Shown: positions 1 through 64,000 of the stretch, in pieces
Numbering within the stretch: position 1 is the stretch's first letter
How the letters are laid out: each line of letters opens with the position of its first letter
NCBI GenBank assembly: GCA_019113845.1
Contig: DXGQ01000016.1
Location: 1-64,000, forward strand
Length of the DNA: 64,000 nucleotides
Source: Candidatus Anaerobutyricum avicola
GTDB lineage: Bacteria > Bacillota > Clostridia > Lachnospirales > Lachnospiraceae
Reading direction: 5' to 3'
Notes under the pieces: model-generated
Databases searched by the model: none
What the model saw: the letters and a program-made list of their open reading frames with translations, nothing else
Told to the model about the DNA's origin: nothing
Program-made: the position numbers and the translations under genes

Positions 1-245
1 CAGCAGGCTATAGAATAGATAGTTGTTATGTCGAGGGGATAAGAAACAGATAATTTTACACAGCACAGATGACGTTCCGGACACAGACAGTCTTCGACTG
101 CGAGCTGTGAGCGAGGACGGTTATATTCCCCACAGAGCTGATTCTGTCGTTCCGTCCGAGTGAGGGCTGAGCAGGAGAACCTGTCTGTGCTCCAGCGTCA
201 TCGTCTGTGTTACAAGTTATATTTCTTATCACCGCGACAAATCCC
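1..245. repeat. Dispersed palindromic repeat, copy 1 (about 245 bp)
   Basis: This segment recurs at 56384-56629 in the same orientation with roughly 93% identity by eye, differing by scattered substitutions and small indels. Its ends form an imperfect inverted repeat of about 65 bp: the stretch around 30-95 resembles the reverse complement of 180-245, sharing blocks such as GATAAGAAA and ACAGACAG. No open frame in it looks coding. It could be a MITE-like element or a structured RNA. The copy touches the window edge and may extend to the left. It lies about 130 bp upstream of glgA. Confidence 0.75.
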
Positions 246-375
246 AATTTATACAAAAAAGTCATAGTATTTATACCAAAATTGTTGTACAATAGATAAA
301 GTAGAGGCTGCGGCGTGCCGCATCTCGTAATACACTTTTAACAAAGGGAAAACTTTTTATTCGAGGAGGATTACC

Positions 376-1827
376 ATGAAGAAGATTTTATTTGCTGCTT
401 CTGAATGCGTACCGTTTATGAAAACGGGTGGACTTGCAGACGTTGTGGGGGCATTGCCAAAAGAGTTTGACAAGAACGAGTGGGATGTGAGAGTTGTTAT
501 GCCAAACTACCGGGGGATTCCGGATAAGTTTCGTAACACATTCCATTATGTGACGCATTTTTATATGGGTACAGGCCCGCTTGTTCCGCATACACATGTA
601 GGTATCATGCAGCATGAGTATAACGGCATCACCTATTATTTTATTGACAATCTGGATTATTTTGGCGCTGAGAAGCCTTACGCAGATACCAGAACAGACG
701 TAGAGAAATACATTTTCTTCTGTAAGGCAGTTTTGTCTATTCTTCCGATTGTAGATTTTAAACCGGATATTATTCACTGTCATGACTGGCAGACCGGTCT
801 GATCCCGGTATATCTGAAGACAGAGTTTGCGGCCAATCCGTTCTTCTGGGGCATCAAGACGATCATGACGATTCATAATCTCCGTTTCCAGGGTATCTGG
901 GATATCAAGACGATCAAGGGTCTTTCCGGACTGCCGGATTATCTGTTCACACCGGATAAGCTGGAATATAAGAAAGATGCCAACATGTTGAAGGGCGGTA
1001 TCGTTTATTCCGACTTTATCACCACAGTAAGTAATACTTATGCGCAGGAGATTCAGACCCCATACTACGGCGAGGGACTGGACGGTCTGCTGAGCGCCAG
1101 AAATCAGAGCCTGTTCGGTATCGTGAACGGTATTGATTATACTGTTTATAATCCGAAGACGGACCCGGCAATCTATGAGAATTATGATGTGAAAAATTAT
1201 AAGAAGGGCAAGGCAGCCAACAAGGCAGCTATCCAGAGAGAGCTGGGCCTTGAGGTGAACCCGGATAAGTATCTGATCGGTCTCGTTTCCAGACTGACAG
1301 ACCAGAAAGGTCTTGACCTGATCCAGTATGGTATGGAGCGTATTGTGGACGACAATACACAGCTTGTGGTCATCGGTACCGGCGAGCAGAGATACGAGGA
1401 TATGTTCCGCTACTATGCATATCGCTATCCGAATAAGGTATCTGCCAATATTCTCTATTCCGACGATTTGGCACATAAATTATATGCAGCGGCAGACGCG
1501 TTCCTGATGCCATCCCTCTTTGAACCGTGCGGACTGACACAGATCATCGCCTTCCGTTACGGAACGGTTCCAATCGTGAGAGAGACCGGCGGACTGAAGG
1601 ATACGGTAGAGCCGCTCAACGAGTTTGAGAATACCGGAGACGGCTTCTCCTTCACCAATTACAATGGCGACGACATGGTAAATGTCATTAACTACAGCAA
1701 ATACATTTTCTTTGAACAGAAGAATGTATGGGATAACATGCTCAAACGCGGTATGAAGAAAGACCTCTCCTGGGGCGTTTCCAAGAAACGTTATGAAGAG
1801 CTGTATAATACATTGATCGGAAGATAG
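376..1827 (+). CDS. glgA: Glycogen synthase (ADP-glucose type)
   Basis: This is a 483-residue GT5 glycosyltransferase that extends alpha-1,4-glucan chains from ADP-glucose in the cytoplasm. The N-terminal KTGGLADVVGALPK motif (about residues 16-29) holds the ADP-glucose-binding lysine. The C-terminal half shows the expected GLVSRLTDQKG and EPCGLTQ segments of the GT-B fold. Length is normal for the family. The start follows a GAGGAGG ribosome site 8 bases upstream. It stands alone here; the branching enzyme glgB lies about 53 kb downstream, so glycogen genes are dispersed in this genome. The palindromic repeat at 1-245 lies upstream. Confidence 0.96.
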   Translation: MKKILFAASECVPFMKTGGLADVVGALPKEFDKNEWDVRVVMPNYRGIPDKFRNTFHYVTHFYMGTGPLVPHTHVGIMQHEYNGITYYFIDNLDYFGAEKPYADTRTDVEKYIFFCKAVLSILPIVDFKPDIIHCHDWQTGLIPVYLKTEFAANPFFWGIKTIMTIHNLRFQGIWDIKTIKGLSGLPDYLFTPDKLEYKKDANMLKGGIVYSDFITTVSNTYAQEIQTPYYGEGLDGLLSARNQSLFGIVNGIDYTVYNPKTDPAIYENYDVKNYKKGKAANKAAIQRELGLEVNPDKYLIGLVSRLTDQKGLDLIQYGMERIVDDNTQLVVIGTGEQRYEDMFRYYAYRYPNKVSANILYSDDLAHKLYAAADAFLMPSLFEPCGLTQIIAFRYGTVPIVRETGGLKDTVEPLNEFENTGDGFSFTNYNGDDMVNVINYSKYIFFEQKNVWDNMLKRGMKKDLSWGVSKKRYEELYNTLIGR

Positions 1828-1863
1828 GATATAGCTGCTTTGAACAATTGTACAGAGACATAA

Positions 1864-1904
1864 AATACTCCCGCGGGTTGGAGAGACCTGCGGGAGTATT
1901 GTTA
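1864..1904. terminator. Bidirectional terminator between glgA and dacF
   Basis: A 15-bp stem with one mismatch (AATACTCCCGCGGGT pairing with ACCTGCGGGAGTATT) around a 7-base loop sits between the convergent genes. The T-rich side is better on the minus strand (TTTTATGT), so it mainly suits the carboxypeptidase transcript. Confidence 0.7.
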
Positions 1905-2003
1905 TGTGCCAGACGAGGACATAGATATCGCTCACCATTCTCCAAATGGTAACTGTAATACCCCGGACGAAATGATAGCGGAACGGATGTGCAGATTCCC
2001 ATT

Positions 2004-3155
2004 TTATCCATAAAAATATTTCCTCGCCAGCCGCTTCAGGCACCATCGGTAGTCGATGTGCGCGACGTCGGCCGCCGCTGTCACCGGATAAGTCCGGTAA
2101 GTTTCCCCGTTGATGGAGAGCGTCACTGTCCCGACGGGATCTCCGGAGCGGACCGGCGCGGAGAGGCTGGCGGAAAAGTCCGCGGTGCAGGAGGCTGTTT
2201 CCTCCCCGGTGTTCAGAAGGAGCGTCACGTCGCCGGGAGCGCGGATGTCGCAGATTTGCGCCTGCCCGTGCAGGACGGGGAGCTGCCCGGGGATATCGCT
2301 GTCAAGAGGGATCGTCACGTTTTCAAAGTTCTCCATCCCGTAATCCATGAGCTTCCTCGTGTCCTGCCATTTGTAACTGCGGTTCGGCGGCCAGCCGCTG
2401 CCGAGAACCACGGAGATGAGCAGCCGGTCCGCGGTCTCCACCGCGCCTACGAAGCAGTAGCCGGCCTTTCCCGTAAAACCGGTTTTTACGCCGATGGCGC
2501 CGGGGTAGGAGGTGAGGAAGGCGTCCTTGTTGTGAAGGGTGTAGGCCTGCCCGCCGGTGATCTCTTTGATGGTGTAGGAGGGTTCCCGGATGATGCTGCG
2601 GAAATCTTTGTTTTGCAGGGCGTGGCAGGTGAGGATGGCGAGATCGTAGCAGGTGGTATAATGGTTGTCGCTGTCCAGACCGTTGGGCGTCTCAAAGGAC
2701 GTCTGGTAGCAGCCGTAGGAGCGGGCTTCCTCCGTCATGGCCTGGCAGAAGGCTTCCACGGAGCCACCCAGATGTTCCGCGATGGCGACGGCGGCGTCGT
2801 TGTAGGATTCCAGCATGAGGGCGTAGAGAAGATCAGACAGGAGAAACTGACTGCCGGCCCTGGCGCCCAGATGCACTTTGGGAGCGGAAGCTGCCCTGTC
2901 GGAAAATGTGACGATGTCGGAGAGATTGCCGTGTTCCAGCGCGTAAAGACAGGTCATGATCTTTGTGGTGCTGGCCATGGGAAGCTCCGTTTTTTCTTCT
3001 TTGCCAAAAAGAACCCGCTGATTACTGCCGTCCATCAGAATGGCAGCTTTGGCATAAAGTCCCGAAGGTGTTTCCGCTGCGAGTGATTTTATGGTATGAT
3101 AGGGATACAGGAAAAACAAAAGAGACAGGCATAAAAGCGTAATATATTTTTTCAA
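2004..3155 (-). CDS. dacF: D-alanyl-D-alanine carboxypeptidase (PBP5/DacF type)
   Basis: This 383-residue serine peptidase trims the terminal D-alanine from peptidoglycan stem peptides outside the membrane. It has an N-terminal signal peptide (residues 1-27, hydrophobic, ending SLAAE). The three penicillin-binding motifs are present: S62-T-T-K65, an S-Y-N (in LESYNDAA, about residue 119) and K-T-G (in GVKTGFTGKAG, about residue 222). A C-terminal beta-rich domain follows, as in PBP5. Translation appears to start at TTG, 7 bases after GAAAGGAG; no ATG with a good ribosome site lies near. It is transcribed alone, convergent with glgA. The dacF symbol follows Firmicutes usage; dacB-like naming is possible. 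Confidence 0.92.
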   Translation of the reverse strand: MKKYITLLCLSLLFFLYPYHTIKSLAAETPSGLYAKAAILMDGSNQRVLFGKEEKTELPMASTTKIMTCLYALEHGNLSDIVTFSDRAASAPKVHLGARAGSQFLLSDLLYALMLESYNDAAVAIAEHLGGSVEAFCQAMTEEARSYGCYQTSFETPNGLDSDNHYTTCYDLAILTCHALQNKDFRSIIREPSYTIKEITGGQAYTLHNKDAFLTSYPGAIGVKTGFTGKAGYCFVGAVETADRLLISVVLGSGWPPNRSYKWQDTRKLMDYGMENFENVTIPLDSDIPGQLPVLHGQAQICDIRAPGDVTLLLNTGEETASCTADFSASLSAPVRSGDPVGTVTLSINGETYRTYPVTAAADVAHIDYRWCLKRLARKYFYG

Positions 3156-3335
3156 AGAAGCGCTCCTTTCAGGAAATATGATGCGGCGCGGCTGACGTCA
3201 GTCCCTTTCGGACGGACTTCGTCTGCGGTCCGGAAGAGGAAAGAGGCCGGTGGGGCGTCCGGCAGGCAGACGGTTTGTATAATATATTACAATTTATGTC
3301 CGACAGCAGGATATATGATATCCGGGGAGGAAATT

Positions 3336-4319
3336 ATGTTTTATCGTTGTAAAAACTGCGGCGGCAACGTCACATACCATCCCGAAAAAAAGAAGATGGT
3401 CTGTGAGAGCTGCGGAAGTGAAGAAAGTCAGCAGGAGATACCACAGAAAAAGATTCATGTATGCAGCAATTGCGGCGGACAGATCGAGACGACAGAATAT
3501 ACGCTCGCCTGCCGGTGCCCGTACTGTCAGACCTTTCACATACTGGAGGACCGGATGGAGGGAGCCCGCCGGCCCCGTCTGCTCCTGCCGTTTTGCATGG
3601 ACAGACAGGAGGCGGGAGAGAGGATCAGAAAGAACTTTGACACGAAGCTGTTTCTTCCGTCCAATTTCTGCGCGGCGTCTGACATAGAATCCATGGAAGG
3701 TCTGTACGTGCCATTCTGGATGTATGACTTTCACAGCCATGTACATTTTGAGGGCGAGGGAGACCGGGTGCGGACCTGGAGAGAGGGAGAGTATGAGATG
3801 ACGGAGACGAGAGTGTACCGTCTGGTCCGGGATTTTGAGGTGGATTATGATAAGATTCCGGTGGACGCTTCCGTCGCCATGGAGGACGGCATGATGGATC
3901 TGCTGGAGCCATATCAGTACGGGGAGCTCCTCGACTTTACGCCGGAATACCTGTCCGGCTTTCAGGCAGACGTATTTGAGCAGGATGAGGAAACCCTGCG
4001 GCCGCGGGCGGAAGAGAAAGCGGACGGATTTTCCAGAGAGTATCTGGCGGAAGAAAATGCCGGCTACGCTATGGTGCGACCCTTTGAGGAGCAGGTGAAC
4101 AATACGGTGGAAGATACTTTTTTTGCCTTTCTTCCGGTCTGGAAGTACATTTACCGCTATAACGGAAAAGAGTATCCGTTTTATGTCAACGGGCAGACGG
4201 GAAAGGTCATTGGCGCGCCGCCGGTCAGCCTGGGCAGGGTCTTTGGCATGAGCGCCATCCTGTTTGCGCTGGTGTTCTTTTTCCTGAAAATGTTATGTTT
4301 TCTTCTGGAGGTGCTGTAG
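3336..4319 (+). CDS. Zinc-ribbon protein with C-terminal membrane segment
   Basis: This protein of about 327 residues begins with two zinc-ribbon-like cysteine pairs (CKNCG...CESCG, then CSNCG...CRCPYC) within the first 65 residues. A soluble middle domain rich in aromatic and acidic residues follows, and one hydrophobic segment closes the C-terminus (about residues 303-327). The ATG at 3336 follows GGGGAGG; an in-frame ATG at 3315 has no ribosome site. Its stop codon directly abuts the start of the next gene (a TPM-domain protein), so the two are translationally coupled and probably act together at the membrane. The precise function is unknown. Similar pairs occur in Clostridia as uncharacterised TFIIB-zinc-finger proteins. 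Confidence 0.7.
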   Translation: MFYRCKNCGGNVTYHPEKKKMVCESCGSEESQQEIPQKKIHVCSNCGGQIETTEYTLACRCPYCQTFHILEDRMEGARRPRLLLPFCMDRQEAGERIRKNFDTKLFLPSNFCAASDIESMEGLYVPFWMYDFHSHVHFEGEGDRVRTWREGEYEMTETRVYRLVRDFEVDYDKIPVDASVAMEDGMMDLLEPYQYGELLDFTPEYLSGFQADVFEQDEETLRPRAEEKADGFSREYLAEENAGYAMVRPFEEQVNNTVEDTFFAFLPVWKYIYRYNGKEYPFYVNGQTGKVIGAPPVSLGRVFGMSAILFALVFFFLKMLCFLLEVL

Positions 4320-5153
4320 ATGAATAAGACGTATCGAAAAGTTATTCTTGGACTCCTCATCGCTGCTCTCGTTCTCGGCGGGCTGGCTCTGTTTCTCCGG
4401 TATGCCGTATTTCAGGGGATGATGGCGTCAAAGGAGCCGAGGAGCAATACACAGTGCCAGACAGAGGAGAGAGTCTTTGATGAGGCAAATGTGCTGGCGG
4501 ACGAAGAAGAGGAAGAACTCTCTGCCCTGATCGAGGAGAAAGAGAAGATGATCGGGGCGGACATTGTCCTTCTTACCATCCGGGAACCGGAGATCGATGA
4601 CTACTATACGATCCGGGATTATGCACAGAACTGGTATGAGACGAATCAGTTTGGCTGGGATAAGCCAAACGGCGACGGCATCATTTACGTGGATAACTGG
4701 GCGAATGGATATTGCTGGTTGTGTACGACCGGCAGACCGACGCAGAAGCTTGATGATAATACGATCCAGTTTATCATTGACCGCACCAATGAGAATGTCA
4801 ATGAGGATCCCTGCGCCGCTTACGAGACGATGATAAAGACGACGGCGGAGGAAATGCAGAATCTGAACCTGTTCCATTTCCGTATCGGAAATCTCTGGCT
4901 GCTTCTGATCGCGCTGGCGGTGGCTGCCATCTTTGCTGCCTGCAATCTCATCGGAAACCGGGGGCAGGTGACGACCGGAAAGTCCACCTATGTGCCGGAA
5001 GGCGGCGTGAAGATCAACCGGCGTCAGGATATTTTCCTGCATTCGCACGTGACGAGGGTAAAGGTTGAGAGCGACCATGATTCCGGCGGTCACGGCGGCG
5101 GGGGAGATATCGGCGGAACCGGCGGCCATGGAGGCGGCGGGGGACGTCATTAG
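4320..5153 (+). CDS. TPM-domain membrane protein with Gly/His-rich tail
   Basis: A 277-residue protein with a membrane segment near residues 8-28, an extracytoplasmic TPM domain (VFDEANVLADEEEEEL onwards, about residues 50-175), a second membrane segment (about residues 192-212) and a tail ending in a repeated Gly-Gly-His/Gly run. TPM proteins such as YgcG have roles in membrane-protein turnover or phosphatase-like activity in other systems; the exact activity here is not known. Only one base separates the function of stop and start from the upstream zinc-ribbon gene (TAG directly followed by ATG). The Gly-rich tail is typical of YgcG-like members. Confidence 0.75.
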   Translation: MNKTYRKVILGLLIAALVLGGLALFLRYAVFQGMMASKEPRSNTQCQTEERVFDEANVLADEEEEELSALIEEKEKMIGADIVLLTIREPEIDDYYTIRDYAQNWYETNQFGWDKPNGDGIIYVDNWANGYCWLCTTGRPTQKLDDNTIQFIIDRTNENVNEDPCAAYETMIKTTAEEMQNLNLFHFRIGNLWLLLIALAVAAIFAACNLIGNRGQVTTGKSTYVPEGGVKINRRQDIFLHSHVTRVKVESDHDSGGHGGGGDIGGTGGHGGGGGRH

Positions 5154-5246
5154 CGTGGTGGCTTTCGCATGTTCCGTATGACAGATGCAGGATAAAAGAG
5201 GATACGGAACAGGAAACAGAGAAATACAAAAAAAGGAGACGGAACG

Positions 5247-5813
5247 ATGGAACAGAGACTGATGCAGATGGAAGAATTCCGGAAGCTGTATGACACCAGT
5301 ATGAAGAAACATTTTCCACCGGACGAGCTCAAACCATTTTCTATCATGGAAAAGGCGGTCAGAGAGGGAAATTATTTTCCGCACGGGTATTATGAGGACG
5401 GGGAATGCAGAGCCTACACTTGCCTGATAAAAAACGGCGATTTCTATTTGCTTGATTATTTTGCCGTCATGGAAGACGGAAGGGGAAAAGGAACCGGCAG
5501 CCGGATTCTTTCTATTTTGAAGGGGCATCTGAGCGAGAAAGAGGCGGTACTTCTGGAAGTGGAAGAGCCGCTGGCAGCGGAGCCGGACGTCCGGGATCTG
5601 CAAGAGCGGCGGATTCAGTTTTATCTGAGAAATGAGGCCATAGAGACCGGGTTAAACGCGCAGGTGTTCGGCGTGCGCTACCGGATCCTGGGTCTTGGGC
5701 GGCCGCTTTATGAGGAAAAGGCGCAGACAGCCATGGAAACGCTTTATCACACGATCCTCAGTGAGGAAATGTACGAGCGGAATGTGAGATTTTCTCTTGA
5801 TAAACCAAAATAA
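5247..5813 (+). CDS. GNAT-family N-acetyltransferase
   Basis: This 188-residue protein has the GNAT fold signature: a beta strand with DYFAVMEDGRGKGTGSRIL (about residues 72-90), including the acetyl-CoA pyrophosphate loop R-G-K-G-T-G. The substrate cannot be told from sequence. It starts with a good ribosome site (AAAGGAG, 8 bases upstream). It lies 93 bp after the TPM gene in the same direction and ahead of gatCAB, but a 150-bp spacer separates it from gatC. A short C-terminal extension beyond the acetyltransferase core is present. Confidence 0.82.
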   Translation: MEQRLMQMEEFRKLYDTSMKKHFPPDELKPFSIMEKAVREGNYFPHGYYEDGECRAYTCLIKNGDFYLLDYFAVMEDGRGKGTGSRILSILKGHLSEKEAVLLEVEEPLAAEPDVRDLQERRIQFYLRNEAIETGLNAQVFGVRYRILGLGRPLYEEKAQTAMETLYHTILSEEMYERNVRFSLDKPK

Positions 5814-5966
5814 ATGTGATATGTTTTTTGCTGGAAATGTATAATACCGGGGTGCAAGGGTGTGCTTTTTTCAGCTCAGGCGGGAGGAGACTGTTTTTCC
5901 GCGTGAGCGCGCGGCCCTGCCCCGGTTTTTCTGTATAAATGTATTGTGACAAAAGGAGTGACAGAG

Positions 5967-6260
5967 ATGGCAAATGTGATTTCAGACGAGACGATGGAAT
6001 ATGTCGGTATTCTGGCGAAGCTGGAGCTCTCTCCGGAGGAGAAAGAGCAGGCAAAAGAAGATATGGCGAAGATGCTTGATTATATTGACACCTTAAATGA
6101 GCTGGACACCAGCGGCGTGGAGCCGATGAGTCATGTATTTCCGGTCCACAATGTGTTCCGGGAAGACGTGGTCACCAACGGGGACGAGCGGGACGCAATG
6201 CTTGCGGGCGCGCCGGAGGCGAAAGACGGCGCCTTTGTCGTGCCGAAAACGTTTGATTAA
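5967..6260 (+). CDS. gatC: Asp-tRNA(Asn)/Glu-tRNA(Gln) amidotransferase subunit C
   Basis: This 97-residue subunit stabilises the GatA-GatB heterodimer of the tRNA-dependent amidotransferase. The protein shows the family pattern: an N-terminal helix ([16 protein letters not shown]), a [10 protein letters not shown] segment and the conserved V-E-P-M-S-H motif. The ATG at 5967 follows AAAGGAGTG; an upstream in-frame GTG at 5946 overlaps that ribosome site and is unlikely. It is the first gene of gatCAB. Confidence 0.95.
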
Positions 6261-6308
6261 ACGACGGACAGCCGCAGTAAGAGAGTAGAAAAAGACAGGA
6301 GGACAGCG

Positions 6309-7841
6309 ATGGACTGGATGAAATGTACAGCTGTGGAGCTGGGCGAAAAGATAAAGGCGGGCGAGGTCACTGCCATGGAAGCGGCCATGGCGGCCATGGA
6401 CGCCATTGAAAAGAAAGAAGAGATCTATCATTCTTATGTGACGGTGCTGGACAGAGAGACCGTGTTAAAGCGGGCGGAGGAAGTACAGCGGATGATTGAG
6501 GACGGTACGCTCACCGGACCGCTGGCGGGAGTGCCGGCAGCCATCAAGGATAATATGTGTACGGAAGGAGTGCGCACGACCTGCAGCTCCCGGATCCTTG
6601 ATAATTTTGTGCCGCCATACACGGCGGAAGCGGTGAAGAATCTGGAAAAGGCGGGCGTGGTCATCATCGGAAAGACAAATATGGATGAGTTTGCCATGGG
6701 AAGTACCACGGAGACCTCCTATTACGGAGCGACAAAGAATCCGTGGGATCCGGAACATGTGCCGGGCGGTTCCTCCGGTGGATCCGCGGCGGCAGTGGCG
6801 GCGGAAGAATGTATTTTTGCGCTGGGGTCTGATACCGGCGGCTCGATCCGACAGCCGGCGTCTTATTGTGGCGTGGTAGGGATGAAGCCGACGTACGGTA
6901 CCGTATCCCGCTATGGATTGATCGCCTATGGTTCCTCACTGGATCAGATTGGTCCGATGGCAAAGGACGTGCGGGACTGCGCGGTGATCCTCGACGCCAT
7001 CGCCTCTCATGATGAGAAAGACAGCACTTCTGTGGAGCGGGAGGAATATGCCTTTGCTTCCGCTCTCGTCAATGATGTCAGAGGAATGAAGATCGGCATC
7101 CCGAAGGATTACTTCGGGGAAGGTCTGGACGCGGATGTGCGGGCGGCAGTGATGGAGGCGGCAAAGGTTCTGGAAGCGCAGGGAGCTGTTGTGGAAGAGT
7201 TTGACCTTGGTCTTGTCAAATATGCCATCCCGGCATATTATGTCATCGCCTGCGCGGAGGCCAGTTCCAACCTGGCGCGGTTTGACGGCGTCAAATACGG
7301 TTACCGCACGCCGGAATATGAGGGATTGCATAACATGTATAAAAAGACCCGGTCTGAGGGATTCGGTCCGGAAGTGAAGCGGAGGATCATGCTGGGTTCC
7401 TTTGTGTTAAGTTCCGGGTATTACGATGCGTATTATCTGAAAGCGCTGCGGACAAAGGCACTCATCAAACAGGAGTTTGACAGGGCGTTTGAGAAATATG
7501 ACGTGATCCTCGGTCCGGCTGCGCCGACCACAGCGCCGAAGCTGGGCGAGAGCCTTGACGACCCGATCCAGATGTATCTGGGAGACATTTACACGATCTC
7601 CGTCAATCTGGCGGGACTGCCGGGTATCACCGTTCCCTGCGGCACGGATCAGCAGGGGCTGCCGGTCGGCGTGCAGCTGATCGGGGATTGCTTTAAGGAG
7701 AAAAATATCCTCCGGGCAGCTTACACTTATGAGCAGAACCGGGGATTTACCATGACGGCGCCGGGAGCCGGAGAAAACAAAAAAGACGGCTGCCGGAATC
7801 TGTCCGGGATGTCGGAGACAGCAGAAGGAGGGAATGACTGA
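6309..7841 (+). CDS. gatA: Asp-tRNA(Asn)/Glu-tRNA(Gln) amidotransferase subunit A
   Basis: A 510-residue amidase-signature enzyme that releases ammonia from glutamine and passes it to GatB. The amidase signature is clear (PGGSSGGSAAAVAA, about residues 151-164), with the Ser-cisSer-Lys triad expected from the upstream lysine (AIKDNM), the cis-Ser and the GSDTGGSIRQP nucleophile loop. The C-terminus carries about 25 extra polar residues compared with typical proteins. Its stop overlaps the gatB start by one base (TGATG). Confidence 0.96.
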   Translation: MDWMKCTAVELGEKIKAGEVTAMEAAMAAMDAIEKKEEIYHSYVTVLDRETVLKRAEEVQRMIEDGTLTGPLAGVPAAIKDNMCTEGVRTTCSSRILDNFVPPYTAEAVKNLEKAGVVIIGKTNMDEFAMGSTTETSYYGATKNPWDPEHVPGGSSGGSAAAVAAEECIFALGSDTGGSIRQPASYCGVVGMKPTYGTVSRYGLIAYGSSLDQIGPMAKDVRDCAVILDAIASHDEKDSTSVEREEYAFASALVNDVRGMKIGIPKDYFGEGLDADVRAAVMEAAKVLEAQGAVVEEFDLGLVKYAIPAYYVIACAEASSNLARFDGVKYGYRTPEYEGLHNMYKKTRSEGFGPEVKRRIMLGSFVLSSGYYDAYYLKALRTKALIKQEFDRAFEKYDVILGPAAPTTAPKLGESLDDPIQMYLGDIYTISVNLAGLPGITVPCGTDQQGLPVGVQLIGDCFKEKNILRAAYTYEQNRGFTMTAPGAGENKKDGCRNLSGMSETAEGGND

Positions 7842-9274
7842 TGAGCAGACAGTATGAGACCGTGATCGGTCTGGAGGTGCATGTGGAGCTTGCCACAAAG
7901 ACGAAGATATTCTGCGGATGCAGCACGGAATTTGGCGGAGCGCCGAACACCCACACCTGCCCGGTCTGTACCGGGATGCCGGGTTCTCTCCCGGTGCTGA
8001 ACAAACAGGTGGTGGAGTATGCGGCGGCTGTCGGTCTGGCGACCAACTGTACTATCACGCAGAACTGTAAGTTTGACCGGAAGAATTATTTTTATCCGGA
8101 TAATCCGCAGAATTATCAGATCTCTCAGCTGTACTATCCGATATGCAGGGACGGCCATGTGGAGATCGAGGTGGATGGAAGAAAGAAGAACGTCGGTATC
8201 CATGAGATTCACATGGAGGAGGACGCCGGCAAGCTCATTCACGATCCGGCCACCGGCAATTCTCTGGTGGATTTCAACCGGAGCGGTGTGCCGCTGATCG
8301 AGATCGTGTCGGAGCCGGATATGCGCTCGGCGGAGGAAGTCATCGCCTATCTGGAAAAGCTTCGCATGATCATTCAGTATCTGGGCGCCTCCGACTGCAA
8401 GCTGCAGGAAGGCTCCATGCGCGCGGACGTGAACCTTTCCGTCCGGGAGGTGGGAGCGGAAACGTTCGGTACCAGAACAGAGATGAAGAACCTGAACTCT
8501 TTCAGCGCCATCGCCAGAGCCATTGAGGGAGAGCGGGAGCGTCAGATCGATCTTCTGGAAGAAGGAAAAGAAGTGGTGCAGGAGACCCGCCGCTGGGATG
8601 ACGAGGCGGAGTATTCCTATCCGATGCGCTCCAAAGAGGACGCGCAGGATTACCGTTACTTCCCGGAGCCGGATCTGCCGCCGATCGTGATCTCCGATGC
8701 GTGGCTGGAGGAGATCCGCGCAAAACAGCCGGAGTTCCGCGATGAGAAACAGGCCCGTTACCAGAAAGAATACGGCCTGCCGGAGTATGATACGGAGATC
8801 ATCACCGCGGACCGGAAGCTGACAGAGCTGTTTGAGAGCTGTATTGCCCGGGGAGCTGCTCCGAAAGAAGTTTCCAACTGGATCATGGGCGATACCATGC
8901 GTCTCCTGAAAGAAAATGAGATGGAGCCGTCAGACCTTACCTTCGCTCCGGAACATCTCGTAAAAATGATCGAGATGATCGAGTCCGGCGCCATTAACCG
9001 GAAGGTGGCAAGAAAAGTCTTTGAGGCCGTCTTCAAAGACGATGTCGACCCGGAAACTTATGTTGAAGAAAATGGACTGAAGACCGTCAATGATGAGGGT
9101 GCGCTCCGGAAAGTGATCGAAGAGATTGTGGAAAATAATCCGAAATCAGTGGAAGATTATAAAGCAGGAAAGAAAAAGGCTATGGGATTCTTCGTGGGAC
9201 AGACGATGCGTGCCATGAAGGGGAAAGCAGATCCTGCCATGGTGAATCAGATACTGAGGGAGATCCTTGACTGA
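7841..9274 (+). CDS. gatB: Asp-tRNA(Asn)/Glu-tRNA(Gln) amidotransferase subunit B
   Basis: A 477-residue protein that phosphorylates the mischarged Glu or Asp on tRNA and transamidates it. It has the GatB/E catalytic core beginning ETVIGLEVHVEL, zinc-type cysteines (C-G-C-S and C-P-V-C near residues 26-45) and the C-terminal YqeY-like tRNA-binding tail (VARKVFEAVF, IVENNPKSVEDYKAGK). The last gene of the operon, followed by a terminator. Presence of gatCAB suggests that Gln-tRNA and possibly Asn-tRNA are made indirectly. Confidence 0.97.
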   Translation: MSRQYETVIGLEVHVELATKTKIFCGCSTEFGGAPNTHTCPVCTGMPGSLPVLNKQVVEYAAAVGLATNCTITQNCKFDRKNYFYPDNPQNYQISQLYYPICRDGHVEIEVDGRKKNVGIHEIHMEEDAGKLIHDPATGNSLVDFNRSGVPLIEIVSEPDMRSAEEVIAYLEKLRMIIQYLGASDCKLQEGSMRADVNLSVREVGAETFGTRTEMKNLNSFSAIARAIEGERERQIDLLEEGKEVVQETRRWDDEAEYSYPMRSKEDAQDYRYFPEPDLPPIVISDAWLEEIRAKQPEFRDEKQARYQKEYGLPEYDTEIITADRKLTELFESCIARGAAPKEVSNWIMGDTMRLLKENEMEPSDLTFAPEHLVKMIEMIESGAINRKVARKVFEAVFKDDVDPETYVEENGLKTVNDEGALRKVIEEIVENNPKSVEDYKAGKKKAMGFFVGQTMRAMKGKADPAMVNQILREILD

Positions 9275-9290
9275 TATCCAAAGGACAGTT

Positions 9291-9365
9291 TCCGGCGCCT
9301 CGCCCGTTGGTGAGGCGCCGGATGAATGTGATAAAAAGGCTGCTGCAAGTTTCGCGGCGGCCTTT
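9291..9365 (+). terminator. gatCAB terminator region (two hairpins)
   Basis: A perfect 11-bp arm pair (TCCGGCGCCTC with GAGGCGCCGGA, 9291-9321) is followed by a second hairpin (AAAGGCTGCTGC pairing with GCGGCGGCCTTTT, 9333-9365) that ends in four T. The second is the likely intrinsic terminator. Confidence 0.7.
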
Positions 9366-9428
9366 TGCTGCATAAAAAATGACAGGACGGCTGTTTTTTG
9401 CCGCAGTTCAGAAGAGATGGGGGAAAGT

Positions 9429-10004
9429 ATGAAAAAGATTCCAAAACTGAATTCGATGGAGAAAACCCGGAATACCCGGTTTTTGAAAAATTATACGTTG
9501 AATTATACCAACTCCGAGGGTGGAGAAAAGATTTATGAGATGGTCAGCAACTTTGATTATGACGGCCCGGAGGAGCTCGGAGAGCGGGCGGCCGGCGTGG
9601 TCATCGTGGGCTGGAAGAAAGATCGGATCCTCCTGTGCCGGGAGTTTCGCATGGGCGTCAATCATTTTGTCTATAATCTGCCCGCCGGGCATCTGGACGC
9701 CGGGGAGAGTGTGGAAGACTGCGCCCGCCGGGAACTGTTTGAGGAAACAGGACTGTCTCTTTCCCGGGTATATCAGGTACTGCCGCCTTCCTACGCGGCT
9801 CCGGACTTGAGTGATTCTTCCGCCTGGGTCCTGCTTGCCGAAGTGGAGGGAGAGGTCTCCGGCGGCGCGTCGGAGCACACCGAGGCGGATGAGTGGATAC
9901 AGCCCGGATTTTATACCCGGGAAGAGACGAAGGCTCTTTTACAGAAGGAGCGGTTCTCCGGCCGCGCGCAGATGGCGGCATATTTTTTCTCGATCGGCTC
10001 CTGA
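9429..10004 (+). CDS. Nudix hydrolase, ADP-ribose pyrophosphatase-like
   Basis: This 191-residue enzyme carries a complete Nudix box: G-H-L-D-A-G-E then R-E-L-F-E-E-T-G (about residues 84-106), which binds the catalytic metal. The neighbouring motif and length fit the ADP-sugar/ADP-ribose pyrophosphatase group (NUDT5/NudF-like), which hydrolyses ADP-ribose-type substrates to AMP. The ATG at 9429 follows GGGGGAAAG; an in-frame ATG at 9417 is an alternative. It sits between gatCAB and the ketopantoate-reductase-like gene. Confidence 0.82.
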   Translation: MKKIPKLNSMEKTRNTRFLKNYTLNYTNSEGGEKIYEMVSNFDYDGPEELGERAAGVVIVGWKKDRILLCREFRMGVNHFVYNLPAGHLDAGESVEDCARRELFEETGLSLSRVYQVLPPSYAAPDLSDSSAWVLLAEVEGEVSGGASEHTEADEWIQPGFYTREETKALLQKERFSGRAQMAAYFFSIGS

Positions 10005-10064
10005 TGGAGACTTCGGCAGTGAAAAAATACCGGGAAGATAAAATTTTTGTAAAGAAAAGGTGAA

Positions 10065-11021
10065 ATGGTTATGGAAAAGACACAATCTTGTGATAAAAAA
10101 GTAACGGAAAAAAGAGTAGCTGTCGTCGGCGCAGGCGGCGTGGGCGGCTATCTGGCAGGAATGCTGGGGCGGGTCTGCCCGCACCTTACGATCGCTGCCC
10201 GGGGACGCCGGAAGGAGGCGCTGGAGAAAAACGGGCTGGTCCTTCACAGCGAATATAAGGGAGAGATCACCGTGCGGCCGGCGCGCGTGGCAAGGACGAC
10301 GGAACTGGGAGAACAGGATATCATTTTTATCTGTGTGAAAAACTATTCCCTCGAGGAAGTCTGTCGGGAGATTACTCCTGCTGTAAAAGAGGATACGATC
10401 CTCATTCCGGTGATGAACGGTGTCAATCCGGGAGAACGGGTGCGCGCGCTGCTCGGGAAGGGGAAGGTCGTTGACGCGCTGATCTACATCGTATCGTTCT
10501 CCAATGAAGATTATTCCATCACCCAGCAGGGAAACTTTGCCCGCCTCTGCGTCGGAGTAAAAGGAGGCGCCTGCGAGGAGCAGGTGGACGAGGCAGCGGC
10601 TCTGCTTGCCGCGGCGGATATCGACGTCACAAAGGCGGAAGATATCGAGGTGGAGATCTGGCGTAAATACATTTTAAACTGTGCCTACAATGTGACGACG
10701 GCTTACTATGACAATGACATTGGACAGCTGAGAGCGGACAAAAAGAAGACAGAGGAATATGAGGCTCTGGTCCGGGAGGCGGAACAGGTGGCTCTCGCAA
10801 AAGGAGTTGCCATCAAAAAAGAACATATCGACGCGATCATTGAGCGTTTCCATCACGGGTATGCGGATAACGCCACCAGCTCCCTGCAGAGGGACGTCCG
10901 TGCGGGACGCCGCAGTGAGGCGGATGTGTTCAGCGGTTATATCGTGCGGGAGGCAAAAAAGCTTGGGATTTCCGTGCCGGTATCAGAGAAAATGTACCGG
11001 AAACTCCGGCAGTTTCAGTAA
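10065..11021 (+). CDS. Ketopantoate reductase-family dehydrogenase
   Basis: A 318-residue NAD(P)H-dependent reductase of the ApbA/PanE family. A Rossmann loop (GAGGVGGYLAG) is near residue 20, and the C-terminal helical domain has the conserved E-I-W-R-K-Y-I-L-N-C-A-Y-N-V-T-T segment with the family lysine and asparagine. In pantothenate synthesis, PanE makes pantoate; other members reduce related 2-keto acids, so panE is not assigned with certainty. Start could be 10065 or 10071 (both ATG, AAAAGG upstream). Confidence 0.78.
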   Translation: MVMEKTQSCDKKVTEKRVAVVGAGGVGGYLAGMLGRVCPHLTIAARGRRKEALEKNGLVLHSEYKGEITVRPARVARTTELGEQDIIFICVKNYSLEEVCREITPAVKEDTILIPVMNGVNPGERVRALLGKGKVVDALIYIVSFSNEDYSITQQGNFARLCVGVKGGACEEQVDEAAALLAAADIDVTKAEDIEVEIWRKYILNCAYNVTTAYYDNDIGQLRADKKKTEEYEALVREAEQVALAKGVAIKKEHIDAIIERFHHGYADNATSSLQRDVRAGRRSEADVFSGYIVREAKKLGISVPVSEKMYRKLRQFQ

Positions 11022-11073
11022 TCTGACTGCGAAACTTCCTCTTCCCTGCAAGAATTTCGTCAGAAACTGTTTA

Positions 11074-11101
11074 TTGACATTGTAAAGAAATGTGATATAT
11101 T
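11074..11101 (+). promoter_or_regulatory. Sigma-A-type promoter for the LTA synthase-like gene
   Basis: TTGACA at 11074-11079 and TATATT at 11096-11101 are separated by 16 bases. The coding start is about 95 bases downstream. Confidence 0.6.
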
Positions 11102-11196
11102 TAAAAAGATTTGTAAAAAAAAGGTAAACAACAGGTGCCGGCGGGCAGGACACATCGGTGTTTTGGGACCGGCAGAGCAGATGGAGTGGAGGTTTC

Positions 11197-13497
11197 ATGA
11201 GCAAAGAAAGAAGAAAAACAGGGGGAATACGGAAGTTTTTCAGCGGAAGATCCGGAAAAATGTTTCTGGTTTTTCTGGAAGTTCTGCTCGTGGCAGCATT
11301 TCTGACGCAGCCACAACTGTATTATGATGGAACAGCCTCTGACTTTTTTAAGAGATTTTATGCGGATTCGATCACAATCTGCGGAGGGTTATGGATCATT
11401 CTCGTATTCCTTACAGTGAAGGATGTTCATTTGAGTGATAAGCTGAACAGAAGGCTGAGCTGGGCCGTGGCGGCCCTGACGCCTCTGGCAGCTTTTTTAT
11501 GGCTGGAGTATTATAATCACATGCAGTTCTGGGGACCGCTGAGCAAGATACCGGCGTTATATCTGTTCCTGGATCTGGTCATCTACTATGTGATCTATCT
11601 GTTTCTCCTGCTGCTGTTTAACAGCATCCGGCGAGCGTCCATAGCCATGATCATTGCGACGGCATTTTTTGGATTTTTAAATTATGAGCTGACCGTATTC
11701 AGAAGCATGTCTTTTATCGCCTCTGATATCTATTCTTTCCTCACCGCCGTCTCGGTGGCCAATACATATCAGATCGAGATTGACGTGGACACGGCCGAGT
11801 TTTTCATGCTGGCGCTGGTGCTTCTGGCACTGCTGTTCAAGCTGAAAAAAGAAAAACTGTTCCACTGGAAGGCGAGGACAGCTTTCGCAGCCGCTTATGT
11901 GGCAGTGTTCATGTGTTTTTGCCAGGTGTATGTGTTCAGCGATTATCTGGAAGATATCGGCGTGGACTTCCGTGTCTACCGTCCGCAGTATAAGTACCGT
12001 TACTACGGCACTCTGCTCACGACGATGCGGACCTTCGGTTATCTCCATGTGACGGAGCCGGAGGGATATTCCGTGGATGCCGTGCAGGAGATCACGGACG
12101 ACTATGTGGCACAGGAACAGGCGGCGTCCGGGACGGCGTCGGCGTCGGCAGAAGAAGCCGAAGATGTGCCGGGCAGCATCGCAGCGCGACTGGGCCTTCT
12201 GGCACACCCGGAAGTACATGCGGCGGAGACATCCGGAACGAAAGCGGATACCGCAGATACCGGCGAAAAGGGTGCGTCTGATCAGGACAACGATTCCGCG
12301 TCAGCTGCCGGAAAAGAGGAAAACAATGATACCGCATCGTCCGACGGAACGGAGACGTCTGACGGCGGGCAGAAGCCGAATATCATCGCGATCATGAATG
12401 AGTCCTTCTCTGACCTGAAGGCTGTGGGCGATATGGAGACGACGAAGGATTATATGCCGTTTTTCCGCAAATTGACAGAGAATACGATCAAAGGATACAC
12501 ATACTCTTCCGTCTTCGGCGGCAATACCGCCAACTCGGAGTTTGAGTTCCTCACGGGGAATTCCATGGCATTTCTTCCGGATAATTCTGTGCCGTACCAG
12601 CTGTTTTTGCGGGACAAGACGGCGGGACTGACCTATAATCTGAAAGACCAGGGGTATGGGCCGCTCTACGCCCTGCATCCGTATTATAAGACCGGTTACA
12701 GCCGGTATAAGATTTATCCTCTGATGGGATTTGACCGGTTCTATACTTCCGATGATTTTTCTGCTGTTACGGACACGGTCAATTATCATATCACAGACCG
12801 GGAAGATTACGATAAGATCATTGAGCTGTATGAGGAGTCGCAGGGAGAGGATTCGCCGTTCTATCTCTTTAATGTCACCATGCAGAATCATGGCAGTTAC
12901 GACGGCAGCCTGGAGGAGACCGGGGATGCTGTCCGGCTCAAGGGAGATCTCGAAGGTTCCTCCAAGGCAGAGCAGTATCTGAACATGGTGAAGATGTCTG
13001 ACAAGGCGCTCAAACATCTCATCCGCTATTTTGAGGATGTGGATGAGCCGACCGTCATCGTGTTCTTCGGCGACCATCTGCCGGATCTGGACGACAGCTT
13101 TTACGACACCCTCCTCGGAGAGAAGACCGAGAACCTCGAGGGCGAAGCACTGGAGCAGTTATATAAGGTGCCATTTTTGATCTGGGCGAACTATGATATC
13201 GAGGAACAGACCATTGAGCGCACCAGCAACAATTACCTTGGCACGTATCTCGCCGAGGTGGCCGGATTGGAAAAGACCGGTTATCAGGAGTTTCTCACAG
13301 ATCTCAGGGAGGAAGTGCCGTGTATCAACGCTTATGGATACTGGGGCAGCGACGGCAACTTTTATGAGATCGATGATGAGACTTCTCCGTATTATGACCT
13401 GATCCATCAGTATAATCTGTTGGAATATAATAATCTTTTCGGAAAAGAAGACCAGCAGACCTCATTCTTTTATCTGAACAGTGAAGATGCCGGTTGA
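11197..13497 (+). CDS. LTA synthase-family membrane sulfatase/phosphoglycerol transferase
   Basis: This protein of about 766 residues has five hydrophobic segments in the first 240 residues, then an extracellular sulfatase-fold domain. Catalytic landmarks are visible: NIIAIMNESFSDL with the metal-binding Glu, a GGNTANSEFEFLTG loop with the nucleophilic Thr, and F-F-G-D-H-L-P-D. It is likely to transfer phosphoglycerol or a related headgroup to a cell-surface polymer or glycolipid. Between membrane and enzyme lies a roughly 80-residue low-complexity Ala/Ser/Asp/Glu linker (about residues 305-385), longer than usual. The ATG at 11197 follows GGAGTGGAGG. A promoter is at 11074. Confidence 0.85.
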   Translation: MSKERRKTGGIRKFFSGRSGKMFLVFLEVLLVAAFLTQPQLYYDGTASDFFKRFYADSITICGGLWIILVFLTVKDVHLSDKLNRRLSWAVAALTPLAAFLWLEYYNHMQFWGPLSKIPALYLFLDLVIYYVIYLFLLLLFNSIRRASIAMIIATAFFGFLNYELTVFRSMSFIASDIYSFLTAVSVANTYQIEIDVDTAEFFMLALVLLALLFKLKKEKLFHWKARTAFAAAYVAVFMCFCQVYVFSDYLEDIGVDFRVYRPQYKYRYYGTLLTTMRTFGYLHVTEPEGYSVDAVQEITDDYVAQEQAASGTASASAEEAEDVPGSIAARLGLLAHPEVHAAETSGTKADTADTGEKGASDQDNDSASAAGKEENNDTASSDGTETSDGGQKPNIIAIMNESFSDLKAVGDMETTKDYMPFFRKLTENTIKGYTYSSVFGGNTANSEFEFLTGNSMAFLPDNSVPYQLFLRDKTAGLTYNLKDQGYGPLYALHPYYKTGYSRYKIYPLMGFDRFYTSDDFSAVTDTVNYHITDREDYDKIIELYEESQGEDSPFYLFNVTMQNHGSYDGSLEETGDAVRLKGDLEGSSKAEQYLNMVKMSDKALKHLIRYFEDVDEPTVIVFFGDHLPDLDDSFYDTLLGEKTENLEGEALEQLYKVPFLIWANYDIEEQTIERTSNNYLGTYLAEVAGLEKTGYQEFLTDLREEVPCINAYGYWGSDGNFYEIDDETSPYYDLIHQYNLLEYNNLFGKEDQQTSFFYLNSEDAG

Positions 13498-13570
13498 TGA
13501 ACGGAAATTTATCTGATAGAATAAGCCTTAGCTGAAAATACAGTTTTCTGTGGAACAACAGGATTCAGGA

Positions 13571-13644
13571 GGGCAGGAGAGACAAAAGGGACAGTGTGTT
13601 CTGCACAGGAGAATTCCTGTTTCCAAAAGAGTGATCTCCTGCCC
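13571..13644 (+). promoter_or_regulatory. Structured leader of thrS
   Basis: A perfect 10-bp inverted repeat (GGGCAGGAGA at 13571-13580, TCTCCTGCCC at 13635-13644) encloses a second hairpin (ACAGGA...TCCTGT, 13605-13620). It ends about 30 bases before the thrS start. No T-box sequence is present, so if the fold is regulatory it works in another way, for example by control of translation. Confidence 0.45.
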
Positions 13645-13675
13645 CCGTCATGAGTATACACAAGGAGAGAAGACA

Positions 13676-15634
13676 ATGATTATTCGTTTAAAAGATGGTT
13701 CTGAAAAAGAATATGCACAGCCGATGTCCGTTCTGGATATCGCAAAAGATATCAGCGAAGGCCTGGCAAGAAATGCCTGCGCCGGAGAGGTGGACGGCGA
13801 GACCGTCGACCTTCGTACCGTCCTTGATAAGGACTGCGAGCTGAACATTTTAACTTTCCAGGATGACAAGGGCAAGCTGGCATTTCGTCACACGGCTTCC
13901 CATGTGCTGGCACAGGCAGTGAAACGTCTCTATCCGGAGGCGAAGCTTGCCATCGGACCGGCCATCGAGGAAGGTTTCTACTATGACTTTGATATGGCGC
14001 CTCTTTCCAGAGAGGATCTGGACGCCATCGAAAAAGAGATGAAGAAGGTCATCAAGGAGAATCCTGCCATCGAGCGTTTTGAGCTGCCGAGAGAGGAAGC
14101 CATCGCGTTTATGAAGGAAAAGGATGAGCCTTACAAGGTAGAACTGATCGAGGATCTGCCGGAAGACGCGGTCATCAGCTTTTACCGTCAGGGTGATTTC
14201 ACAGATCTCTGCGCCGGACCACATTTGATGAACCTGAAAAATATCAAGGCATTTAAGCTCACTTCTTCTTCAGGCGCTTACTGGAGAGGAGACGAGCATA
14301 ACAAGATGCTCACCCGTATTTACGGAACCGCTTACACAAAGAAGGCGGATCTGGAAGAGCGTCTGAAATACCTCGAGGAGATCAAGCTCCGCGACCACAA
14401 CCGTCTGGGACGGGAGATGGAGCTGTTCACTACTGTGGATGTGATCGGTCAGGGACTTCCGCTTCTTCTGCCGAAGGGCGCGAAGATCATCCAGACGCTG
14501 CAAAGATGGATCGAGGACCTGGAGGACAATGAGTGGGGCTATGTCCGCACAAAGACGCCGCTGATGGCAAAGAGCGACCTTTACAAGATCTCCGGTCACT
14601 GGGATCACTATAAAGAAGGCATGTTCGTTCTCGGCGACGAGGAGAAAGATAAAGAGGTGCTGGCGCTCCGTCCGATGACCTGTCCGTTCCAGTACTACTG
14701 CTATAAGAATACACAGAGATCGTACCGCGACCTGCCATACCGCATGAGCGAGACATCCACCCTCTTCCGTAACGAGGATTCCGGGGAGATGCACGGTCTG
14801 ACCCGTGTGCGTCAGTTCACCATCTCCGAGGGACATCTGATCGTTCGTCCGGATCAGGCCAACGAGGAGCTGGAGAACTGCCTCAAACTGGCACAGTATT
14901 GTCTGACTGTCCTCGGCGTGCAGGATGACGTGACCTACCGTCTGTCCAAATGGGATCCGAACAACAAAGAGAAATATCTCGGCGACGACGAATACTGGGA
15001 GAGCACCCAGGCGCAGATCCGTCAGATTCTGGTGGAATCCGGCGTGCCGTTCGTGGAGGCGGACGGAGAAGCTGCCTTCTACGGTCCGAAGATCGACATT
15101 CAGGCAAAGAACGTCTACGGCAAGGAAGACACGATGATCACCATTCAGTTAGACTGTGCCATCGCGGAGAACTTCGATATGTACTATATCGACCAGAACG
15201 GCGACAAACAGCGTCCGTACGTGATCCACAGAACTTCCATGGGATGTTATGAGAGAACACTGGCATGGCTGATCGAGAAATATGCCGGCAAGTTCCCGAC
15301 ATGGCTCTGTCCGGAGCAGGTGCGCGTGCTGCCGATTTCTGAGAAATACGCCGACTACGCAGAGCAGGTCAATAAAGAGTTAAAGAAAAACGGTATCTTA
15401 AGTACCGTGGACAACCGCTCCGAAAAGATCGGCTACAAGATCCGTGAAGCCCGTCTCGCAAAGCTTCCTTACATGCTCGTTGTGGGAGCGAAAGAGCAGG
15501 AGGAAGGCACTGTCTCCGTGAGAAGCCGTTTCGCCGGCGACGAGGGACAGAAACCGCTCGCTTCATTTATCAGCGACATTTGTGAGGAGATCCGCACCAA
15601 AGCGATCCGCAAAGAAGAAGTAACGGAAGAATAA
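13676..15634 (+). CDS. thrS: Threonine--tRNA ligase
   Basis: A 652-residue class II synthetase that charges tRNA-Thr. Domains in order: an N-terminal TGS domain (residues 1-62), the editing (SAD) domain with the zinc-like H-T-A-S-H-V motif (about residue 74) and DLCAGPH, the class II catalytic core (RPMTCP, GLTRVRQF, and the EHRTSMG-like motif 3 region ending at HRTSMGCYERT) and a C-terminal anticodon-binding domain. The ATG at 13676 follows AAGGAG. A structured leader precedes it and a bidirectional terminator follows. Confidence 0.97.
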   Translation: MIIRLKDGSEKEYAQPMSVLDIAKDISEGLARNACAGEVDGETVDLRTVLDKDCELNILTFQDDKGKLAFRHTASHVLAQAVKRLYPEAKLAIGPAIEEGFYYDFDMAPLSREDLDAIEKEMKKVIKENPAIERFELPREEAIAFMKEKDEPYKVELIEDLPEDAVISFYRQGDFTDLCAGPHLMNLKNIKAFKLTSSSGAYWRGDEHNKMLTRIYGTAYTKKADLEERLKYLEEIKLRDHNRLGREMELFTTVDVIGQGLPLLLPKGAKIIQTLQRWIEDLEDNEWGYVRTKTPLMAKSDLYKISGHWDHYKEGMFVLGDEEKDKEVLALRPMTCPFQYYCYKNTQRSYRDLPYRMSETSTLFRNEDSGEMHGLTRVRQFTISEGHLIVRPDQANEELENCLKLAQYCLTVLGVQDDVTYRLSKWDPNNKEKYLGDDEYWESTQAQIRQILVESGVPFVEADGEAAFYGPKIDIQAKNVYGKEDTMITIQLDCAIAENFDMYYIDQNGDKQRPYVIHRTSMGCYERTLAWLIEKYAGKFPTWLCPEQVRVLPISEKYADYAEQVNKELKKNGILSTVDNRSEKIGYKIREARLAKLPYMLVVGAKEQEEGTVSVRSRFAGDEGQKPLASFISDICEEIRTKAIRKEEVTEE

Positions 15635-15644
15635 TATAAAAACG

Positions 15645-15711
15645 AAAAACAGGTACCACAGAAGGCAGGATGGAGAAAACATCCGGAAGCCTTCGGGTAC
15701 CTGTTTTTTTG
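15645..15711. terminator. Bidirectional terminator between thrS and metF
   Basis: An outer stem (AAAACAGGTACC with GGTACCTGTTTT) encloses an inner arm pair (GAAGGC with GCCTTC). Poly-T follows on the plus strand (seven T) and poly-A leads on the other side, so it serves both convergent genes. Confidence 0.85.
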
Positions 15712-15751
15712 TCTGTAGAAGATTTTGTATCCCGTGCGGTTGAGAGAAAAG

Positions 15752-16603
15752 TTACAGTGCGCCGCAGATATCCTTTGCCACATCCGCGTGATTCATCGTA
15801 TAAATGTGAACGCCATCCACCCCTCTCTCCCGGAGATCCCTGATCTGTCGGATGGCAAAATCGATGCCGGCCTTTCGCATCTCTTCCGGATTGTCCTGAT
15901 AGCGGGCAAGAAGGTCCGCCATGGACTTTGGCACACTGGCGCCGGAGAGGTTGATGGTCGTCCCGATCATCTTCGGACTGGTGATCGGCATGATGCCCGC
16001 TTCAATGGGAACGTCGATGCCGGCTTTTTCACACATTTCCAGAAAACGATAGAAAATATCGTTGTCAAAGAAGAGCTGACTGATGAGGAAGTCAGCGCCC
16101 TGATCCACCTTATATTTCAGAAAATGAATATCTTCTTCCATGCTTGCCGCCTCGAAATGCTTCTCCGGATAGCAGGCGGCGGCCACAGTGAACCCGGCTT
16201 CTTTGAGGGGCGGGATCAGTTCCGAGGGATGTTTGTAGGTGCGGTTTGCAAATGCTTCCTCCGACATATCTGCCGGTTTATCCCCGCGCAGAGCCAGCAC
16301 GTTGTGGATACCCATTTCCCGGAAGGTGCGGATGGTGGATAAGAAGCTTTCTTCTGTCAGGGCGGCGCAGGTCAGGTGGGCGATCCCTTCAATGTGAAGA
16401 TGGTTCTGGATGTAGGAGACGATCTCGGCAGTTTTTTTGCTGTTGCTGCCGCCGGCGCCGTAGGTACAGCTGATGAAGGATGGAGAAAGATCTCGGAGAG
16501 CGTCCAGTGTCTCATAAAGATTCGGGAAGCCTTCCCATTTTTTCGGAGGGAAGACTTCAAAGGATATATGAGAGTGTGAAGAGAAAACGGTATTACGTGT
16601 CAT
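15752..16603 (-). CDS. metF: Methylenetetrahydrofolate reductase
   Basis: This 283-residue TIM-barrel flavoprotein reduces 5,10-methylene-THF to 5-methyl-THF for methionine synthesis. The N-terminal SFEVFPPK motif (with the catalytic Glu), the SCTYGAGG segment, L-R-G-D and the P-I-E-A-G-I-M-P-I motif are all present. The ATG at 16603 follows AGGAGG; longer in-frame starts lack ribosome sites. It is transcribed alone, divergent from eutS. No S-box or other methionine riboswitch was recognised in its upstream region. Confidence 0.94.
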   Translation of the reverse strand: MTRNTVFSSHSHISFEVFPPKKWEGFPNLYETLDALRDLSPSFISCTYGAGGSNSKKTAEIVSYIQNHLHIEGIAHLTCAALTEESFLSTIRTFREMGIHNVLALRGDKPADMSEEAFANRTYKHPSELIPPLKEAGFTVAAACYPEKHFEAASMEEDIHFLKYKVDQGADFLISQLFFDNDIFYRFLEMCEKAGIDVPIEAGIMPITSPKMIGTTINLSGASVPKSMADLLARYQDNPEEMRKAGIDFAIRQIRDLRERGVDGVHIYTMNHADVAKDICGAL

Positions 16604-16833
16604 GGAATATCCTCCTGTTCTGCAATTGTAATGATTTTCAGTCCGTAAACGGTCGTCTGTTAAGGGGTAGTGTACTATTAATTTGATAGAAAGGCAAGAA
16701 AAAGCAGAAAATTCATATGACAATATGTTGCGTTTTCTTGCCGAAAATATAGTTTTTTTGTGTATTATATTGATAATTCACCAAAGAAACGCAGGTAATG
16801 TCCAATTTTTTTATAGAATATTGAAATTGATTG

Positions 16834-16907
16834 TGCTATAATCTTATTATGATGTTTCGACCCTGATACAGCAACGGTCCGTCGAGGTGAGACTTGCGCG
16901 TACGGAC
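16834..16907 (+). promoter_or_regulatory. eutS promoter and leader hairpin
   Basis: An extended -10 (TGTGC-TATAAT, 16832-16842) is followed by a short leader with a 6-bp stem (GTCCGT at 16877-16882 with ACGGAC at 16902-16907). The stem lies 35 bases before the eutS start. In other bacteria, ethanolamine genes are controlled by EutV-type antitermination; no terminator is visible here, so that mechanism is not supported. Confidence 0.4.
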
Positions 16908-16942
16908 GAAAGTGACAAATATAGATTAAAGGAGCGGAAAAG

Positions 16943-17326
16943 ATGGATATTAGAGATTTATTGCCAAAGGATGCCGAAGGAAGACTTCGTATTATTCAGG
17001 AGACTGTACCTGGAAGACAGATCACACTCGCTCATGTAGTAACCAGTCCAAAGCCGATCGTTTATCGTAAGCTGGGCCTGAATCCGGATATCGATTTTGA
17101 ACGCTCAGCGATTGGGATCATCACGGTAACACCTAGTGAGTCCGCCGTTATCGGTGCGGACATCGCGATCAAGAGCGGCGATGTTTATCTGGGATTCGTT
17201 GACCGTTTCAGCGGCACATTGATTTTAACAGGTCGTATTTCTGCTGTAGAGTCCGCCGTACAGGCTGTGATTCATTATTTCCAGAATGATTTAGGATATG
17301 CTACCTGCCCTGTCACGAAGAAGTAA
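16943..17326 (+). CDS. eutS: EutS/PduU-type microcompartment shell protein
   Basis: A 127-residue circularly permuted BMC-domain shell protein. It matches the EutS pattern: a short N-terminal strand, RIIQETVPGRQITLAHV, then AIGIITVTPSESAVIGADIA and GFVDRFSGTLILTG. These hexamers form part of the polyhedral shell around ethanolamine or diol catabolism enzymes. It begins after AAAGGAG. Only eutP follows; none of the other shell or enzyme genes are nearby. Confidence 0.93.
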   Translation: MDIRDLLPKDAEGRLRIIQETVPGRQITLAHVVTSPKPIVYRKLGLNPDIDFERSAIGIITVTPSESAVIGADIAIKSGDVYLGFVDRFSGTLILTGRISAVESAVQAVIHYFQNDLGYATCPVTKK

Positions 17327-17337
17327 GGTGAGGCAAG

Positions 17338-17856
17338 ATGCGCAAGATTATGTTTGTAGGCCGTAGCGAATCTGGAAAGACTACGATCATGCAGGCAATG
17401 AAAGGTGAGAAGATCACATATCATAAGACCCAGTATGTCAATCATTACGATGTGATCATTGACACGCCGGGTGAGTATGCGGAGACGAAGGAACTGTCTG
17501 CCGCACTGGCGATTTATGGCTGCGAGGCAGACATCATCGGTCTGCTGATGAGCGCCATAGAGCCGTTTTCATTATATCCGCCAAATGTTGTTTCTGTCAG
17601 CAACCGGGAAGTGGTTGGTGTTGTCACCAAGATCGATCACTGGGCAGCGAACCCCGAACAGGCTGCCGAGTGGCTGAGACTGGCCGGCTGCAAAAAGATA
17701 TTCTTTACAAGTGCGTATACGGGAGAAGGTATTGCAGATATACTGGAATATCTCAAGGAACCGGTCGACGTTATCCCATGGGAGGTTGCCAAGGCAGAAT
17801 ACGATAAACTTGGGTTTGGGCCAGGTGAAAGTGAAAAACACACCTTGAGGATATAA
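17338..17856 (+). CDS. eutP: EutP/PduV-family GTPase-like protein
   Basis: This 172-residue P-loop protein has Walker A (GRSESGKTT, about residues 8-16), an IIDTPGEY switch region and V-T-K-I-D as the G4 motif. EutP/PduV proteins are associated with microcompartments, and EutP-like acetate kinase activity has been described for some members. It starts 11 bp after eutS with its own ribosome site, and a strong terminator ends the pair. Confidence 0.9.
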   Translation: MRKIMFVGRSESGKTTIMQAMKGEKITYHKTQYVNHYDVIIDTPGEYAETKELSAALAIYGCEADIIGLLMSAIEPFSLYPPNVVSVSNREVVGVVTKIDHWAANPEQAAEWLRLAGCKKIFFTSAYTGEGIADILEYLKEPVDVIPWEVAKAEYDKLGFGPGESEKHTLRI

Positions 17857-17929
17857 GAAGTTCCCCCGTTTTTTGGCTTTAACGAAGGGAGCTTCCGCAT
17901 CCAAAGGATACTGGTCAATACATAGAAAG

Positions 17930-17968
17930 ACTGCTATAATATAGTCACTATATTATAGCAGTTTTTTT
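17930..17968 (+). terminator. eutSP terminator
   Basis: A perfect 14-bp stem (ACTGCTATAATATA with TATATTATAGCAGT) with a 5-base loop is followed by a run of seven T. Confidence 0.9.
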
Positions 17969-17971
17969 GTT

Positions 17972-18100
17972 GGGAAAGCCCCGGACAGCGGATGGGCAGA
18001 AAGACGTGCTTGCACGTCTGGAAGCACATCCATTGGACGGGCAAGGGAACATGAGCATGGAGTGCGAAGCACGGAGACATCCGGCGTTTTAGATGAGTAT
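17972..18100. other. Non-coding spacer with short palindrome
   Basis: The gap before ung contains an 8-bp palindromic hairpin (AGACGTGC-TT-GCACGTCT near 18001-18018) and a GC-rich stretch with repeated GGATG/CATCC pieces. No gene is visible. It may be a small dispersed palindromic repeat of the kind common in Clostridia. Confidence 0.35.
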
Positions 18101-18118
18101 GAAAGAGAGGAATAAGCG

Positions 18119-18805
18119 ATGGCAGCGATCAGCAACGACTGGGCGGAGGCCCTGAAAGGTGAATACAGCAAACCATATTACAGAGACTTATATAATAAGA
18201 TTAATCAGGAGTACCGGGAGAGGGAGATCTTTCCTCCTGCCGATGATATTTTCAACGCGTTTCATCTGACGCCGTTAAAAGAGGTGAAGGTTGTCATTCT
18301 GGGGCAGGACCCTTATCACAATAACGGACAGGCACACGGACTCTGTTTCTCCGTGAAGCCGGACGTGGAGATACCGCCGTCTCTGGTGAACATTTATCAG
18401 GAACTTCACGATGACCTGGGGTGCTACATTCCGGATAACGGCTATCTGGTCAAATGGGCAAAGCAGGGTGTGCTGCTGCTCAACACCGTTCTCACCGTCC
18501 GCGCGCATCAGGCGAACTCCCATCGCGGTATTGGCTGGGAAGAATTTACCGACGCGGCGATCCGCGTTTTGAATGAGCAGGATCGGCCGATCGTCTTCAT
18601 GCTTTGGGGGCGTCCGGCACAGAGTAAGAAAGCGATGCTGAATAATCCAAAGCATCTGATCCTGGAAGCGCCGCACCCGAGCCCGCTGTCCGCCTACCGC
18701 GGATTTTTTGGCTGCTGCCACTTCAGTCAGGCAAATGAATTTCTGAAATTCCATCAGATCGAGCCGATCGACTGGCAGATAGAAAACATCCATCAGAACC
18801 AATAG
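18119..18805 (+). CDS. ung: Uracil-DNA glycosylase (family 1)
   Basis: A 228-residue base-excision repair enzyme that removes uracil from DNA. The water-activating motif G62-Q-D64-P-Y-H67 and the intercalating HPSPLS loop near the C-terminus are intact. Length is normal. It starts after AGAGGAA. It stands alone after the eutSP terminator. Confidence 0.97.
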   Translation: MAAISNDWAEALKGEYSKPYYRDLYNKINQEYREREIFPPADDIFNAFHLTPLKEVKVVILGQDPYHNNGQAHGLCFSVKPDVEIPPSLVNIYQELHDDLGCYIPDNGYLVKWAKQGVLLLNTVLTVRAHQANSHRGIGWEEFTDAAIRVLNEQDRPIVFMLWGRPAQSKKAMLNNPKHLILEAPHPSPLSAYRGFFGCCHFSQANEFLKFHQIEPIDWQIENIHQNQ

Positions 18806-18960
18806 ACAGCACAGACATAGTCACGGCGGACGAAATGGCATTTGACAGAGATATGATATCTGAAAGCTGAAATGACATCTGAAAAAGATATAAACTTTAT
18901 CAGGAGGGACGCCACCCGGCGAAAATCCCTGCCTGCATATAAAAAAGAGAGGAGCAGATT

Positions 18961-19317
18961 ATGAGCGTATTATTTATCGAATATCCAAAATGTACCACCT
19001 GCAAAAAGGCGAAAAAATGGCTGGAGGACCACGGCGTGGACTTTGCCGACCGCCATATTGTGGAAGACAATCCGACGGCGGAAGAACTGAAACTCTGGCA
19101 TGAGAGAAGCGGGCTTCCGCTCAAACGATTCTTCAACACCAGCGGACAGATCTACCGCCAGAACAACATCAAAGACCGTCTGCCGGATATGAGCGACGAG
19201 GAACAGTATGCCCTGCTTGCCACCAACGGGATGCTGGTGAAACGGCCGCTCATCGTGGCGGACGACTACGTGCTGGTAGGATTTAAAGAGAAGGAGTATG
19301 AGGAGAAACTGCTTTAA
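18961..19317 (+). CDS. ArsC/Spx-family thioredoxin-fold protein
   Basis: A 118-residue protein with a C11-T-T-C14 motif at the end of the first strand and the family tail segment (DEEQYALLATNGMLVKRPL). It belongs to the ArsC/Spx/MgsR superfamily. The CXXC centre resembles Spx-like and YffB-like members. Whether it is a reductase or a regulator cannot be decided; it lacks any nearby arsenic genes. The ribosome site is GAGAGGAG. Its last 35 bases overlap the end of the convergent PEP-binding gene. Confidence 0.82.
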   Translation: MSVLFIEYPKCTTCKKAKKWLEDHGVDFADRHIVEDNPTAEELKLWHERSGLPLKRFFNTSGQIYRQNNIKDRLPDMSDEEQYALLATNGMLVKRPLIVADDYVLVGFKEKEYEEKLL

Positions 19318-21883
19318 ATTCCTTCCCACATATGGCGTGATTGGACACTGCGTCAAACAGAAACGTGAGGCCGGTGTTTTCCCGCACGGTGATCATTCCG
19401 GTAAGGTCAGGATGATCCGGACAGATTTCTGAAAAAATATCGGGAACTTCCGGGAGAAGCTCCGGATGAAAGGCCAGCGTTTTTTTGTCATTCCAGATTG
19501 CACAGTAAATGATTTCGGCTTCGACGAGGTCCTGGAACATATGGCTTCCATAACTTAATTCCGGCATATAGCCTACCCGGTTATCGGCAACTTCACAGAT
19601 GATGGAAAAATTGGAGATGTCACCGAAAGCGACGGGTACGCCCAGCTCGGGCGAGGAAGTGCCGATGCGCCCGGGTGTCATGAGCATGATATTTCCGTTA
19701 TATTTTTTGTAGTGCAGGTTGATTTTGTGGATGGCGGAGACTACATCATATTTTTTGTGGTATGGATAGCTGTAGTAAAGCACCGGGTCAACCTGAATGA
19801 CCACGTCCACAGGACGGCAATCCGAAGCGCCCATGGAGGAATCCTGAATATCAAAAAATATCTTTTCCCATTTTATTTTGGAAAAATCGATGCGCTGTCC
19901 CTTTTTATGCATGTAGAGAGGACGGCACTGGAGAAGATTGACAACGAAATCGCCGGTTTCGTCCATGTTTACGGTGTATTCGATGTCCACCGGGTTATGG
20001 TATACCTTTTCCAGCGTTTTTAAAATCTGCTGCATGAGATCGGTGAACGTGGAATCGGAAAGGAGTCCCTGACAGCTTACAAACCACACATCCCGGTAAA
20101 TGCCTCGCTGTTGCAGACGGGATTCCGCTTCCCGGTCATGTTCCATGATCTGTTTTTTATACCACAGAGGCAAAAGCGGCAGAAGTTTGCTGAGGGGGAG
20201 TTCCCGGGTGGTATTTTGTGTGAGGTCCAGAACGTCGACGTTGTGCTGGGAATATTTGTGTTTTTGTTCGGCGGTGCTGTAAATCGTGGCGGCAGGGCGG
20301 TCAAGATTGGACAGACGGGGATAATCTTCCGATGTCCGGTCCACGGCTTTTGTGCCAAGCCCCATGACGATCCGCAGCATGCCGGCGGAAGCATCCATAT
20401 CCGGCAGCCATTTGTAGGTACTGTGGCTGTAACCGACGCCGGCGGCGCCCGGCATAAAATAATCCCCATATCCTGAGCCGGAGACTCTCTGGACGAGAAT
20501 CGCCATCTGCTCATCTTTGGAGTCAAGACCGCGCTGAAAACGGTATTCCAGAGCGGAGTAATCCATAGTGCTGGCATAGACCTGCCGCACAGCATGTTCA
20601 AACTTTTCCAGCCGCTCCTGCGGACTTCCCTGATTGACACAGAATACAGAGTCATATTTTCCGGCAAAGGCGTTGCCGAATCCGTCTTCCAGAAAGCTGG
20701 AGGAGCGAACGATGATCGGACTTTGCCCGTAATATTCCAGCATATTTAAAAACTTTTCCCGGATATTGGAAGGAAACTGTCCGGTCAGAAGGTGTTCCTG
20801 AAGTTCTTTGGCAGCGCTGAAATATCCTTCTTTCGTCCGCTGGCGGATGCGAAGACGCCAGCAGTCATTAGAGACAATATACGTGTAAAATACGTCAGAG
20901 CCGATATAGAAGGAATCGTGGGGTTCGTTGTGCTGCGCGAATGCCGGAATCTCAGTTTCACAGATTTTTCGCGCGAGGAGCATCCCGCAGGCTTTGCCGC
21001 CGATGGCGCCGCTTCCGATCATCCGGTTGCGGAGCAGAAAATAGTCATCCGGTGTAAAGTAGCGGCGAACCAGTTTTTTCAGCCGCTCATCTTTGGTCAT
21101 GGTGCTGTCAATGATCTGTTCCTCCGTATCCTGATGGAAGATACCCCGGGCATATTCCATTTTTGCCAGATGAAAGAAACGGTCATAACTGTCATAATTC
21201 TGGTCCGGATTCTTGAGGGAGAGATCCTGAAGAAGCTGATAATACCGGCTCATACCGACCCCGCCCTGTACCGGGCGAAACGTCCCGTCTTTTATGGAAA
21301 AATGGTGAGGAAGAAACATCTGCCCGGAATAGCGGTTCCATACTTTGAGGGGGTGGAGGTAAATATCATCGCCGCTTGAGTACACGTCCAGAAGAAGCTG
21401 GGTGGTGTCCCGGATTCTTGCCACTGCGTCAAAGGAGTGACGTCCCCGGAGCAAAGGAAAATATGCCACCGTGTCGAGTTCAAAAAGATACGGACAGGTC
21501 ACCCGGAAAAAATTTCCCATCATCAGGTCGGTATACCACACGGATTGCAACTCGGAGAGACAGTCAAACACATAGAAGGCGTCCTTTCCATGCAGAGTAA
21601 TTTCATTATGAATAGCCACTGTAAACGCTTCAAAGCCTTCATCCGGGTTGAAAGTGCGGACCGTAACTCCGTCAGTATTCCTGATAACAGGGGTATGTTG
21701 TGCGAAACGTATGTAAACGACATCTCTGTGATCTTTTACTGCCTGCCGGACGAAGGGTTCTGCGAAAATGCAGAAGTCTTTCACATCATCCACCTGCCAG
21801 ACGACATTGTCGCCCAGGCGGATCGAATCAAGCATTTCATCAAGTCCGGAATATCCACTGAGAATTCTGTCAAAAGCTGCCAT
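19283..21883 (-). CDS. PEP/pyruvate-binding protein with degenerate KaiC-like N-terminus
   Basis: This protein of about 866 residues has two parts. Residues 1-200 look like a KaiC/RecA-type domain (GYSGLDEMLDSIRLGDNV) but the Walker A motif is missing (WQVDD replaces the P-loop). The remainder matches the ATP-grasp nucleotide-binding domain of PEP synthase and pyruvate phosphate dikinase (a G-A-I-G-G-K-A-C-G segment, IVRSSSFLEDGFGNAFAGKYDS). The phosphohistidine swivel domain and PEP-binding barrel of those enzymes are absent. The function is unknown. The ATG at 21883 follows AGGAGAG. The gene ends inside the convergent ArsC-like gene. Confidence 0.75.
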   Translation of the reverse strand: MAAFDRILSGYSGLDEMLDSIRLGDNVVWQVDDVKDFCIFAEPFVRQAVKDHRDVVYIRFAQHTPVIRNTDGVTVRTFNPDEGFEAFTVAIHNEITLHGKDAFYVFDCLSELQSVWYTDLMMGNFFRVTCPYLFELDTVAYFPLLRGRHSFDAVARIRDTTQLLLDVYSSGDDIYLHPLKVWNRYSGQMFLPHHFSIKDGTFRPVQGGVGMSRYYQLLQDLSLKNPDQNYDSYDRFFHLAKMEYARGIFHQDTEEQIIDSTMTKDERLKKLVRRYFTPDDYFLLRNRMIGSGAIGGKACGMLLARKICETEIPAFAQHNEPHDSFYIGSDVFYTYIVSNDCWRLRIRQRTKEGYFSAAKELQEHLLTGQFPSNIREKFLNMLEYYGQSPIIVRSSSFLEDGFGNAFAGKYDSVFCVNQGSPQERLEKFEHAVRQVYASTMDYSALEYRFQRGLDSKDEQMAILVQRVSGSGYGDYFMPGAAGVGYSHSTYKWLPDMDASAGMLRIVMGLGTKAVDRTSEDYPRLSNLDRPAATIYSTAEQKHKYSQHNVDVLDLTQNTTRELPLSKLLPLLPLWYKKQIMEHDREAESRLQQRGIYRDVWFVSCQGLLSDSTFTDLMQQILKTLEKVYHNPVDIEYTVNMDETGDFVVNLLQCRPLYMHKKGQRIDFSKIKWEKIFFDIQDSSMGASDCRPVDVVIQVDPVLYYSYPYHKKYDVVSAIHKINLHYKKYNGNIMLMTPGRIGTSSPELGVPVAFGDISNFSIICEVADNRVGYMPELSYGSHMFQDLVEAEIIYCAIWNDKKTLAFHPELLPEVPDIFSEICPDHPDLTGMITVRENTGLTFLFDAVSNHAICGKEFKAVSPHTPSL

Positions 21884-21964
21884 AAATGTTCTTCTCTCCT
21901 TTCCGTGCGGTGTATCCGACGATTTCTTTACCGCAATATAAATAGGTATAGTATAAATCAGGAC

Positions 21965-22006
21965 AAAAAAACAGGACAAAGAAGTCGCAAAACTTCTTTG
22001 TCCTGT
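21965..22006 (-). terminator. Terminator downstream of the iron alcohol dehydrogenase
   Basis: A stem of at least 15 bp (ACAGGACAAAGAAGT with ACTTCTTTGTCCTGT) is followed on the minus strand by a T run. It lies between the dehydrogenase and the downstream PEP-binding gene. Confidence 0.85.
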
Positions 22007-22082
22007 CACTGAAACTGTGTTTATCATAGCATATCCGTCAACAAGACGCAAGCTCTCATCCGATAAACCGCCGGGAAGATGA

Positions 22083-23264
22083 TCAGAAGTCAACCTCTGT
22101 TCCGTAGTAAGTACAGGTGAGCAGACGTTCCATCTCTGCCGGTGTGATCTCACGTGGGTTGGAACCGGTACATGCGTCGCCGACTGCCAGCTCGGAGATG
22201 TTGGCGATCTTGCTCTTGAACTCCTCTTCGTCGATGCCGAAATCTTTTAATGTCTTCGGGATACCCAGGATCACATTGAAATCATCAATCTTCTTGCACA
22301 GGCTGTTGATCAGCGCTCTCTCGCTTGTGCCGTCCAGTCCCATGCGGCGGGCAATCTCTGCGTAGCGGGAGGCTGCAACCGGGTCTTTTGCGTTATACTT
22401 GATAACGTATGGCAGGTAGATGGCGTTGGCGCATCCGTGCGGAATATGTCCGGTGGAGAAAGCGGCGCCGGTCTTGTGTGCCATGGAGTGAACGATACCA
22501 AGCAGTGCGTTGGAGAAGGACATACCAGCCAGGCACTGTGCGTAGTGCATCTGCTCTCTGGCGTCCATGTTGCCGTGGTAGGATGCCGGCAGATAATCGA
22601 GAACCATCTCGATCGCCTGCAGAGATAACGGGTCGGTAAATGGTCCGTGCAGAGTGGACACATAAGCCTCGATGGCGTGGGTAAGCGCGTCCATTCCGGT
22701 GTAAGCAACCTGTTTTGCCGGAAGACCGGAAACCAGATCCGGATCCACGATGGCAACGTCCGGTGTGATGTTGAAGTCAGCCAGCGGATATTTTACGCCG
22801 GTCTGATAATTGGTGATAACGGAGAAAGCGGTCACTTCCGTAGCGGTTCCGGATGTACTAGGAATAGCGGCAAATCTGGCTTTCTGTCTCAGTTCCGGGA
22901 AGTTAAACGGAATGCAGAGATCTTCAAAGGTGGTGTCAGGATATTCATAGAATGCCCACATAGCCTTCGCAGCGTCGATCGGGGAACCGCCGCCCATGGA
23001 AACGATCCAGTCCGGCTCAAACTTGCGCATTGCCTCTGCGCCGCGCATGACGGTCTCAACGGATGGGTCCGGCTCAACGCCCTCAAATACTTCCACTTCC
23101 ATACCGGCTTCTTTCAGGTAGCCGACAGCCTTATCCAGGAAGCCCTGACGTTTCATGGAACCGCCGCCCACGACGAGCATGGCTTTCTTTCCTTTCAGGT
23201 TCTTTAACTCTTCCAGGCTGCCTGGTCCGTGGTAGATGTCTCTTGGTAAAGTAAAACGACTCAT
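22083..23264 (-). CDS. Iron-containing alcohol dehydrogenase
   Basis: A 393-residue group III alcohol dehydrogenase that interconverts alcohols and aldehydes with NAD(P)H. The GGGSPIDAAKAMW nucleotide-binding motif, the histidine-rich metal site (G-I-V-H-S-M-A-H-K and G-H-I-P-H-G) and the family length are all present. The sequence is close to butanol or ethanol dehydrogenases of Clostridia; substrate specificity is not decided. It starts after GGGAGGATTACTATT and has a strong terminator. Confidence 0.93.
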   Translation of the reverse strand: MSRFTLPRDIYHGPGSLEELKNLKGKKAMLVVGGGSMKRQGFLDKAVGYLKEAGMEVEVFEGVEPDPSVETVMRGAEAMRKFEPDWIVSMGGGSPIDAAKAMWAFYEYPDTTFEDLCIPFNFPELRQKARFAAIPSTSGTATEVTAFSVITNYQTGVKYPLADFNITPDVAIVDPDLVSGLPAKQVAYTGMDALTHAIEAYVSTLHGPFTDPLSLQAIEMVLDYLPASYHGNMDAREQMHYAQCLAGMSFSNALLGIVHSMAHKTGAAFSTGHIPHGCANAIYLPYVIKYNAKDPVAASRYAEIARRMGLDGTSERALINSLCKKIDDFNVILGIPKTLKDFGIDEEEFKSKIANISELAVGDACTGSNPREITPAEMERLLTCTYYGTEVDF

Positions 23265-23430
23265 AATAGTAATCCTCCCTCATTAAAAATGTTTTTTATT
23301 TAACAAATAGTCGAGTTCATAAAATTAAAATTTTATAAACTCATTGTAACATATAATCAAAAAATACAAGGTAAAATGTGAAAATAATAAGATTTTATTT
23401 TGGCATCAGTAAAAAATGAAAAAACATATG

Positions 23431-23481
23431 GTAAATATAGACAAGAATAAAAAGCGATGTAAATATAGACAAGAATAAAAA
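23431..23481. repeat. Two copies of a 23-bp direct repeat
   Basis: GTAAATATAGACAAGAATAAAAA occurs at 23431-23453 and 23459-23481, 28 bp apart and separated by 5 bases. It lies upstream of the alcohol dehydrogenase on the minus strand and may be a pair of regulator-binding sites or a slippage repeat. Confidence 0.75.
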
Positions 23482-23520
23482 ATAAAATAAATTGTCTGAA
23501 AAATAACAAAAAAATGGAAT

Positions 23521-23547
23521 AAAAAAGAATCCTGCAAAGCAGGATTC
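23521..23547 (-). terminator. Terminator of the secreted C39-like gene
   Basis: GAATCCTGC-AAA-GCAGGATTC forms a 9-bp stem with a three-base loop, followed on the minus strand by six T. Confidence 0.85.
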
Positions 23548-23614
23548 TCCGTCTGCGGAGGGTTGCGGGAGAGACATCTTCCAAATCCGCCGCAGTGCGA
23601 TACCGTAGGATCAC

Positions 23615-25228
23615 TCAGCGAAGCGCGGCGTTGCGGGAAGCAATCGCCGTATACACGATACCGGAAGCCTGCTTTACGATCTGAAGATCGGAGAGCGGGA
23701 TGGCGTCGGCAGACTTCATGGCCTGTCCGTCTGCTCCGGTTATGTAAGCCTTCCGGTTTTCAAAGCGGAGGATGATACCCTCTGCTCCGTGGTAGGATAC
23801 CTGGTCGCCCAGGTGGAAGGTGATGGCCTTGTCCTGTCCGTCCTCTTTGACGTGAATGACGTATTCATTCTGCGGGGAGGTGTAGGTGACCGTCTTTTTG
23901 ACCTTTTTCTTCTTCGGTTTGGAGATCACCCAGAATGGTCCGCCGGCACTGGCGCTCTTGGACTGACTGATGATATCGGAGAGCGCGTATTTGTAAGCGG
24001 ACCGGCTGCGGCTGCCCACATCGGCCACAGTGACATGGTCGTTCTCATCGATGCCGATCAGCACCATAAAATGTCCTCTTCGGGTAAAATAGCCCGGCCC
24101 CATGAGAGCAACGACAGGATTGCCTTTCCGGAGGGCTTCTTTGATGGCGGCATAATCGGCGCCGACGCCCTCACATTTCAAACCGTATGCTTCCGCCATG
24201 GCAGGGATTAGCGCATGGGCAGAACCGGCGGAAGAATAGTAGCCGTGGTCGTAAGCCCAGACCGCAGCGTCCACCGGCGTCACCCATTTCTTCGTCAGAG
24301 AAGAGATGACCACCGCCATGGAGGTCGGGCCGCAGCCTGCGGAAGAGATCCGGTAGCCGTTCTGGTTCCAGATGCTGTCTGTCTGATTGAAATATACGAA
24401 ATCGCCCATGTATTCGGCGTCATCTCTGGTGGTGATCTGAGAAGTGCCGTAAATCTTCGGGATGACCGCCTCCGGGTCCTCGTCCTTTTCGGCGGATTCC
24501 TCTTCGCTGATGATGGAATCATCCAGCTTCTTCAGCTCTTTTTCTTCAGAAACAGCCTGTTTTGCCTTTTGGGAACTACTGCTGTCCTCCTCGGAAGCGT
24601 CGGACTCTGTATCGGCGGTTTCGGAAGAAGTACTGTCTTTTTTGGAGTGCTCCGTATTTTTCTGACTTTCAGAAGAAGCGGCCGTCGTGGAAGCTGCTTC
24701 TGCGGTTTCCTTTGAAGCTTCGGAAGACTCTGTGGTCGTACTTTCCCTGTCGGTATCTTCTTTCGCGGCAGTATCTTTTTCTGAATGATTTTGTTCTGTG
24801 GTTGCAGTGTCAGATTCCGCGCCGTCCGAAGAATCGGTATCGTCTGTCTCCTCCGAAGAACCGGTATCCTTCCCTTCGTCAGTGTCTTTGTCTGTCTCAG
24901 AGGAACCGGTATCGTCCTTATTTCCGGAACCCTCCGTATCTCCCTTATCCTCGGAAGAAGATTGTTCTGTCGTGTTGTTCTCCTCCGAAGAGCCAGTTTC
25001 CTCATCGGATTCCTCGGAAGAGGAGGACGTTGACGAATCGTTCTGATCCTCTTTCTTCGGATCTTCTTTAGATGCATCGGACTTACTCTTTTGTTTTGTT
25101 GTAGAAGACTCTGACGCAGTGTAAGTTTCCGTGTCTCCCGAAGGAGCGGCTGCATGGATGAGAGCCGGCTGTGTGCCCAGCATAACAGCACAGAGTCCCC
25201 AGACAGTAAAGTGCTTTAAAAAATGCAA
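23615..25228 (-). CDS. Secreted C39-like cysteine peptidase with Ser/Thr/Glu linker
   Basis: A protein of about 537 residues. An N-terminal signal peptide (about residues 1-26, ending LIHAAA) is followed by about 200 residues made almost entirely of Ser, Thr, Asp, Glu and Lys, then a peptidase domain: S-A-G-C-G-P-T-S with the catalytic Cys (about residue 300) and G-H-F-M-V-L with the catalytic His. A small beta-rich tail follows (about the last 90 residues). It is probably exported, the acidic linker spanning the wall. The best start is TTG at 25228 after AGAGGGAA, because it opens directly into the signal peptide. The substrate is unknown. Confidence 0.75.
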   Translation of the reverse strand: MHFLKHFTVWGLCAVMLGTQPALIHAAAPSGDTETYTASESSTTKQKSKSDASKEDPKKEDQNDSSTSSSSEESDEETGSSEENNTTEQSSSEDKGDTEGSGNKDDTGSSETDKDTDEGKDTGSSEETDDTDSSDGAESDTATTEQNHSEKDTAAKEDTDRESTTTESSEASKETAEAASTTAASSESQKNTEHSKKDSTSSETADTESDASEEDSSSSQKAKQAVSEEKELKKLDDSIISEEESAEKDEDPEAVIPKIYGTSQITTRDDAEYMGDFVYFNQTDSIWNQNGYRISSAGCGPTSMAVVISSLTKKWVTPVDAAVWAYDHGYYSSAGSAHALIPAMAEAYGLKCEGVGADYAAIKEALRKGNPVVALMGPGYFTRRGHFMVLIGIDENDHVTVADVGSRSRSAYKYALSDIISQSKSASAGGPFWVISKPKKKKVKKTVTYTSPQNEYVIHVKEDGQDKAITFHLGDQVSYHGAEGIILRFENRKAYITGADGQAMKSADAIPLSDLQIVKQASGIVYTAIASRNAALR

Positions 25229-25583
25229 GTGACATTCCCTCTTTCCTGAATAAATGAAATGATTTTCAAACGCGGCATGAAAGAACATGCGCCGCGTATT
25301 CTGCAATGATTTCCCTGGAAGGAGGTTTTATTATAGCACAAAAAGCTGAAAAAGTGGGTGGAAAGCGGTGAAATCTTTGTGAAACCTGACATTTTAAGAA
25401 AAAAGGGAAGAAAAAAGAAGTGGAAGGCGGGGATATAAAAAAGAAAGCAAAGAATTCATATGGAGAAATAAAACGGGGAGTGTTAAAATAAGAACAAATG
25501 TATTTTTGCAAGAACAGGAAATGTACAGACTCTGTCTGTGAGTAGTACATTTTCTGAAAAAACGGAAAAGGAGAAGGAGAAAA

Positions 25584-26672
25584 ATGAAGATTGTAGTTTT
25601 GGACGGCTATGCGGAAAATCCCGGCGATCTGTCCTGGGAGGGATTTAAGAAAATGGGTGAGTTTACGGTGTATGACCGGACGCCGCGGGAGGATGTGGAA
25701 GAGATTCTTCACAGGATCGGAGATGCAGAAATCGTCTGTACCAACAAAACGCTCATTGGAAGAGAGGTGATCGGGAGAGCGCCGAAGCTTCGATATATCG
25801 GCGTTCTGGCGACGGGATACAACGTGGTGGATGTGGATGCGGCTTCGGAAAAAGGGATTGTCGTGACCAATATTCCTGCCTACGGGACGGCGGCGGTAGC
25901 GCAGCATACCATGGCGCTGCTGCTGGAGATCTGCAATCAGGTGGGTTATCACAGCCAGGCAGTACACGAGGGACGCTGGCAGCGGTCGGAGGATTTCTGC
26001 TTCTGGGATCATCCGCTGATGGAACTGGCGGGAAAGACCATGGGCATCATCGGCTACGGGCGTATCGGACAGGCCACGGCAAGGCTGGCAGAGGCCTTCG
26101 GGATGGATGTGATCGCCTGCCGCCGACCGGGCAGCACCCGGAATACGGCGCAGACAGATGCCGGCAAGGCGGATCAGGAAGCGAACCGGGGCGGTATGTT
26201 ACATGCTGGCGCTGCTGACGCCACCGTCATGGTGACGTTAGAAGAGCTGTTTGCGAGAGCAGACGTGATCTCGCTCCACTGTCCGCTGTTTCCGGAGACG
26301 GAGAATCTTATCTGCCGGGAGACGATCGGGAAGATGAAAGACGGAGTCATCCTTCTCAACACAGCGAGAGGGCCGCTTGTCAATGAGGCGGACCTGGCGG
26401 AGGCGCTCCGGTCCGGCAAGGTTTACGCCGCCGGCCTCGATGTGGTGTCCGTGGAACCGATGGCGGAGGACAATCCGCTCCTCGGGGTGAAAAACTGTTT
26501 CATCACGCCGCATATCGCCTGGGCGTCGAGGGAGAGCCGTCAGCGGCTCATGGATACGGCGGTGGAGAATCTGCGGGCATTTCTGGCAGGAGAGCCTGTC
26601 AATGTGGTAAATCTGCCGCTGGCAGGACAGTCCGGCGGGGAGAACGGGCAGACTGCCGGTACAGGCTGCTAG
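25584..26672 (+). CDS. D-2-hydroxyacid dehydrogenase (glycerate/hydroxypyruvate type)
   Basis: This 362-residue NAD-dependent enzyme has the GYGRIG nucleotide loop (residues 157-162), the catalytic Arg in NTARGPLVNEADL, a Glu in V-E-P and the His in ITPHIAWAS. It reduces a 2-keto acid such as hydroxypyruvate. A 33-residue insertion, rich in Gly, Ala and Thr (about residues 182-215), interrupts the nucleotide-binding domain after beta strand 2, where close relatives have none. It starts after AAGGAGAAGGAG and is directly followed by a membrane protein gene. Confidence 0.88.
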   Translation: MKIVVLDGYAENPGDLSWEGFKKMGEFTVYDRTPREDVEEILHRIGDAEIVCTNKTLIGREVIGRAPKLRYIGVLATGYNVVDVDAASEKGIVVTNIPAYGTAAVAQHTMALLLEICNQVGYHSQAVHEGRWQRSEDFCFWDHPLMELAGKTMGIIGYGRIGQATARLAEAFGMDVIACRRPGSTRNTAQTDAGKADQEANRGGMLHAGAADATVMVTLEELFARADVISLHCPLFPETENLICRETIGKMKDGVILLNTARGPLVNEADLAEALRSGKVYAAGLDVVSVEPMAEDNPLLGVKNCFITPHIAWASRESRQRLMDTAVENLRAFLAGEPVNVVNLPLAGQSGGENGQTAGTGC

Positions 26673-26685
26673 AAAGGACTAGCGT

Positions 26686-28626
26686 ATGACGGAACAAGTA
26701 ACGCAGTGGAGGAAGACTTTCTGGCGTACCTTTCTTGCCACCCTGCCGGTCATTCTGTTTTTTCTCAGCGCGTTTCTCAGCGTATATTTTCTATTCGGCA
26801 TCCATTATGTGATGATCGTGTCGATCATCACGGTATTTTTTAAGACGCGCTACAAGAAAAATGATAACACCTTGATCCGGTATGTGCGGCTGATTCTGGT
26901 GGGAAGCCTGCTGGTGGTGCTGGCATATGTAAGTTCGCTGAACTTCTGGCTGTGCGTGGCGCTGAACATCGCTGTGCCGTTTATCCTGGTGTTCACTCAG
27001 AGCACGCAGTTTAAGCCGAAGGGATACTTTTCCTATGCGATGCTCTTTGTATTTTTATCTCTGATGCCGCCGGAAAGTCCCGCCGGGCTTTTGCAGGAAC
27101 TCTTCGTCTTTTGGTACTGTGTATTTTTGCTGGCGGTGTTCATCGGCGGATATTACCGGTTCTTTTCCGGAGCTGCCGCACAGAAACTGCCGCTCTCGTA
27201 CATTTTCTGTGAGATCTCGGATATGATGTTTCTGCTGTTTCAGCCGGAGAAGAAAAAGGAGCTTTCCCGGCGGTTTCAAAAACTGCTCCATGATTTTCAT
27301 CAGATGTCGTATCATCAGAATTTTTTTTCCACGCGGACAAAAGAGAACCAGATTTATGATATGGTGGAGACGCTTCTGCAGCGGTTTTCCTATCTGATCA
27401 CGGATGATGAATGGAGAGGGGAGCTGGATGAGGAGAGCATTCTGCTGCTGGGGAGACTGGCGACATTTTTGAGAGAGACGGCCATGGATCTTGACGCGCC
27501 GTCGTACAAAAAGCAGATCAGAATAGCGGAAATGCATCTGGAACATATGCTGGTGCCGGAAGGGCGGATTCGCATTTTCAGCCGGAGCATGCTGCATATG
27601 CTGATCCTGATCCTGAGGACCCGCAGCGAGAAGACAACGTCGCTTGCACGCCTGCATCCGGTCAACTGGCGGGAGATCTGGCAGCAGGTGCGGACGAGAT
27701 TTTCCCTGGAATCCTTTGAGACAAGAGTTGCCATGCGGGTATCGGCGGTGATGACCATAAGCTGTATCATAAGTTACGTCCTGCCGGTCACCCATTCGTA
27801 CTGGATCCCGCTCAATGCATTTCTGCTCATACAGCCGAGCTGTGAGGAGAGCAGTTACCGGATGAAGACCCGGCCGATCGGCACTCTGATCGGCTGCTGT
27901 ATCGAATTTCTTGTACATCCGTTTTTGCCGAGAGTGGCAGGGCAGCTCATTTTTGCACTTGTGATGATATCGCTGATGTACTGCTCCACGCCGGGAACCT
28001 GGTATCATCCGATCTTCTCCACCTGCTATGCGTTGACTCTGGCCGGGATGACGATGAATGAGACGACTGCCATCACTCTTCGTATCCTTTTTCTGATGTG
28101 TGCGGTGCTGGTCGTCTTTGTGGTGAACCGGTTCTTTTTCCCTGTCAGAAGAGAGGCCCTTTTCCGGTATAACATCAAAGCGCTCCTCCGGTTAAACTGC
28201 AGTTACTGGAAGCTGGTTGGAAAAGGACTGGAAAAGGAAATGGACCTGTCTGTCTCCGGCGAGATCCTTACCTATTTTCATATGATCTATGAGGAATGTA
28301 CGACTTACGTGACAAAACATCCCGGACTGCCTTATTATGAAGGACTGCGGGTGGTGCTTCTGACTCTGTGGCATATGTTTTCCGAGCTGGAGCAGATGCA
28401 CTATCTGGTGAGCACCGGCGCCGTCACTTTAAAAGAGCGGACGGAGCTGCGGATGTTTATCGCAGATATACGCAAAAATCTGTATCCACAGCCGGACGGC
28501 AGAGGGCTGGCGCATCTGCGGAAGCATCTTCATTATCAAGAGCCGGAGGTAAATTATGTGCTCAACAAATATCTGCTCCGTGCCGAACTTCTGGGACGGT
28601 ATAAAAAATGTATGATGCCAGAATAA
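26686..28626 (+). CDS. FUSC-family (YccS/aromatic acid exporter-like) membrane protein
   Basis: This 646-residue protein has two sets of hydrophobic helices, residues 13-165 and about 352-490, separated by a cytoplasmic helical region; this is the layout of the fusaric acid resistance (FUSC/YccS) family. The transport substrate is not known. It starts 13 bp after the dehydrogenase, with AAAGGACT upstream, so the two are probably cotranscribed. Its terminator lies at 28629. Confidence 0.78.
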   Translation: MTEQVTQWRKTFWRTFLATLPVILFFLSAFLSVYFLFGIHYVMIVSIITVFFKTRYKKNDNTLIRYVRLILVGSLLVVLAYVSSLNFWLCVALNIAVPFILVFTQSTQFKPKGYFSYAMLFVFLSLMPPESPAGLLQELFVFWYCVFLLAVFIGGYYRFFSGAAAQKLPLSYIFCEISDMMFLLFQPEKKKELSRRFQKLLHDFHQMSYHQNFFSTRTKENQIYDMVETLLQRFSYLITDDEWRGELDEESILLLGRLATFLRETAMDLDAPSYKKQIRIAEMHLEHMLVPEGRIRIFSRSMLHMLILILRTRSEKTTSLARLHPVNWREIWQQVRTRFSLESFETRVAMRVSAVMTISCIISYVLPVTHSYWIPLNAFLLIQPSCEESSYRMKTRPIGTLIGCCIEFLVHPFLPRVAGQLIFALVMISLMYCSTPGTWYHPIFSTCYALTLAGMTMNETTAITLRILFLMCAVLVVFVVNRFFFPVRREALFRYNIKALLRLNCSYWKLVGKGLEKEMDLSVSGEILTYFHMIYEECTTYVTKHPGLPYYEGLRVVLLTLWHMFSELEQMHYLVSTGAVTLKERTELRMFIADIRKNLYPQPDGRGLAHLRKHLHYQEPEVNYVLNKYLLRAELLGRYKKCMMPE

Positions 28627-28628
28627 AT

Positions 28629-28661
28629 CAAAACGGGGGCTGCGATGAGCTCCCGTTTTGT
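28629..28661 (+). terminator. Terminator after the FUSC-type gene
   Basis: AAAACGGG pairs with CCCGTTTT around a GC-containing loop and runs into TTTTGTGTG. The hairpin lies just before the end of the convergent cotJC fragment. Confidence 0.6.
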
Positions 28662-28716
28662 GTGTTTGGCAGACAACCGCTATGCTGTTGCATGGACAGC
28701 TATCCGATCGGACTGA

Positions 28717-29184
28717 TCACCGCTGACACCGTCCGTTTCGCCCGCAGTTGTTTTTGCAATTGTTATTTGCGCATTTGTCAAAAGCCGGATTAAAGGCGTA
28801 GAAGTTCCGGCTGTCGAGGCGGTCCTGCACGAGCCGGAGCCCCTCGCCGAATCTCTGGAAATGCACGATCTCTCTGGCGCGCAGGAACTTGATGGCGTCG
28901 TACACGTCCGGGTCGTCTTTGACCAGCCGGAGAATGTTATCGTAGGTGATCCGGGCTTTTTGTTCCGCAGCGAGGTCTTCCGTCAGGTCGGCGATCGGGT
29001 CGCCGGTGGACTGGAAGGTGGAGGCGGAGAACGGCATGCCGCTGGCGGCCTGCGGCCACAGACCTGTGGTGTGATCCACATAGTAGTCGGCAAAGCCCTG
29101 TTCCTTGATCTGCTCTACGGTGAGATTCCGCGTCAGCTGATGGACGATGGTGCAGATCATTTCCACATGGTTTAACTCTTCGGT
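28717..29184 (-). CDS. cotJC: CotJC spore-coat protein, C-terminal part (interrupted gene)
   Basis: These 155 codons continue the manganese-catalase-like CotJC whose first 62 codons lie at 36639-36824. The segment opens T-E-E-L-N-H-V-E, the second half of the conserved metal-ligand motif, and goes on through AEQKARITYDNI and REIVHFQRF, which carry the other Mn ligands. It has no start of its own: upstream in frame is element DNA. Fusion at the 13-bp repeat gives a 217-residue protein. The tail is unusual, with four Cys in an Asn/Arg-rich stretch (CANNNCKNNCGRNGRC), beyond the normal CotJC end. Confidence 0.9.
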   Translation of the reverse strand, partial: TEELNHVEMICTIVHQLTRNLTVEQIKEQGFADYYVDHTTGLWPQAASGMPFSASTFQSTGDPIADLTEDLAAEQKARITYDNILRLVKDDPDVYDAIKFLRAREIVHFQRFGEGLRLVQDRLDSRNFYAFNPAFDKCANNNCKNNCGRNGRCQR

Positions 29185-29196
29185 ACCTGTGTCGGT
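29184..29196. other. Attachment site at the cotJC C-terminal side (attL-like)
   Basis: TACCTGTGTCGGT; on the minus strand this lies at the codon pair G-T that joins the two halves of cotJC. The element side continues GTTATTG. When joined to the other end, it supplies the TGTCGGTG arm of the circle-junction dyad. Confidence 0.8.
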
Positions 29197-29234
29197 GTTA
29201 TTGTATGTATGAGATATCGGTGTCATGATATGTA

Positions 29235-30131
29235 TCAGACATTTTGCTGCCGGTGCGGCGGCTGGCCCCCGGATCGCCGCGGGCGGCGGGCGCGTCTTAC
29301 GAGCGCTTCCTGAGTCCGTTCCCACAGCGACCGCTCAATGATGGGAGGATGGTGGCCGCGGATGCAGATAAAGTCCTCTTCTCCGTGATTGGCCCGCTTT
29401 TGATGGGTGAGATAATCCGGGGTGTATGTTTTCTTCTGACAAAGATCGCCGGCATATTTTTCGTTGCGGAGGATTTTGATGATGACGCCCGGCGACCAGC
29501 GGGCGGCGTACTTAGGCGGATAGCCTTCTGCCAGAAGTTCCGCGGCAATCTGTCTGGCGCTTTTTTCTTCGTCCGTATATTTGTGAAAGATGCGGCGGAC
29601 GACGGCCGCCTCCGCCTCGTTGATCAAAAGCTGTCCGTCCCGCACCGTGTAGCCAAGTAAGTCCCGCCCGAAGACTACCCCCTGTTCCATCCGCCGCCGC
29701 TGTCCCCATTTGATCCGCTCAGAGATCTTGCGGCTTTCTTCCTGCGCGAGACTTGCCATGAGCGTAAGCCGCAGCTCCCCGTCGCAGTCCCGGGTATCGA
29801 TATTGTCCAGAATAAAAATGACGCCGATGCGCCGTTCCCGGAGCATACGGGTGTAGGCGAGGGCGTCCACGGTATTTCTGGCAAAACGGCTCACTTCCTT
29901 GGTGAGGATCAGATCGATCTGTCCGGACATGGCGTCGCCGATCATCCGGTTAAACCCCTCTCGTTTTCTTGTCTGTGTGCCGCTGGTTCCCTCGTCAAAA
30001 TATACATTTACAAGATTCCAGTCCGCGTGGCGGCGGATGTACTCGTCAAAATAGCGCTTCTGGCTTATGAGCGACTGCGCCTGCTCCCCCTTGTCGGTGG
30101 AAACCCGGCAGTAAGCGGCGACCTTTTGCAT
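29235..30131 (-). CDS. Serine recombinase of the cotJC element
   Basis: A 298-residue large-serine-recombinase-type protein. The resolvase domain (about residues 1-148) carries the catalytic Ser11 in Y-C-R-V-S-T-D and V-S-R-F-A-R-N-T. A recombinase domain follows (about 155-285, RNEKYAGDLCQKK). It stops after W-E-R-T-Q-E-A-L, where relatives normally continue with a zinc ribbon and coiled coil, so it is about 150-250 residues shorter than SpoIVCA-type enzymes. The tail is Arg-rich. It begins after AAAGGAGG. It is the obvious candidate to insert and remove the element. Confidence 0.93.
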   Translation of the reverse strand: MQKVAAYCRVSTDKGEQAQSLISQKRYFDEYIRRHADWNLVNVYFDEGTSGTQTRKREGFNRMIGDAMSGQIDLILTKEVSRFARNTVDALAYTRMLRERRIGVIFILDNIDTRDCDGELRLTLMASLAQEESRKISERIKWGQRRRMEQGVVFGRDLLGYTVRDGQLLINEAEAAVVRRIFHKYTDEEKSARQIAAELLAEGYPPKYAARWSPGVIIKILRNEKYAGDLCQKKTYTPDYLTHQKRANHGEEDFICIRGHHPPIIERSLWERTQEALVRRARRPRRSGGQPPHRQQNV

Positions 30132-30349
30132 GGAAGCCTCCTTTGTGCCGTCTCATATTTCTATATAGGAAGGGCTGCTCTGAACCGGGCTTGTTCAGGC
30201 TGCCTGCTGCGAAACAGCATTGTTTTTCGTCACAACAGAACCGATGAGATATGGCACGGAATGCGATTATTACAGGATATGAGCCGGGAAGAAGAATATG
30301 AAAAAGAAAAGAAATACGCAAAGGATGTAAGGCGGGCGCCTCTCCGGTT
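30132..30349. other. Non-coding spacer upstream of the recombinase
   Basis: No gene is visible. It contains a dyad CTGAAC-N7-GTTCAG (about 30178-30196) roughly 50 bases upstream of the recombinase start, which could be a regulator-binding site. Confidence 0.4.
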
Positions 30350-30874
30350 TTATGTTGTCCGGATGAGGCGGCGCACATGTGCTTTTTCCAAAACGGCGGC
30401 AACAACAAAGTATACGGCGATGTTGACGATACCTTCTACGATCAGTCCCGGTGAGGAGGCAAGTCCGGCGGGAAGATTCCCGTAAAGAACGCTGCCCATG
30501 GCGGTATATCCTGCAACCATCCATGCCATGCTGACGCCTGCGGCGAGGAAGCTCCTCCAGTGAAAGAGCCGGAAACTGCCGTTTTTATCGAACAGGAGCC
30601 GGCCGGCGATGAGTGCGATGATGATCTTGATAAAAAAGGTCGGGATGACCCACTGGGTAAATCCGGTGAGCAGGTCAGTCAGGCAGGAACCGAGGCCGCT
30701 GGCCCAGACCGCCTCCCGCCGTCCGAAGTATGTGACGCCCAGAAGGATGGCGGCGTCCCCCAGATGCGCGTATCCCAGCGGGATGGGGATCTGGATCACC
30801 ATGGTCATGATGCAGATGAGAGCGGTCAGCAATGCGCCGCAGCAAAGAGAAAATGTGTTGGAAGTATATTTCAT
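30350..30874 (-). CDS. ECF transporter S component, riboflavin/HMP-type family
   Basis: This 174-residue membrane protein has about six hydrophobic segments and the motif GYAHLGDAAILLG near residue 35, typical of the PF07155-like S components of energy-coupling-factor transporters. The S component binds a vitamin or precursor and partners with the shared EcfAAT module encoded elsewhere. The ligand is not certain. The ATG at 30874 follows GAGGTGATAATT. It lies 90 bp downstream of treR on the same strand; the gap holds an inverted repeat (AATTACCTCA and TGAGGTGATAATT) that could hide the ribosome site. Confidence 0.78.
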   Translation of the reverse strand: MKYTSNTFSLCCGALLTALICIMTMVIQIPIPLGYAHLGDAAILLGVTYFGRREAVWASGLGSCLTDLLTGFTQWVIPTFFIKIIIALIAGRLLFDKNGSFRLFHWRSFLAAGVSMAWMVAGYTAMGSVLYGNLPAGLASSPGLIVEGIVNIAVYFVVAAVLEKAHVRRLIRTT

Positions 30875-30963
30875 AATTATCACCTCAGTTGCACAATATA
30901 GCACAAAACTGGCATGTAATATAGTGCCAATTTGAGGTAATTATTAAGGTCAGATCCTGGCAG

Positions 30964-31695
30964 CTACGCGATCACTTTCTTCCGGGTCGCCGTGGTCTGA
31001 AAGGAAAAGTAGTCCGGCCGGTGGCGGGACTGAGTGTACTCGAACATCAGGCCGTCGTCGTTGAAGGTCTGTCCGGTCACGACAGCCAGGCAGTTGTAAT
31101 CGCCCAGTTCCAGATGGGATTCATCGGCAGGGGTCACATGCTCCACCGTCATGGTCCGGCGGCTGGTGACGATGGCCATCTGCAGTTCGTTCTCGATGTA
31201 TTCGTAGATGGACTTTTCCGCGATGACTTCCGTGAGACCCGGTACCAGACTTTTCAGGAAAAAGTTGGTGTCGAGGATGAGCGGTTTGCCGTCCAGATAC
31301 CGGACACGGCGCACATAGTAGAGGGCGTCGCCCGGCTGAAAACCCGTCCGGCGGGAGAGACGCTCATCGCAGACAACTTCGTCAAACTGCACGACCTTTG
31401 TGATATACGTCCGGTGGTTGCGCCGGGCGGATTCCTGAAAGGTTTCGATGCCGCCGATCAGGAAACTGGCGGCATCCACCGGCTGGTAGATGACCCGGAC
31501 GCCCTTGCCGTGCAGGGGTTGCACGTAACCTTCTTCCGACAGAAGCGCCACTGCCCGGCGGATGGTGTTGCGGGAACAGTGGTAGATCTCCACCAGGGTG
31601 TTTTCGGAAGGAAGCATCTGCTGGTATTCATATTCTTCATTTTCTATTTTTGATTTCAGGTCTTTATATATCTCGTTAAACTTTATTTTGGGCAT
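30964..31695 (-). CDS. treR: GntR-family regulator, TreR-like
   Basis: This 243-residue protein has an N-terminal winged helix-turn-helix (LPSENTLVEIYHCSRNTIRRAVALL, about residues 26-50, written in pieces: LPSENTL, CSRNTIRRAVALL) and a UTRA-type effector domain (FLIGG, DALYYVRRVRYLDGKPL). It fits the TreR repressor that senses trehalose-6-phosphate. The start at 31695 follows AAGGAAA. It is divergent from treB, with palindromes that could be its operators in between. Confidence 0.88.
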   Translation of the reverse strand: MPKIKFNEIYKDLKSKIENEEYEYQQMLPSENTLVEIYHCSRNTIRRAVALLSEEGYVQPLHGKGVRVIYQPVDAASFLIGGIETFQESARRNHRTYITKVVQFDEVVCDERLSRRTGFQPGDALYYVRRVRYLDGKPLILDTNFFLKSLVPGLTEVIAEKSIYEYIENELQMAIVTSRRTMTVEHVTPADESHLELGDYNCLAVVTGQTFNDDGLMFEYTQSRHRPDYFSFQTTATRKKVIA

Positions 31696-31831
31696 AAGAT
31701 TTCCTTTCATCTGTTCTTAAATCTATATCATTTGTTATTGTTTTCCTGTTTGTACGTCTGTAACAGCCCTGCATTTTTTGAGTAAAAGGGATGATTTTTT
31801 TATTTTGATGACATTATAGAGTTGGGTTTCC

Positions 31832-31879
31832 AAGGTCAAAATCCTCTTGCAAGCAAGCCTGCATCGGATTCCTGACCTT
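31832..31879. promoter_or_regulatory. Long imperfect dyad in the treR-treB intergenic region
   Basis: AAGGTCAAAATCC (31832-31844) pairs with GGATTCCTGACCTT (31866-31879), with a palindromic CTTGCAAGCAAG between them. It could form a stem in the treR leader (minus strand). Its role is unknown. Confidence 0.4.
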
Positions 31880-31924
31880 TTGAACGTGGTATCATCATTA
31901 TAACAGAAAACCTGAAAAAAACAA

Positions 31925-32007
31925 CTTGTTTAAACAAATTTTGAAAAAGCGCTTGACTTGTTTAAACAAGAGTGATATAACTGAATCATCAAACTTGTTT
32001 AAACAAG
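31925..32007 (+). promoter_or_regulatory. TreR-type operators (TTGTTTAAACAA palindromes)
   Basis: Three palindromes match (C)TTGTTTAAACAA(G): centred near 31931, 31964 and 32001; a fourth half-copy (CTTGTTTA) starts at 32028. The middle one overlaps the -35 region of the treB promoter. They fit the expected operator of a GntR/TreR repressor. Confidence 0.8.
31953..31981 (+). promoter_or_regulatory. treBC promoter
   Basis: TTGACT at 31953-31958 and TATAAC at 31976-31981 are 17 bases apart. An operator palindrome overlaps the -35, so repression by TreR is expected. Confidence 0.65.
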
Positions 32008-32091
32008 ACAGCGACACATTTCCGGAACTTGTTTAGATGGGGAACAAGAAGCTTTATAATATACAAGGAGAAAAAACAGGGAGGAAGAGTA

Positions 32092-34035
32092 ATGGGAAGA
32101 TATCAGGAAGATTCCAGAGAACTTCTGGAACTGATAGGCGGAAAAAGTAACATTGCGGCAGTATCGCACTGCATGACCCGGATGCGTTTTGTGTTAAATG
32201 ATCCGGACAAGGCGGATGTGAAGGGCATCGAGGCCATGAAGGTGGTGAAGGGAAGCTTTACCCAGTCGGGACAGTTCCAGGTCATCATCGGCAACACGGT
32301 CGCTGATTTTTACAATGACTTCGTGGCGGTGGCCGGTGTGGAAGGGGTCAGTAAAGACCAGGTAAAACAGGCGGCCAAGCAGAATCAGAACGTGCTGCAG
32401 CGGATCGTCACGGCACTGGCGGAGATATTCGCGCCGCTGATCCCGGCCATCATCACCGGCGGTCTGATCTTAGGTTTCAGAAACTGTATCGATAGCCTGT
32501 ACCTTTTTGAAAACGGAACAAAGACACTCTGTGATCTGAGCCAGTTCTGGACGGGTATTGACAGCTTCTTGTGGCTCATCGGCGAGGCCATCTTCCATAT
32601 GCTGCCGGTCGGTATCTGCTGGTCTGTGACGAAGAAGATGGGAACGACCCAGATGCTCGGTATCGTTCTCGGTCTGACGCTGGTATCCGGCCAGCTCTTA
32701 AATGCCTACGATGTGGCGACCACAGCGGCGGCAGATATCCCGGCATGGGATTTCGGATTTTTTAAAGTCAATATGATCGGTTATCAGTCCCAGGTAATCC
32801 CGGCGATCCTCGCCGCATTTACGCTGGTGTATCTGGAGAAGTTTTTCCGGAAGATCACGCCGGCGGTCATCTCGATGATCGTTGTGCCGTTCTGCAGTCT
32901 GGTCCTGGCCGTGATCGCAGCGCATTTCGTCTTAGGACCGATCGGCTGGAAGATCGGATCAGCCATCTCCTCCGTCGTATTTGCAGGAATCACCGGCTCC
33001 TTCCGGATCGTATTCGGCGCGGTCTTTGGCTTCATCTATGCGCCGCTCGTCATCACTGGTCTTCACCATATGAGCAACGCCATCGACCTGCAGCTTATCG
33101 CTGACTATGGTGGCACCATGCTCTGGCCGATGATCGCGCTGTCCAATATCGCGCAGGGCTCCGCAGTCCTTGCCATGATTTTCCTGCAGAGAAAGAACGC
33201 GGAGGCACAGGAGGTTAACATCCCGTCCTGTATCTCCTGTTACTTGAGTGTAACGGAACCGGCCATCTTCGGTGTCAACTTAAAATATGTCTTCCCATTT
33301 GTATGCGGTATGATCGGTTCTGCCATCGCCGGTATGGTCAGCGTGGCGACCGGCACCACTGCATCCGCCATCGGCGTCGGCGGACTGCCAGGTATCCTCT
33401 CCATTAAGACAGAGTCCATGGCAAGCTTCGCCATCTGCATGGTCATCGCCATCGTGATCCCGTTCGTGCTGACTGTGATCGTCGGGCAGAGAAAGCTGAC
33501 CGCGTCTCAGAAATACGGCGCAGCAGCCGGAGCAGATGCGACGGTAAACGGCAGCGCACAGGGAACAGAAAAGGAAATGCCAAAAGAATTGGTTGCATTT
33601 CTTGATGGTAAAGTGATCCCGGTGAAGGAAGTTGGCGATGGCGTCTTCTCCGAGGGAATCATGGGCGACGGCATCGCCATTATCCCGGAAAATGAAGTGC
33701 TGGTTTCCCCGGTGGCAGGAGAGATCGCTGTGACCATGGATGATTCCCGCCATGCCTGCGCCATCAAGGCGGACAACGGCATGGAAATCCTTCTCCATAT
33801 CGGACTGGACACGGTGGATATGGGTGGAGATGGTTTTGAGTATCTGATTACAAAAGGACAGAGAGTACAGACAGGCACTCCGCTCATCCGGTTCAGCAGA
33901 GAGAAGATCAAAGCGGCAGGACACAGAGACGTGACCATGTGTATCCTCTCCGACCCGGGTAAGGCAGAAAATATCCGGTATCAGTTTACCGATTACGCTA
34001 AAGCGGGAGAGACGGTCGTAGCGACATTTGAGTAA
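32092..34035 (+). CDS. treB: PTS trehalose transporter, EIIBCA
   Basis: A 647-residue phosphotransferase permease that imports trehalose as trehalose-6-phosphate. Order of domains: EIIB (residues 1-90) with the phosphorylated Cys27 in SHCMTRMRF; EIIC with about ten membrane helices (about 105-475); EIIA (about 510-645) with the phospho-His site MEILLHIGLDTV. The ATG at 32092 follows GGAGGAAGAG. Operators lie upstream; treC follows. Inside the cotJC element. Confidence 0.9.
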   Translation: MGRYQEDSRELLELIGGKSNIAAVSHCMTRMRFVLNDPDKADVKGIEAMKVVKGSFTQSGQFQVIIGNTVADFYNDFVAVAGVEGVSKDQVKQAAKQNQNVLQRIVTALAEIFAPLIPAIITGGLILGFRNCIDSLYLFENGTKTLCDLSQFWTGIDSFLWLIGEAIFHMLPVGICWSVTKKMGTTQMLGIVLGLTLVSGQLLNAYDVATTAAADIPAWDFGFFKVNMIGYQSQVIPAILAAFTLVYLEKFFRKITPAVISMIVVPFCSLVLAVIAAHFVLGPIGWKIGSAISSVVFAGITGSFRIVFGAVFGFIYAPLVITGLHHMSNAIDLQLIADYGGTMLWPMIALSNIAQGSAVLAMIFLQRKNAEAQEVNIPSCISCYLSVTEPAIFGVNLKYVFPFVCGMIGSAIAGMVSVATGTTASAIGVGGLPGILSIKTESMASFAICMVIAIVIPFVLTVIVGQRKLTASQKYGAAAGADATVNGSAQGTEKEMPKELVAFLDGKVIPVKEVGDGVFSEGIMGDGIAIIPENEVLVSPVAGEIAVTMDDSRHACAIKADNGMEILLHIGLDTVDMGGDGFEYLITKGQRVQTGTPLIRFSREKIKAAGHRDVTMCILSDPGKAENIRYQFTDYAKAGETVVATFE

Positions 34036-34183
34036 TATATCGGTGAATATGAAATGCAAAGGCACGCCAAATGACCCGGACGGAAAACGGGGCACGCCGG
34101 GTGATCCGGGCAGGGAAACAGGGCGCGTCGGAAAGCAGAGCGTGACAGGAAGACAACAGACAGAAAAGAAAAGGGTGAAAACG

Positions 34184-35848
34184 ATGAATCATTTCAGTGA
34201 TAAAGTTATTTATCAGATCTATTTACGATCCTTCAAAGATTCCAACGGAGACGGGATCGGAGACATCAGGGGCATTACGCAGCAGCTCGATTATCTGCAA
34301 TCGCTGGGCGTGGACTATCTGTGGATTACTCCTTTCTTCGTGTCCCCGCAGAACGATAACGGTTATGATGTGGCAGATTACCGGAAGATAGACCCGGTGT
34401 TTGGATCGATGGAAGATCTGGAAGAGCTGATCCGTGAGGCAAAGGAGCGGGGGATCGAGCTGATGCTCGATATGGTGTTCAACCATACTTCCACCAGCCA
34501 CGAGTGGTTTCAGAAAGCCCTTGCCGGGGATGAAAAATATCAGAATTATTACATTTTCAAGGACGGCACACCGGACAAGATACCGACAAACTGGGAATCC
34601 AAGTTCGGCGGCCCGGCATGGGAATACGTTCCGTCCCTCAAAAAATGGTATCTGCATCTGTTTGATGTGAGCCAGGCGGACTTGAACTGGGAGAATCCGC
34701 AGGTGCGGGAAGAGTTAAAGGAAGTCATCCGCTTCTGGATGAAAAAAGGCATCGGGGGCTTCCGGTTTGACGTGGTCAACCTCATCTCCAAGCCGGAACA
34801 GTTTGAAGATGACTTCGAGGGGGACGGACGGAGATTCTACACGGATGGCCGCCATGTCCACGAGTTTTTGAAAGAACTGACCGCAGATACCGGTCTTGAC
34901 AACTATGTGACGGTAGGAGAAATGTCCTCCACCTCCCTGGAAAACTGTATCCGTTACTCTGATCCGGAGGAAAAAGAGCTGAGTATGTGCTTTAACTTCC
35001 ATCATCTGAAAGTGGATTATAAGGATGGTAAGAAATGGGAGCTGATGGAGCCGGACCGGATGAAGCTGAAAGAGTTGTTTGAAACCTGGGGAACCGGAAT
35101 GCAGGAGGCCGGCGGCTGGAATGCGCTCTTCTGGTGCAACCATGACCAGCCGCGTACGGTGAGCCGTCTGGGGGACGAGGGCCGTTATTGGGCAAAATCT
35201 GCCAAGATGCTGGCGGCTTCCATCCACCTGATGCGGGGAACGCCGTACATTTACCAGGGCGAGGAGATCGGTATGACCAATCCGCACTTTGCGGACATCA
35301 AACAGTACCGGGATGTGGAGAGTCTCAATTATTATCGCATCCTGCTGGAACAGGGCAAAACCAGCAGCGAGGCCATGGAGATCTTACAGGCACGCTCCCG
35401 GGACAACGGGCGGACGCCGGTGCAGTGGACGGCGGAAGAACATGCCGGCTTTACCACCGGCACACCGTGGATTGGCGTATGCGGCAACTACCGGGAGATC
35501 AATGTCGCCGCACAGACGGGAGATGCGGATTCCATCTGGAACTTTTATCGCAGACTGATCCGGCTTCGGAAAGAAAAAAAGGTCATCTCCGAGGGAACGA
35601 TCACCTTTCTGGAACGTGAAAACGAAGATGTGCTGGCCTACCGCCGCAACCTCGGCGATGAGGAACTGATCGTCTTCAATAACCTGACCGCACACCCGGC
35701 CGAGGTGACGCTGGAAGACGCCTGGAAAAATTATCATATCATACTGACCAACGATGAAGGGAAAGAGCGAACGGAAGAGACACTGAAAAAACTGTCGGGA
35801 AGCCGCCTGACACTACAGCCGTATGAGACGCTGGCACTGGAAAGGTGA
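34184..35848 (+). CDS. treC: Alpha,alpha-phosphotrehalase
   Basis: A 554-residue GH13 enzyme that splits trehalose-6-phosphate into glucose and glucose-6-phosphate in the cytoplasm. It shows the oligo-1,6-glucosidase-type start (VIYQIYLRSFKDSNGDGIGD) and the GH13 catalytic Asp (FRFDVVNL), Glu (VGEMSS) and transition-state Asp (NHDQPR). The ATG at 34184 follows AAGGGTGAAAACG. It sits 148 bp after treB in the same direction and is read from the same promoter. Confidence 0.9.
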   Translation: MNHFSDKVIYQIYLRSFKDSNGDGIGDIRGITQQLDYLQSLGVDYLWITPFFVSPQNDNGYDVADYRKIDPVFGSMEDLEELIREAKERGIELMLDMVFNHTSTSHEWFQKALAGDEKYQNYYIFKDGTPDKIPTNWESKFGGPAWEYVPSLKKWYLHLFDVSQADLNWENPQVREELKEVIRFWMKKGIGGFRFDVVNLISKPEQFEDDFEGDGRRFYTDGRHVHEFLKELTADTGLDNYVTVGEMSSTSLENCIRYSDPEEKELSMCFNFHHLKVDYKDGKKWELMEPDRMKLKELFETWGTGMQEAGGWNALFWCNHDQPRTVSRLGDEGRYWAKSAKMLAASIHLMRGTPYIYQGEEIGMTNPHFADIKQYRDVESLNYYRILLEQGKTSSEAMEILQARSRDNGRTPVQWTAEEHAGFTTGTPWIGVCGNYREINVAAQTGDADSIWNFYRRLIRLRKEKKVISEGTITFLERENEDVLAYRRNLGDEELIVFNNLTAHPAEVTLEDAWKNYHIILTNDEGKERTEETLKKLSGSRLTLQPYETLALER

Positions 35849-35969
35849 AGGGCAGCGTCGGCAAGACTGATCAAAACGGGTCAATGAATAACAGAATAAA
35901 ACTATAACAGGCAGAAAGAAAATAGAATAACAGAATCAATACAGAAAACAGGAACCTCCGCAAAACCGG

Positions 35970-36008
35970 AAGAAAAGAGGAAGAAATACGGGCAAATGTT
36001 TCTTCCTC
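35970..36008 (-). terminator. Terminator between treC and the 64-residue ORF
   Basis: GAGGAAGAAA and TTTCTTCCTC form a 10-bp stem. On the minus strand the next bases are TTTTCTT, so it mainly serves the small minus-strand gene, with weaker use for treC. Confidence 0.6.
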
Positions 36009-36042
36009 CCACGCGATGAGCGATCATCCGGAATTGCTTTTT

Positions 36043-36237
36043 CTATCCATGATATGCCACCAGGACAATCTTGCGCCCGGTCTCCCGCGTAAGCTCCTGT
36101 TCCAGAGCAGAGATTTTCTTCGTGCAGGCGCTGGACAGGGAAGCTGTCGGGCGGGCAGCGGTGCCGTAAAGAAGAGCGGAGTTGTTTGCCGTGGTCGGAG
36201 CGGCCCGGTATTGCGGTTTTGTTGTATTGTAATACAT
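36043..36237 (-). CDS. Small uncharacterised protein in the cotJC element
   Basis: A 64-residue ORF starting at ATG 36237 after AAAGGATGACC. The product begins MYYNTTKPQY, contains a Thr/Ala/Ser-rich middle and a charged helix (KKISALEQELTRE) ending I-V-L-V-A-Y-H-G. The helix-plus-strand ending resembles small conserved Clostridia proteins of no known function, but I cannot name a family. Its size and location in a serine-recombinase element make it a possible recombination directionality factor; this is a guess. Confidence 0.45.
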   Translation of the reverse strand: MYYNTTKPQYRAAPTTANNSALLYGTAARPTASLSSACTKKISALEQELTRETGRKIVLVAYHG

Positions 36238-36312
36238 GATGGTCATCCTTTCGTGTAAAAGATGTGGCCCTGTAAAGGCAGGGATAGTATGTACCGGAAG
36301 GAGAAAAAAGAT

Positions 36313-36362
36313 ACAGAAAAAATACAATACGACCTTGTATTTTTTCTGTCTGGTGCTATAAT
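36313..36362 (+). promoter_or_regulatory. Promoter with a 15-bp perfect dyad upstream of tRNA-Gly
   Basis: ACAGAAAAAATACAA (36313-36327) and TTGTATTTTTTCTGT (36335-36349) are perfect inverted repeats around a 7-base spacer. A -35-like TTGTAT (36335-36340) lies in the right arm, with TATAAT at 36357-36362 (16 bases apart). A protein bound to the dyad would cover the -35. The transcript would run through the MerR-like remnant and tRNA-Gly. Confidence 0.6.
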
Positions 36363-36389
36363 AAATGTAACACCAGTTCTGGGAGGAGT

Positions 36390-36431
36390 ATGGTTTACAC
36401 TGTATCGGAGGTGTCTCGGTTCACACATTAG
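36390..36431 (+). pseudogene. MerR-family N-terminal remnant
   Basis: A 13-codon ORF, M-V-Y-T-V-S-E-V-S-R-F-T-H-stop, with an excellent GGGAGGAG ribosome site. The sequence resembles the first helix of MerR-type regulators (Y-T-V-x-E-V-S-x-L-T). The rest of the gene is missing; the tRNA starts 34 bp downstream. It could be a truncated regulator or a short leader peptide. Confidence 0.45.
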
Positions 36432-36465
36432 ATTTTCCCGGAGGAACACGCTCCGGCTGGTGCGT

Positions 36466-36536
36466 GCAGATATGGTTCATCGGTAGAACATTGGCTTCCC
36501 AAGCCGAAGAGGCGGGTTCGACTCCCGTTATCTGCT
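36466..36536 (+). tRNA. tRNA-Gly (anticodon CCC)
   Basis: A complete cloverleaf: acceptor GCAGATA/TATCTGC, D arm GTTC/GAAC, anticodon stem TTGGC/GCCGA with loop TTCCCAA, and T arm GCGGG/CCCGT with loop TTCGACT. The CCA end is not encoded. It is the only tRNA gene in the window and lies inside the cotJC element. A terminator follows 13 bases later. Confidence 0.92.
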
Positions 36537-36548
36537 TGCGATCAGTCA

Positions 36549-36578
36549 CAGGTCTTATGTTGATAAGACCTGTTTTTT
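36549..36578 (+). terminator. tRNA-Gly terminator
   Basis: CAGGTCTTA and TAAGACCTG form a 9-bp perfect stem with a 6-base loop, followed by six T. Confidence 0.9.
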
Positions 36579-36637
36579 GTGCCATGAGAAATGCGTTGCT
36601 CAAACATTCAATGTCGATGATCTGTATGTCACCGACA

Positions 36638-36650
36638 TACCTATATCGGT
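36638..36650. other. Attachment site at the cotJC N-terminal side (attR-like)
   Basis: TACCTATATCGGT; the cotJC frame on the minus strand reads through to the Gly codon at 36641-36639. On the element side, CACCGACA lies at 36630-36637, the other arm of the dyad that forms at the circle junction. Confidence 0.8.
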
Positions 36651-36824
36651 TAATATTCCCATAACCTCCCGGTACGGCATGGCAAAGCGCTGGGACAGAT
36701 AGCGCATGGAAGCGCCGGTCTCGCCATCCGGACCTCCGAACTGCGTGATGATTGCTTTTGCCATTTTTGCGTCGGTCCGGCGGATATTGACTGGATACTG
36801 TAATCTTTTCTCATAATTAAACAT
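36639..36824 (-). CDS. cotJC: CotJC spore-coat protein, N-terminal part (interrupted gene)
   Basis: Sixty-two codons of CotJC: MFNYEKRLQYPVNI, then IITQFGGPDGE with the first Mn-ligand Glu, RYLSQRFAMP and G-I-L-T-D-I-G. It continues out of frame into 12 element codons and a stop if the element is not removed, giving a 74-residue dead product. The start lies 2 bp after the cotJB stop, in a translationally coupled operon. The rest of the gene is at 28717-29184. Confidence 0.9.
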
Positions 36825-36826
36825 AA

Positions 36827-37096
36827 TTAACAATCCCCCTCCCACGGCCAGGGCTGTGTCGCCCATTTCCAACTATCTTTGCATGGACCATCGTGCTGCA
36901 CATCACCCAGGGTGAGAGGACCGAAGCGTACGGCGTACTCGTGAAGAGCTTGCTGTCTTGCGGAATTAAAATGATGAAAATAATCAAGAGCTTCTTTGTC
37001 TTCCGGATGAGTGTCCAGGTAGAGGGAGGCATCCAGAGCGGCAAAGCTTACCGCATCAATATAGAATAAAAGTTTTTTCTTTTCCATCTGAGACAT
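36827..37096 (-). CDS. cotJB: CotJB spore-coat protein
   Basis: This 89-residue protein carries the CotJB features: a helical N-terminus (YIDAVSFAALDASLYLDTHP), a Y-F-H-H-F segment and a W-x-W-A-T-Q-P-W-P-W-E-G-D-C end. It is the coat partner of CotJC in the mother-cell-produced inner coat. The ATG at 37096 overlaps the cotJA stop (TGATG) and follows AAGGAG; GTG at 37099 is a second option. Confidence 0.92.
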   Translation of the reverse strand: MSQMEKKKLLFYIDAVSFAALDASLYLDTHPEDKEALDYFHHFNSARQQALHEYAVRFGPLTLGDVQHDGPCKDSWKWATQPWPWEGDC

Positions 37097-37290
37097 CACT
37101 TCGCACATCTCCTTCCGGTAAAAGGTAAATTCAATTCCTCGAAGATCGTGCCCTGCATGAGAGCGTCTTCTGCCTTATATATTTTTCTCCAGCTCTGCCA
37201 TGGGACATACGCCATAGCGAGAGGAAGAGAATCGACATTTTTTACCATGATATCTTTTTGGCAGTCAAAAAGAGTATTCATTCCATCCAT
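37096..37290 (-). CDS. cotJA: CotJA spore-coat protein
   Basis: This 64-residue protein has the CotJA motif L-A-M-A-Y-V-P-W-Q-S-W followed by A-L-x-x-G-T-I-F-E-E-L-x-x-P-F. It is required for incorporation of CotJC into the coat in Bacillus. The start follows AAAGGAG with 7 bases. First gene of cotJABC. Upstream on the minus strand, CGTATATTAAT lies about 40 bases before the start and weakly resembles a mother-cell -10 element; this is not conclusive. Confidence 0.9.
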   Translation of the reverse strand: MDGMNTLFDCQKDIMVKNVDSLPLAMAYVPWQSWRKIYKAEDALMQGTIFEELNLPFTGRRCAK

Positions 37291-37369
37291 GTCGGGCTCC
37301 TTTTGAATAATTTGTACAATATTAATATACGAAAAAAATGCAGAGATGTGACCGGAAATTGTTTCGGTT

Positions 37370-37441
37370 ATGGCAAGTGTAGCTGGCTACTACATACGCA
37401 AGTGGTTGGATCGGAACGATAAAGTCACATACTGCAAATGA
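37370..37441 (+). pseudogene. Decayed copy of the type I toxin-like micro-ORF
   Basis: M-A-S-V-A-G-Y-Y-I-R-K-W-L-D-R-N-D-K-V-T... aligns with the C-terminal half of the micro-ORF 150 bp downstream (V-A-A-G-V-V-C-H-L-I-I-K-W-L-D-G-D-E). There is no ribosome site, and the N-terminal half is missing. Confidence 0.5.
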
Positions 37442-37522
37442 AAAAATGTGGAAGAAAAAGGCAATTATACCATAATTTTTCCGTTACCGCCCCTAGACAG
37501 GTAAAGGAAGGGGGTGAAAGCA

Positions 37523-37609
37523 ATGGATTTTGTGTTATCTTTTATAGTCGCTGTTGCGGCTGGTGTGGTTTGCCACCTCATCATCAAATGGTTAGACGGC
37601 GATGAATAG
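37523..37609 (+). CDS. Small hydrophobic protein, type I toxin-like
   Basis: A 28-residue peptide, M-D-F-V-L-S-F-I-V-A-V-A-A-G-V-V-C-H-L-I-I-K-W-L-D-G-D-E, predicted as a single membrane helix with a charged C-terminus. It has a strong ribosome site (AAGGAAGGGGGTG) that can pair with an upstream CCGCCCCT, a feature of type I toxin mRNAs. A terminator follows. Similar peptides are widespread in Firmicutes genomes. The antisense RNA partner was not identified. Confidence 0.55.
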   Translation: MDFVLSFIVAVAAGVVCHLIIKWLDGDE

Positions 37610-37659
37610 TCGGTAACTAGCCTGTGGCTATAAGCCCTGCCACTCCAAAATGGGAATAG

Positions 37660-37692
37660 AAAAGCCCTGGTGCTGGAACACCGGGGCTTTTC
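37660..37692 (+). terminator. Terminator after the toxin-like micro-ORF
   Basis: AAAAGCCCTGGTG pairs with CACCGGGGCTTTT around CTGGAA. Confidence 0.75.
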
Positions 37693-38046
37693 GTTGTCGT
37701 CCGCAATGGACTTGTGTTATCTTTTTGCCTATCGGCATTATAGCATATGCAGATATATCTTTCAATATACTTTCAACTCAACTCTTTCAAAAGGGATGAT
37801 TACCTGTCAGTACCGGAGCGCAGCCCGTCACAGAACAAGGCTTGCATTTTTGAGAAAAAAGGTTACAATATATTAGATGCGGCAGCGGAAGAGGCAGACA
37901 GACTGGACAGGCTGCTTTTTTTGCGCAGGCAGGCGGAGGAGGCCGGTAAAGATCCGCTCCGGTATACTGACCTGCTCACATTTCACTAATGATTTTAAGA
38001 AGTTTTGTAGTTTTGTAAATGTTATGGATAGAAAGGAATGATCGAC
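37693..38046. other. Spacer upstream of the CobW pair
   Basis: It holds a candidate promoter (TTGCAT-N16-TACAAT near 37848-37875). The reading frame that ends at 37989 has a coding-like second half (A-E-E-A-D-R-L-D-R-L-L-F) but no credible start, so it may be a gene remnant. Confidence 0.4.
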
Positions 38047-39201
38047 ATGACAAAGATAGATATTATCTCCGGTTTCCTCGGAGCCGGAAAGACGACATTG
38101 ATCAAGAAGCTGATCGCGGAAGCTTTTCAGGGACAGAAAGTGGTTTTGATCGAAAATGAGTTTGGCGAGATCGGTATCGACGGTGGATTTTTGAAGGAGT
38201 CCGGTATTCAGATCAATGAGATGAATTCCGGCTGTATCTGCTGCTCCCTGGTGGGAGACTTTAATGCGGCGCTGAAAGATGTGCTGTCCCAGTATGAGCC
38301 TGACCGGATTATCATTGAGCCGTCCGGCGTCGGCAAGCTGTCTGATGTGATCAAGGCGGTGCAGAGAGTTGTGGACGGAGAAAATGTTGTGCTGAACAGT
38401 CATATCACGGTGGCGGATGTAAAGCGCGCGAAAATGTATATCAAGAATTTTGGCGAGTTTTATAAGAATCAGGTGGAGTTCGCCAGCGCTATTATTTTAA
38501 GCCGTACCCAGGATGTGAAGGAAGATAAGCTGGAGAAGACGATTGAGCTGATTCGCACGCTCAATGCACATTCCCCGATCGTCACGACGCCGTGGGAAGA
38601 GATTACAGGAGAGCAGATTCTTGCCGTGATGGAAGGAAAAAATGATTTTGCGGAGGAACTGCTGCGCGAGGCAGAGATCTGTCCGGAATGTGGTCACCAT
38701 CATCACGAGGGTGAGCATTGCCATCATGAACATGACCACGATCATCATGACGACCATGGCCATGAGGATCACCACCACGATCATCATGACGATCATGACC
38801 ATGATGGCGAGCACTGTCACCACGAAGACCACCATCACGATCACGAGCATCATCATGATCACTGCGGCTGTGAGCATCATGACCACCATCATCACGATCA
38901 TGAGGGTCATCATCACGCTGATGAAGTGTTCACAAGCTGGGGCAAAGAGACGCCGAAGAAATATACAGAAGAACAGATTCGTGCGATTCTTGACAAATTA
39001 TCGGAGGAAGACAGCAGAGAGTATGGTATCATCCTGCGTGCGAAGGGCATTGTGCCGGATGAGAACGGCAAGTGGCTGCATTTTGATCTGGTTCCGGGAG
39101 AGGATGAGGTGCGTTACGGAGCTGCGGAATATACGGGAAGAATCTGTGTCATCGGTTCCGAGCTGAAAGAAGAGAAGCTTGCGGAACTGTTTGGCTTATA
39201 G
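38047..39201 (+). CDS. CobW/COG0523 GTPase with histidine-rich metal-binding insert
   Basis: A 384-residue G3E-family GTPase: GFLGAGKTTL (Walker A), E-x-x-F-G-E, the metal motif C-I-C-C and a P-S-G-V-G switch. Between the GTPase core and the C-terminal domain lies about 80 residues of His/Asp/Glu (over 40 His). Such proteins act as zinc or other metal chaperones. The GTPase, insert and C-terminal CobW_C region are all complete. ATG at 38047 follows GAAAGGA. The next gene is a second GTPase. Regulation by a Zur-type site was not evident. Confidence 0.9.
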   Translation: MTKIDIISGFLGAGKTTLIKKLIAEAFQGQKVVLIENEFGEIGIDGGFLKESGIQINEMNSGCICCSLVGDFNAALKDVLSQYEPDRIIIEPSGVGKLSDVIKAVQRVVDGENVVLNSHITVADVKRAKMYIKNFGEFYKNQVEFASAIILSRTQDVKEDKLEKTIELIRTLNAHSPIVTTPWEEITGEQILAVMEGKNDFAEELLREAEICPECGHHHHEGEHCHHEHDHDHHDDHGHEDHHHDHHDDHDHDGEHCHHEDHHHDHEHHHDHCGCEHHDHHHHDHEGHHHADEVFTSWGKETPKKYTEEQIRAILDKLSEEDSREYGIILRAKGIVPDENGKWLHFDLVPGEDEVRYGAAEYTGRICVIGSELKEEKLAELFGL

Positions 39202-39220
39202 AAGCTGACGGAGGAGAATT

Positions 39221-40192
39221 ATGCCGGGAAAGAAAGAGATGGAGATTCCGGTTTACCTGTTTATGGGTTTTCTGGAGAGTGGAAAGACTTCTTTTATCCA
39301 GGATACACTGGAAGAAGATTATTTTAACGATGGACAGAGGACGCTGCTCTTTGCCTGCGAGGAAGGGATGGAAGAGTATGATGAGGAGTTGTTAAAAAGG
39401 ACAAACACCACCATTGTGTATGTGGAGGAAGAGGAAGATTTTAACAGAGATTTCCTCATCAGCAAGGTGCTGCAGTATTATCCGGACAGGGTCATTGTCG
39501 AGTACAACGGTATGTGGTCGGTGGAGCGGATGCTCACACAGATGGATAATACGCCGCTGCTGGTCTTTCAGACGATCGTGCTGGTCAACGGAGAGACATT
39601 TGACCTTTATATGAATAATATGCGCTCTCTGGCGGTGGAAATGTACAAGATCGCGGAGATGGTCATCATCAACCGCTGCACACCGGAGATGCCGCGCGCC
39701 ACATGGCGGAGAAGTATCAAGGCGGTCAACCGCCGGGTACAGGTGCTTTTTGAGTCGGCGGATGATGACGATATGGGCGAGGAGGACGATACGCTTCCTT
39801 ACGATGTCGAAGGCGATGAGATTCATCTGGAAGATGAAGATTACGGTATCTGGTTTGTGGATATCATGGAGCGGCCGGAGATTTATGACGGAAAGACCAT
39901 GGTCATGAAAACAAGAGTTTTCAAATCCATTCGTCTGCCGAAGGGCTGCTTTGTGCCGGGGCGGCATGCCATGACCTGCTGTGCCGATGATATTCAGTTT
40001 ATCGGATATCTCTGCCACACTAACCATGCCAAGTCTTCCACGATCAAGTCTTTGAAGAATAAAATGTGGGTGAACCTGACAGCAGAGGTTCGGATCGAGT
40101 ACAATAAGGAGTACGGAGATAAAGGACCGGTGCTCTATGCCAAGAGAGTGGAGGCGGCAGAACCGCCGGAAGAAGAGCTGGTTTATTTCTAA
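39221..40192 (+). CDS. Second G3E GTPase with YcgQ-like C-terminal domain
   Basis: A 323-residue protein with a P-loop (GFLESGKTSF, residues 17-26) and GTPase-like N-terminal half, then an acidic region (SADDDDMGEEDD) and a C-terminal domain (KGCFVPGRHAMTCCADDIQFIGYLC) resembling the TIGR03943/YcgQ group of metal-linked membrane complexes. It is 19 bp downstream of the His-rich CobW protein, so the pair probably handles metal together. The C-I-C-C metal motif of the first protein is missing here, but C-C is present in the C-terminal domain. Confidence 0.75.
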   Translation: MPGKKEMEIPVYLFMGFLESGKTSFIQDTLEEDYFNDGQRTLLFACEEGMEEYDEELLKRTNTTIVYVEEEEDFNRDFLISKVLQYYPDRVIVEYNGMWSVERMLTQMDNTPLLVFQTIVLVNGETFDLYMNNMRSLAVEMYKIAEMVIINRCTPEMPRATWRRSIKAVNRRVQVLFESADDDDMGEEDDTLPYDVEGDEIHLEDEDYGIWFVDIMERPEIYDGKTMVMKTRVFKSIRLPKGCFVPGRHAMTCCADDIQFIGYLCHTNHAKSSTIKSLKNKMWVNLTAEVRIEYNKEYGDKGPVLYAKRVEAAEPPEEELVYF

Positions 40193-40217
40193 TAGAAAAT
40201 ATAAAGATAGAAAATGC

Positions 40218-40259
40218 AAAAAGCGCGGAAGGGAGATTTTCTTAAACCGCGCTTTTTTT
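40218..40259 (+). terminator. Terminator after the GTPase pair
   Basis: AAAAAGCGCGG pairs with CCGCGCTTTTT with a loop of 18 bases, and T's follow. Confidence 0.85.
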
Positions 40260-40430
40260 AAGAGACATCGTCGATGCCCCGGAGCAGATCCGGATCAACG
40301 GTGGCTCCGGGGATGGAAACGGGAGTAAACGACCGGGAACGGTACTGCCAATATGGAGATTGTATAAAAATTAATTCTTGTCTTTTGTGAGGAAATGTAC
40401 TATACTTGTCCCAATTGGATAATATAAATC

Positions 40431-40515
40431 AGGGGAGTTCATGCGATGAGCTGAGAGTAAGGTGTAACCTTAGACCCTTTTAACCTGTTGGATAATGCCA
40501 GCGTAGGAAGTATTT
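40431..40515 (+). ncRNA. TPP (THI-box) riboswitch
   Basis: The conserved pieces are in order: AGGGGAG, CTGAGA, GACCCTT, AACCTGTT, GGATAATGCCAGCGTAGGAA. It controls the thiamine-precursor transporter genes downstream. A terminator hairpin at 40529-40554 follows, so regulation by TPP probably acts through premature termination. Confidence 0.95.
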
Positions 40516-40528
40516 ATGATGTTTTTTG

Positions 40529-40554
40529 CGTCTGCATTATGCGGACGTTTTTTT
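40529..40554 (+). terminator. Riboswitch-controlled terminator
   Basis: CGTCTGCA pairs with TGCGGACG across a 3-base loop and is followed by seven T. This is the expression platform of the TPP riboswitch. Confidence 0.85.
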
Positions 40555-40626
40555 ATTGTAAGGGGAACTGTGTTCCCATGAAGGGAAAACGCTCCACTTA
40601 TGAAGAAAATGAAGGAGGAAGATAAG

Positions 40627-40923
40627 ATGAACGCAAGTGTTGCAATTCAGGTTTTACCAAACGTACAGGATGATGACGAGGTGATCCGCATCGTGGATGA
40701 AGTGATCGATTATATTAAGTCCACCGGACTTCACTATTATGTGGGACCGTGTGAGACTTCCATTGAGGGCGATTATGACCAGCTCATGGAAATCGTGAAG
40801 AACTGCCAGATCGTAGCCGCAAAGGCAGGCTGCCAGGCAATGAATACCTATGTAAAGATTTCTTACAAGCCGGAAGGAGAAGTACTGACCATTGACAAAA
40901 AGGTTACAAAACATCACCAGTAA
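40627..40923 (+). CDS. Thiamine-binding protein (MTH1187/YkoF-like)
   Basis: A 98-residue ferredoxin-like fold protein of the family that binds thiamine or its precursors (ASVAIQVLPNV, ETSIEGDYDQLMEIVK). The ATG at 40627 follows AAGGAGGAAGATAAG. First gene after the TPP riboswitch; the next gene (permease) overlaps its end. Confidence 0.85.
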   Translation: MNASVAIQVLPNVQDDDEVIRIVDEVIDYIKSTGLHYYVGPCETSIEGDYDQLMEIVKNCQIVAAKAGCQAMNTYVKISYKPEGEVLTIDKKVTKHHQ

Positions 40924-41683
40924 GCTGCCTGCGGTCGTGGCGCTCCTGCTGATCGTGTTGCTCTGGTTTCTGTTGAGTGAGACCAGCGTGGTGCCGGGCT
41001 ACATGCTGCCGTCGCCGGTGGATGTAGTCCGGGCGCTGATCGGGGATTTTCCGATCATCATCGGGCACGCGGGAGTGACGCTGCAGGAGGCTTTTTACGG
41101 TCTTGGCATCGGGATTTTGCTGGCATTTATCACAGCTTCGCTGATGGATCATTTTCTGATCCTCAACAGGGCTTTTTATCCAATTATGATCATCACCCAG
41201 ACAATCCCTACCATCGCCATCGCGCCGGTACTCGTCCTGTGGATGGGGTTTGGCATGGCTCCGAAGATCACCCTCGTGGTCATCACCACATTTTTTCCGA
41301 TCACAGTGGGACTTCTGGACGGATATAAAAGTGTGGACAGGGATTCCATCGACCTGATGCGGGCGATGGGAGCGACGAAACTGCAGATTTTCCGTCACGT
41401 CAAGCTGCCGGCAGCCATGCCGCAGTTTTTTGCCGGTCTGAAGATATCTGCCTCCTATGCGGTAGTGGGAGCGGTGATCTCCGAATGGCTGGGCGGTTTT
41501 GTCGGTCTTGGTGTGTACATGACCCGTGTAAAACAGGCGTACGCCTTTGACAAAATGTTCGCCGTCATCATTTTCATTGTGGTCATCAGCCTGCTGCTGA
41601 TGGCGGTAGTCAATGGGATCCGGCGGATATCCATGCCGTGGATGGCAGTGGAAGAAAGAGGAGAAAAAGATGAGAAAGAATAA
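40892..41683 (+). CDS. thiX: ABC transporter permease, thiamine precursor (ThiX-like)
   Basis: A 263-residue inner-membrane protein with about six hydrophobic segments and the BPD_transp_1 motif (E-A-F-Y-G-L-G-I-G and AMGATKLQIFRHVKLPAA). It begins at TTG 40892, inside the preceding gene, after AAGGAG. With thiY and thiZ it forms a likely HMP or formylaminopyrimidine uptake system. Name assigned by operon context and homology. Confidence 0.85.
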   Translation: MTKRLQNITSKLPAVVALLLIVLLWFLLSETSVVPGYMLPSPVDVVRALIGDFPIIIGHAGVTLQEAFYGLGIGILLAFITASLMDHFLILNRAFYPIMIITQTIPTIAIAPVLVLWMGFGMAPKITLVVITTFFPITVGLLDGYKSVDRDSIDLMRAMGATKLQIFRHVKLPAAMPQFFAGLKISASYAVVGAVISEWLGGFVGLGVYMTRVKQAYAFDKMFAVIIFIVVISLLLMAVVNGIRRISMPWMAVEERGEKDEKE

Positions 41684-42704
41684 CTGGAAAAAAGCGGTAT
41701 CTGTCGTGTTGGGAGCGTCCATGCTCCTGGGGCTTTCCGCCTGCGGCTCCGCAGGCAATGAAGCGTCCTCTACAGGAGAAGAAAAAGATCTGACGAAGAT
41801 CACGTTCTGTCTGGACTGGACGCCGAACACCAACCACACCGGAATCTATGCGGCGCAGGCACTTGGCTATTATGAGGACGCCGGACTCGAGGTGGAGATC
41901 GTGCAGCCGCCGGAAAATGGAGCGGCGACCATGTGCGCTTCCGGGCAGGCGCAGTTTGCCATCGAGGCGCAGGATACCATGGCGGCGGCTCTTGATTCGG
42001 ACGAACCGCTGGGCATCACCGCTGTGGCGGGCGTGCTGCAGCATAACACTTCCGGTATCATCGCCAGAGCCGGAGAAGGACTGGACCGTCCGAAGGGACT
42101 TGAGGGCAAGACCTATTCCACCTGGGAATCCCCGATCGAGCTGGCAACCCTTGAGACAGTGGTTGCTGACGACGGCGGCGATTTCAGCAAGGTGACGCTG
42201 ATCCCAAATGATATCACCGATGAACCGGCGGCTCTGGAAGCGCACCAGACGGATGCAATCTGGATCTTCTACGGATGGGGCGGTATCAATGCGGAACTTC
42301 GGGGGATGGACTTTGACTACTGGAATTTCCGGGATATCAATCCGGTATTTGATTACTATACGCCGGTCATCATCGCAAACAATGATTTTCTGGAGGAATC
42401 CCCGGACACGGCGAAAGCATTTATGGAAGCAACGGCAAAGGGGTATGAGTATGCCGTGGAGAATCCGAAGGAAGCAGCCGATATGCTCATAGAAGGAGAC
42501 AACACCGGTTCCCTTTCCGGTTCCCAGGATCTGGTCTACGCCAGCCAGGAATGGATCTCTGACCAGTACATTTCCGATGCGGCTTCCTGGGGTGTGATCG
42601 ACCCGGCAAGATGGGACGGCTTTTACACCTGGCTGTATGAGAATAAGCTGACAGAAAAAGATCTGACCGGTATCGGTTATTCCAACGATTATCTGCCGCA
42701 GTAG
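41670..42704 (+). CDS. thiY: Substrate-binding lipoprotein, thiamine precursor (ThiY/THI5-like)
   Basis: A 344-residue NMT1/THI5-like binding protein. It begins with a lipoprotein signal (LLGLSACGS; Cys about residue 25), then TFCLDWTPNTNHTGIYAAQ, typical of ThiY. It captures a pyrimidine precursor outside the membrane for ThiX. The ATG at 41670 follows AAGAGGAG and overlaps thiX by 14 bases. Confidence 0.88.
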   Translation: MRKNNWKKAVSVVLGASMLLGLSACGSAGNEASSTGEEKDLTKITFCLDWTPNTNHTGIYAAQALGYYEDAGLEVEIVQPPENGAATMCASGQAQFAIEAQDTMAAALDSDEPLGITAVAGVLQHNTSGIIARAGEGLDRPKGLEGKTYSTWESPIELATLETVVADDGGDFSKVTLIPNDITDEPAALEAHQTDAIWIFYGWGGINAELRGMDFDYWNFRDINPVFDYYTPVIIANNDFLEESPDTAKAFMEATAKGYEYAVENPKEAADMLIEGDNTGSLSGSQDLVYASQEWISDQYISDAASWGVIDPARWDGFYTWLYENKLTEKDLTGIGYSNDYLPQ

Positions 42705-42804
42705 AGATCACAGAGAGAAACAGGGACTTTTGGCTGCCTGTCTTTGTACACGCGGTGAAAATGTAAAGATTCTCTGAAAATGAGCAGCAAAAAAGGAAGC
42801 TAGC

Positions 42805-43545
42805 ATGGAATTATTAAAAGCGGAACATATCACAAAAAAATACAGTGGAAGAACCATCATCGAAGATATCAATATCCAGCTGGAGGAGGGAGAGTTAGTC
42901 TCCCTTCTGGGCGTGAGCGGCGCCGGGAAGACGACGCTCTTTCACGTCCTTTCCGGCCTGGTGGCTCCGGAAGAGGGAAGAGTTCTTTTGTCCGGGGAGG
43001 ATATCACGGCAAAGCCGGGACGCATCAGTTACATGATGCAGAAAGACCTGCTCCTTCCTCATAAGAAGATCATCGACAATGTATCCCTGCCGCTGGTTCT
43101 AAACGGAGTGAAAAAACAGGAAGCCCGCAAAAAAGCGGAGCCGCTGTTCGGGGAATTTGGCCTGGAGGGGACGCAGTATCAGTATCCGAGCCAGCTTTCC
43201 GGCGGAATGCGCCAGCGGGCAGCCCTCCTTCGGACCTATCTTTCGTCCAACGGCGTGGCGCTTTTGGACGAACCGTTCAGCGCTCTGGATACCATCACAA
43301 AATCCAACATCCACCGCTGGTATCTGGACGTGATGGAGAAGATCCATCTGTCCACTCTGTTCATCACCCATGATATTGATGAGGCGATTCTGCTCTCGGA
43401 CCGTATCTACATCTTAAATGGGAAACCGGGCAGGATCACGGAGGAGATCGTGATCGAAGAACAGAAACCACGCCCGGCGGACTTTAATCTGACGGACACG
43501 TTCTTTCATTATAAAAAGGAGATTATCAGTAAGCTGGCGCTGTAG
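42805..43545 (+). CDS. thiZ: ABC transporter ATP-binding protein (ThiZ-like)
   Basis: A 246-residue ABC ATPase: Walker A GVSGAGKTT, signature LSGGMRQRAA, Walker B VALLDEPFSALD and the H-loop F-I-T-H-D. It powers the thiX-thiY importer. ATG at 42805 after AAAGGAAGCTAGC; terminator at 43688. Confidence 0.9.
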   Translation: MELLKAEHITKKYSGRTIIEDINIQLEEGELVSLLGVSGAGKTTLFHVLSGLVAPEEGRVLLSGEDITAKPGRISYMMQKDLLLPHKKIIDNVSLPLVLNGVKKQEARKKAEPLFGEFGLEGTQYQYPSQLSGGMRQRAALLRTYLSSNGVALLDEPFSALDTITKSNIHRWYLDVMEKIHLSTLFITHDIDEAILLSDRIYILNGKPGRITEEIVIEEQKPRPADFNLTDTFFHYKKEIISKLAL

Positions 43546-43687
43546 AGAGAGACTAGGACGTAAATCTCACAGGGAGTTTTTTCCAATCTGTTCCAGCTGG
43601 ACGGACAGACGGGGACGCAGACGCACAGATAGTTTCGCCCGGCTCGGCCCTCAGTCACAGCTAACAATCGTATAGTAAGAAGAAAGC

Positions 43688-43732
43688 AAAAGATATCACC
43701 TATCCCATAAGAAAGGTTGATATCTTTTTTTT
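43688..43732 (+). terminator. Terminator of the thiamine-precursor transporter operon
   Basis: AAAAGATATCACCT pairs with AGGTTGATATCTTTT (one bulge) and is followed by a T run. Confidence 0.8.
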
Positions 43733-43786
43733 ATCTGATGCTCCGGCAATCCGTTTACCCCGTAAGAATGAATAAAAATTTAGTAC

Positions 43787-43820
43787 TTGACTATACATAG
43801 TACCTAGTATAATATAGTAT
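43787..43820 (+). promoter_or_regulatory. Promoter/operator of the padR cassette
   Basis: TTGACT (43787-43792) and TATAAT (43808-43813) overlap a symmetric region ACTATA...TATAGT (43790-43818) that also contains TAGTAC and CTAGTAT. PadR proteins bind such dyads in their own promoter; autoregulation is likely. Confidence 0.55.
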
Positions 43821-43922
43821 TCACAAGAAAGAAATACCGGCGCGGTGATATGGAAATTGGTGTATCGGGCGTGCTGCCGGTACATTTATCGGAAAAGTGT
43901 CGGCGCGGAGAGGAGTGGATAG

Positions 43923-44243
43923 ATGAACGCACAGTTTAAGAAAGGAGTTCTGGAGCTGATGGTGCTTGCGGCTGTCTCCAGCCGGGATATGTATGGTTAC
44001 GAGCTGGTCGCGGAAGTATCTAAAGTGGTCAATGTGAAGGAGGGGACGATTTACCCGATCTTGAAGAGGCTGACCAACGAGCATTATTTTGAGACGTATC
44101 TGCGGGAGTCCAGCGAAGGACCGCCGAGGAAGTATTACCATCTGACTGCCGCAGGGATCATGCATCTGGAGGAGACCAGGAAGGAGTGGCAGGAATTCTG
44201 TCAGAATGTCAATGAATTTTTAAAGGAGCAGGGATATGAATAA
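43923..44243 (+). CDS. PadR-family transcriptional regulator
   Basis: This 106-residue winged-helix protein shows the PadR pattern: FKKGVLELMVLAAV, the D-M-Y-G-Y-E-L recognition start, GTIYPILKRL and the R-K-Y-Y-H-L-T-A-A-G wing. The start follows AGAGGAG. Its end overlaps the next gene by 8 bases, as usual for PadR-DUF1700 cassettes. Confidence 0.93.
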   Translation: MNAQFKKGVLELMVLAAVSSRDMYGYELVAEVSKVVNVKEGTIYPILKRLTNEHYFETYLRESSEGPPRKYYHLTAAGIMHLEETRKEWQEFCQNVNEFLKEQGYE

Positions 44244-44934
44244 GAAAGAATTTTTGGACGTGATGGAAAAGAGGCTCTCCATGCTGGAGGCGCAGGAGAG
44301 GGAAGATATGCTGTCGGAGTACGCGCAGCATATTGAGTTGAAGATGCAGAGCGGGATGAGCGAGAAGGAAGCCATTGATGATTTTGGCGATATCGACAGC
44401 CTCATTGCGGAGATCCTGGAGGCGTATCACATCGACCCGTCCTATGGCGGTAAGGCAAAAAAGAGCGCTGCGGAGGGGATCGGCAAAAAAGCCAGCGGCG
44501 TCATTAACAGATCAAAGCAGTCGTTTTCTAATTTCATGGAGCAGCAGAAGGAGAAACAGGAACAGCGGATGGAACAAAAACGGGAGGAAGATAAGGACAG
44601 ACCGCCGCGTTGGAAGAGAAAAGAGGGCAGCGGTTTTGAAAAAGGAGAAGGAAGAAAGATGGTGGAGACAGCGCTGCAAAAGATACTCTTTGTTTTGAAG
44701 GTTGCGTTTGTTTTCTGCGTGAAAGCCTGTCTGGTGCTTGTAATGCTGCCGGCAGCGGTGCTGACGCTCTTTTCTCTGTTTGGTTTCGGTACGCTCGTGG
44801 TACTGCTGATGCAGGGATACCCGCTGGCGGGAGTGACGCTCGTCATGTTGGGATGTATTTTAGGTTTTGGGGCAGTGACCCTGTTTGTGCTCACATTTAT
44901 CATGAGCAGATGGATGAAGAGAAAGGATGTGTGA
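44236..44934 (+). CDS. DUF1700 (HAAS-domain) membrane protein
   Basis: A 232-residue protein with an N-terminal HAAS signature (DVMEKRLSMLEAQEREDMLS, then EYAQHIE; EKEAIDDFGDID), a central Lys/Glu/Gln-rich linker and two or three membrane segments at the C-terminus. Such proteins commonly follow PadR regulators and are thought to transmit envelope stress signals. It precedes a membrane-anchored protein gene. Confidence 0.85.
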   Translation: MNKKEFLDVMEKRLSMLEAQEREDMLSEYAQHIELKMQSGMSEKEAIDDFGDIDSLIAEILEAYHIDPSYGGKAKKSAAEGIGKKASGVINRSKQSFSNFMEQQKEKQEQRMEQKREEDKDRPPRWKRKEGSGFEKGEGRKMVETALQKILFVLKVAFVFCVKACLVLVMLPAAVLTLFSLFGFGTLVVLLMQGYPLAGVTLVMLGCILGFGAVTLFVLTFIMSRWMKRKDV

Positions 44935-44936
44935 CT

Positions 44937-45812
44937 ATGATGGAGAAGAGAGACGGCGGAATGGACTGGAATATTTCGGGGATAAAAATGGAGAATACAG
45001 AAAAAAAGGATAAAGGAAGAAAGACGGAGAAAAGCCTGAGAGGTAAGGACCGAGAAAGGACCGGTATGAAGCAACCGGAGAAAGGCAGGAAAGAAAAACG
45101 CTGGGGTATAAGAAAGAAACTGGCCGTTGTTTTCTGCGCCGGCGCGCTGCTTTGCGGTATCGGTACCGGCGTCTGCCTGGTGGAGTGGTCTTCTTTTGAG
45201 TATCTGGGGAAGAAAAGTATCGGCGGAGATGAGGTGGAGACAAAAACCATCACGGAGAATCTGTACCGCGGTGTGAGCGGCAATGGCAAGGTCTATGTGC
45301 ATTCGTATTTTGGGGATAATGTGCAGGCGACGCTTGAGACTTCCGAAGAAGTGCCAGAAGGTCAGATTCAGTTTGTGGTGGAATACAATCCGAACAATAT
45401 AAAAGATGTCTATGTTGACCGGGAGGAACTGGAAGGAAATGATCCGTATTATGAAGGTTATTATGATTCCTACTACGGAACGACCGGATATTCCGGAGAT
45501 GTGGAATACGCGCCGCAGGACGAGACAGCCACGGCAGAGGAATCGACGACGGTGGAGTATTCGTTCGCCGCGCAAGATGGACAGCAGGCAGGCGCACAGA
45601 ATACCGCACAGCAGGAATCAACAAGCTATGTCACCTACATGGTAAATTCTGTTTTCGCGCAGGATAACAGCCTGGAGGTACTGTTTACTTATAAGGATGA
45701 GATTCTTCAGAACATCAAAGAAAAACGTTTCTATGAATATGAATACGAAGGCATTTCTTCCGTAAAAGTCCGGATTCATCCATCGAACAGAGACGTGGTA
45801 TCTCTGTACTGA
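44937..45812 (+). CDS. Membrane-anchored extracytoplasmic protein of the padR cassette
   Basis: This 291-residue protein has a Lys/Arg-rich cytoplasmic head, one membrane segment near residue 60 (LAVVFCAGALLCGIGTGV) and a long extracytoplasmic domain containing a Tyr-rich segment (E-G-Y-Y-D-S-Y-Y-G-T-T-G-Y) and Asp/Glu/Gln-rich linker. The family was not recognised. Position after PadR and DUF1700 suggests it is the effector of the cassette. It starts 2 bp after the DUF1700 stop. Confidence 0.65.
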   Translation: MMEKRDGGMDWNISGIKMENTEKKDKGRKTEKSLRGKDRERTGMKQPEKGRKEKRWGIRKKLAVVFCAGALLCGIGTGVCLVEWSSFEYLGKKSIGGDEVETKTITENLYRGVSGNGKVYVHSYFGDNVQATLETSEEVPEGQIQFVVEYNPNNIKDVYVDREELEGNDPYYEGYYDSYYGTTGYSGDVEYAPQDETATAEESTTVEYSFAAQDGQQAGAQNTAQQESTSYVTYMVNSVFAQDNSLEVLFTYKDEILQNIKEKRFYEYEYEGISSVKVRIHPSNRDVVSLY

Positions 45813-45849
45813 GAACATTTTTCCGGCCGGATGCAGATCTGCCCGCTTG

Positions 45850-45878
45850 GAATCCTGCGCTGCAGGATTCTTTTTCTT
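45850..45878 (+). terminator. Terminator of the padR cassette
   Basis: GAATCCTG pairs with CAGGATTC across CGCTG and is followed by TTTTTCTTTT. Confidence 0.75.
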
Positions 45879-46043
45879 TTGGGAAGGTTTTGCAGCTTCT
45901 CCTTCCCTTCTTTCGGATGGGACGGCAGGGGAGGGTGAACATTTGGAAAATGTGCCACAAGATTTTACTGATACGGAAACGCTGTGACAGCAAAAATTTG
46001 CAATTTATAAGGAAACGTATCAAGAAATTATGTTTGTTAATGT

Positions 46044-46072
46044 TTGACCCTCCTTTGTGGAAATGTTATAAT
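46044..46072 (+). promoter_or_regulatory. Promoter of the dehydratase reactivase gene
   Basis: TTGACC (46044-46049) and TATAAT (46067-46072) are 17 bases apart. The leader is about 110 bases, with a small hairpin (GCGC...GCGC) near 46089. Confidence 0.75.
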
Positions 46073-46183
46073 TTAAACAGATTTGTATGCGCTTTTTTGG
46101 CGCGAAAACCGAAAAAAGAGTGCATGGATAAAATGTGTGCTGCGTGAGATGGCTGGGCAGCAGACAGGAAAGGATGGAAACAT

Positions 46184-48001
46184 ATGAAATACGTAGCGGG
46201 TGTTGATATTGGCAACGCGACCACAGAGGTTGCCATTGCCAGAATTGAAGGAAAGGAAATACATTTCCTGGCCAGCGGTATCGGACCGACGACCGGTATC
46301 AAGGGGACGTTAAAGAATATCAACGGAGTGTTCCACTCTCTGAGTGACGCCTTAAAAAAGATTGGGTTTGAGTATTCTGATCTGGATGAGATCCGTATTA
46401 ATGAGGCGGCTCCGGTTATCGGTGATGTTGCCATGGAGACGATTTCCGAGACGGTCATCACGGAGTCCACGGTCATCGGACATAATCCGAGCACACCGGG
46501 AGGAACGGGTATCGGCGTCGGCACATCCGTGCTGGTGACGGAGCTTTCCAAGATCACGGAAGAAAAGGACGTCATCGTCGTGATTCCGTCCAGTGTGGAT
46601 TTCGCGGAGGCTGCCCGTCTGATGAACGGGGTCAAGAAAAATGTAAATATCACGGGTGCGATCGCGCAGACAGACGATGGTACGCTGATCACCAACCGTC
46701 TGGATAAAAAGGTACCGGTCATTGACGAGGTGACCATGATTGAGAAAGTTCCGCTGGGGATGGAGTGTGCCATTGAGGTGGCGCCGATCGGAAGCGTGGT
46801 TTCCGTACTTTCGAACCCTTACGGGATCGCTACATTGTTTAAACTGTCCTCCGAGGAGACAAAACGGGTCGTTCCGATCGCCCGCTCTCTGATCGGAACC
46901 CGTTCCGGCGTGGTCATCAAGACACCGGAAGGCGACGTGACAGAGAGAAGTATCAAGGCAGGAACGATCACCGTCATCGGTGCGAAGAAAGAGGTCGAGG
47001 TGGACGTTGACGAGGGAGCGGAGCGGATCATGGAAGGCATCGCATCTGTTCCGGATATTGAGGACATTCAGGGCGAGGTAGGCACCAACGCCGGAAATAT
47101 GCTGGATAAGGTCCGCCGGGTTATGGCGAATCTGACGGATAAACATAAAAGGGATATCAAGATTCAGGATCTGCTGGCAGTGGACACCTTTAATCCGCAG
47201 AAGGTAAAGGGCGGTATCGCTGATGAGTTCTCTCTGGAAAATGCGGTCGGCATCGCCGCTATGGTGAAGTCTGACCGACTGCAGATGGAGATCATCGCCC
47301 GGGTACTTTCCGAGAAACTGAACGTGCCGGTTTATGTGGGCGGCGTGGAAGCCGATATGGCGATCAAGGGTGCGCTCACCACACCGGGAACGAGTACGCC
47401 GCTGGCGATCGTGGATATGGGCGCCGGTTCCACAGATGCTTCTATTATCAACCGGGAAGGCAAGGTAAAACTGATCCATCTGGCCGGAGCGGGCAACATG
47501 GTATCTCTTCTCATTCAGTCTGAGCTGGGACTTGATGATTTTGATCTGGCGGAGGATATCAAGAAGTATCCGCTTGCGTTTGTGGAGAGTCTGTTCCACA
47601 TCCGTCATGAGGATGGAACGGCACAGTTCTTTGAGAAGCCTCTGGACGCTTCCGTATTTGCCAAAGTGGTACTGGTGAAAGAGGACGGAGAGCTGGTTCC
47701 GCTGGAAGGCGTGGAGTCCATGGAACGGGTACGGCAGGTTCGTATGGAGGCCAAGAGAAAAGTCTTCGTGACCAACGCGGTTCGTTCTCTGTCCAAGGTA
47801 AGCCCGACGGGGAATCCGAGAGATATCCAGTTCGTCGTTATGGTGGGAGGCTCTGCTCTCGACTTTGAGATCCCGAACATGGTAACGGATGCTCTGTCCG
47901 AGTACGAGATCGTTGCCGGCCGGGGAAATATCCGCGGCTGCGAGGGTCCGAGAAATGCCGTTGCCACAGGACTTGCTTTGGCATGTGTGGAAGAAGAATA
48001 A
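46184..48001 (+). CDS. Diol/glycerol dehydratase reactivase, large subunit-like
   Basis: A 605-residue actin-fold ATPase that reactivates B12-dependent diol or glycerol dehydratase by removing damaged cofactor. Key pieces: VAGVDIGNATTEVA (phosphate 1), an STPGGTGIG loop, AIVDMGAGSTDASII (phosphate 2) and VMVGGSALDFEIP (adenosine). It resembles DdrA/PduG. No small subunit (PduH), dehydratase or cobalamin genes are in the window. Its own promoter and terminator surround it. Confidence 0.88.
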   Translation: MKYVAGVDIGNATTEVAIARIEGKEIHFLASGIGPTTGIKGTLKNINGVFHSLSDALKKIGFEYSDLDEIRINEAAPVIGDVAMETISETVITESTVIGHNPSTPGGTGIGVGTSVLVTELSKITEEKDVIVVIPSSVDFAEAARLMNGVKKNVNITGAIAQTDDGTLITNRLDKKVPVIDEVTMIEKVPLGMECAIEVAPIGSVVSVLSNPYGIATLFKLSSEETKRVVPIARSLIGTRSGVVIKTPEGDVTERSIKAGTITVIGAKKEVEVDVDEGAERIMEGIASVPDIEDIQGEVGTNAGNMLDKVRRVMANLTDKHKRDIKIQDLLAVDTFNPQKVKGGIADEFSLENAVGIAAMVKSDRLQMEIIARVLSEKLNVPVYVGGVEADMAIKGALTTPGTSTPLAIVDMGAGSTDASIINREGKVKLIHLAGAGNMVSLLIQSELGLDDFDLAEDIKKYPLAFVESLFHIRHEDGTAQFFEKPLDASVFAKVVLVKEDGELVPLEGVESMERVRQVRMEAKRKVFVTNAVRSLSKVSPTGNPRDIQFVVMVGGSALDFEIPNMVTDALSEYEIVAGRGNIRGCEGPRNAVATGLALACVEEE

Positions 48002-48019
48002 TCTTTGAGAAAAATAAAG

Positions 48020-48059
48020 ACAGCAGGGGCATCAGAAAGACAGCTCCTGCTGTTTTTTT
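48020..48059 (+). terminator. Terminator after the reactivase gene
   Basis: ACAGCAGGGGC pairs with GCTCCTGCTGT and is followed by seven T. Confidence 0.85.
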
Positions 48060-48362
48060 GTTACGTAGGAATTGTGTTCCTGTTATGCAGCAAAACGCTC
48101 CGCGAGGATCGCACTGCGGCGGATTGTTTGAAAAAAACATATTTCCGTTTTTTTCTTTCGGTATAATAATATTTTAAGCCGCAGTGCGTTCGCTGCAGGT
48201 CACTGTGTGAACAGTATCGTGCGTTCCCGGAAAATACCTGCGGTGTTCTCCGTCGTGTTGACATAAAACAGGGGCTCCTTTATAATACTAAGATATTGGG
48301 ACCAGAAGGTTCGACATGACGGTGGATAACAGGAAGAATGATGGAAGGAAAAAGAAAAAAAT
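48060..48362. repeat. Intergenic palindromic repeat
   Basis: CGCACTGCGGC (48110-48120) and GCCGCAGTGCG (48178-48188) are perfect inverted repeats with a 57-bp AT-rich spacer. The 16-bp TCGCACTGCGGCGGAT here (48109-48124) recurs in reverse complement near 23585-23601, so this is part of a dispersed repeat family. No gene is visible. Confidence 0.55.
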
Positions 48363-49235
48363 ATGGGAAAGATTCAGATAGTCACAGATTCAGTCAGTGA
48401 CATTTCAATGGAAAGCGAAAAGAAGTATGATATACATGTCATCCCGTTTCCGGTGGTGATCGGAGATCAGTCTTACCTGAGCCGGGTGGATTTTGACAAC
48501 GAGGGATTTTATAAGTTGATGGAGGAGAACGAGGATATTCCGAAGACGTCGCAGATTACCTCCTACCAGTTTGAGGAAATGTACTACGATTTTTATAAAA
48601 AGGGTTGTACGGACGTCATCCTGGTGCTGATCAACTCAGAGGGTTCCGCGACCTACCACAATTCTTTGCTGGCGGTGGACAGCTTTTTTGAGGAACATCC
48701 GGAATGTGAGGGTAAGATTTCCATTACAAGTCATGACGGAGGAAATTATTCCGGGGCTTACGGCTATCCGGCGGAGGTGGCGGCAAAGATGGCGCAGGAG
48801 GGCGCTTCTGCCGATGAGATCAACCGGTATCTCCGGGAGATCCTTCCGAAACGGCAGGTGTATTTTGGCATTTATAATCTGAAATATGCCGGAAAGTCCG
48901 GGCGGATCCCGAGCGCCGCCGCTTTTGTGGGTGACAAGCTGGGGATCAAGCCGATCATGAAGATATGGGATCACGCGATCACAACGGCGGCCAAATGCCG
49001 GGGAGAGAAAAAGATCGTCGCGAAGGTGGCGGATATGTCTGTGGCGGATATGGAGCCGGATTCGGAATATCAGATCGTCTACGGCAGCGACAGAAGCTGC
49101 GGAGAAGAGATCACGAAGAAGATGACAGAGCTGCTGGGTTACGGTCCGACGGGAGAATATCAGATCGGAGCGGCCGTGGCTGCCAACGCAGGCCCTAAAG
49201 TTGTGGGTGTTATCTTTAACGCAAAACAGGCCTGA
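48363..49235 (+). CDS. DegV-family fatty-acid-binding protein
   Basis: A 290-residue DegV-fold protein that binds a fatty acid, usually as FakB for fatty-acid kinase. It begins I-Q-I-V-T-D-S-V-S-D-I, has a T-S-Q-I-T-S motif at residues 60-65 and the GKSGRIPSAAAFVGDKLGIK region. Start after GGAAGG. The kinase FakA is not in the window. Confidence 0.9.
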   Translation: MGKIQIVTDSVSDISMESEKKYDIHVIPFPVVIGDQSYLSRVDFDNEGFYKLMEENEDIPKTSQITSYQFEEMYYDFYKKGCTDVILVLINSEGSATYHNSLLAVDSFFEEHPECEGKISITSHDGGNYSGAYGYPAEVAAKMAQEGASADEINRYLREILPKRQVYFGIYNLKYAGKSGRIPSAAAFVGDKLGIKPIMKIWDHAITTAAKCRGEKKIVAKVADMSVADMEPDSEYQIVYGSDRSCGEEITKKMTELLGYGPTGEYQIGAAVAANAGPKVVGVIFNAKQA

Positions 49236-49352
49236 ATGGCATACAGGCAGCGGCCGGAAACCGTTCATCCTGTTTCCGGTCATCCGCAGAAAGACAAAGT
49301 CCGCTGGCAGTGAGGAAAAAGGCTGCCATGGAGAACCGGGGAGGTGGAATAT

Positions 49353-49997
49353 ATGGAGAAAATAAGGATATCTGTTCTTGGGGATTCTGTCAGCACATTT
49401 GCCGGGTACACGCCGGCGGAGGCGCTGTTTTATGATAGCTGGCGACAGGAGGAGACCGGCGTGATGAGCCCGGATGATACATGGTGGATGCAGGTCATTC
49501 AGGGACTTGGCGGCGTGCTGGGCGTCAATAATTCTTATGCGGGAAGCACAGTGGCCGGCGGGCTTCTGACATCGGGGACTTCCGAGACCCGTCTTCGGAC
49601 GCTGGGCGCGGAGGGAGAGCCGGATCTGATCCTCATCGCCATGGGCGCCAATGACTGGGGCTTTGGCGTGCCGCCGCAGGAGTTTGAGTATGAATACCGG
49701 AGAATGCTGCAGCGGCTTGGACGGCTGTATCCGAAGAGCGAGAAGTGGTGTGCCACTTTGCTGCGGGGCAGGGCTGTGCCGGAGGAGGACATGTTTTTTA
49801 ATGTGGAGAGCGTCCTCTCTCCGAATCTCTATTCCGGGAGTATCCGGCGGATTGCCGCGGAGACTGGCTGTCATGTGGCGGATCTGGCAGCAAGCCGGAT
49901 GGAGTATGAGAGTATCGACGGCGTTCATCCCAATAAGGCGGGCATGAAGATGATCTCCGGTCTGTGGCTCAGAGAGCTGCAGAAGGGAAAAGAGTGA
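49353..49997 (+). CDS. SGNH/GDSL hydrolase
   Basis: This protein of about 214 residues has the catalytic Ser in SVLGDSVSTF (near residue 11), an Asn block (A-M-G-A-N-D-W) and a C-terminal D-G-V-H-P-N with the Asp-x-x-His pair. Such enzymes remove acyl groups from sugars or lipids. The start at 49353 follows GGGGAGGTGGAAT. No signal peptide is visible. It lies directly before a secreted C39-like gene, in the same direction. Confidence 0.88.
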   Translation: MEKIRISVLGDSVSTFAGYTPAEALFYDSWRQEETGVMSPDDTWWMQVIQGLGGVLGVNNSYAGSTVAGGLLTSGTSETRLRTLGAEGEPDLILIAMGANDWGFGVPPQEFEYEYRRMLQRLGRLYPKSEKWCATLLRGRAVPEEDMFFNVESVLSPNLYSGSIRRIAAETGCHVADLAASRMEYESIDGVHPNKAGMKMISGLWLRELQKGKE

Positions 49998-50074
49998 GAG
50001 ACGGCATATGTGCGTGCATACCGGCGCGCGTGTGGAAGATACAGAACTATATGGATCAAGGGAAGGAGCAGACG

Positions 50075-51523
50075 ATGAAAAGACAGACAAAATGGCTGTT
50101 TGCCGCTCTGTTTGTGCTCATGGGCGTCTTTCTGATGCCGAAGGCAGGAACAGAGGTGCAGGCAGCGGCGAGTATCAATTATTCCTCGCTGGAATTAAAA
50201 CAGGGGAAGACAGCAAAACTGAAGATCAGAGATTCTTCGGCTAAAGTGCAGTGGACCAGCAACAAGCCGAATGTTGTGACAGTCAACGCAAAGGGCCGGA
50301 TCACTGCCGTGAAAGGCGGAACGGCCATTATCACAGCGCAGACGAAGAAGAAACAGTTTACCTGCAAGGTAAAGGTAGTAGGTTTAAAGGCCAGCACCCT
50401 GACATTAAATAAGGGGACGACTTACACGCAGAAGGTAAAAAATGCGCAGGCGGTAAGCTGGAGCAGCAACAATGAAAAGGTCGTCAAAGTGACCAAAAAA
50501 GGAATCGTCAAGGCAAAGAAAAATGGAAAGGTAGTCATCAAGTGTAAGACAACGGAGGGAACGGTGAAGTGTAAGGTGTACGTGGCGTCTCTTGCCACAG
50601 AGTCCCTGCGCCTTCCGGTCGGTTCCCAGTATCAGATGGCAGTCTATAACACCGGGGACCTCTGTTACTGGTACAGCGCCGATCCGACCGTTGCCTCCGT
50701 GGACGCCAACGGCGTGATCACAGCCAATGGTTACGGCGGAACGACGACGATCACCTGCAAGACCGGAAAAGCGACTCTCACCTGTATGGTCAAAGCGGTG
50801 GCGCCGGGAAATATCACCACGCCGATGAGTATGCTGCCTCTGAGCAGCCCGGGCGCGAGACTGAACGTGACCGTTGAGAGTTATCCGAACCAGAGAACGT
50901 ACACTGTGTATCACCAGGCGTCCGATGAGAACAAGACAAGCGGAGACAACGGAGTGTATGCCAACTATATGCCGACGCACGGCTGTGCTGCCTGCGCCGT
51001 TTCCACCGTGCTGAGCGGTTACACCGGTTATCAGTGGGGACCGGCGTACATGACAGAAGTGGTGGAAAGAAATCTTTTTGGCACAGAGTGGGTGGAAAAT
51101 TACAGCAAAGGACATAACAAACAGATGCCGGTTTCCCTTTACGGGATCACGAAGATCCTGGAGAGCAACGGTATCCCGACCCAGTATCTCCGTCAGTTTG
51201 ACCAGGTGACAGCCGTACAGCAGATCACAGATCATCTGCGTACCGGCAACGCGGTTGTTATCGAGGTACAAAAGATCGGTGACAATACAAAGTGGTCAAA
51301 CAGCAATCACACGATGGTTCTCCTTGGCATGACAGACAGCGGTCTGGCTATCGTAGCGGATTCCGCGGACCGGGCGGCAAGTTTCGGAGATCAGAGAAGA
51401 ATTAAATACGCGACAGTGACAGAACTGGTACAGTACATGTTCCCTTGTACGGTGGCAGACGCTACGGATGTTTATTTTAAACAGGCATCGGGCGGCGGCT
51501 ACGTGCTGGTGAACCCACAGTAA
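50075..51523 (+). CDS. Secreted C39-like protein with bacterial Ig-like repeats
   Basis: A protein of 482 residues. A signal peptide (residues 1-27, ending VQA) is followed by three Ig-like (BIG2) repeats (about residues 30-255; each has V-x-W-S-S-N or W-T-S-N-K-P and V-T-x-x-G-I-V/T-A-V). A peptidase-like domain follows with P-T-H-G-C-A-A-C (Cys about residue 303) and S-N-H-T-M-V-L-L-G. The domain shares M-P-V-S-L-Y-G-I with the protein at 55276. Probably exported and attached to cell surface polymers. Start after AAGGAGCAGACG. Confidence 0.78.
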   Translation: MKRQTKWLFAALFVLMGVFLMPKAGTEVQAAASINYSSLELKQGKTAKLKIRDSSAKVQWTSNKPNVVTVNAKGRITAVKGGTAIITAQTKKKQFTCKVKVVGLKASTLTLNKGTTYTQKVKNAQAVSWSSNNEKVVKVTKKGIVKAKKNGKVVIKCKTTEGTVKCKVYVASLATESLRLPVGSQYQMAVYNTGDLCYWYSADPTVASVDANGVITANGYGGTTTITCKTGKATLTCMVKAVAPGNITTPMSMLPLSSPGARLNVTVESYPNQRTYTVYHQASDENKTSGDNGVYANYMPTHGCAACAVSTVLSGYTGYQWGPAYMTEVVERNLFGTEWVENYSKGHNKQMPVSLYGITKILESNGIPTQYLRQFDQVTAVQQITDHLRTGNAVVIEVQKIGDNTKWSNSNHTMVLLGMTDSGLAIVADSADRAASFGDQRRIKYATVTELVQYMFPCTVADATDVYFKQASGGGYVLVNPQ

Positions 51524-51531
51524 AGATGTGA

Positions 51532-51597
51532 TGCCGGGTCGGAACGCTGCCCGCAGGGGTTTTCCTGCGGATACAGCATCCGGCGCCGGCTTTTTTG
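51532..51597 (+). terminator. Branched terminator after the BIG2/C39-like gene
   Basis: An outer stem GCCGG/CCGGC with an inner CCGCAGG/CCTGCGG hairpin, followed by six T. Confidence 0.65.
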
Positions 51598-51736
51598 TTG
51601 CACTGCGGCAAAGTAAATGAAGTTTTTGCGGGATTAAATTGCATTTTTTTTTGAAACCTTGTGATAAAACATGGAAAATCTGCAGAATCTGTGATACAAT
51701 GGTTGCAATTGCAGAGGCAGAAAGGAAGTTATAATT

Positions 51737-52765
51737 ATGGAAAAGAAAAATTTGGACTGGGGTTCCATCGGTTTTAATTATCGACAGACAGATGCCAGAT
51801 TTGTGGCGAATTATAAAAACGGCGCCTGGGACGAGGGAACTCTGACAGATGACGCCAATGTAGTGATCAGTGAGTGTGCCGGCGTTCTGCAGTACTCTCA
51901 GTCTTGTTTTGAAGGTCTGAAGGCCTATACGACAGAAGACGGAAAGGTAGTCTGCTTCCGCCCGGACTTAAACGCATCCCGTATGGCAGACAGCTGCCGG
52001 AGACTGGAGATGCCGGTTTATCCGGAAGATAAGTTTGTGGATGCTGTTGTGAAGACCGTGCAGGCGAATCTTGCATATGTTCCGCCGTTTGGTTCCGGAG
52101 CGACGCTTTACATCCGTCCGTACATGTTCGGTTCCAGCCCGGTTATCGGTGTAAAACCGGCAGATGAATATCAGTTCCGGGTATTTGTCACACCGGTAGG
52201 TCCGTATTTCAGCGGAGGCGCGAAACCGGTAACGATCCGCGTCAGTGATTATGACCGTGCGGCACCACACGGAACCGGTCACATCAAGGCAGGTCTTAAC
52301 TATGCGATGAGTCTGTATCCGATCATGGAGGCACATCGTCAGGGTTACGATGAGAATATGTATCTGGACCCGGCTACGAGAACGAAGGTTGAGGAGACCG
52401 GTGGAGCGAACTTTATCTTTATCACAAAAGATGGCAAACTGGTAACACCGAAGTCTGACAGCATCCTGCCGTCCATCACCCGCCGTTCCATCTGCTACGT
52501 GGCAGAACATTATCTGGGTATGGAAGTGGAGCACAGAGAAGTATTATTTGACGAAGTAAAAGATTTTGCGGAATGTGGTCTTTGCGGTACAGCCGCAGTG
52601 ATCTCCCCGGTCGGCAAGATCGTTGACCATGGAAATGAGATCTGTTTCCCGAGCGGTATGGACGCCATGGGACCGGTCATCCAGAAGTTATACGACACAC
52701 TGACCGGCATCCAGATGGGACACATCGAAGCGCCGGAAGGATGGATCAAAGTGATCGCTGAATAA
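51737..52765 (+). CDS. ilvE: Branched-chain amino acid aminotransferase
   Basis: A 342-residue PLP-fold IV aminotransferase, interconverting Leu, Ile and Val with their 2-keto acids. It has SCFEGLKAY, RPDLNASRM, RPYMFGSSPV and the PLP-lysine region H-I-K-A-G-L-N-Y. It matches the IlvE2-type BCAT. It starts after GAAAGGAAG and is followed by a terminator. Confidence 0.93.
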   Translation: MEKKNLDWGSIGFNYRQTDARFVANYKNGAWDEGTLTDDANVVISECAGVLQYSQSCFEGLKAYTTEDGKVVCFRPDLNASRMADSCRRLEMPVYPEDKFVDAVVKTVQANLAYVPPFGSGATLYIRPYMFGSSPVIGVKPADEYQFRVFVTPVGPYFSGGAKPVTIRVSDYDRAAPHGTGHIKAGLNYAMSLYPIMEAHRQGYDENMYLDPATRTKVEETGGANFIFITKDGKLVTPKSDSILPSITRRSICYVAEHYLGMEVEHREVLFDEVKDFAECGLCGTAAVISPVGKIVDHGNEICFPSGMDAMGPVIQKLYDTLTGIQMGHIEAPEGWIKVIAE

Positions 52766-52860
52766 CAGCGGCAACTGCGCAGGCATAGTATAAGCGCGAT
52801 AAGAAGTTCATAAGGATGCTCACAGATGCTGTGAGGATACATCATAAAGACGTGACAGGA

Positions 52861-52917
52861 GGCTCTGTCCGGGTGAGACGTTGTGAAAGACGTTTTCCCG
52901 GGCAGGGTCTTTTTTTC
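52861..52917 (+). terminator. Terminator after ilvE
   Basis: A GC-rich stem (TCCGGG...CCCGGG with CTCTG/CAGGG pairs) around a loop of about 20 bases, followed by seven T. Confidence 0.7.
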
Positions 52918-53080
52918 ATGCTATAGAAAACTTTGTTTCCGGGAAATAAAAAAACTCTGTACATTTTCAGAATGATAAAAATTTTTTTATGCATAATAGC
53001 TAAAGAGAGACAAATTAAAGCTGTTTTTTATGTTATTTTATGATATACTGTATAAAACCGAACATAGGGAGGATTTACAG

Positions 53081-55033
53081 ATGCAGGAGAAAAAACAGGT
53101 ACAGAAAAAAGCAAAAACTCCAGCGAAGGAGTCGGAATACACATTTATTTCGGAGTTTGACCAATATCTTTTTGGTCAGGGCACACATTACGATTTATAT
53201 AATAAACTGGGCGCACACCCTATGGAGATGAACGGACAGAAGGGAGTATTTTTTGCTGTGTGGGCGCCGAACGCACAGAAAGTATCTGTAGTGGGCGACT
53301 TTAACCGCTGGGACAGAGAGGCGCACCTGATGAAGAGGACAGAGCCGATGGGCATCTATGAGCTGTTCATCCCGGACCTGGCGGAGGGCGAGATTTACAA
53401 ATACTGCGTGACGACAAAACAGGGTAATGAAGTATTAAAAACAGACCCGTACGCTTTCCAGATGGAAAAACGGCCGAACAATGCCTCCGTGATCACGGAT
53501 ATTTCCAACTTCAAGTGGGGTGATAAGAAATGGATGGAGCACCGCAGTAAGTTTGATGTGCGGAAGGATCCGATGTTTGTCTATGAGGTGCATCCGGGTT
53601 CCTGGAAGAAGCACGCCATCACCGATGAGGACGAGGACGGCTATTATAACTACAGAGAGCTGGCGGTGGAACTGGCCAGATACGTGCAGGATATGGGTTA
53701 CACCCATGTGGAACTGATGGGTATCGCGGAGCATCCGTTTGACGGTTCCTGGGGATATCAGGTAACCGGCTATTTTGCACCGACTTCCCGTCACGGTTCC
53801 GCACAGGATTTTCAGTTCTTTGTGAATTATCTGCATGAACATAAGATTGGTATCATCCTCGACTGGGTACCGGCACATTTCCCGAGAGACGCCTTCGGAC
53901 TGGCTGAGTTTGACGGCACCTGCCTTTATGAGTATGCGGATCCGAGAAAGGGAGAGCATCCGGACTGGGGAACCAAGGTCTTTGATTACGGCAAGACAGA
54001 AGTAAAGAACTTCCTGATCTGCAACGCGCTGTACTGGATCGAGAAGTACCACATCGACGGTCTCCGTGTGGATGCGGTCGCTTCCATGCTGTATCTGGAC
54101 TATGGCCGCCGGGACGGCGAGTGGGTACCGAATATCTATGGCGGCAATGAGAACCTGGAAGCCATCGAGTTCTTCAAACATTTGAACACGGTGGTGGAAG
54201 GACGGAATCCGGGAGCAGTCATGATCGCCGAAGAATCCACCGCATGGCCAAAGGTGACGGACAAGGCCGAGTATGGCGGTCTGAATTTCAGCCTCAAGTG
54301 GAACATGGGCTGGATGCATGATTTCCTTGAGTACATGAAGCTGGATCCGTATTTCAGAAAATATAATCACAATAAGATGACCTTTGCCATGATGTATGCC
54401 TATGCGGAGAACTATATGCTCGTGCTCTCCCATGACGAAGTTGTGCATCTGAAATGTTCCATGATCGAAAAGATGCCTGGACTGTATGATGATAAGTTCC
54501 GCAACCTGATGGTAGGCTACACCTTTATGACCGGCCATCCGGGCAAAAAGCTTCTCTTCATGGGACAGGATTTCGGACAGCATCAGGAGTGGAGCGAGGC
54601 GAGAGAGCTTGACTGGTTCCTTCTGGAAAAAGACAGAAACCGTCAGCTGCAGAACTTTGTGCGGGCGCTTCTGCACATTTACAGAAAGAATAAATGTCTC
54701 TACGAGTATGACTGCTATCCGGAAGGATTCGAGTGGATCAATGCCAACGACGGCGACCGGAGCATTTTCTCCTTCACGAGACATTCGGCCAATGGCAAGA
54801 ACAACTTGCTCTTTGTCTGCAACTTCACGCCGGTGGCAAGACCGGATTACCGGGTGGGAACCACCTGCCGCAGAAAACACACGCTGATCTTAAACAGCGA
54901 CGCAGCCGAGTTCGGCGGCTCCGGAAAGAAACGTCCGGAATTGTACAAGCCGGTGAAGAAACCTTGCGACGACCGCAAGTACTCCATCGCCTACGACCTG
55001 CCGGCATATGGCGTAGCGATCTTTAAATACTAA
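53081..55033 (+). CDS. glgB: 1,4-alpha-glucan branching enzyme
   Basis: This 650-residue GH13 enzyme introduces alpha-1,6 branches in glycogen. It has an N-terminal CBM48-like module (GVFFAVWAPNAQKVSVVGDF), then the catalytic barrel: VHPGSWKK, V-E-L-M-G-I-A-E-H-P-F, GLRVDAVASML (Asp nucleophile), A-E-E-S-T (Glu) and L-S-H-D-E-V (transition-state Asp). The C-terminal domain closes with GVAIFKY. The ATG at 53081 follows GGGAGGATTTACAG. Tandem terminators follow. It partners glgA but is far from it. Confidence 0.95.
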   Translation: MQEKKQVQKKAKTPAKESEYTFISEFDQYLFGQGTHYDLYNKLGAHPMEMNGQKGVFFAVWAPNAQKVSVVGDFNRWDREAHLMKRTEPMGIYELFIPDLAEGEIYKYCVTTKQGNEVLKTDPYAFQMEKRPNNASVITDISNFKWGDKKWMEHRSKFDVRKDPMFVYEVHPGSWKKHAITDEDEDGYYNYRELAVELARYVQDMGYTHVELMGIAEHPFDGSWGYQVTGYFAPTSRHGSAQDFQFFVNYLHEHKIGIILDWVPAHFPRDAFGLAEFDGTCLYEYADPRKGEHPDWGTKVFDYGKTEVKNFLICNALYWIEKYHIDGLRVDAVASMLYLDYGRRDGEWVPNIYGGNENLEAIEFFKHLNTVVEGRNPGAVMIAEESTAWPKVTDKAEYGGLNFSLKWNMGWMHDFLEYMKLDPYFRKYNHNKMTFAMMYAYAENYMLVLSHDEVVHLKCSMIEKMPGLYDDKFRNLMVGYTFMTGHPGKKLLFMGQDFGQHQEWSEARELDWFLLEKDRNRQLQNFVRALLHIYRKNKCLYEYDCYPEGFEWINANDGDRSIFSFTRHSANGKNNLLFVCNFTPVARPDYRVGTTCRRKHTLILNSDAAEFGGSGKKRPELYKPVKKPCDDRKYSIAYDLPAYGVAIFKY

Positions 55034-55112
55034 CAGACCAGACCCTGCGCAAAAGCAGTGTCAGTATTTTTAAAATATGTGACTGCATGCTGCAGTTAAT
55101 ATGAAACAAATG

Positions 55113-55221
55113 AAATCCGCCGACGGCACTACCATCGGCGGATTTTTTTGAAAGTTACTGACAGCGTCGCCGGCGGATTTTTTTCGAAAGTGAATGGCAG
55201 TACTGCCGGCAGATTTTTTTG
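55113..55221 (+). repeat. Terminator and tandem degenerate copies after glgB
   Basis: The stem AAATCCGCCGA/TCGGCGGATTTTTTT (55113-55149) is followed by two degenerate copies of its 3' half (GCCGGCGGATTTTTTT, about 55170-55185; GCCGGCAGATTTTTTT, about 55206-55220), spaced by about 36 bp. The repeated unit also includes GAAAGT and a G-C-A-G piece. They may arise by slippage or unequal recombination. Confidence 0.7.
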
Positions 55222-55275
55222 GCAGATTATGTTTCCAGAAGTTATCTGATCAGATAAAAAGAAAAGAGGAGGATC

Positions 55276-56109
55276 ATGGCAGAAAAACAGAACAGAATCA
55301 CCTTATATTGGCAGACGGATACACAGGGAAGGCGCTTCCTTGTACCCGGCAGTTTGGAAGGAAGACTGGACGGAGAGGAGCTGGAAGTTGTGTTGAAAGA
55401 GAAAGTGGAGCCGGGCGCCGCAAAACTGGAAGCGGCACTGGAAGAGAAGGCGAAGCGGGGCGCCACGCGCTTCCCTGTTTTTCAGCAAAAAGCCGGAACC
55501 TACGGCATATACAGCGAATATATGACCCGTCACGGCTGTGCCTGCTGCTCCCTCACTACATTGTTGGCGGCCTATGTTCCGGGATACAGCGCATTGCGCC
55601 CGGAAAAGACCGTCGCGCAGGTGGAGCGGGAGCATTTTGGTGAGGCAGTCTGGAAGAAAAATTATGGAAAACATATCGCAAGACAGATGCCGGTCTCCCT
55701 CTACGGCATCTCCAGGATTCTCACCGACTACGGCGTGCCGCACCGGTACGTGGGAGCCTTTGAGGACGAGGACGCACTGCGTGAGATTGGTGCGCATCTT
55801 TATTCCGACAGACCGGTGGTGGTGGAGACCAGCCGTATGAAACGGCAAAACGGACGGATCGTGCGATGGTTTGACAAACGATTTGCCGGGTCGTATCACA
55901 CGATGATCTTACTTGGTATGGACGAATCGGGACAGGTCATCTTTACAGACTCCGCCACGAGAGAATGGTCGGGAGAGTGGCAGCGGCTGAAAAAAGCGGC
56001 GCTATCCGACCTGCTCGCCTACATGTTTCCGCAGAAAAACACCGGAGATACCCATGTGTATTTCAGCCGGAGGAAGAATACAGGCGGGTATATTCTGATT
56101 GATGCGTGA
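55276..56109 (+). CDS. C39-like protein without signal peptide
   Basis: A 277-residue protein that shares the peptidase-like domain of the gene at 50075: M-T-R-H-G-C-A-C-C (Cys in the first block), ARQMPVSLYGISRIL, S-Y-H-T-M-I-L-L-G (His) and G-G-Y-I-L-I-D at the end. The N-terminal 80 residues are a different charged module (QTDTQGRRFLVPGSL...EAALEEKAKRG). No signal peptide or Ig-like repeats were seen, so it is likely cytoplasmic or exported by another route. Starts after GAGGAGGATC. Confidence 0.75.
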   Translation: MAEKQNRITLYWQTDTQGRRFLVPGSLEGRLDGEELEVVLKEKVEPGAAKLEAALEEKAKRGATRFPVFQQKAGTYGIYSEYMTRHGCACCSLTTLLAAYVPGYSALRPEKTVAQVEREHFGEAVWKKNYGKHIARQMPVSLYGISRILTDYGVPHRYVGAFEDEDALREIGAHLYSDRPVVVETSRMKRQNGRIVRWFDKRFAGSYHTMILLGMDESGQVIFTDSATREWSGEWQRLKKAALSDLLAYMFPQKNTGDTHVYFSRRKNTGGYILIDA

Positions 56110-56129
56110 AAACGGGGATTTGTAAAGGT

Positions 56130-56338
56130 GATAACAGATATCTCATATAACAGACGATGCCATTCGTTCTCATACAGTTCCTCCCGACTCGACCCTCACT
56201 CGGACCACAGGCGTTTTTTGATCGGCAGGGAGAAACTGCTTTGCATTTTCTCCCTGCCTTCCACAAGTCTTAGCCAGTCCTCCCTCACAGCTCGCGGTCG
56301 GAAACTGTATGCACTCCGAATGGCATCTGGATATTTAT
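56130..56338. repeat. Palindromic element related to the 245-bp repeat
   Basis: GATGCCATTCG (56156-56166) and CATACAGTT (56171-56179) recur inverted at 56317-56327 and 56303-56311. Between them is a hairpin GGCAGGGAGAA/TTCTCCCTGCC (56224-56258). It shares the CTCACTCGG and CAGCTCGC blocks with the 245-bp repeat that starts 46 bp downstream. Confidence 0.65.
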
Positions 56339-56383
56339 AAACACTGTTTTATCTTTACAAAAATCCTGTGTATATTGGCAAAA

Positions 56384-56629
56384 CAGCAGGCTATAGACAT
56401 AGATAGTTGTTTTGTCGGGGGGATAAGAAACAGATAATTTTATACAGCACAGATGACGTTCCGGACACAGACAGACTTCGACTGCGAGCTGTGAGCGAGG
56501 ACGGTCATATTCCCTGCATAGCTGAGCCTGTCGTTCCGTCTGAGTGAGGGCCGAGCAGGAGAACCTGTCTGTGTTACAGCGTCATCGTCTGTGTTACAAG
56601 TTATATTTCTTATCACCGCGACAAATCCC
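56384..56629. repeat. Dispersed palindromic repeat, copy 2 (about 246 bp)
   Basis: Same orientation as the copy at 1-245, roughly 93% identical by eye. It shares the GATAAGAAACAGATAATTTTA start, CCGGACACAGACAG and the GTCATCGTCTGTGTTACAAG end. Copy 2 lies upstream of the tyrS promoter. Confidence 0.8.
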
Positions 56630-56694
56630 TATACTAAACAGTCGGCTTGACAGGTACCGGTCGGGCACGCCTGGCAGACATATCAAAATAACAG

Positions 56695-56723
56695 TTGACA
56701 AACGGCCTTTTATTGCTTAGAAT
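56695..56723 (+). promoter_or_regulatory. tyrS promoter
   Basis: TTGACA (56695-56700) and TAGAAT (56718-56723) are 17 bases apart, just after the palindromic repeat and just before the T-box leader. Confidence 0.8.
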
Positions 56724-56734
56724 AAGTTACATCC

Positions 56735-57050
56735 GAGTTATCCGGCAGGGATAACAGTAGTAAATATCGCAAATACGATGACGGAAACAAGTAGCTTTCG
56801 CAGTAGTATCCAGAGAGCGGCCGGCTGGTGAAAGGCCAATAGGACTGCGGATGGCGAATACATTCCCGAGTAGCGCACCGAACGGAAGGCGGACTTCCCT
56901 GTAGGCTGCGACGGGGTGGCGGGCGTTATTCCCGCTGAGACTGTGAACGCGCAGACTCATGAGGCTGGCAGCGCAGGCTGTCGGTGAAGTAAGGTGGTAC
57001 CGCGAGAGATCTCGCCCTTATCTGTTTTGGCAGATAGGGGCTTTTTTTAT
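56735..57050 (+). ncRNA. Tyrosyl-tRNA-sensing T-box leader
   Basis: The leader contains a stem I with the AGAGAG and G-A-A-T-A-C specifier region (TAC, a Tyr codon, at 56859-56861), and the conserved T-box sequence AAGGTGGTACCGCG (about 56991-57004). The terminator is at 57014-57048. Uncharged tRNA-Tyr would stabilise the antiterminator and allow transcription of tyrS. Confidence 0.92.
57014..57048 (+). terminator. T-box-controlled terminator of tyrS
   Basis: GCCCTTATCTG pairs with CAGATAGGGGC around TTTTGG and is followed by seven T. Confidence 0.88.
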
Positions 57051-57191
57051 TTTACAGAAAATAAAAGCCCTTCGGGCTGGATGTGCACTCGTGCGAAGCG
57101 GAAATTTGTCGCAAATGCGACTGTGCCCGGCGTGGGAGTTCCGCAAAACAAAACTTTTTTACTATCATTACCAATCAGGAGGAAAGAAAAG

Positions 57192-58418
57192 ATGACCTTA
57201 TACGATGAATTAGTGGCAAGAGGACTCATTGCCCAGGTGACAAATGAAGAAGAGATCAAGAAGCTGATCAACGAAGGCAAGGCGACGTTCTACATCGGCT
57301 TTGACCCGACGGCGGACAGCCTGCATGTGGGACATTTTATGGCGCTGTGCCTGATGAAACGTCTGCAGATGGCCGGTAATAAGCCGATCGCTCTGCTGGG
57401 CGGCGGAACCGGTATGATCGGCGACCCGTCCGGACGTACGGATATGCGTCAGATGCTGACGAAGGAGACCATCGATCATAATATCGAGTGTTTCAAAAAG
57501 CAGATGAGCCGTTTTATTGACTTTTCTGACGGCAAGGCGCTGATGGTCAACAATGCGGACTGGCTTCTGGACTTAAATTATGTGGATCTGCTCCGCGAGG
57601 TGGGCGCATGCTTCTCTGTCAACAACATGCTCCGTGCGGAGTGTTACAAGCAGCGTATGGAGAAGGGACTGTCCTTCCTGGAGTTTAACTACATGATCAT
57701 GCAGAGCTACGACTTCTACGCATTATACCAGAAATACGGCTGTAACATGCAGTTTGGCGGCAACGACCAGTGGAGCAACATGCTGGGCGGTACGGAGCTG
57801 ATTCGTCGTAAGCTGGGCAAAGACGCGTACGCCATGACCATCACGCTGCTGTTGAATTCCGAGGGCAAGAAGATGGGTAAGACCCAGTCCGGCGCCGTAT
57901 GGCTGGACCCGAATAAGACGTCTCCGTTTGACTTCTACCAGTACTGGAGAAATGTCGCTGACGCCGACGTTATGAAATGTATCCGTATGCTGACCTTCCT
58001 GCCGTTGGAAGAGATTGACGCCATGGCAGACTGGGAAGGCAGCCAGTTAAATAAGGCCAAAGAGATTCTCGCTTATGAACTGACCAAGTTGGTACACGGC
58101 GAGGAAGAAGCTAAGAAAGCCCAGAGCGCCGCAAAAGCATTGTTCGTACAGGCCGGCGTTTCCGCAGATATGCCGGAATGTGAGCTGATTGCCGATGACT
58201 TCACTGACGGAACCATGGATATCCTCGGTCTTCTGGTGAAAGCCGGTCTGGCAGCGACCCGCTCCGAGGCAAGAAGAAATGTAACGCAGGGCGGCGTCAC
58301 TGTGGACGGCGAGAAGATCACAGACATCAAGACATCCTATAGCTTGGACGATTTCAAGGGAGACGGCAAGGTTGTAAAACGAGGCAAGAAGAAATTTATC
58401 AAAGTCGTTGCAAAATAA
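57192..58418 (+). CDS. tyrS: Tyrosine--tRNA ligase
   Basis: A 408-residue class I synthetase. It has the HVGHF motif (HIGH), a nucleotide-binding block GGTGMIGDPSGR, the G-G-N-D-Q-W segment, a KMSKS-like GKKMGKTQSG and a C-terminal S4 RNA-binding domain (L-V-K-A-G-L-A-A-T-R-S-E-A-R-R). The ATG at 57192 follows AGGAGGAAAG. Expression is expected to depend on the T-box leader. A GC-rich spacer of about 140 bp separates the leader terminator and the gene. Confidence 0.96.
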   Translation: MTLYDELVARGLIAQVTNEEEIKKLINEGKATFYIGFDPTADSLHVGHFMALCLMKRLQMAGNKPIALLGGGTGMIGDPSGRTDMRQMLTKETIDHNIECFKKQMSRFIDFSDGKALMVNNADWLLDLNYVDLLREVGACFSVNNMLRAECYKQRMEKGLSFLEFNYMIMQSYDFYALYQKYGCNMQFGGNDQWSNMLGGTELIRRKLGKDAYAMTITLLLNSEGKKMGKTQSGAVWLDPNKTSPFDFYQYWRNVADADVMKCIRMLTFLPLEEIDAMADWEGSQLNKAKEILAYELTKLVHGEEEAKKAQSAAKALFVQAGVSADMPECELIADDFTDGTMDILGLLVKAGLAATRSEARRNVTQGGVTVDGEKITDIKTSYSLDDFKGDGKVVKRGKKKFIKVVAK

Positions 58419-58458
58419 TTGACGATCACCGGCCGGTCACTGACCGGGAAAACGAACC

Positions 58459-58490
58459 ACACCCCCGCCATATTGACGGGGGTGTATTTA
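58459..58490 (+). terminator. tyrS terminator
   Basis: ACACCCCCG pairs with CGGGGGTGT around CCATATTGA, followed by ATTTATATAA. Confidence 0.7.
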
Positions 58491-58542
58491 TATAAGGACT
58501 GTGTTTCTGCCGGGAGTGCATGTGTACCGGAACATCCCCGTG

Positions 58543-59112
58543 CTATCTGTGTTTAGCTTTGCAAATGAGCTGAGTCATGGTTCCCATAGGACAGTAAACA
58601 CACCAGCTGCGGGGTTTGAACAGTACCATGGTCACAAGCCCCAGTACGGTGGATGTGAGCATCACACTGTAAAAACCGAAGGCAAACTGGGCGACTCCTT
58701 CATGGAACAGAGTTCCGTGATAAGCCCAATGCCATGGCAGTCTGAAGGTCCACAGGAGTGTGACTGCCTGTTTTAGATCCTGCGCGCCGGAAAATACCAG
58801 ATAGGTATTCCAGAGCATCAGGAAGAACATGGCAAAGAAAAATGTGAGAAAACCATACCGGAACCATTTGCTTTTCATCCATTTAGGGATATCCTTTTTC
58901 CGGGAAAGACCAAAACGGCCGCCCAGAAGACCGAACAGCTGGCCTCTGCCGCAATAGCGATTGCAGTATCCCTTCGTACCTTTGATCACTGAGATGAGCA
59001 GAGGGATGAAAAAGCAGAGCAGCCCCAGCCATGCAAACAGAATATTAAAGAACCCGAGGATCAGATAGGCCAGGGACGCAACCCATAGATAATCATACCA
59101 TTTATACTTCAT
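58543..59112 (-). CDS. NapH/NosR-type iron-sulfur membrane protein
   Basis: This 189-residue protein has about four membrane helices and two cysteine clusters: C-N-R-Y-C-G-R-G near residue 50 and C-V-Y-C-P-M-G near residue 175. The pattern is that of the 4Fe-4S membrane proteins (PF12801 family) that pass electrons between ferredoxin and a quinone or reductase. The terminal reductase is not in the window. It shares a transcript with the ferredoxin gene upstream. Confidence 0.78.
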   Translation of the reverse strand: MKYKWYDYLWVASLAYLILGFFNILFAWLGLLCFFIPLLISVIKGTKGYCNRYCGRGQLFGLLGGRFGLSRKKDIPKWMKSKWFRYGFLTFFFAMFFLMLWNTYLVFSGAQDLKQAVTLLWTFRLPWHWAYHGTLFHEGVAQFAFGFYSVMLTSTVLGLVTMVLFKPRSWCVYCPMGTMTQLICKAKHR

Positions 59113-59166
59113 TCTTTCTCCTTTCCTGATACATTTCCTGCGTCAATATATGGTAGATTTGAAAGA

Positions 59167-59379
59167 TCAATTTCCAATCTCCACCTCCCGGATCTCAATG
59201 ACGCTGGCCGGACATTCTCTGGCACATTTGCCGCAGCCGACACATTTCTTTCTGTCCACTTGCGCAGCGATCCCATGATCGATATGAATCGCCCCCATGG
59301 GACAAACCTTTACACAGCATCCGCAGGCCACGCAGTCTGTCGTTTCCACGATCGCTGTTCGTCTTTTTTTCGTTGTCAT
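59167..59379 (-). CDS. Two-[4Fe-4S] ferredoxin
   Basis: A 70-residue ferredoxin with two C-x2-C-x2-C-x3-C-P motifs: C-V-A-C-G-C-C-V-K-V-C-P and C-V-G-C-G-K-C-A-R-E-C-P. It carries electrons at low potential. The start at 59379 follows GGGAGGAAATAT. It lies just upstream of the NapH-type membrane protein, so they probably form one electron-transfer unit. Confidence 0.9.
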   Translation of the reverse strand: MTTKKRRTAIVETTDCVACGCCVKVCPMGAIHIDHGIAAQVDRKKCVGCGKCARECPASVIEIREVEIGN

Positions 59380-59552
59380 ATATTTCCTCCCGAATTTGAT
59401 GCTCTCATTATAACAGCAGAGCGCCTTTCTTTCTGTGATAACGTCACATTTCATAAGAAGAAATGGATAAAAAGCGGCATCAGAAGAAGCGGGGCGGTTC
59501 CTTCGGCTTTCCACCCGCATATGATAAAGTAAAACGATAAAAGGAAACTGTT

Positions 59553-59972
59553 ATGATCGCGTTTATTTCCATATCGGATGCACTCCGATTATGTTATGAT
59601 AAAAAAGGAATTCTCATTGATGTCCGACCGGAGGAAGAATACCGGGCAGGGCATCTGCCCATGGCGGAAAATGTCCCGCTGGAACGGATCCAGAAGGGGG
59701 AATATCCTCCGGAAGAGAAACCGGAAAAAGGATCGACAGAGAAACCGGATACGGAGACAGGCAGACAGCCAGAAGAACGTTTGAAAAGACAGCAGGAGGA
59801 AAATCTGCCGCTCTTCCTGTATTGTGATACCGGCGTCAGCAGTATGTTGGCGGCGAGAAAACTGGGGGAAGCCGGCAGGAAGGCGTACAGTGTTGCCGGG
59901 GGATTACAGTCGTACCGGGGGTATCTGGAGAAGGAAGAAGATAAGCTCTGGACGATGGTATTTGTGGAATAG
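59553..59972 (+). CDS. Rhodanese-domain protein
   Basis: This 139-residue protein has the rhodanese fold (LIDVRPEEEYRAGHLPMAENV, in pieces L-I-D-V-R-P, G-H-L-P-M-A) and the catalytic Cys in C-D-T-G-V-S-S. A charged insertion of about 30 residues (K-P-E-K-G-S-T-E-K-P-D-T-E-T) precedes the Cys segment. It probably transfers sulfur to a thiol acceptor. Start after AAAAGGAAACTGTT. Divergent from the ferredoxin pair. Confidence 0.88.
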   Translation: MIAFISISDALRLCYDKKGILIDVRPEEEYRAGHLPMAENVPLERIQKGEYPPEEKPEKGSTEKPDTETGRQPEERLKRQQEENLPLFLYCDTGVSSMLAARKLGEAGRKAYSVAGGLQSYRGYLEKEEDKLWTMVFVE

Positions 59973-60107
59973 GAAGAAAAGAGGAGTGTCACCTGCCCGG
60001 ATACGGGCCGTCCGGCAGTCTTGGGAGTTGACACATTCCGGCGGAATCAGTAAAATACTTCTATATTATAGTTTACAATGCATTTACAGCAAACAGATGG
60101 AGGAAAC

Positions 60108-61280
60108 ATGGAAGGCAGATATGAGTTTGTAGCGCCATGTCATTTTGGACTGGAAGCGGTGAGCAAAAGAGAAATCAGTGATCTTGGATATGAGATCGTC
60201 CGGGTGGAAGACGGCAAGGTGACTTTTACCGGGGATGCGGAGGCTCTGGTAAGAGCCAATATTTTTTTGAGGACAACCCAGAGGATTCTGTGGAAGGTGG
60301 CGGAGTTTCGTGCCGTGACTTTTGAGGAATTGTTTCAGGGGATAAAAAATGTACCGTGGGAGGAGTATCTTCCGAAGGACGCCCGCTTCTGGGTGACAAA
60401 GGCCACTTCCGTAAAAAGTACGCTTTTCAGCACCTCGGATATCCAGTCCATCGCCAAGAAGGCCATGGTGGAGCGCATGAAGGAGCATTATCATATCAGC
60501 TGGTTTGCGGAGACCGGGCAGGACTATCCGGTACGTATTTCCATTTACAAGGATGTGGTGACGGTGGCGCTCGACACATCCGGGGAGAGCCTTCACAAAA
60601 GGGGCTACCGGAAGATGGTTAGCAAAGCTCCGATCGAAGAGACACTGGCAGCGGCGCTCATCAAGCTCACCCCTTGGAATAAAAACAGGATTCTTGTGGA
60701 TCCTTTCTGCGGCAGCGGTACATTTCCAATCGAGGCGGCCATGATGGGCGCCAATATCGCGCCGGGGATGCGCCGTACCTTTCAGGCACAGCAGTGGACG
60801 AACCTCATTTCTCCGTCCGTGTGGCAGAGGGGATTTGAGGAGGCGCAGGATCTGGTGGATGTCAATGTGGATATGGACATCCAGGGGTATGATATCGACC
60901 CGCTCATCGTGAAGGCGGCCAGAGAAAATGCCGGACGTGCCGGCGTCGCAGATCTCATCCATTTCCAGCAGCGGCCGGTCCACAAGCTGCGTCATCCGAA
61001 GAAATATGGCTTTGTCATCACCAATCCTCCCTACGGCGAGCGCATGGAAGACAAGGAAGATATGCCAATCCTCTACCGGGAGATCGGCGAGGCATTTTCT
61101 CATCTGGACGGCTGGTCAGAATATATCATTACCGCGTATGAGGACGCGGAGCGCTACATCGGCAAAAAGGCGGACAAGAACCGCAAGATCTACAACGGCA
61201 TGATGAAAACGTATTTCTATCAATTTCTGGGACCGAAGCCGCCGCGGCGAAAACCGACAGACGCGAAGAGCGGTCAATAA
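60108..61280 (+). CDS. THUMP-domain RNA methyltransferase (RlmL/Trm-G10-like)
   Basis: This 390-residue enzyme has an N-terminal THUMP domain (residues 5-160) and a class I methyltransferase domain with the SAM loop V-D-P-F-C-G-S-G-T-F and T-N-P-P-Y-G-E-R (catalytic NPPY for N2-guanine methylation). It is likely to methylate rRNA guanosine. The ATG at 60108 follows GGAGGAAAC. Length suits the bacterial RlmL N-terminal half type. Confidence 0.9.
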   Translation: MEGRYEFVAPCHFGLEAVSKREISDLGYEIVRVEDGKVTFTGDAEALVRANIFLRTTQRILWKVAEFRAVTFEELFQGIKNVPWEEYLPKDARFWVTKATSVKSTLFSTSDIQSIAKKAMVERMKEHYHISWFAETGQDYPVRISIYKDVVTVALDTSGESLHKRGYRKMVSKAPIEETLAAALIKLTPWNKNRILVDPFCGSGTFPIEAAMMGANIAPGMRRTFQAQQWTNLISPSVWQRGFEEAQDLVDVNVDMDIQGYDIDPLIVKAARENAGRAGVADLIHFQQRPVHKLRHPKKYGFVITNPPYGERMEDKEDMPILYREIGEAFSHLDGWSEYIITAYEDAERYIGKKADKNRKIYNGMMKTYFYQFLGPKPPRRKPTDAKSGQ

Positions 61281-61398
61281 GAGTGCTATAGTGGCATAGC
61301 TGTCTGAAATGATCCGGCTGACAATATTTTTAATCAGACGGGACATCTCTTACAGAGAAATATTGCAGAGATAAAAACGGGAAAGGTGTGAATATACA

Positions 61399-61983
61399 AT
61401 GAAGAAGAAACTGATATTTGCGACGGGGAATGAAGGAAAAATGCGGGAGATCCGTCAGATTCTCGGCGATATGGATTACGAGATTCTTTCCATGAAAGAG
61501 GCGGGCGTCGATGTGGAGATCATTGAGGATGGAGAAACGTTTGAAGATAACGCCATCATAAAGGCAAAGACAGTGATGGAGGCAACCGGCTGTCTGACGT
61601 TAGCAGATGACTCCGGGCTGGAGATTGATTATCTTAATAAAGAACCGGGTGTGCTCTCCGCCCGCTACATGGGGGAGAACACATCTTACCGCATCAAAAA
61701 CCAGATCCTCTTAGACCGTCTTCATGGCGTGCCTGCTGCAGTGCGGGGAGCACGGTTTGTCTGTGTGATCGCCGCCGCATTTCCGGACGGACGCATTGAG
61801 ACACGGAGAGCGACCATCGAGGGACGGATCGCCGACGAGCCGGCCGGAGAGAACGGTTTTGGATATGACCCTATTTTCTATGTGCCGGAACTTGGAAAGA
61901 CGACGGCAGAACTTTCCGAGGAAGAAAAAAATGCGATCAGTCACAGAGGAAAAGCCCTCAGAATGATAAAGGAGATTTTGTAA
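61399..61983 (+). CDS. rdgB: XTP/dITP pyrophosphatase (RdgB/HAM1)
   Basis: A 194-residue housecleaning NTPase that removes ITP, dITP and XTP. It has the FATGNEGKMREI start, D-G-x-T-F-E-D-N-A, A-D-D-S-G-L-E-I and G-F-G-Y-D-P-I-F of the Ham1 family. It starts after AAAGGTG. The stop (TAA) is directly followed by the ATG of the next gene. Confidence 0.95.
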   Translation: MKKKLIFATGNEGKMREIRQILGDMDYEILSMKEAGVDVEIIEDGETFEDNAIIKAKTVMEATGCLTLADDSGLEIDYLNKEPGVLSARYMGENTSYRIKNQILLDRLHGVPAAVRGARFVCVIAAAFPDGRIETRRATIEGRIADEPAGENGFGYDPIFYVPELGKTTAELSEEEKNAISHRGKALRMIKEIL

Positions 61984-62490
61984 ATGAGAATTTTAGTGAT
62001 CAGTGATTCTCATGGACGCAATGATGATGTATCCGGCGTCATCCGGCAGGTGGGACCCATTGACACCCTCATCCATTGCGGCGATGTGGAACGTGGAGAT
62101 GATTATATCCGTTCGCTGGTAGACTGTCCGGTGTACATGGTTGCGGGAAACAACGACTATAACTTGGACCTTCCGCCCAAGATCATAACAAAGATCGGAG
62201 ATTATCGGGTGATGATCGTTCATGGTCACACCTATCATGTATACAGAGGCGTGGATTATCTGAAAAGAGCCGCCCGTGAAGAAAAGGTGGACGTCGTCAT
62301 GTACGGGCATACTCATGTCCCGTATATTGACATTGGCAGCGACATTACCATATTGAATCCGGGAAGTCTGTCCTATCCGAGACAGGCTTCGCGCAAGCCG
62401 ACCTTCCTCATCATGGAGATCGATGAAAACGGACAGGCACATTACGGCCACGGTTATTACAAATCAAAATTCAGCGAACTGACAATATAA
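61984..62490 (+). CDS. YfcE/MJ0936-type metallophosphoesterase
   Basis: A 168-residue calcineurin-like phosphoesterase with D-S-H-G-R-N (metal), H-C-G-D, G-N-N-D and G-H-T-H-V-P motifs. It is related to YfcE. The gene directly follows rdgB, as in many Firmicutes. Substrate not known. Confidence 0.9.
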   Translation: MRILVISDSHGRNDDVSGVIRQVGPIDTLIHCGDVERGDDYIRSLVDCPVYMVAGNNDYNLDLPPKIITKIGDYRVMIVHGHTYHVYRGVDYLKRAAREEKVDVVMYGHTHVPYIDIGSDITILNPGSLSYPRQASRKPTFLIMEIDENGQAHYGHGYYKSKFSELTI

Positions 62491-62580
62491 AAATATGTTC
62501 TGTTTCTGTCAATGATGAGAAATAAACGACGGACAGAAAAGTTACAGGCAGGAAAATGAAAAGAGAAAAAGGAGATGAAT

Positions 62581-64000
62581 ATGAAAAAGGGAGATATTTT
62601 TGAAGGGAAGGTTCTGAAAACAGAATTCCCAAATAAAGGGATATTATATATAGAAGAAAAACGTGTGACGGTAAAAAATGCGCTGGAGGGCCAGACGATC
62701 CGTTTCTCCATCACAAAGAAGAGAAAAGACCGCGTGGAAGGACGTCTGCTTGAGGTACTCGAACCGTCGCCGCTGGAAACTGTGGGACGGGAGAACGCAG
62801 CCGGCAATCCGGCGGAAGCAGATTCAGACGGTCTGGCGGCTCAGACAGATGCGGTCGCAGCGAAAGCAGGCGTGGCAGCGGTGGGAAAGACTGCATCACA
62901 GAACCGCGTCTGTCAGCATTTCGGCGTCTGCGGCGGCTGCGCGTATCAGACGCTGCCTTATGAAGAGCAGCTGGCGCTGAAAAAGCGGCAGGTGGAAGAT
63001 TTGATCAAAAAGGCAGGCTTTACATTTCTTGTGGAGGAGATCTACGCCAGCCCGCTGTCCCGCGGCTATCGCAACAAGATGGAGTACACCTTCGGAGATG
63101 AAGAAAAAGACGGCCCGCTGGCGTTGGGTATGCACCGGAAGAACAGCTTTTACGATATCGTATCCCTCAAGGATTGCCATATAGCAGACAGAGATTTCAC
63201 AGCGATTCTGCAGGCAGTCCTTCACTATTTTACATCTATCGGCGCCTCCTACTACCACAAGATGCGAAAAGAAGGATTTCTCCGGCATCTGGTACTGCGC
63301 CGTTCCGTGAAGACGGGAGATATTCTGGTGAATCTGGTCACGACCACCCAGGCTGCGCTGGACGACGATGCTTTTGTCAATCTTCTCACATCGACAAAGA
63401 TAGATGGAAAGATCGTGGGCATCCTTCACACGTTAAACGACAGCCCGGCGGATGTGGTGCAGAGCGATGAGACCCGCCTGCTCTACGGGCAGGATTACTT
63501 CTATGAATATCTCCTGAACCTGCGTTTTAAAATCTCACCATTCTCTTTCTTCCAGACCAACACCCTCGGTGCGGAAGTCCTCTACGAAAAGGTCGGAGAG
63601 TATGTGGGCGACACAAAGGACAAGCTGATCTATGACCTCTACACCGGAACCGGCACCATCGCCCAGATGATGGCGCCATACGCCAGAAAAGTCGTCGGCG
63701 TGGAGATCGTCGAGGAGGCCGTGGAAGCCGCCCGCCGGAATGCTCTGGATAACAACCTGACTAATTGTGAATTTATCGCCGGCGACGTCCTCAAGGTTGT
63801 GGATAACCTCACCGAAAAACCGGATATGATCATCCTCGACCCGCCCCGCGACGGCGTCAACCCGAAAGCCCTCCGCAAGATCATCCGCTTCGGCGTCGAC
63901 GAGATGGTCTACGTTAGCTGCAAGCCGACCAGCCTCATGCGCGACCTCCTTATGCTCCAGGAAGCCGGTTACGAGGTGAAACGGTGTTGCCTGGTTGATA
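62581..64000 (+). CDS. 23S rRNA uracil-C5 methyltransferase (RlmD/TrmA-like), partial
   Basis: The gene begins at ATG 62581 (AAAGGAGATGAAT upstream) and runs off the window end, so the last part is missing; about 473 residues are visible. It shows a TRAM-like N-terminus, a [4Fe-4S] cluster pattern C-x5-C-G-G-C (residues about 113-122), the SAM loop Y-D-L-Y-T-G-T-G-T-I, the D-P-P-R-D-G motif and the catalytic region Y-V-S-C-K-P-T (usually Y-V-S-C-N-P). It methylates a uridine in 23S rRNA; which position is not certain. A polar Ala/Gly-rich insert of about 30 residues (around 70-105) precedes the cluster. Confidence 0.88.
   Translation, partial: MKKGDIFEGKVLKTEFPNKGILYIEEKRVTVKNALEGQTIRFSITKKRKDRVEGRLLEVLEPSPLETVGRENAAGNPAEADSDGLAAQTDAVAAKAGVAAVGKTASQNRVCQHFGVCGGCAYQTLPYEEQLALKKRQVEDLIKKAGFTFLVEEIYASPLSRGYRNKMEYTFGDEEKDGPLALGMHRKNSFYDIVSLKDCHIADRDFTAILQAVLHYFTSIGASYYHKMRKEGFLRHLVLRRSVKTGDILVNLVTTTQAALDDDAFVNLLTSTKIDGKIVGILHTLNDSPADVVQSDETRLLYGQDYFYEYLLNLRFKISPFSFFQTNTLGAEVLYEKVGEYVGDTKDKLIYDLYTGTGTIAQMMAPYARKVVGVEIVEEAVEAARRNALDNNLTNCEFIAGDVLKVVDNLTEKPDMIILDPPRDGVNPKALRKIIRFGVDEMVYVSCKPTSLMRDLLMLQEAGYEVKRCCLVD

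Follow-up and report, generated by a model that had tools for sequence, protein, structure and literature searches.

A candidate skin-type intervening element with trehalose cargo splits the sporulation gene cotJC and encodes a shortened serine recombinase

In the 64-kb window, i.e., the whole stretch of DNA that was analyzed, a 7,454-bp element interrupts cotJC at the Gly62 codon (Table 1). The first-pass annotation had placed an N-terminal part of 62 codons, ending at 36639, and a C-terminal part of 155 codons, starting at 29184, on the same strand of a cotJABC operon; the coordinates and the Pfam matches to CotJA, CotJB and Mn_catalase agree with this, and the C-terminal part consists of 155 codons and a stop codon (29184-28717, minus strand). 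The host gene is a mother-cell sporulation gene, as the operon is cotJABC by Pfam and cotJC is given under sigE in PMC3416734. The core AGGTA is identical at both ends of the element, in 13-bp repeats that agree at 11 of 13 positions, as had been reported (TACCTATATCGGT, 36638-36650, and TACCTGTGTCGGT, 29184-29196, plus strand). When the two parts are joined in silico, any crossover position within the shared AGGTA produces the same stop-free CotJC of 217 amino acids, and the earlier claim of a rejoining that restores the reading frame is thus borne out. A search of the window's assembly for a rejoined cotJC copy, tolerating at most 2 mismatches, gave 0 matches. A site-specific recombinase adjoins the junction with the short common core; 39 bp separate the end of its ORF from that of the 13-bp repeat, the distance given before, and 47 bp separate it from the GG dinucleotide.

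Table 1. Features of the split cotJC locus and of the element inside it
Feature	Position	Strand	Evidence or remark
cotJA	37096..37290	-	Pfam CotJA, 2.4e-19
cotJB	36827..37108	-	Pfam CotJB, 4.3e-28
cotJC N-part, codons 1-62	36639..36824	-	Pfam Mn_catalase, 5.4e-15
Shared core AGGTA, N-side junction	36638..36642	-	Junction comparison; likely crossover dinucleotide GG 36640-36641
Element-side attP arm, N-junction, TATGTCGGTGACAT	36626..36639	-	Symmetry comparison
tRNA-Gly (ccc)	36466..36536	+	Kept in three sister elements
Small ORF, ~64 aa; possible RDF or cargo	36043..36237	-	Kept in three sister elements
Cargo: phosphotrehalase treC	34028..35848	+	TIGR02403, 840.2, cut-off 799.05
Cargo: trehalose PTS transporter	32029..34035	+	TIGR01992, 684.6, cut-off 591.95
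Cargo: trehalose operon repressor treR	30964..31710	-	TIGR02404, 225.4 bits, cut-off 211.95
Cargo: ECF transporter S component	30350..30904	-	Pfam, 5.1e-22
Predicted sigE-type promoter of recombinase, TCATATT-N13-CATATCCT	30274..30301	-	P 0.003-0.004 vs. shuffles
Short serine recombinase, 298 aa	29235..30131	-	Resolvase and Recombinase domains; without zinc ribbon, without coiled coil
Element-side attP arm, C-junction, TAACACCGACACA	29188..29200	-	Symmetric with opposite arm
Shared core AGGTA, C-side junction	29184..29188	-	Junction comparison; likely crossover dinucleotide GG 29186-29187
cotJC C-part, codons 63-217 and stop	28717..29184	-	Pfam Mn_catalase, 5.4e-28

The metabolic cargo noted earlier is a trehalose operon by TIGR families. 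None of the six window ORFs is a phage structural gene by Pfam, TIGR or PHROGs; in PHROGs, the window ORFs include one integrase, and treR matches families of unknown function only. A 38.8-kb element at the same cotJC motif in another genome (G070) carries terminase, portal, head and tape-measure genes. The small ORF was present in 4/4 clade-1 elements examined and has no match in Pfam or PHROGs; its homologue was not found in the clade-2 element L019.

We searched 116 genomes of this and related species and found cotJC in 81 of them, with a complementary split in 30/81 (16 of the 30 on one contig), whereas two control genes were split in 0/87 and 0/111 cases. Thirteen genomes with cotJC parts unpaired by rule were excluded from the split count, and G060 was rejected as a split genome, being a frame shift; a family-wide search, in which at least 250 of 396 genomes had a match, was left out of the counts. 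The splits fall at four places, near predicted Mn-ligand motifs, and the recombinase types differ between these places; at the fourth one (G008), the cotJC pieces are present and the core is not resolved. Beyond the first-pass annotation, several cotJC motifs are struck in many Clostridia. In G087, three elements are stacked inside one cotJC, which raises the question of ordered or joint excision. Of 80 loci in named genomes that encode a relative of the recombinase, 69 have a cotJC piece at most 10 kb away; in a second locus set, the genomes of which may partly overlap those of the first, a cotJC piece lies within ~1.5 kb at 16 of 25. No cotJC insertion was found in literature titles or abstract openings. 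An assembly or binning artefact is hardly credible: the window's assembly does consist of 55 contigs, but a split in the identical codon, accompanied by a recombinase homologue, recurs in separate assemblies of other species, including the isolate CHKCI004 (G021) and the one-contig G005, which excludes assembly error as a general cause, and the control genes are unsplit.

Between the split-sharing genomes G000, G009 and G021, the dN/dS ratio is 0.019-0.036 for the C-terminal part of cotJC and 0.015-0.049 for the N-terminal part (the N-part row of G002 was dropped as a spurious spill from another contig). At the joint, the C-terminal part lacks its own start, and strong purifying selection on it indicates that it is in use. 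It should be noted that G000:C2 carries another cotJ operon, in which cotJC is intact (67% identity); CotJC activity here may therefore not depend on excision. This operon, together with the failure to find a rejoined copy in the assembly, would suit a dead insertion, with the split cotJC reduced to a pseudogene and the coat catalase made from the paralogous operon. Such a history is improbable because purifying selection acts strongly on the two halves of cotJC and on the recombinase, the reading frame is exact, and G005 and G021, two split genomes, yielded no other, intact cotJC copy. Even less probable is a two-peptide CotJC, each part being translated on its own and the protein assembled from both with the DNA left unjoined. 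In its favor, the frame of the C-terminal part extends upstream without a stop as far as a GTG at 29325; however, this GTG falls within the recombinase gene, the att core holds a codon-exact joint, and cotJC is split at four places, with three splits in one gene in G087.

The window's recombinase stops soon past the Recombinase domain: a zinc ribbon domain is absent by Pfam and alignment, and no residues are left for a coiled-coil motif. The full-length integrases at cotJC have ~535 aa. The recombinase tree requires seven changes between short and long forms, with the “short” label assigned by hand from protein length and contig extent, and with 25 of the 140 rows, possibly cut by contig ends, left unlabelled; one search for relatives spanned proteins of 164-521 aa and cannot reveal those of 535 aa. 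Among its matches are further short recombinases known as proteins only, in a Flavonifractor group that includes P0092 and in the group of P0101. Inside each short clade, the dN/dS ratio of the recombinase is ~0.06-0.12. Among 137 matching records from named phages, none covers 80% of the integrase, and truncated serine integrases were not found in literature titles or abstract openings.

The attP arms form a palindrome centred on GG. We scored the distal motif of the att sites using a profile with leave-one-out and background. The long-enzyme half-sites have a median score of 11.0, and 91% of them exceed the 95th percentile of the background, whereas the short-enzyme half-sites (n = 12) have a mean of -10.0 (P = 0.43 vs. 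background) and retain the inner motif. The attP sets of long enzymes were built in 24 of 26 cases (G002 and L136 are missing). G002 is an exception, having a long enzyme, yet its sole readable half-site is without the distal motif; zinc-ribbon cysteines are visible in the alignment of this enzyme, though Pfam calls no zinc ribbon. Plain counting of ATTGC, a blunter measure set aside in favor of the profile, gave 1/12 short-enzyme half-sites versus 54/94 others (67 loci with all enzyme lengths, including L153 with a 315-aa recombinase). These comparisons, which go beyond the first-pass annotation, suggest that the recombinase is shortened together with its DNA site and that the shortening recurs.

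Of 30 spoIVA loci, 26 had a readable upstream region, and 21 of these regions went into the profile that was used to predict sigE-type promoters; the profile was anchored on the B. subtilis consensus. A scan with the consensus itself was less clear-cut, the local -10 being similar to CATATATT, and the spoIVA-derived profile was used in its stead. Such a promoter was found for 5/6 short recombinase genes at P ≤ 0.05 and for 6/6 at P ≤ 0.06, although the six genes represent two clades and the tests are not independent (the chance for two clades is ~0.003). For the distinct full-length recombinase genes, with duplicates removed, the corresponding numbers are 4/95 and 5/95; gene starts were assigned manually for the six short genes and by script for the others. 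Of other genes, 13/93 likewise reach P ≤ 0.05; in a six-gene control, the ECF gene scores highest, and the cotJA upstream region of G000 scores only 10.0.

The best reading, which we consider quite probable from these comparisons, is phage integration at cotJC and later domestication: the element would have become an excision cassette of the mother cell, served by a two-domain recombinase that may need no directionality factor (RDF). The result would be a skin-type sporulation gene-intervening element with metabolic cargo, as first proposed, the cargo being a trehalose operon; it is supported by the selection acting on the two cotJC parts, the palindromic att sites, the linkage of recombinase and cotJC in many genomes and the predicted sigE-type promoter. 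It is likely that cotJC is a favoured landing place of phages, which hosts have tamed. The ancestors were probably phage-type elements with full-length (~535-aa) integrases, for which cotJC served as attB. The integrase of this lineage would have shed its zinc-ribbon/coiled-coil part, the att site lacks the matching distal motif, and the recombinase gene has a predicted sigE-like promoter; through these changes, an RDF-dependent integrase may have become competent for excision, perhaps with no RDF involved. In the mother cell during sporulation, the 298-residue recombinase likely acts at the two GG dinucleotides predicted as crossover sites; excision would make cotJC whole again, with 217 codons that encode a predicted Mn-catalase of the spore coat. 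Developmental excision would be confined to the dying cell, with the forespore and growing cells keeping the element and the trehalose operon.

Excision may be real and the short recombinase may still need an element-encoded RDF, which, instead of the recombinase promoter, would set the timing; we regard this as possible but rather unlikely. The small ORF, common to all four clade-1 elements examined, could be such a factor, and in C. difficile the skin recombinase is constitutive and the RDF (CD1234) is mother-cell specific (PMC5025042). Conversely, the coiled coil, described as the site of RDF action (PMC5025042), is missing here, the short genes have their own predicted sigE-type promoters, and clade-2 element L019 yielded no homologue of the small ORF. 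LI integrase stripped of the coiled coil can carry out attL x attR recombination with no RDF, at low efficiency, and phiC31 integrase minus its coiled coil is inactive (PMC10754689); the LI precedent counts for the best reading and the phiC31 precedent against it, and the window's enzyme is missing the zinc ribbon too. We give an even chance to a convergently evolved kind of enzyme that arose by repeated domestication, in which phage integrases at the Mn-ligand motifs of cotJC would have shed the directionality domain with its DNA motif and gained sigE control, becoming RDF-free mother-cell switches. If the best reading is true, cotJC is a widespread new target gene for developmental DNA rearrangement, and independent integrases are attracted by the metal-binding codons of a single spore enzyme. 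The short forms would then be natural experiments on the loss of serine integrase directionality, with protein domain, DNA motif and promoter shifting jointly, and an RDF-free recombinase of ~290 residues would be a useful tool.

Like the sigK skin (B. subtilis SpoIVCA; C. difficile CD1231/CD1234), the cotJC element has its own serine recombinase and splits a mother-cell gene, the frame of which is restored when the parts are joined; spoIVCA of B. subtilis is controlled by sigE and SpoIIID (PMC5025042). Unlike the skin, it targets a coat Mn-catalase gene and not a sigma factor, has a two-domain recombinase and metabolic cargo, and its excision is predicted only. SPbeta in spsM, vfbin in spoVFB, vrin in spoVR, gin in gerE and yin in yabG are likewise sporulation gene-intervening elements (PMC4191935, PMC5595907, PMC10747680), and cotJ does not occur in the main texts of these three papers. 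In contrast to these cases, cotJC is a frequent target in which several motifs are struck, and the element here encodes a shortened enzyme. The prophage phi027 of C. difficile adjoins a CotJC homologue (PMC11222575, PMC12122855); however, this homologue is adjacent, downstream of attR, and the available portions of these papers describe no split or developmental excision. The catalytic and Recombinase domains of large serine integrases (LI/A118, phiC31, SPbeta YokA) align with the window's enzyme, which differs from them in having neither zinc ribbon nor coiled coil, and an att site without the distal motif.

The split of cotJC described by the first-pass annotation was borne out (see table), as was its exact rejoining through identical junction letters: AGGTA is common to both ends of the 7,454-bp element, and a crossover anywhere inside it yields, when rejoined on paper, one stop-free CotJC of 217 aa. 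Between the cotJC parts lie the serine recombinase that had been noticed earlier, an ECF S component, treR, a trehalose PTS gene, treC, tRNA-Gly and a small ORF; the metabolic cargo held up as well, since three NCBIfam trehalose models score above cut-off for treR, the PTS gene and treC. The same genome has a second cotJ operon, in which cotJC is intact and the CotJA and CotJB domains are also present. The tRNA-Gly(ccc) occupies the same end in 4/4 clade-1 elements (the window and the sister loci L016, L017 and L018). Adjoining the cotJ operon are two genes for CobW-domain GTPases, one of them very rich in His, and a comparable CobW-like stretch lies next to the cotJ operon in L017, L018 and L023.

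Features of the split cotJ operon and its surroundings in the window
Feature	Position	Strand	Remark
cotJA, cotJB and cotJC codons 1-62	37290-36639	minus	
Last 155 codons of cotJC	starting at 29184		same operon, split
tRNA-Gly(ccc)	36466-36536		
Two CobW-domain GTPase genes	38038-40192		adjoin the cotJ operon

cotJC looks like an insertion hot spot in these genomes. The joined CotJC was searched against 116 genomes, its own included; 81 gave a match, and complementary pieces were called by script on the matches listed for them. This comparison with relatives, proposed earlier, found only intact cotJC in 37/81 genomes and complementary pieces in 30/81 (in 16 of them a single contig carries both, separated by 2.5 to 87 kb); 13 more had unpairable parts, and one (G060) had a frame shift. 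As controls in the same 116 genomes, the SpoIVA ATPase domain gave complementary pieces in 0/87 genomes with a match, and ribosome recycling factor in 0/111. The breaks fall, by genome, near residues 30 (10), 62 (16, the place used in the window), 136 (5) and 176 (1); genome G008 has pieces at the fourth place as well, but no core could be read there. Some genes are broken repeatedly: at the third and fourth places in G008, at three places in G087, and at the second place in G014, with a further break at the third, close to a contig end. At base level, the cores span residues 30-32, 62, 134-136 and 175-177; G026, G096 and G070 have additional, distinct ones, at 61-65, 63-65 and 65-68, respectively. 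In an alignment of CotJC with Lactobacillus Mn catalase (1jku), the cores fall within about 7 residues of the Mn ligands, which we take to be E35, E65, H68, E136 and H170 in CotJC numbering; this is likely because these codons are the most conserved DNA of the gene. In two place-2 elements (L106:6925-11796, L146:6874-11866), another cotJC, which is complete, lies between the two cotJC parts, like a backup of the element's own. Radical SAM, U32-like and small Gly/Ser/Tyr-rich proteins are a recurring cargo of three cotJC elements, with matches below curated cut-offs (L017:2767-6437, L018:7542-11236, L023:12280-15915; two elements near-identical, two different places).

Different cotJC places use different recombinases. 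The window-type enzyme has 10 homologues at ≥55% identity in the 116 genomes, all in genomes with place-2-type cotJC parts (with an end at residue 62-74 or a start at 53-62; N-part only in G001). In named genomes, a cotJC piece lies ≤10 kb from 69 of the best 80 window-type loci, two of which (L096 = G021, L120 = G002) overlap with the 116-genome set; linked loci include Lactonifactor longoviformis DSM 17459, Blautia parvula NBRC 113351, Anaerostipes sp. MSJ-23 and Ruminiclostridium papyrosolvens C7. Among viral contigs, a cotJC piece is near 10/80 recombinase loci. Place 2 is also used by unrelated recombinases (G026, G070, G096). A cotJC piece adjoins 7/13 matches of the place-1 recombinase (query counted), 3/10 for place 3 (the three at ≥59%) and the two best of 11 for place 4; another place-4 match, in G114 (36%), is 2.6 kb away from a cotJC piece covering residues 1-178. 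The 38.8-kb element in cotJC of G070 carries terminase, portal, head and tape-measure genes; therefore, phages do land in cotJC. According to the accessible text of two reports, the phi027 prophage of C. difficile adjoins a CotJC homologue (PMC11222575, PMC12122855), and Mn-catalase genes may thus be phage targets there too. On a 504-kb plasmid of Pusillibacter faecalis (L344:8875-11245), a recombinase relative adjoins an annotated cotJB, with phage-like genes close by.

The window recombinase ends after its Resolvase and Recombinase domains, whereas at the same codon the 521-aa enzyme of G053 continues into a zinc ribbon. Short forms of 284-298 aa occur in G000 (the window's genome), G009, G014 and G021 and, as a separate group, in G005 and G018; the nearest relatives of each group (G002, G001) are longer. 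Of 396 genomes sampled from the family, 26 gave a match at E≤1e-90; apart from the short forms, every locus is ≥403 aa. In a database search covering proteins up to 521 aa, the eight best matches, standing for 308 member sequences, are 289-307 aa long and have no zinc ribbon (77-97% identity, ≥92% query coverage); the ninth, P0043, covers 64% of the query. A tree of 140 rows, 115 of them labelled, requires seven changes between the short and long states. Short rows form four clades with support 97-99, of 12, 10, 6 and 2 members when rows without a label are counted; the three remaining short entries are single rows and could be broken genes. The cotJC context is known for just the first (12 rows) and the last (2 rows) of these clades. 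The structural model of the window enzyme is fair (pLDDT 74.5). Further 279-305-aa recombinases without zinc ribbon form the P0092 and P0101 groups, one named from Flavonifractor, on a long contig.

The DNA appears to have changed likewise. With attP built by a script joining element ends, symmetry is high to about +20 in 24 long-enzyme elements, and a distal motif, C-GAAATTGC-N-CAT at about +12 to +24, is common to 94 half-sites (67 loci, enzyme length unfiltered); the zinc-domain motif of LI attP is placed at 16-24 in the accessible text of PMC3783163. In the sites of the six short enzymes, both symmetry and information drop beyond +13 to +15. Distal-motif scores have a leave-one-out median of 11.0 in long half-sites and a mean of -10.0 in short ones, against a background of -11.4; short half-sites differ from long ones (P 2e-8) and from those of near long relatives (six half-sites; P 0.003), and show no difference from background (P 0.43). 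The inner motif is above background in 12/12 short-enzyme half-sites, lower in G005 and G018. An exception is G002, whose enzyme is long, yet its one readable half-site lacks the distal motif. We infer that the att site shrank along with the recombinase protein.

A sigE profile based on spoIVA upstream regions (21 of the 26 that were readable) predicts a sigE-type site 5' of each short gene (P 0.003-0.058; 5/6 at ≤0.05, 6/6 at 0.06), compared to 4/95 distinct full-length genes at 0.05 and 5/95 at 0.06 (Fisher 9e-6 and 4e-7, uncorrected for kinship; about 0.003 by clade). Since 13/93 other genes also pass at 0.05, single matches are weak, and the evidence is the short versus long contrast. The G002 recombinase directly follows the cotJC N-part on the same strand, which would place it within the cotJ operon.

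Comparing G000, G009 and G021, which share the split, gives a dN/dS of 0.015-0.049 in the N-part; in the C-part it is 0.019-0.036. An unexpressed C-part is expected to drift; therefore, both parts are probably still in use, provided that the split is older than the divergence of these genomes, which is favoured by their common recombinase, treR, treC and tRNA. It should be noted that the intact cotJC of the second operon weakens this case for the window's genome alone; the joined-CotJC search found no further cotJC in G005 and G021.

In the mechanism we propose, sigE would switch on cotJ and the recombinase alike in the mother cell, the two-domain enzyme would recombine attL with attR at GG, releasing a circle and restoring cotJC, and the element, with its trehalose operon and tRNA, would be retained in the germ line. 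Independence of an RDF is plausible because, in the accessible text of PMC10754689, LI integrase without its coiled coil performs RDF-free attL x attR recombination at low efficiency, whereas phiC31 integrase without coiled coil does not. In the accessible portions of the open-access literature, we found no published cotJC splits and no publication on naturally truncated serine integrases; the gene-intervening elements known there interrupt sigK, spsM, spoVFB, spoVR, gerE and yabG (PMC4191935, PMC5595907, PMC10747680, PMC5025042).
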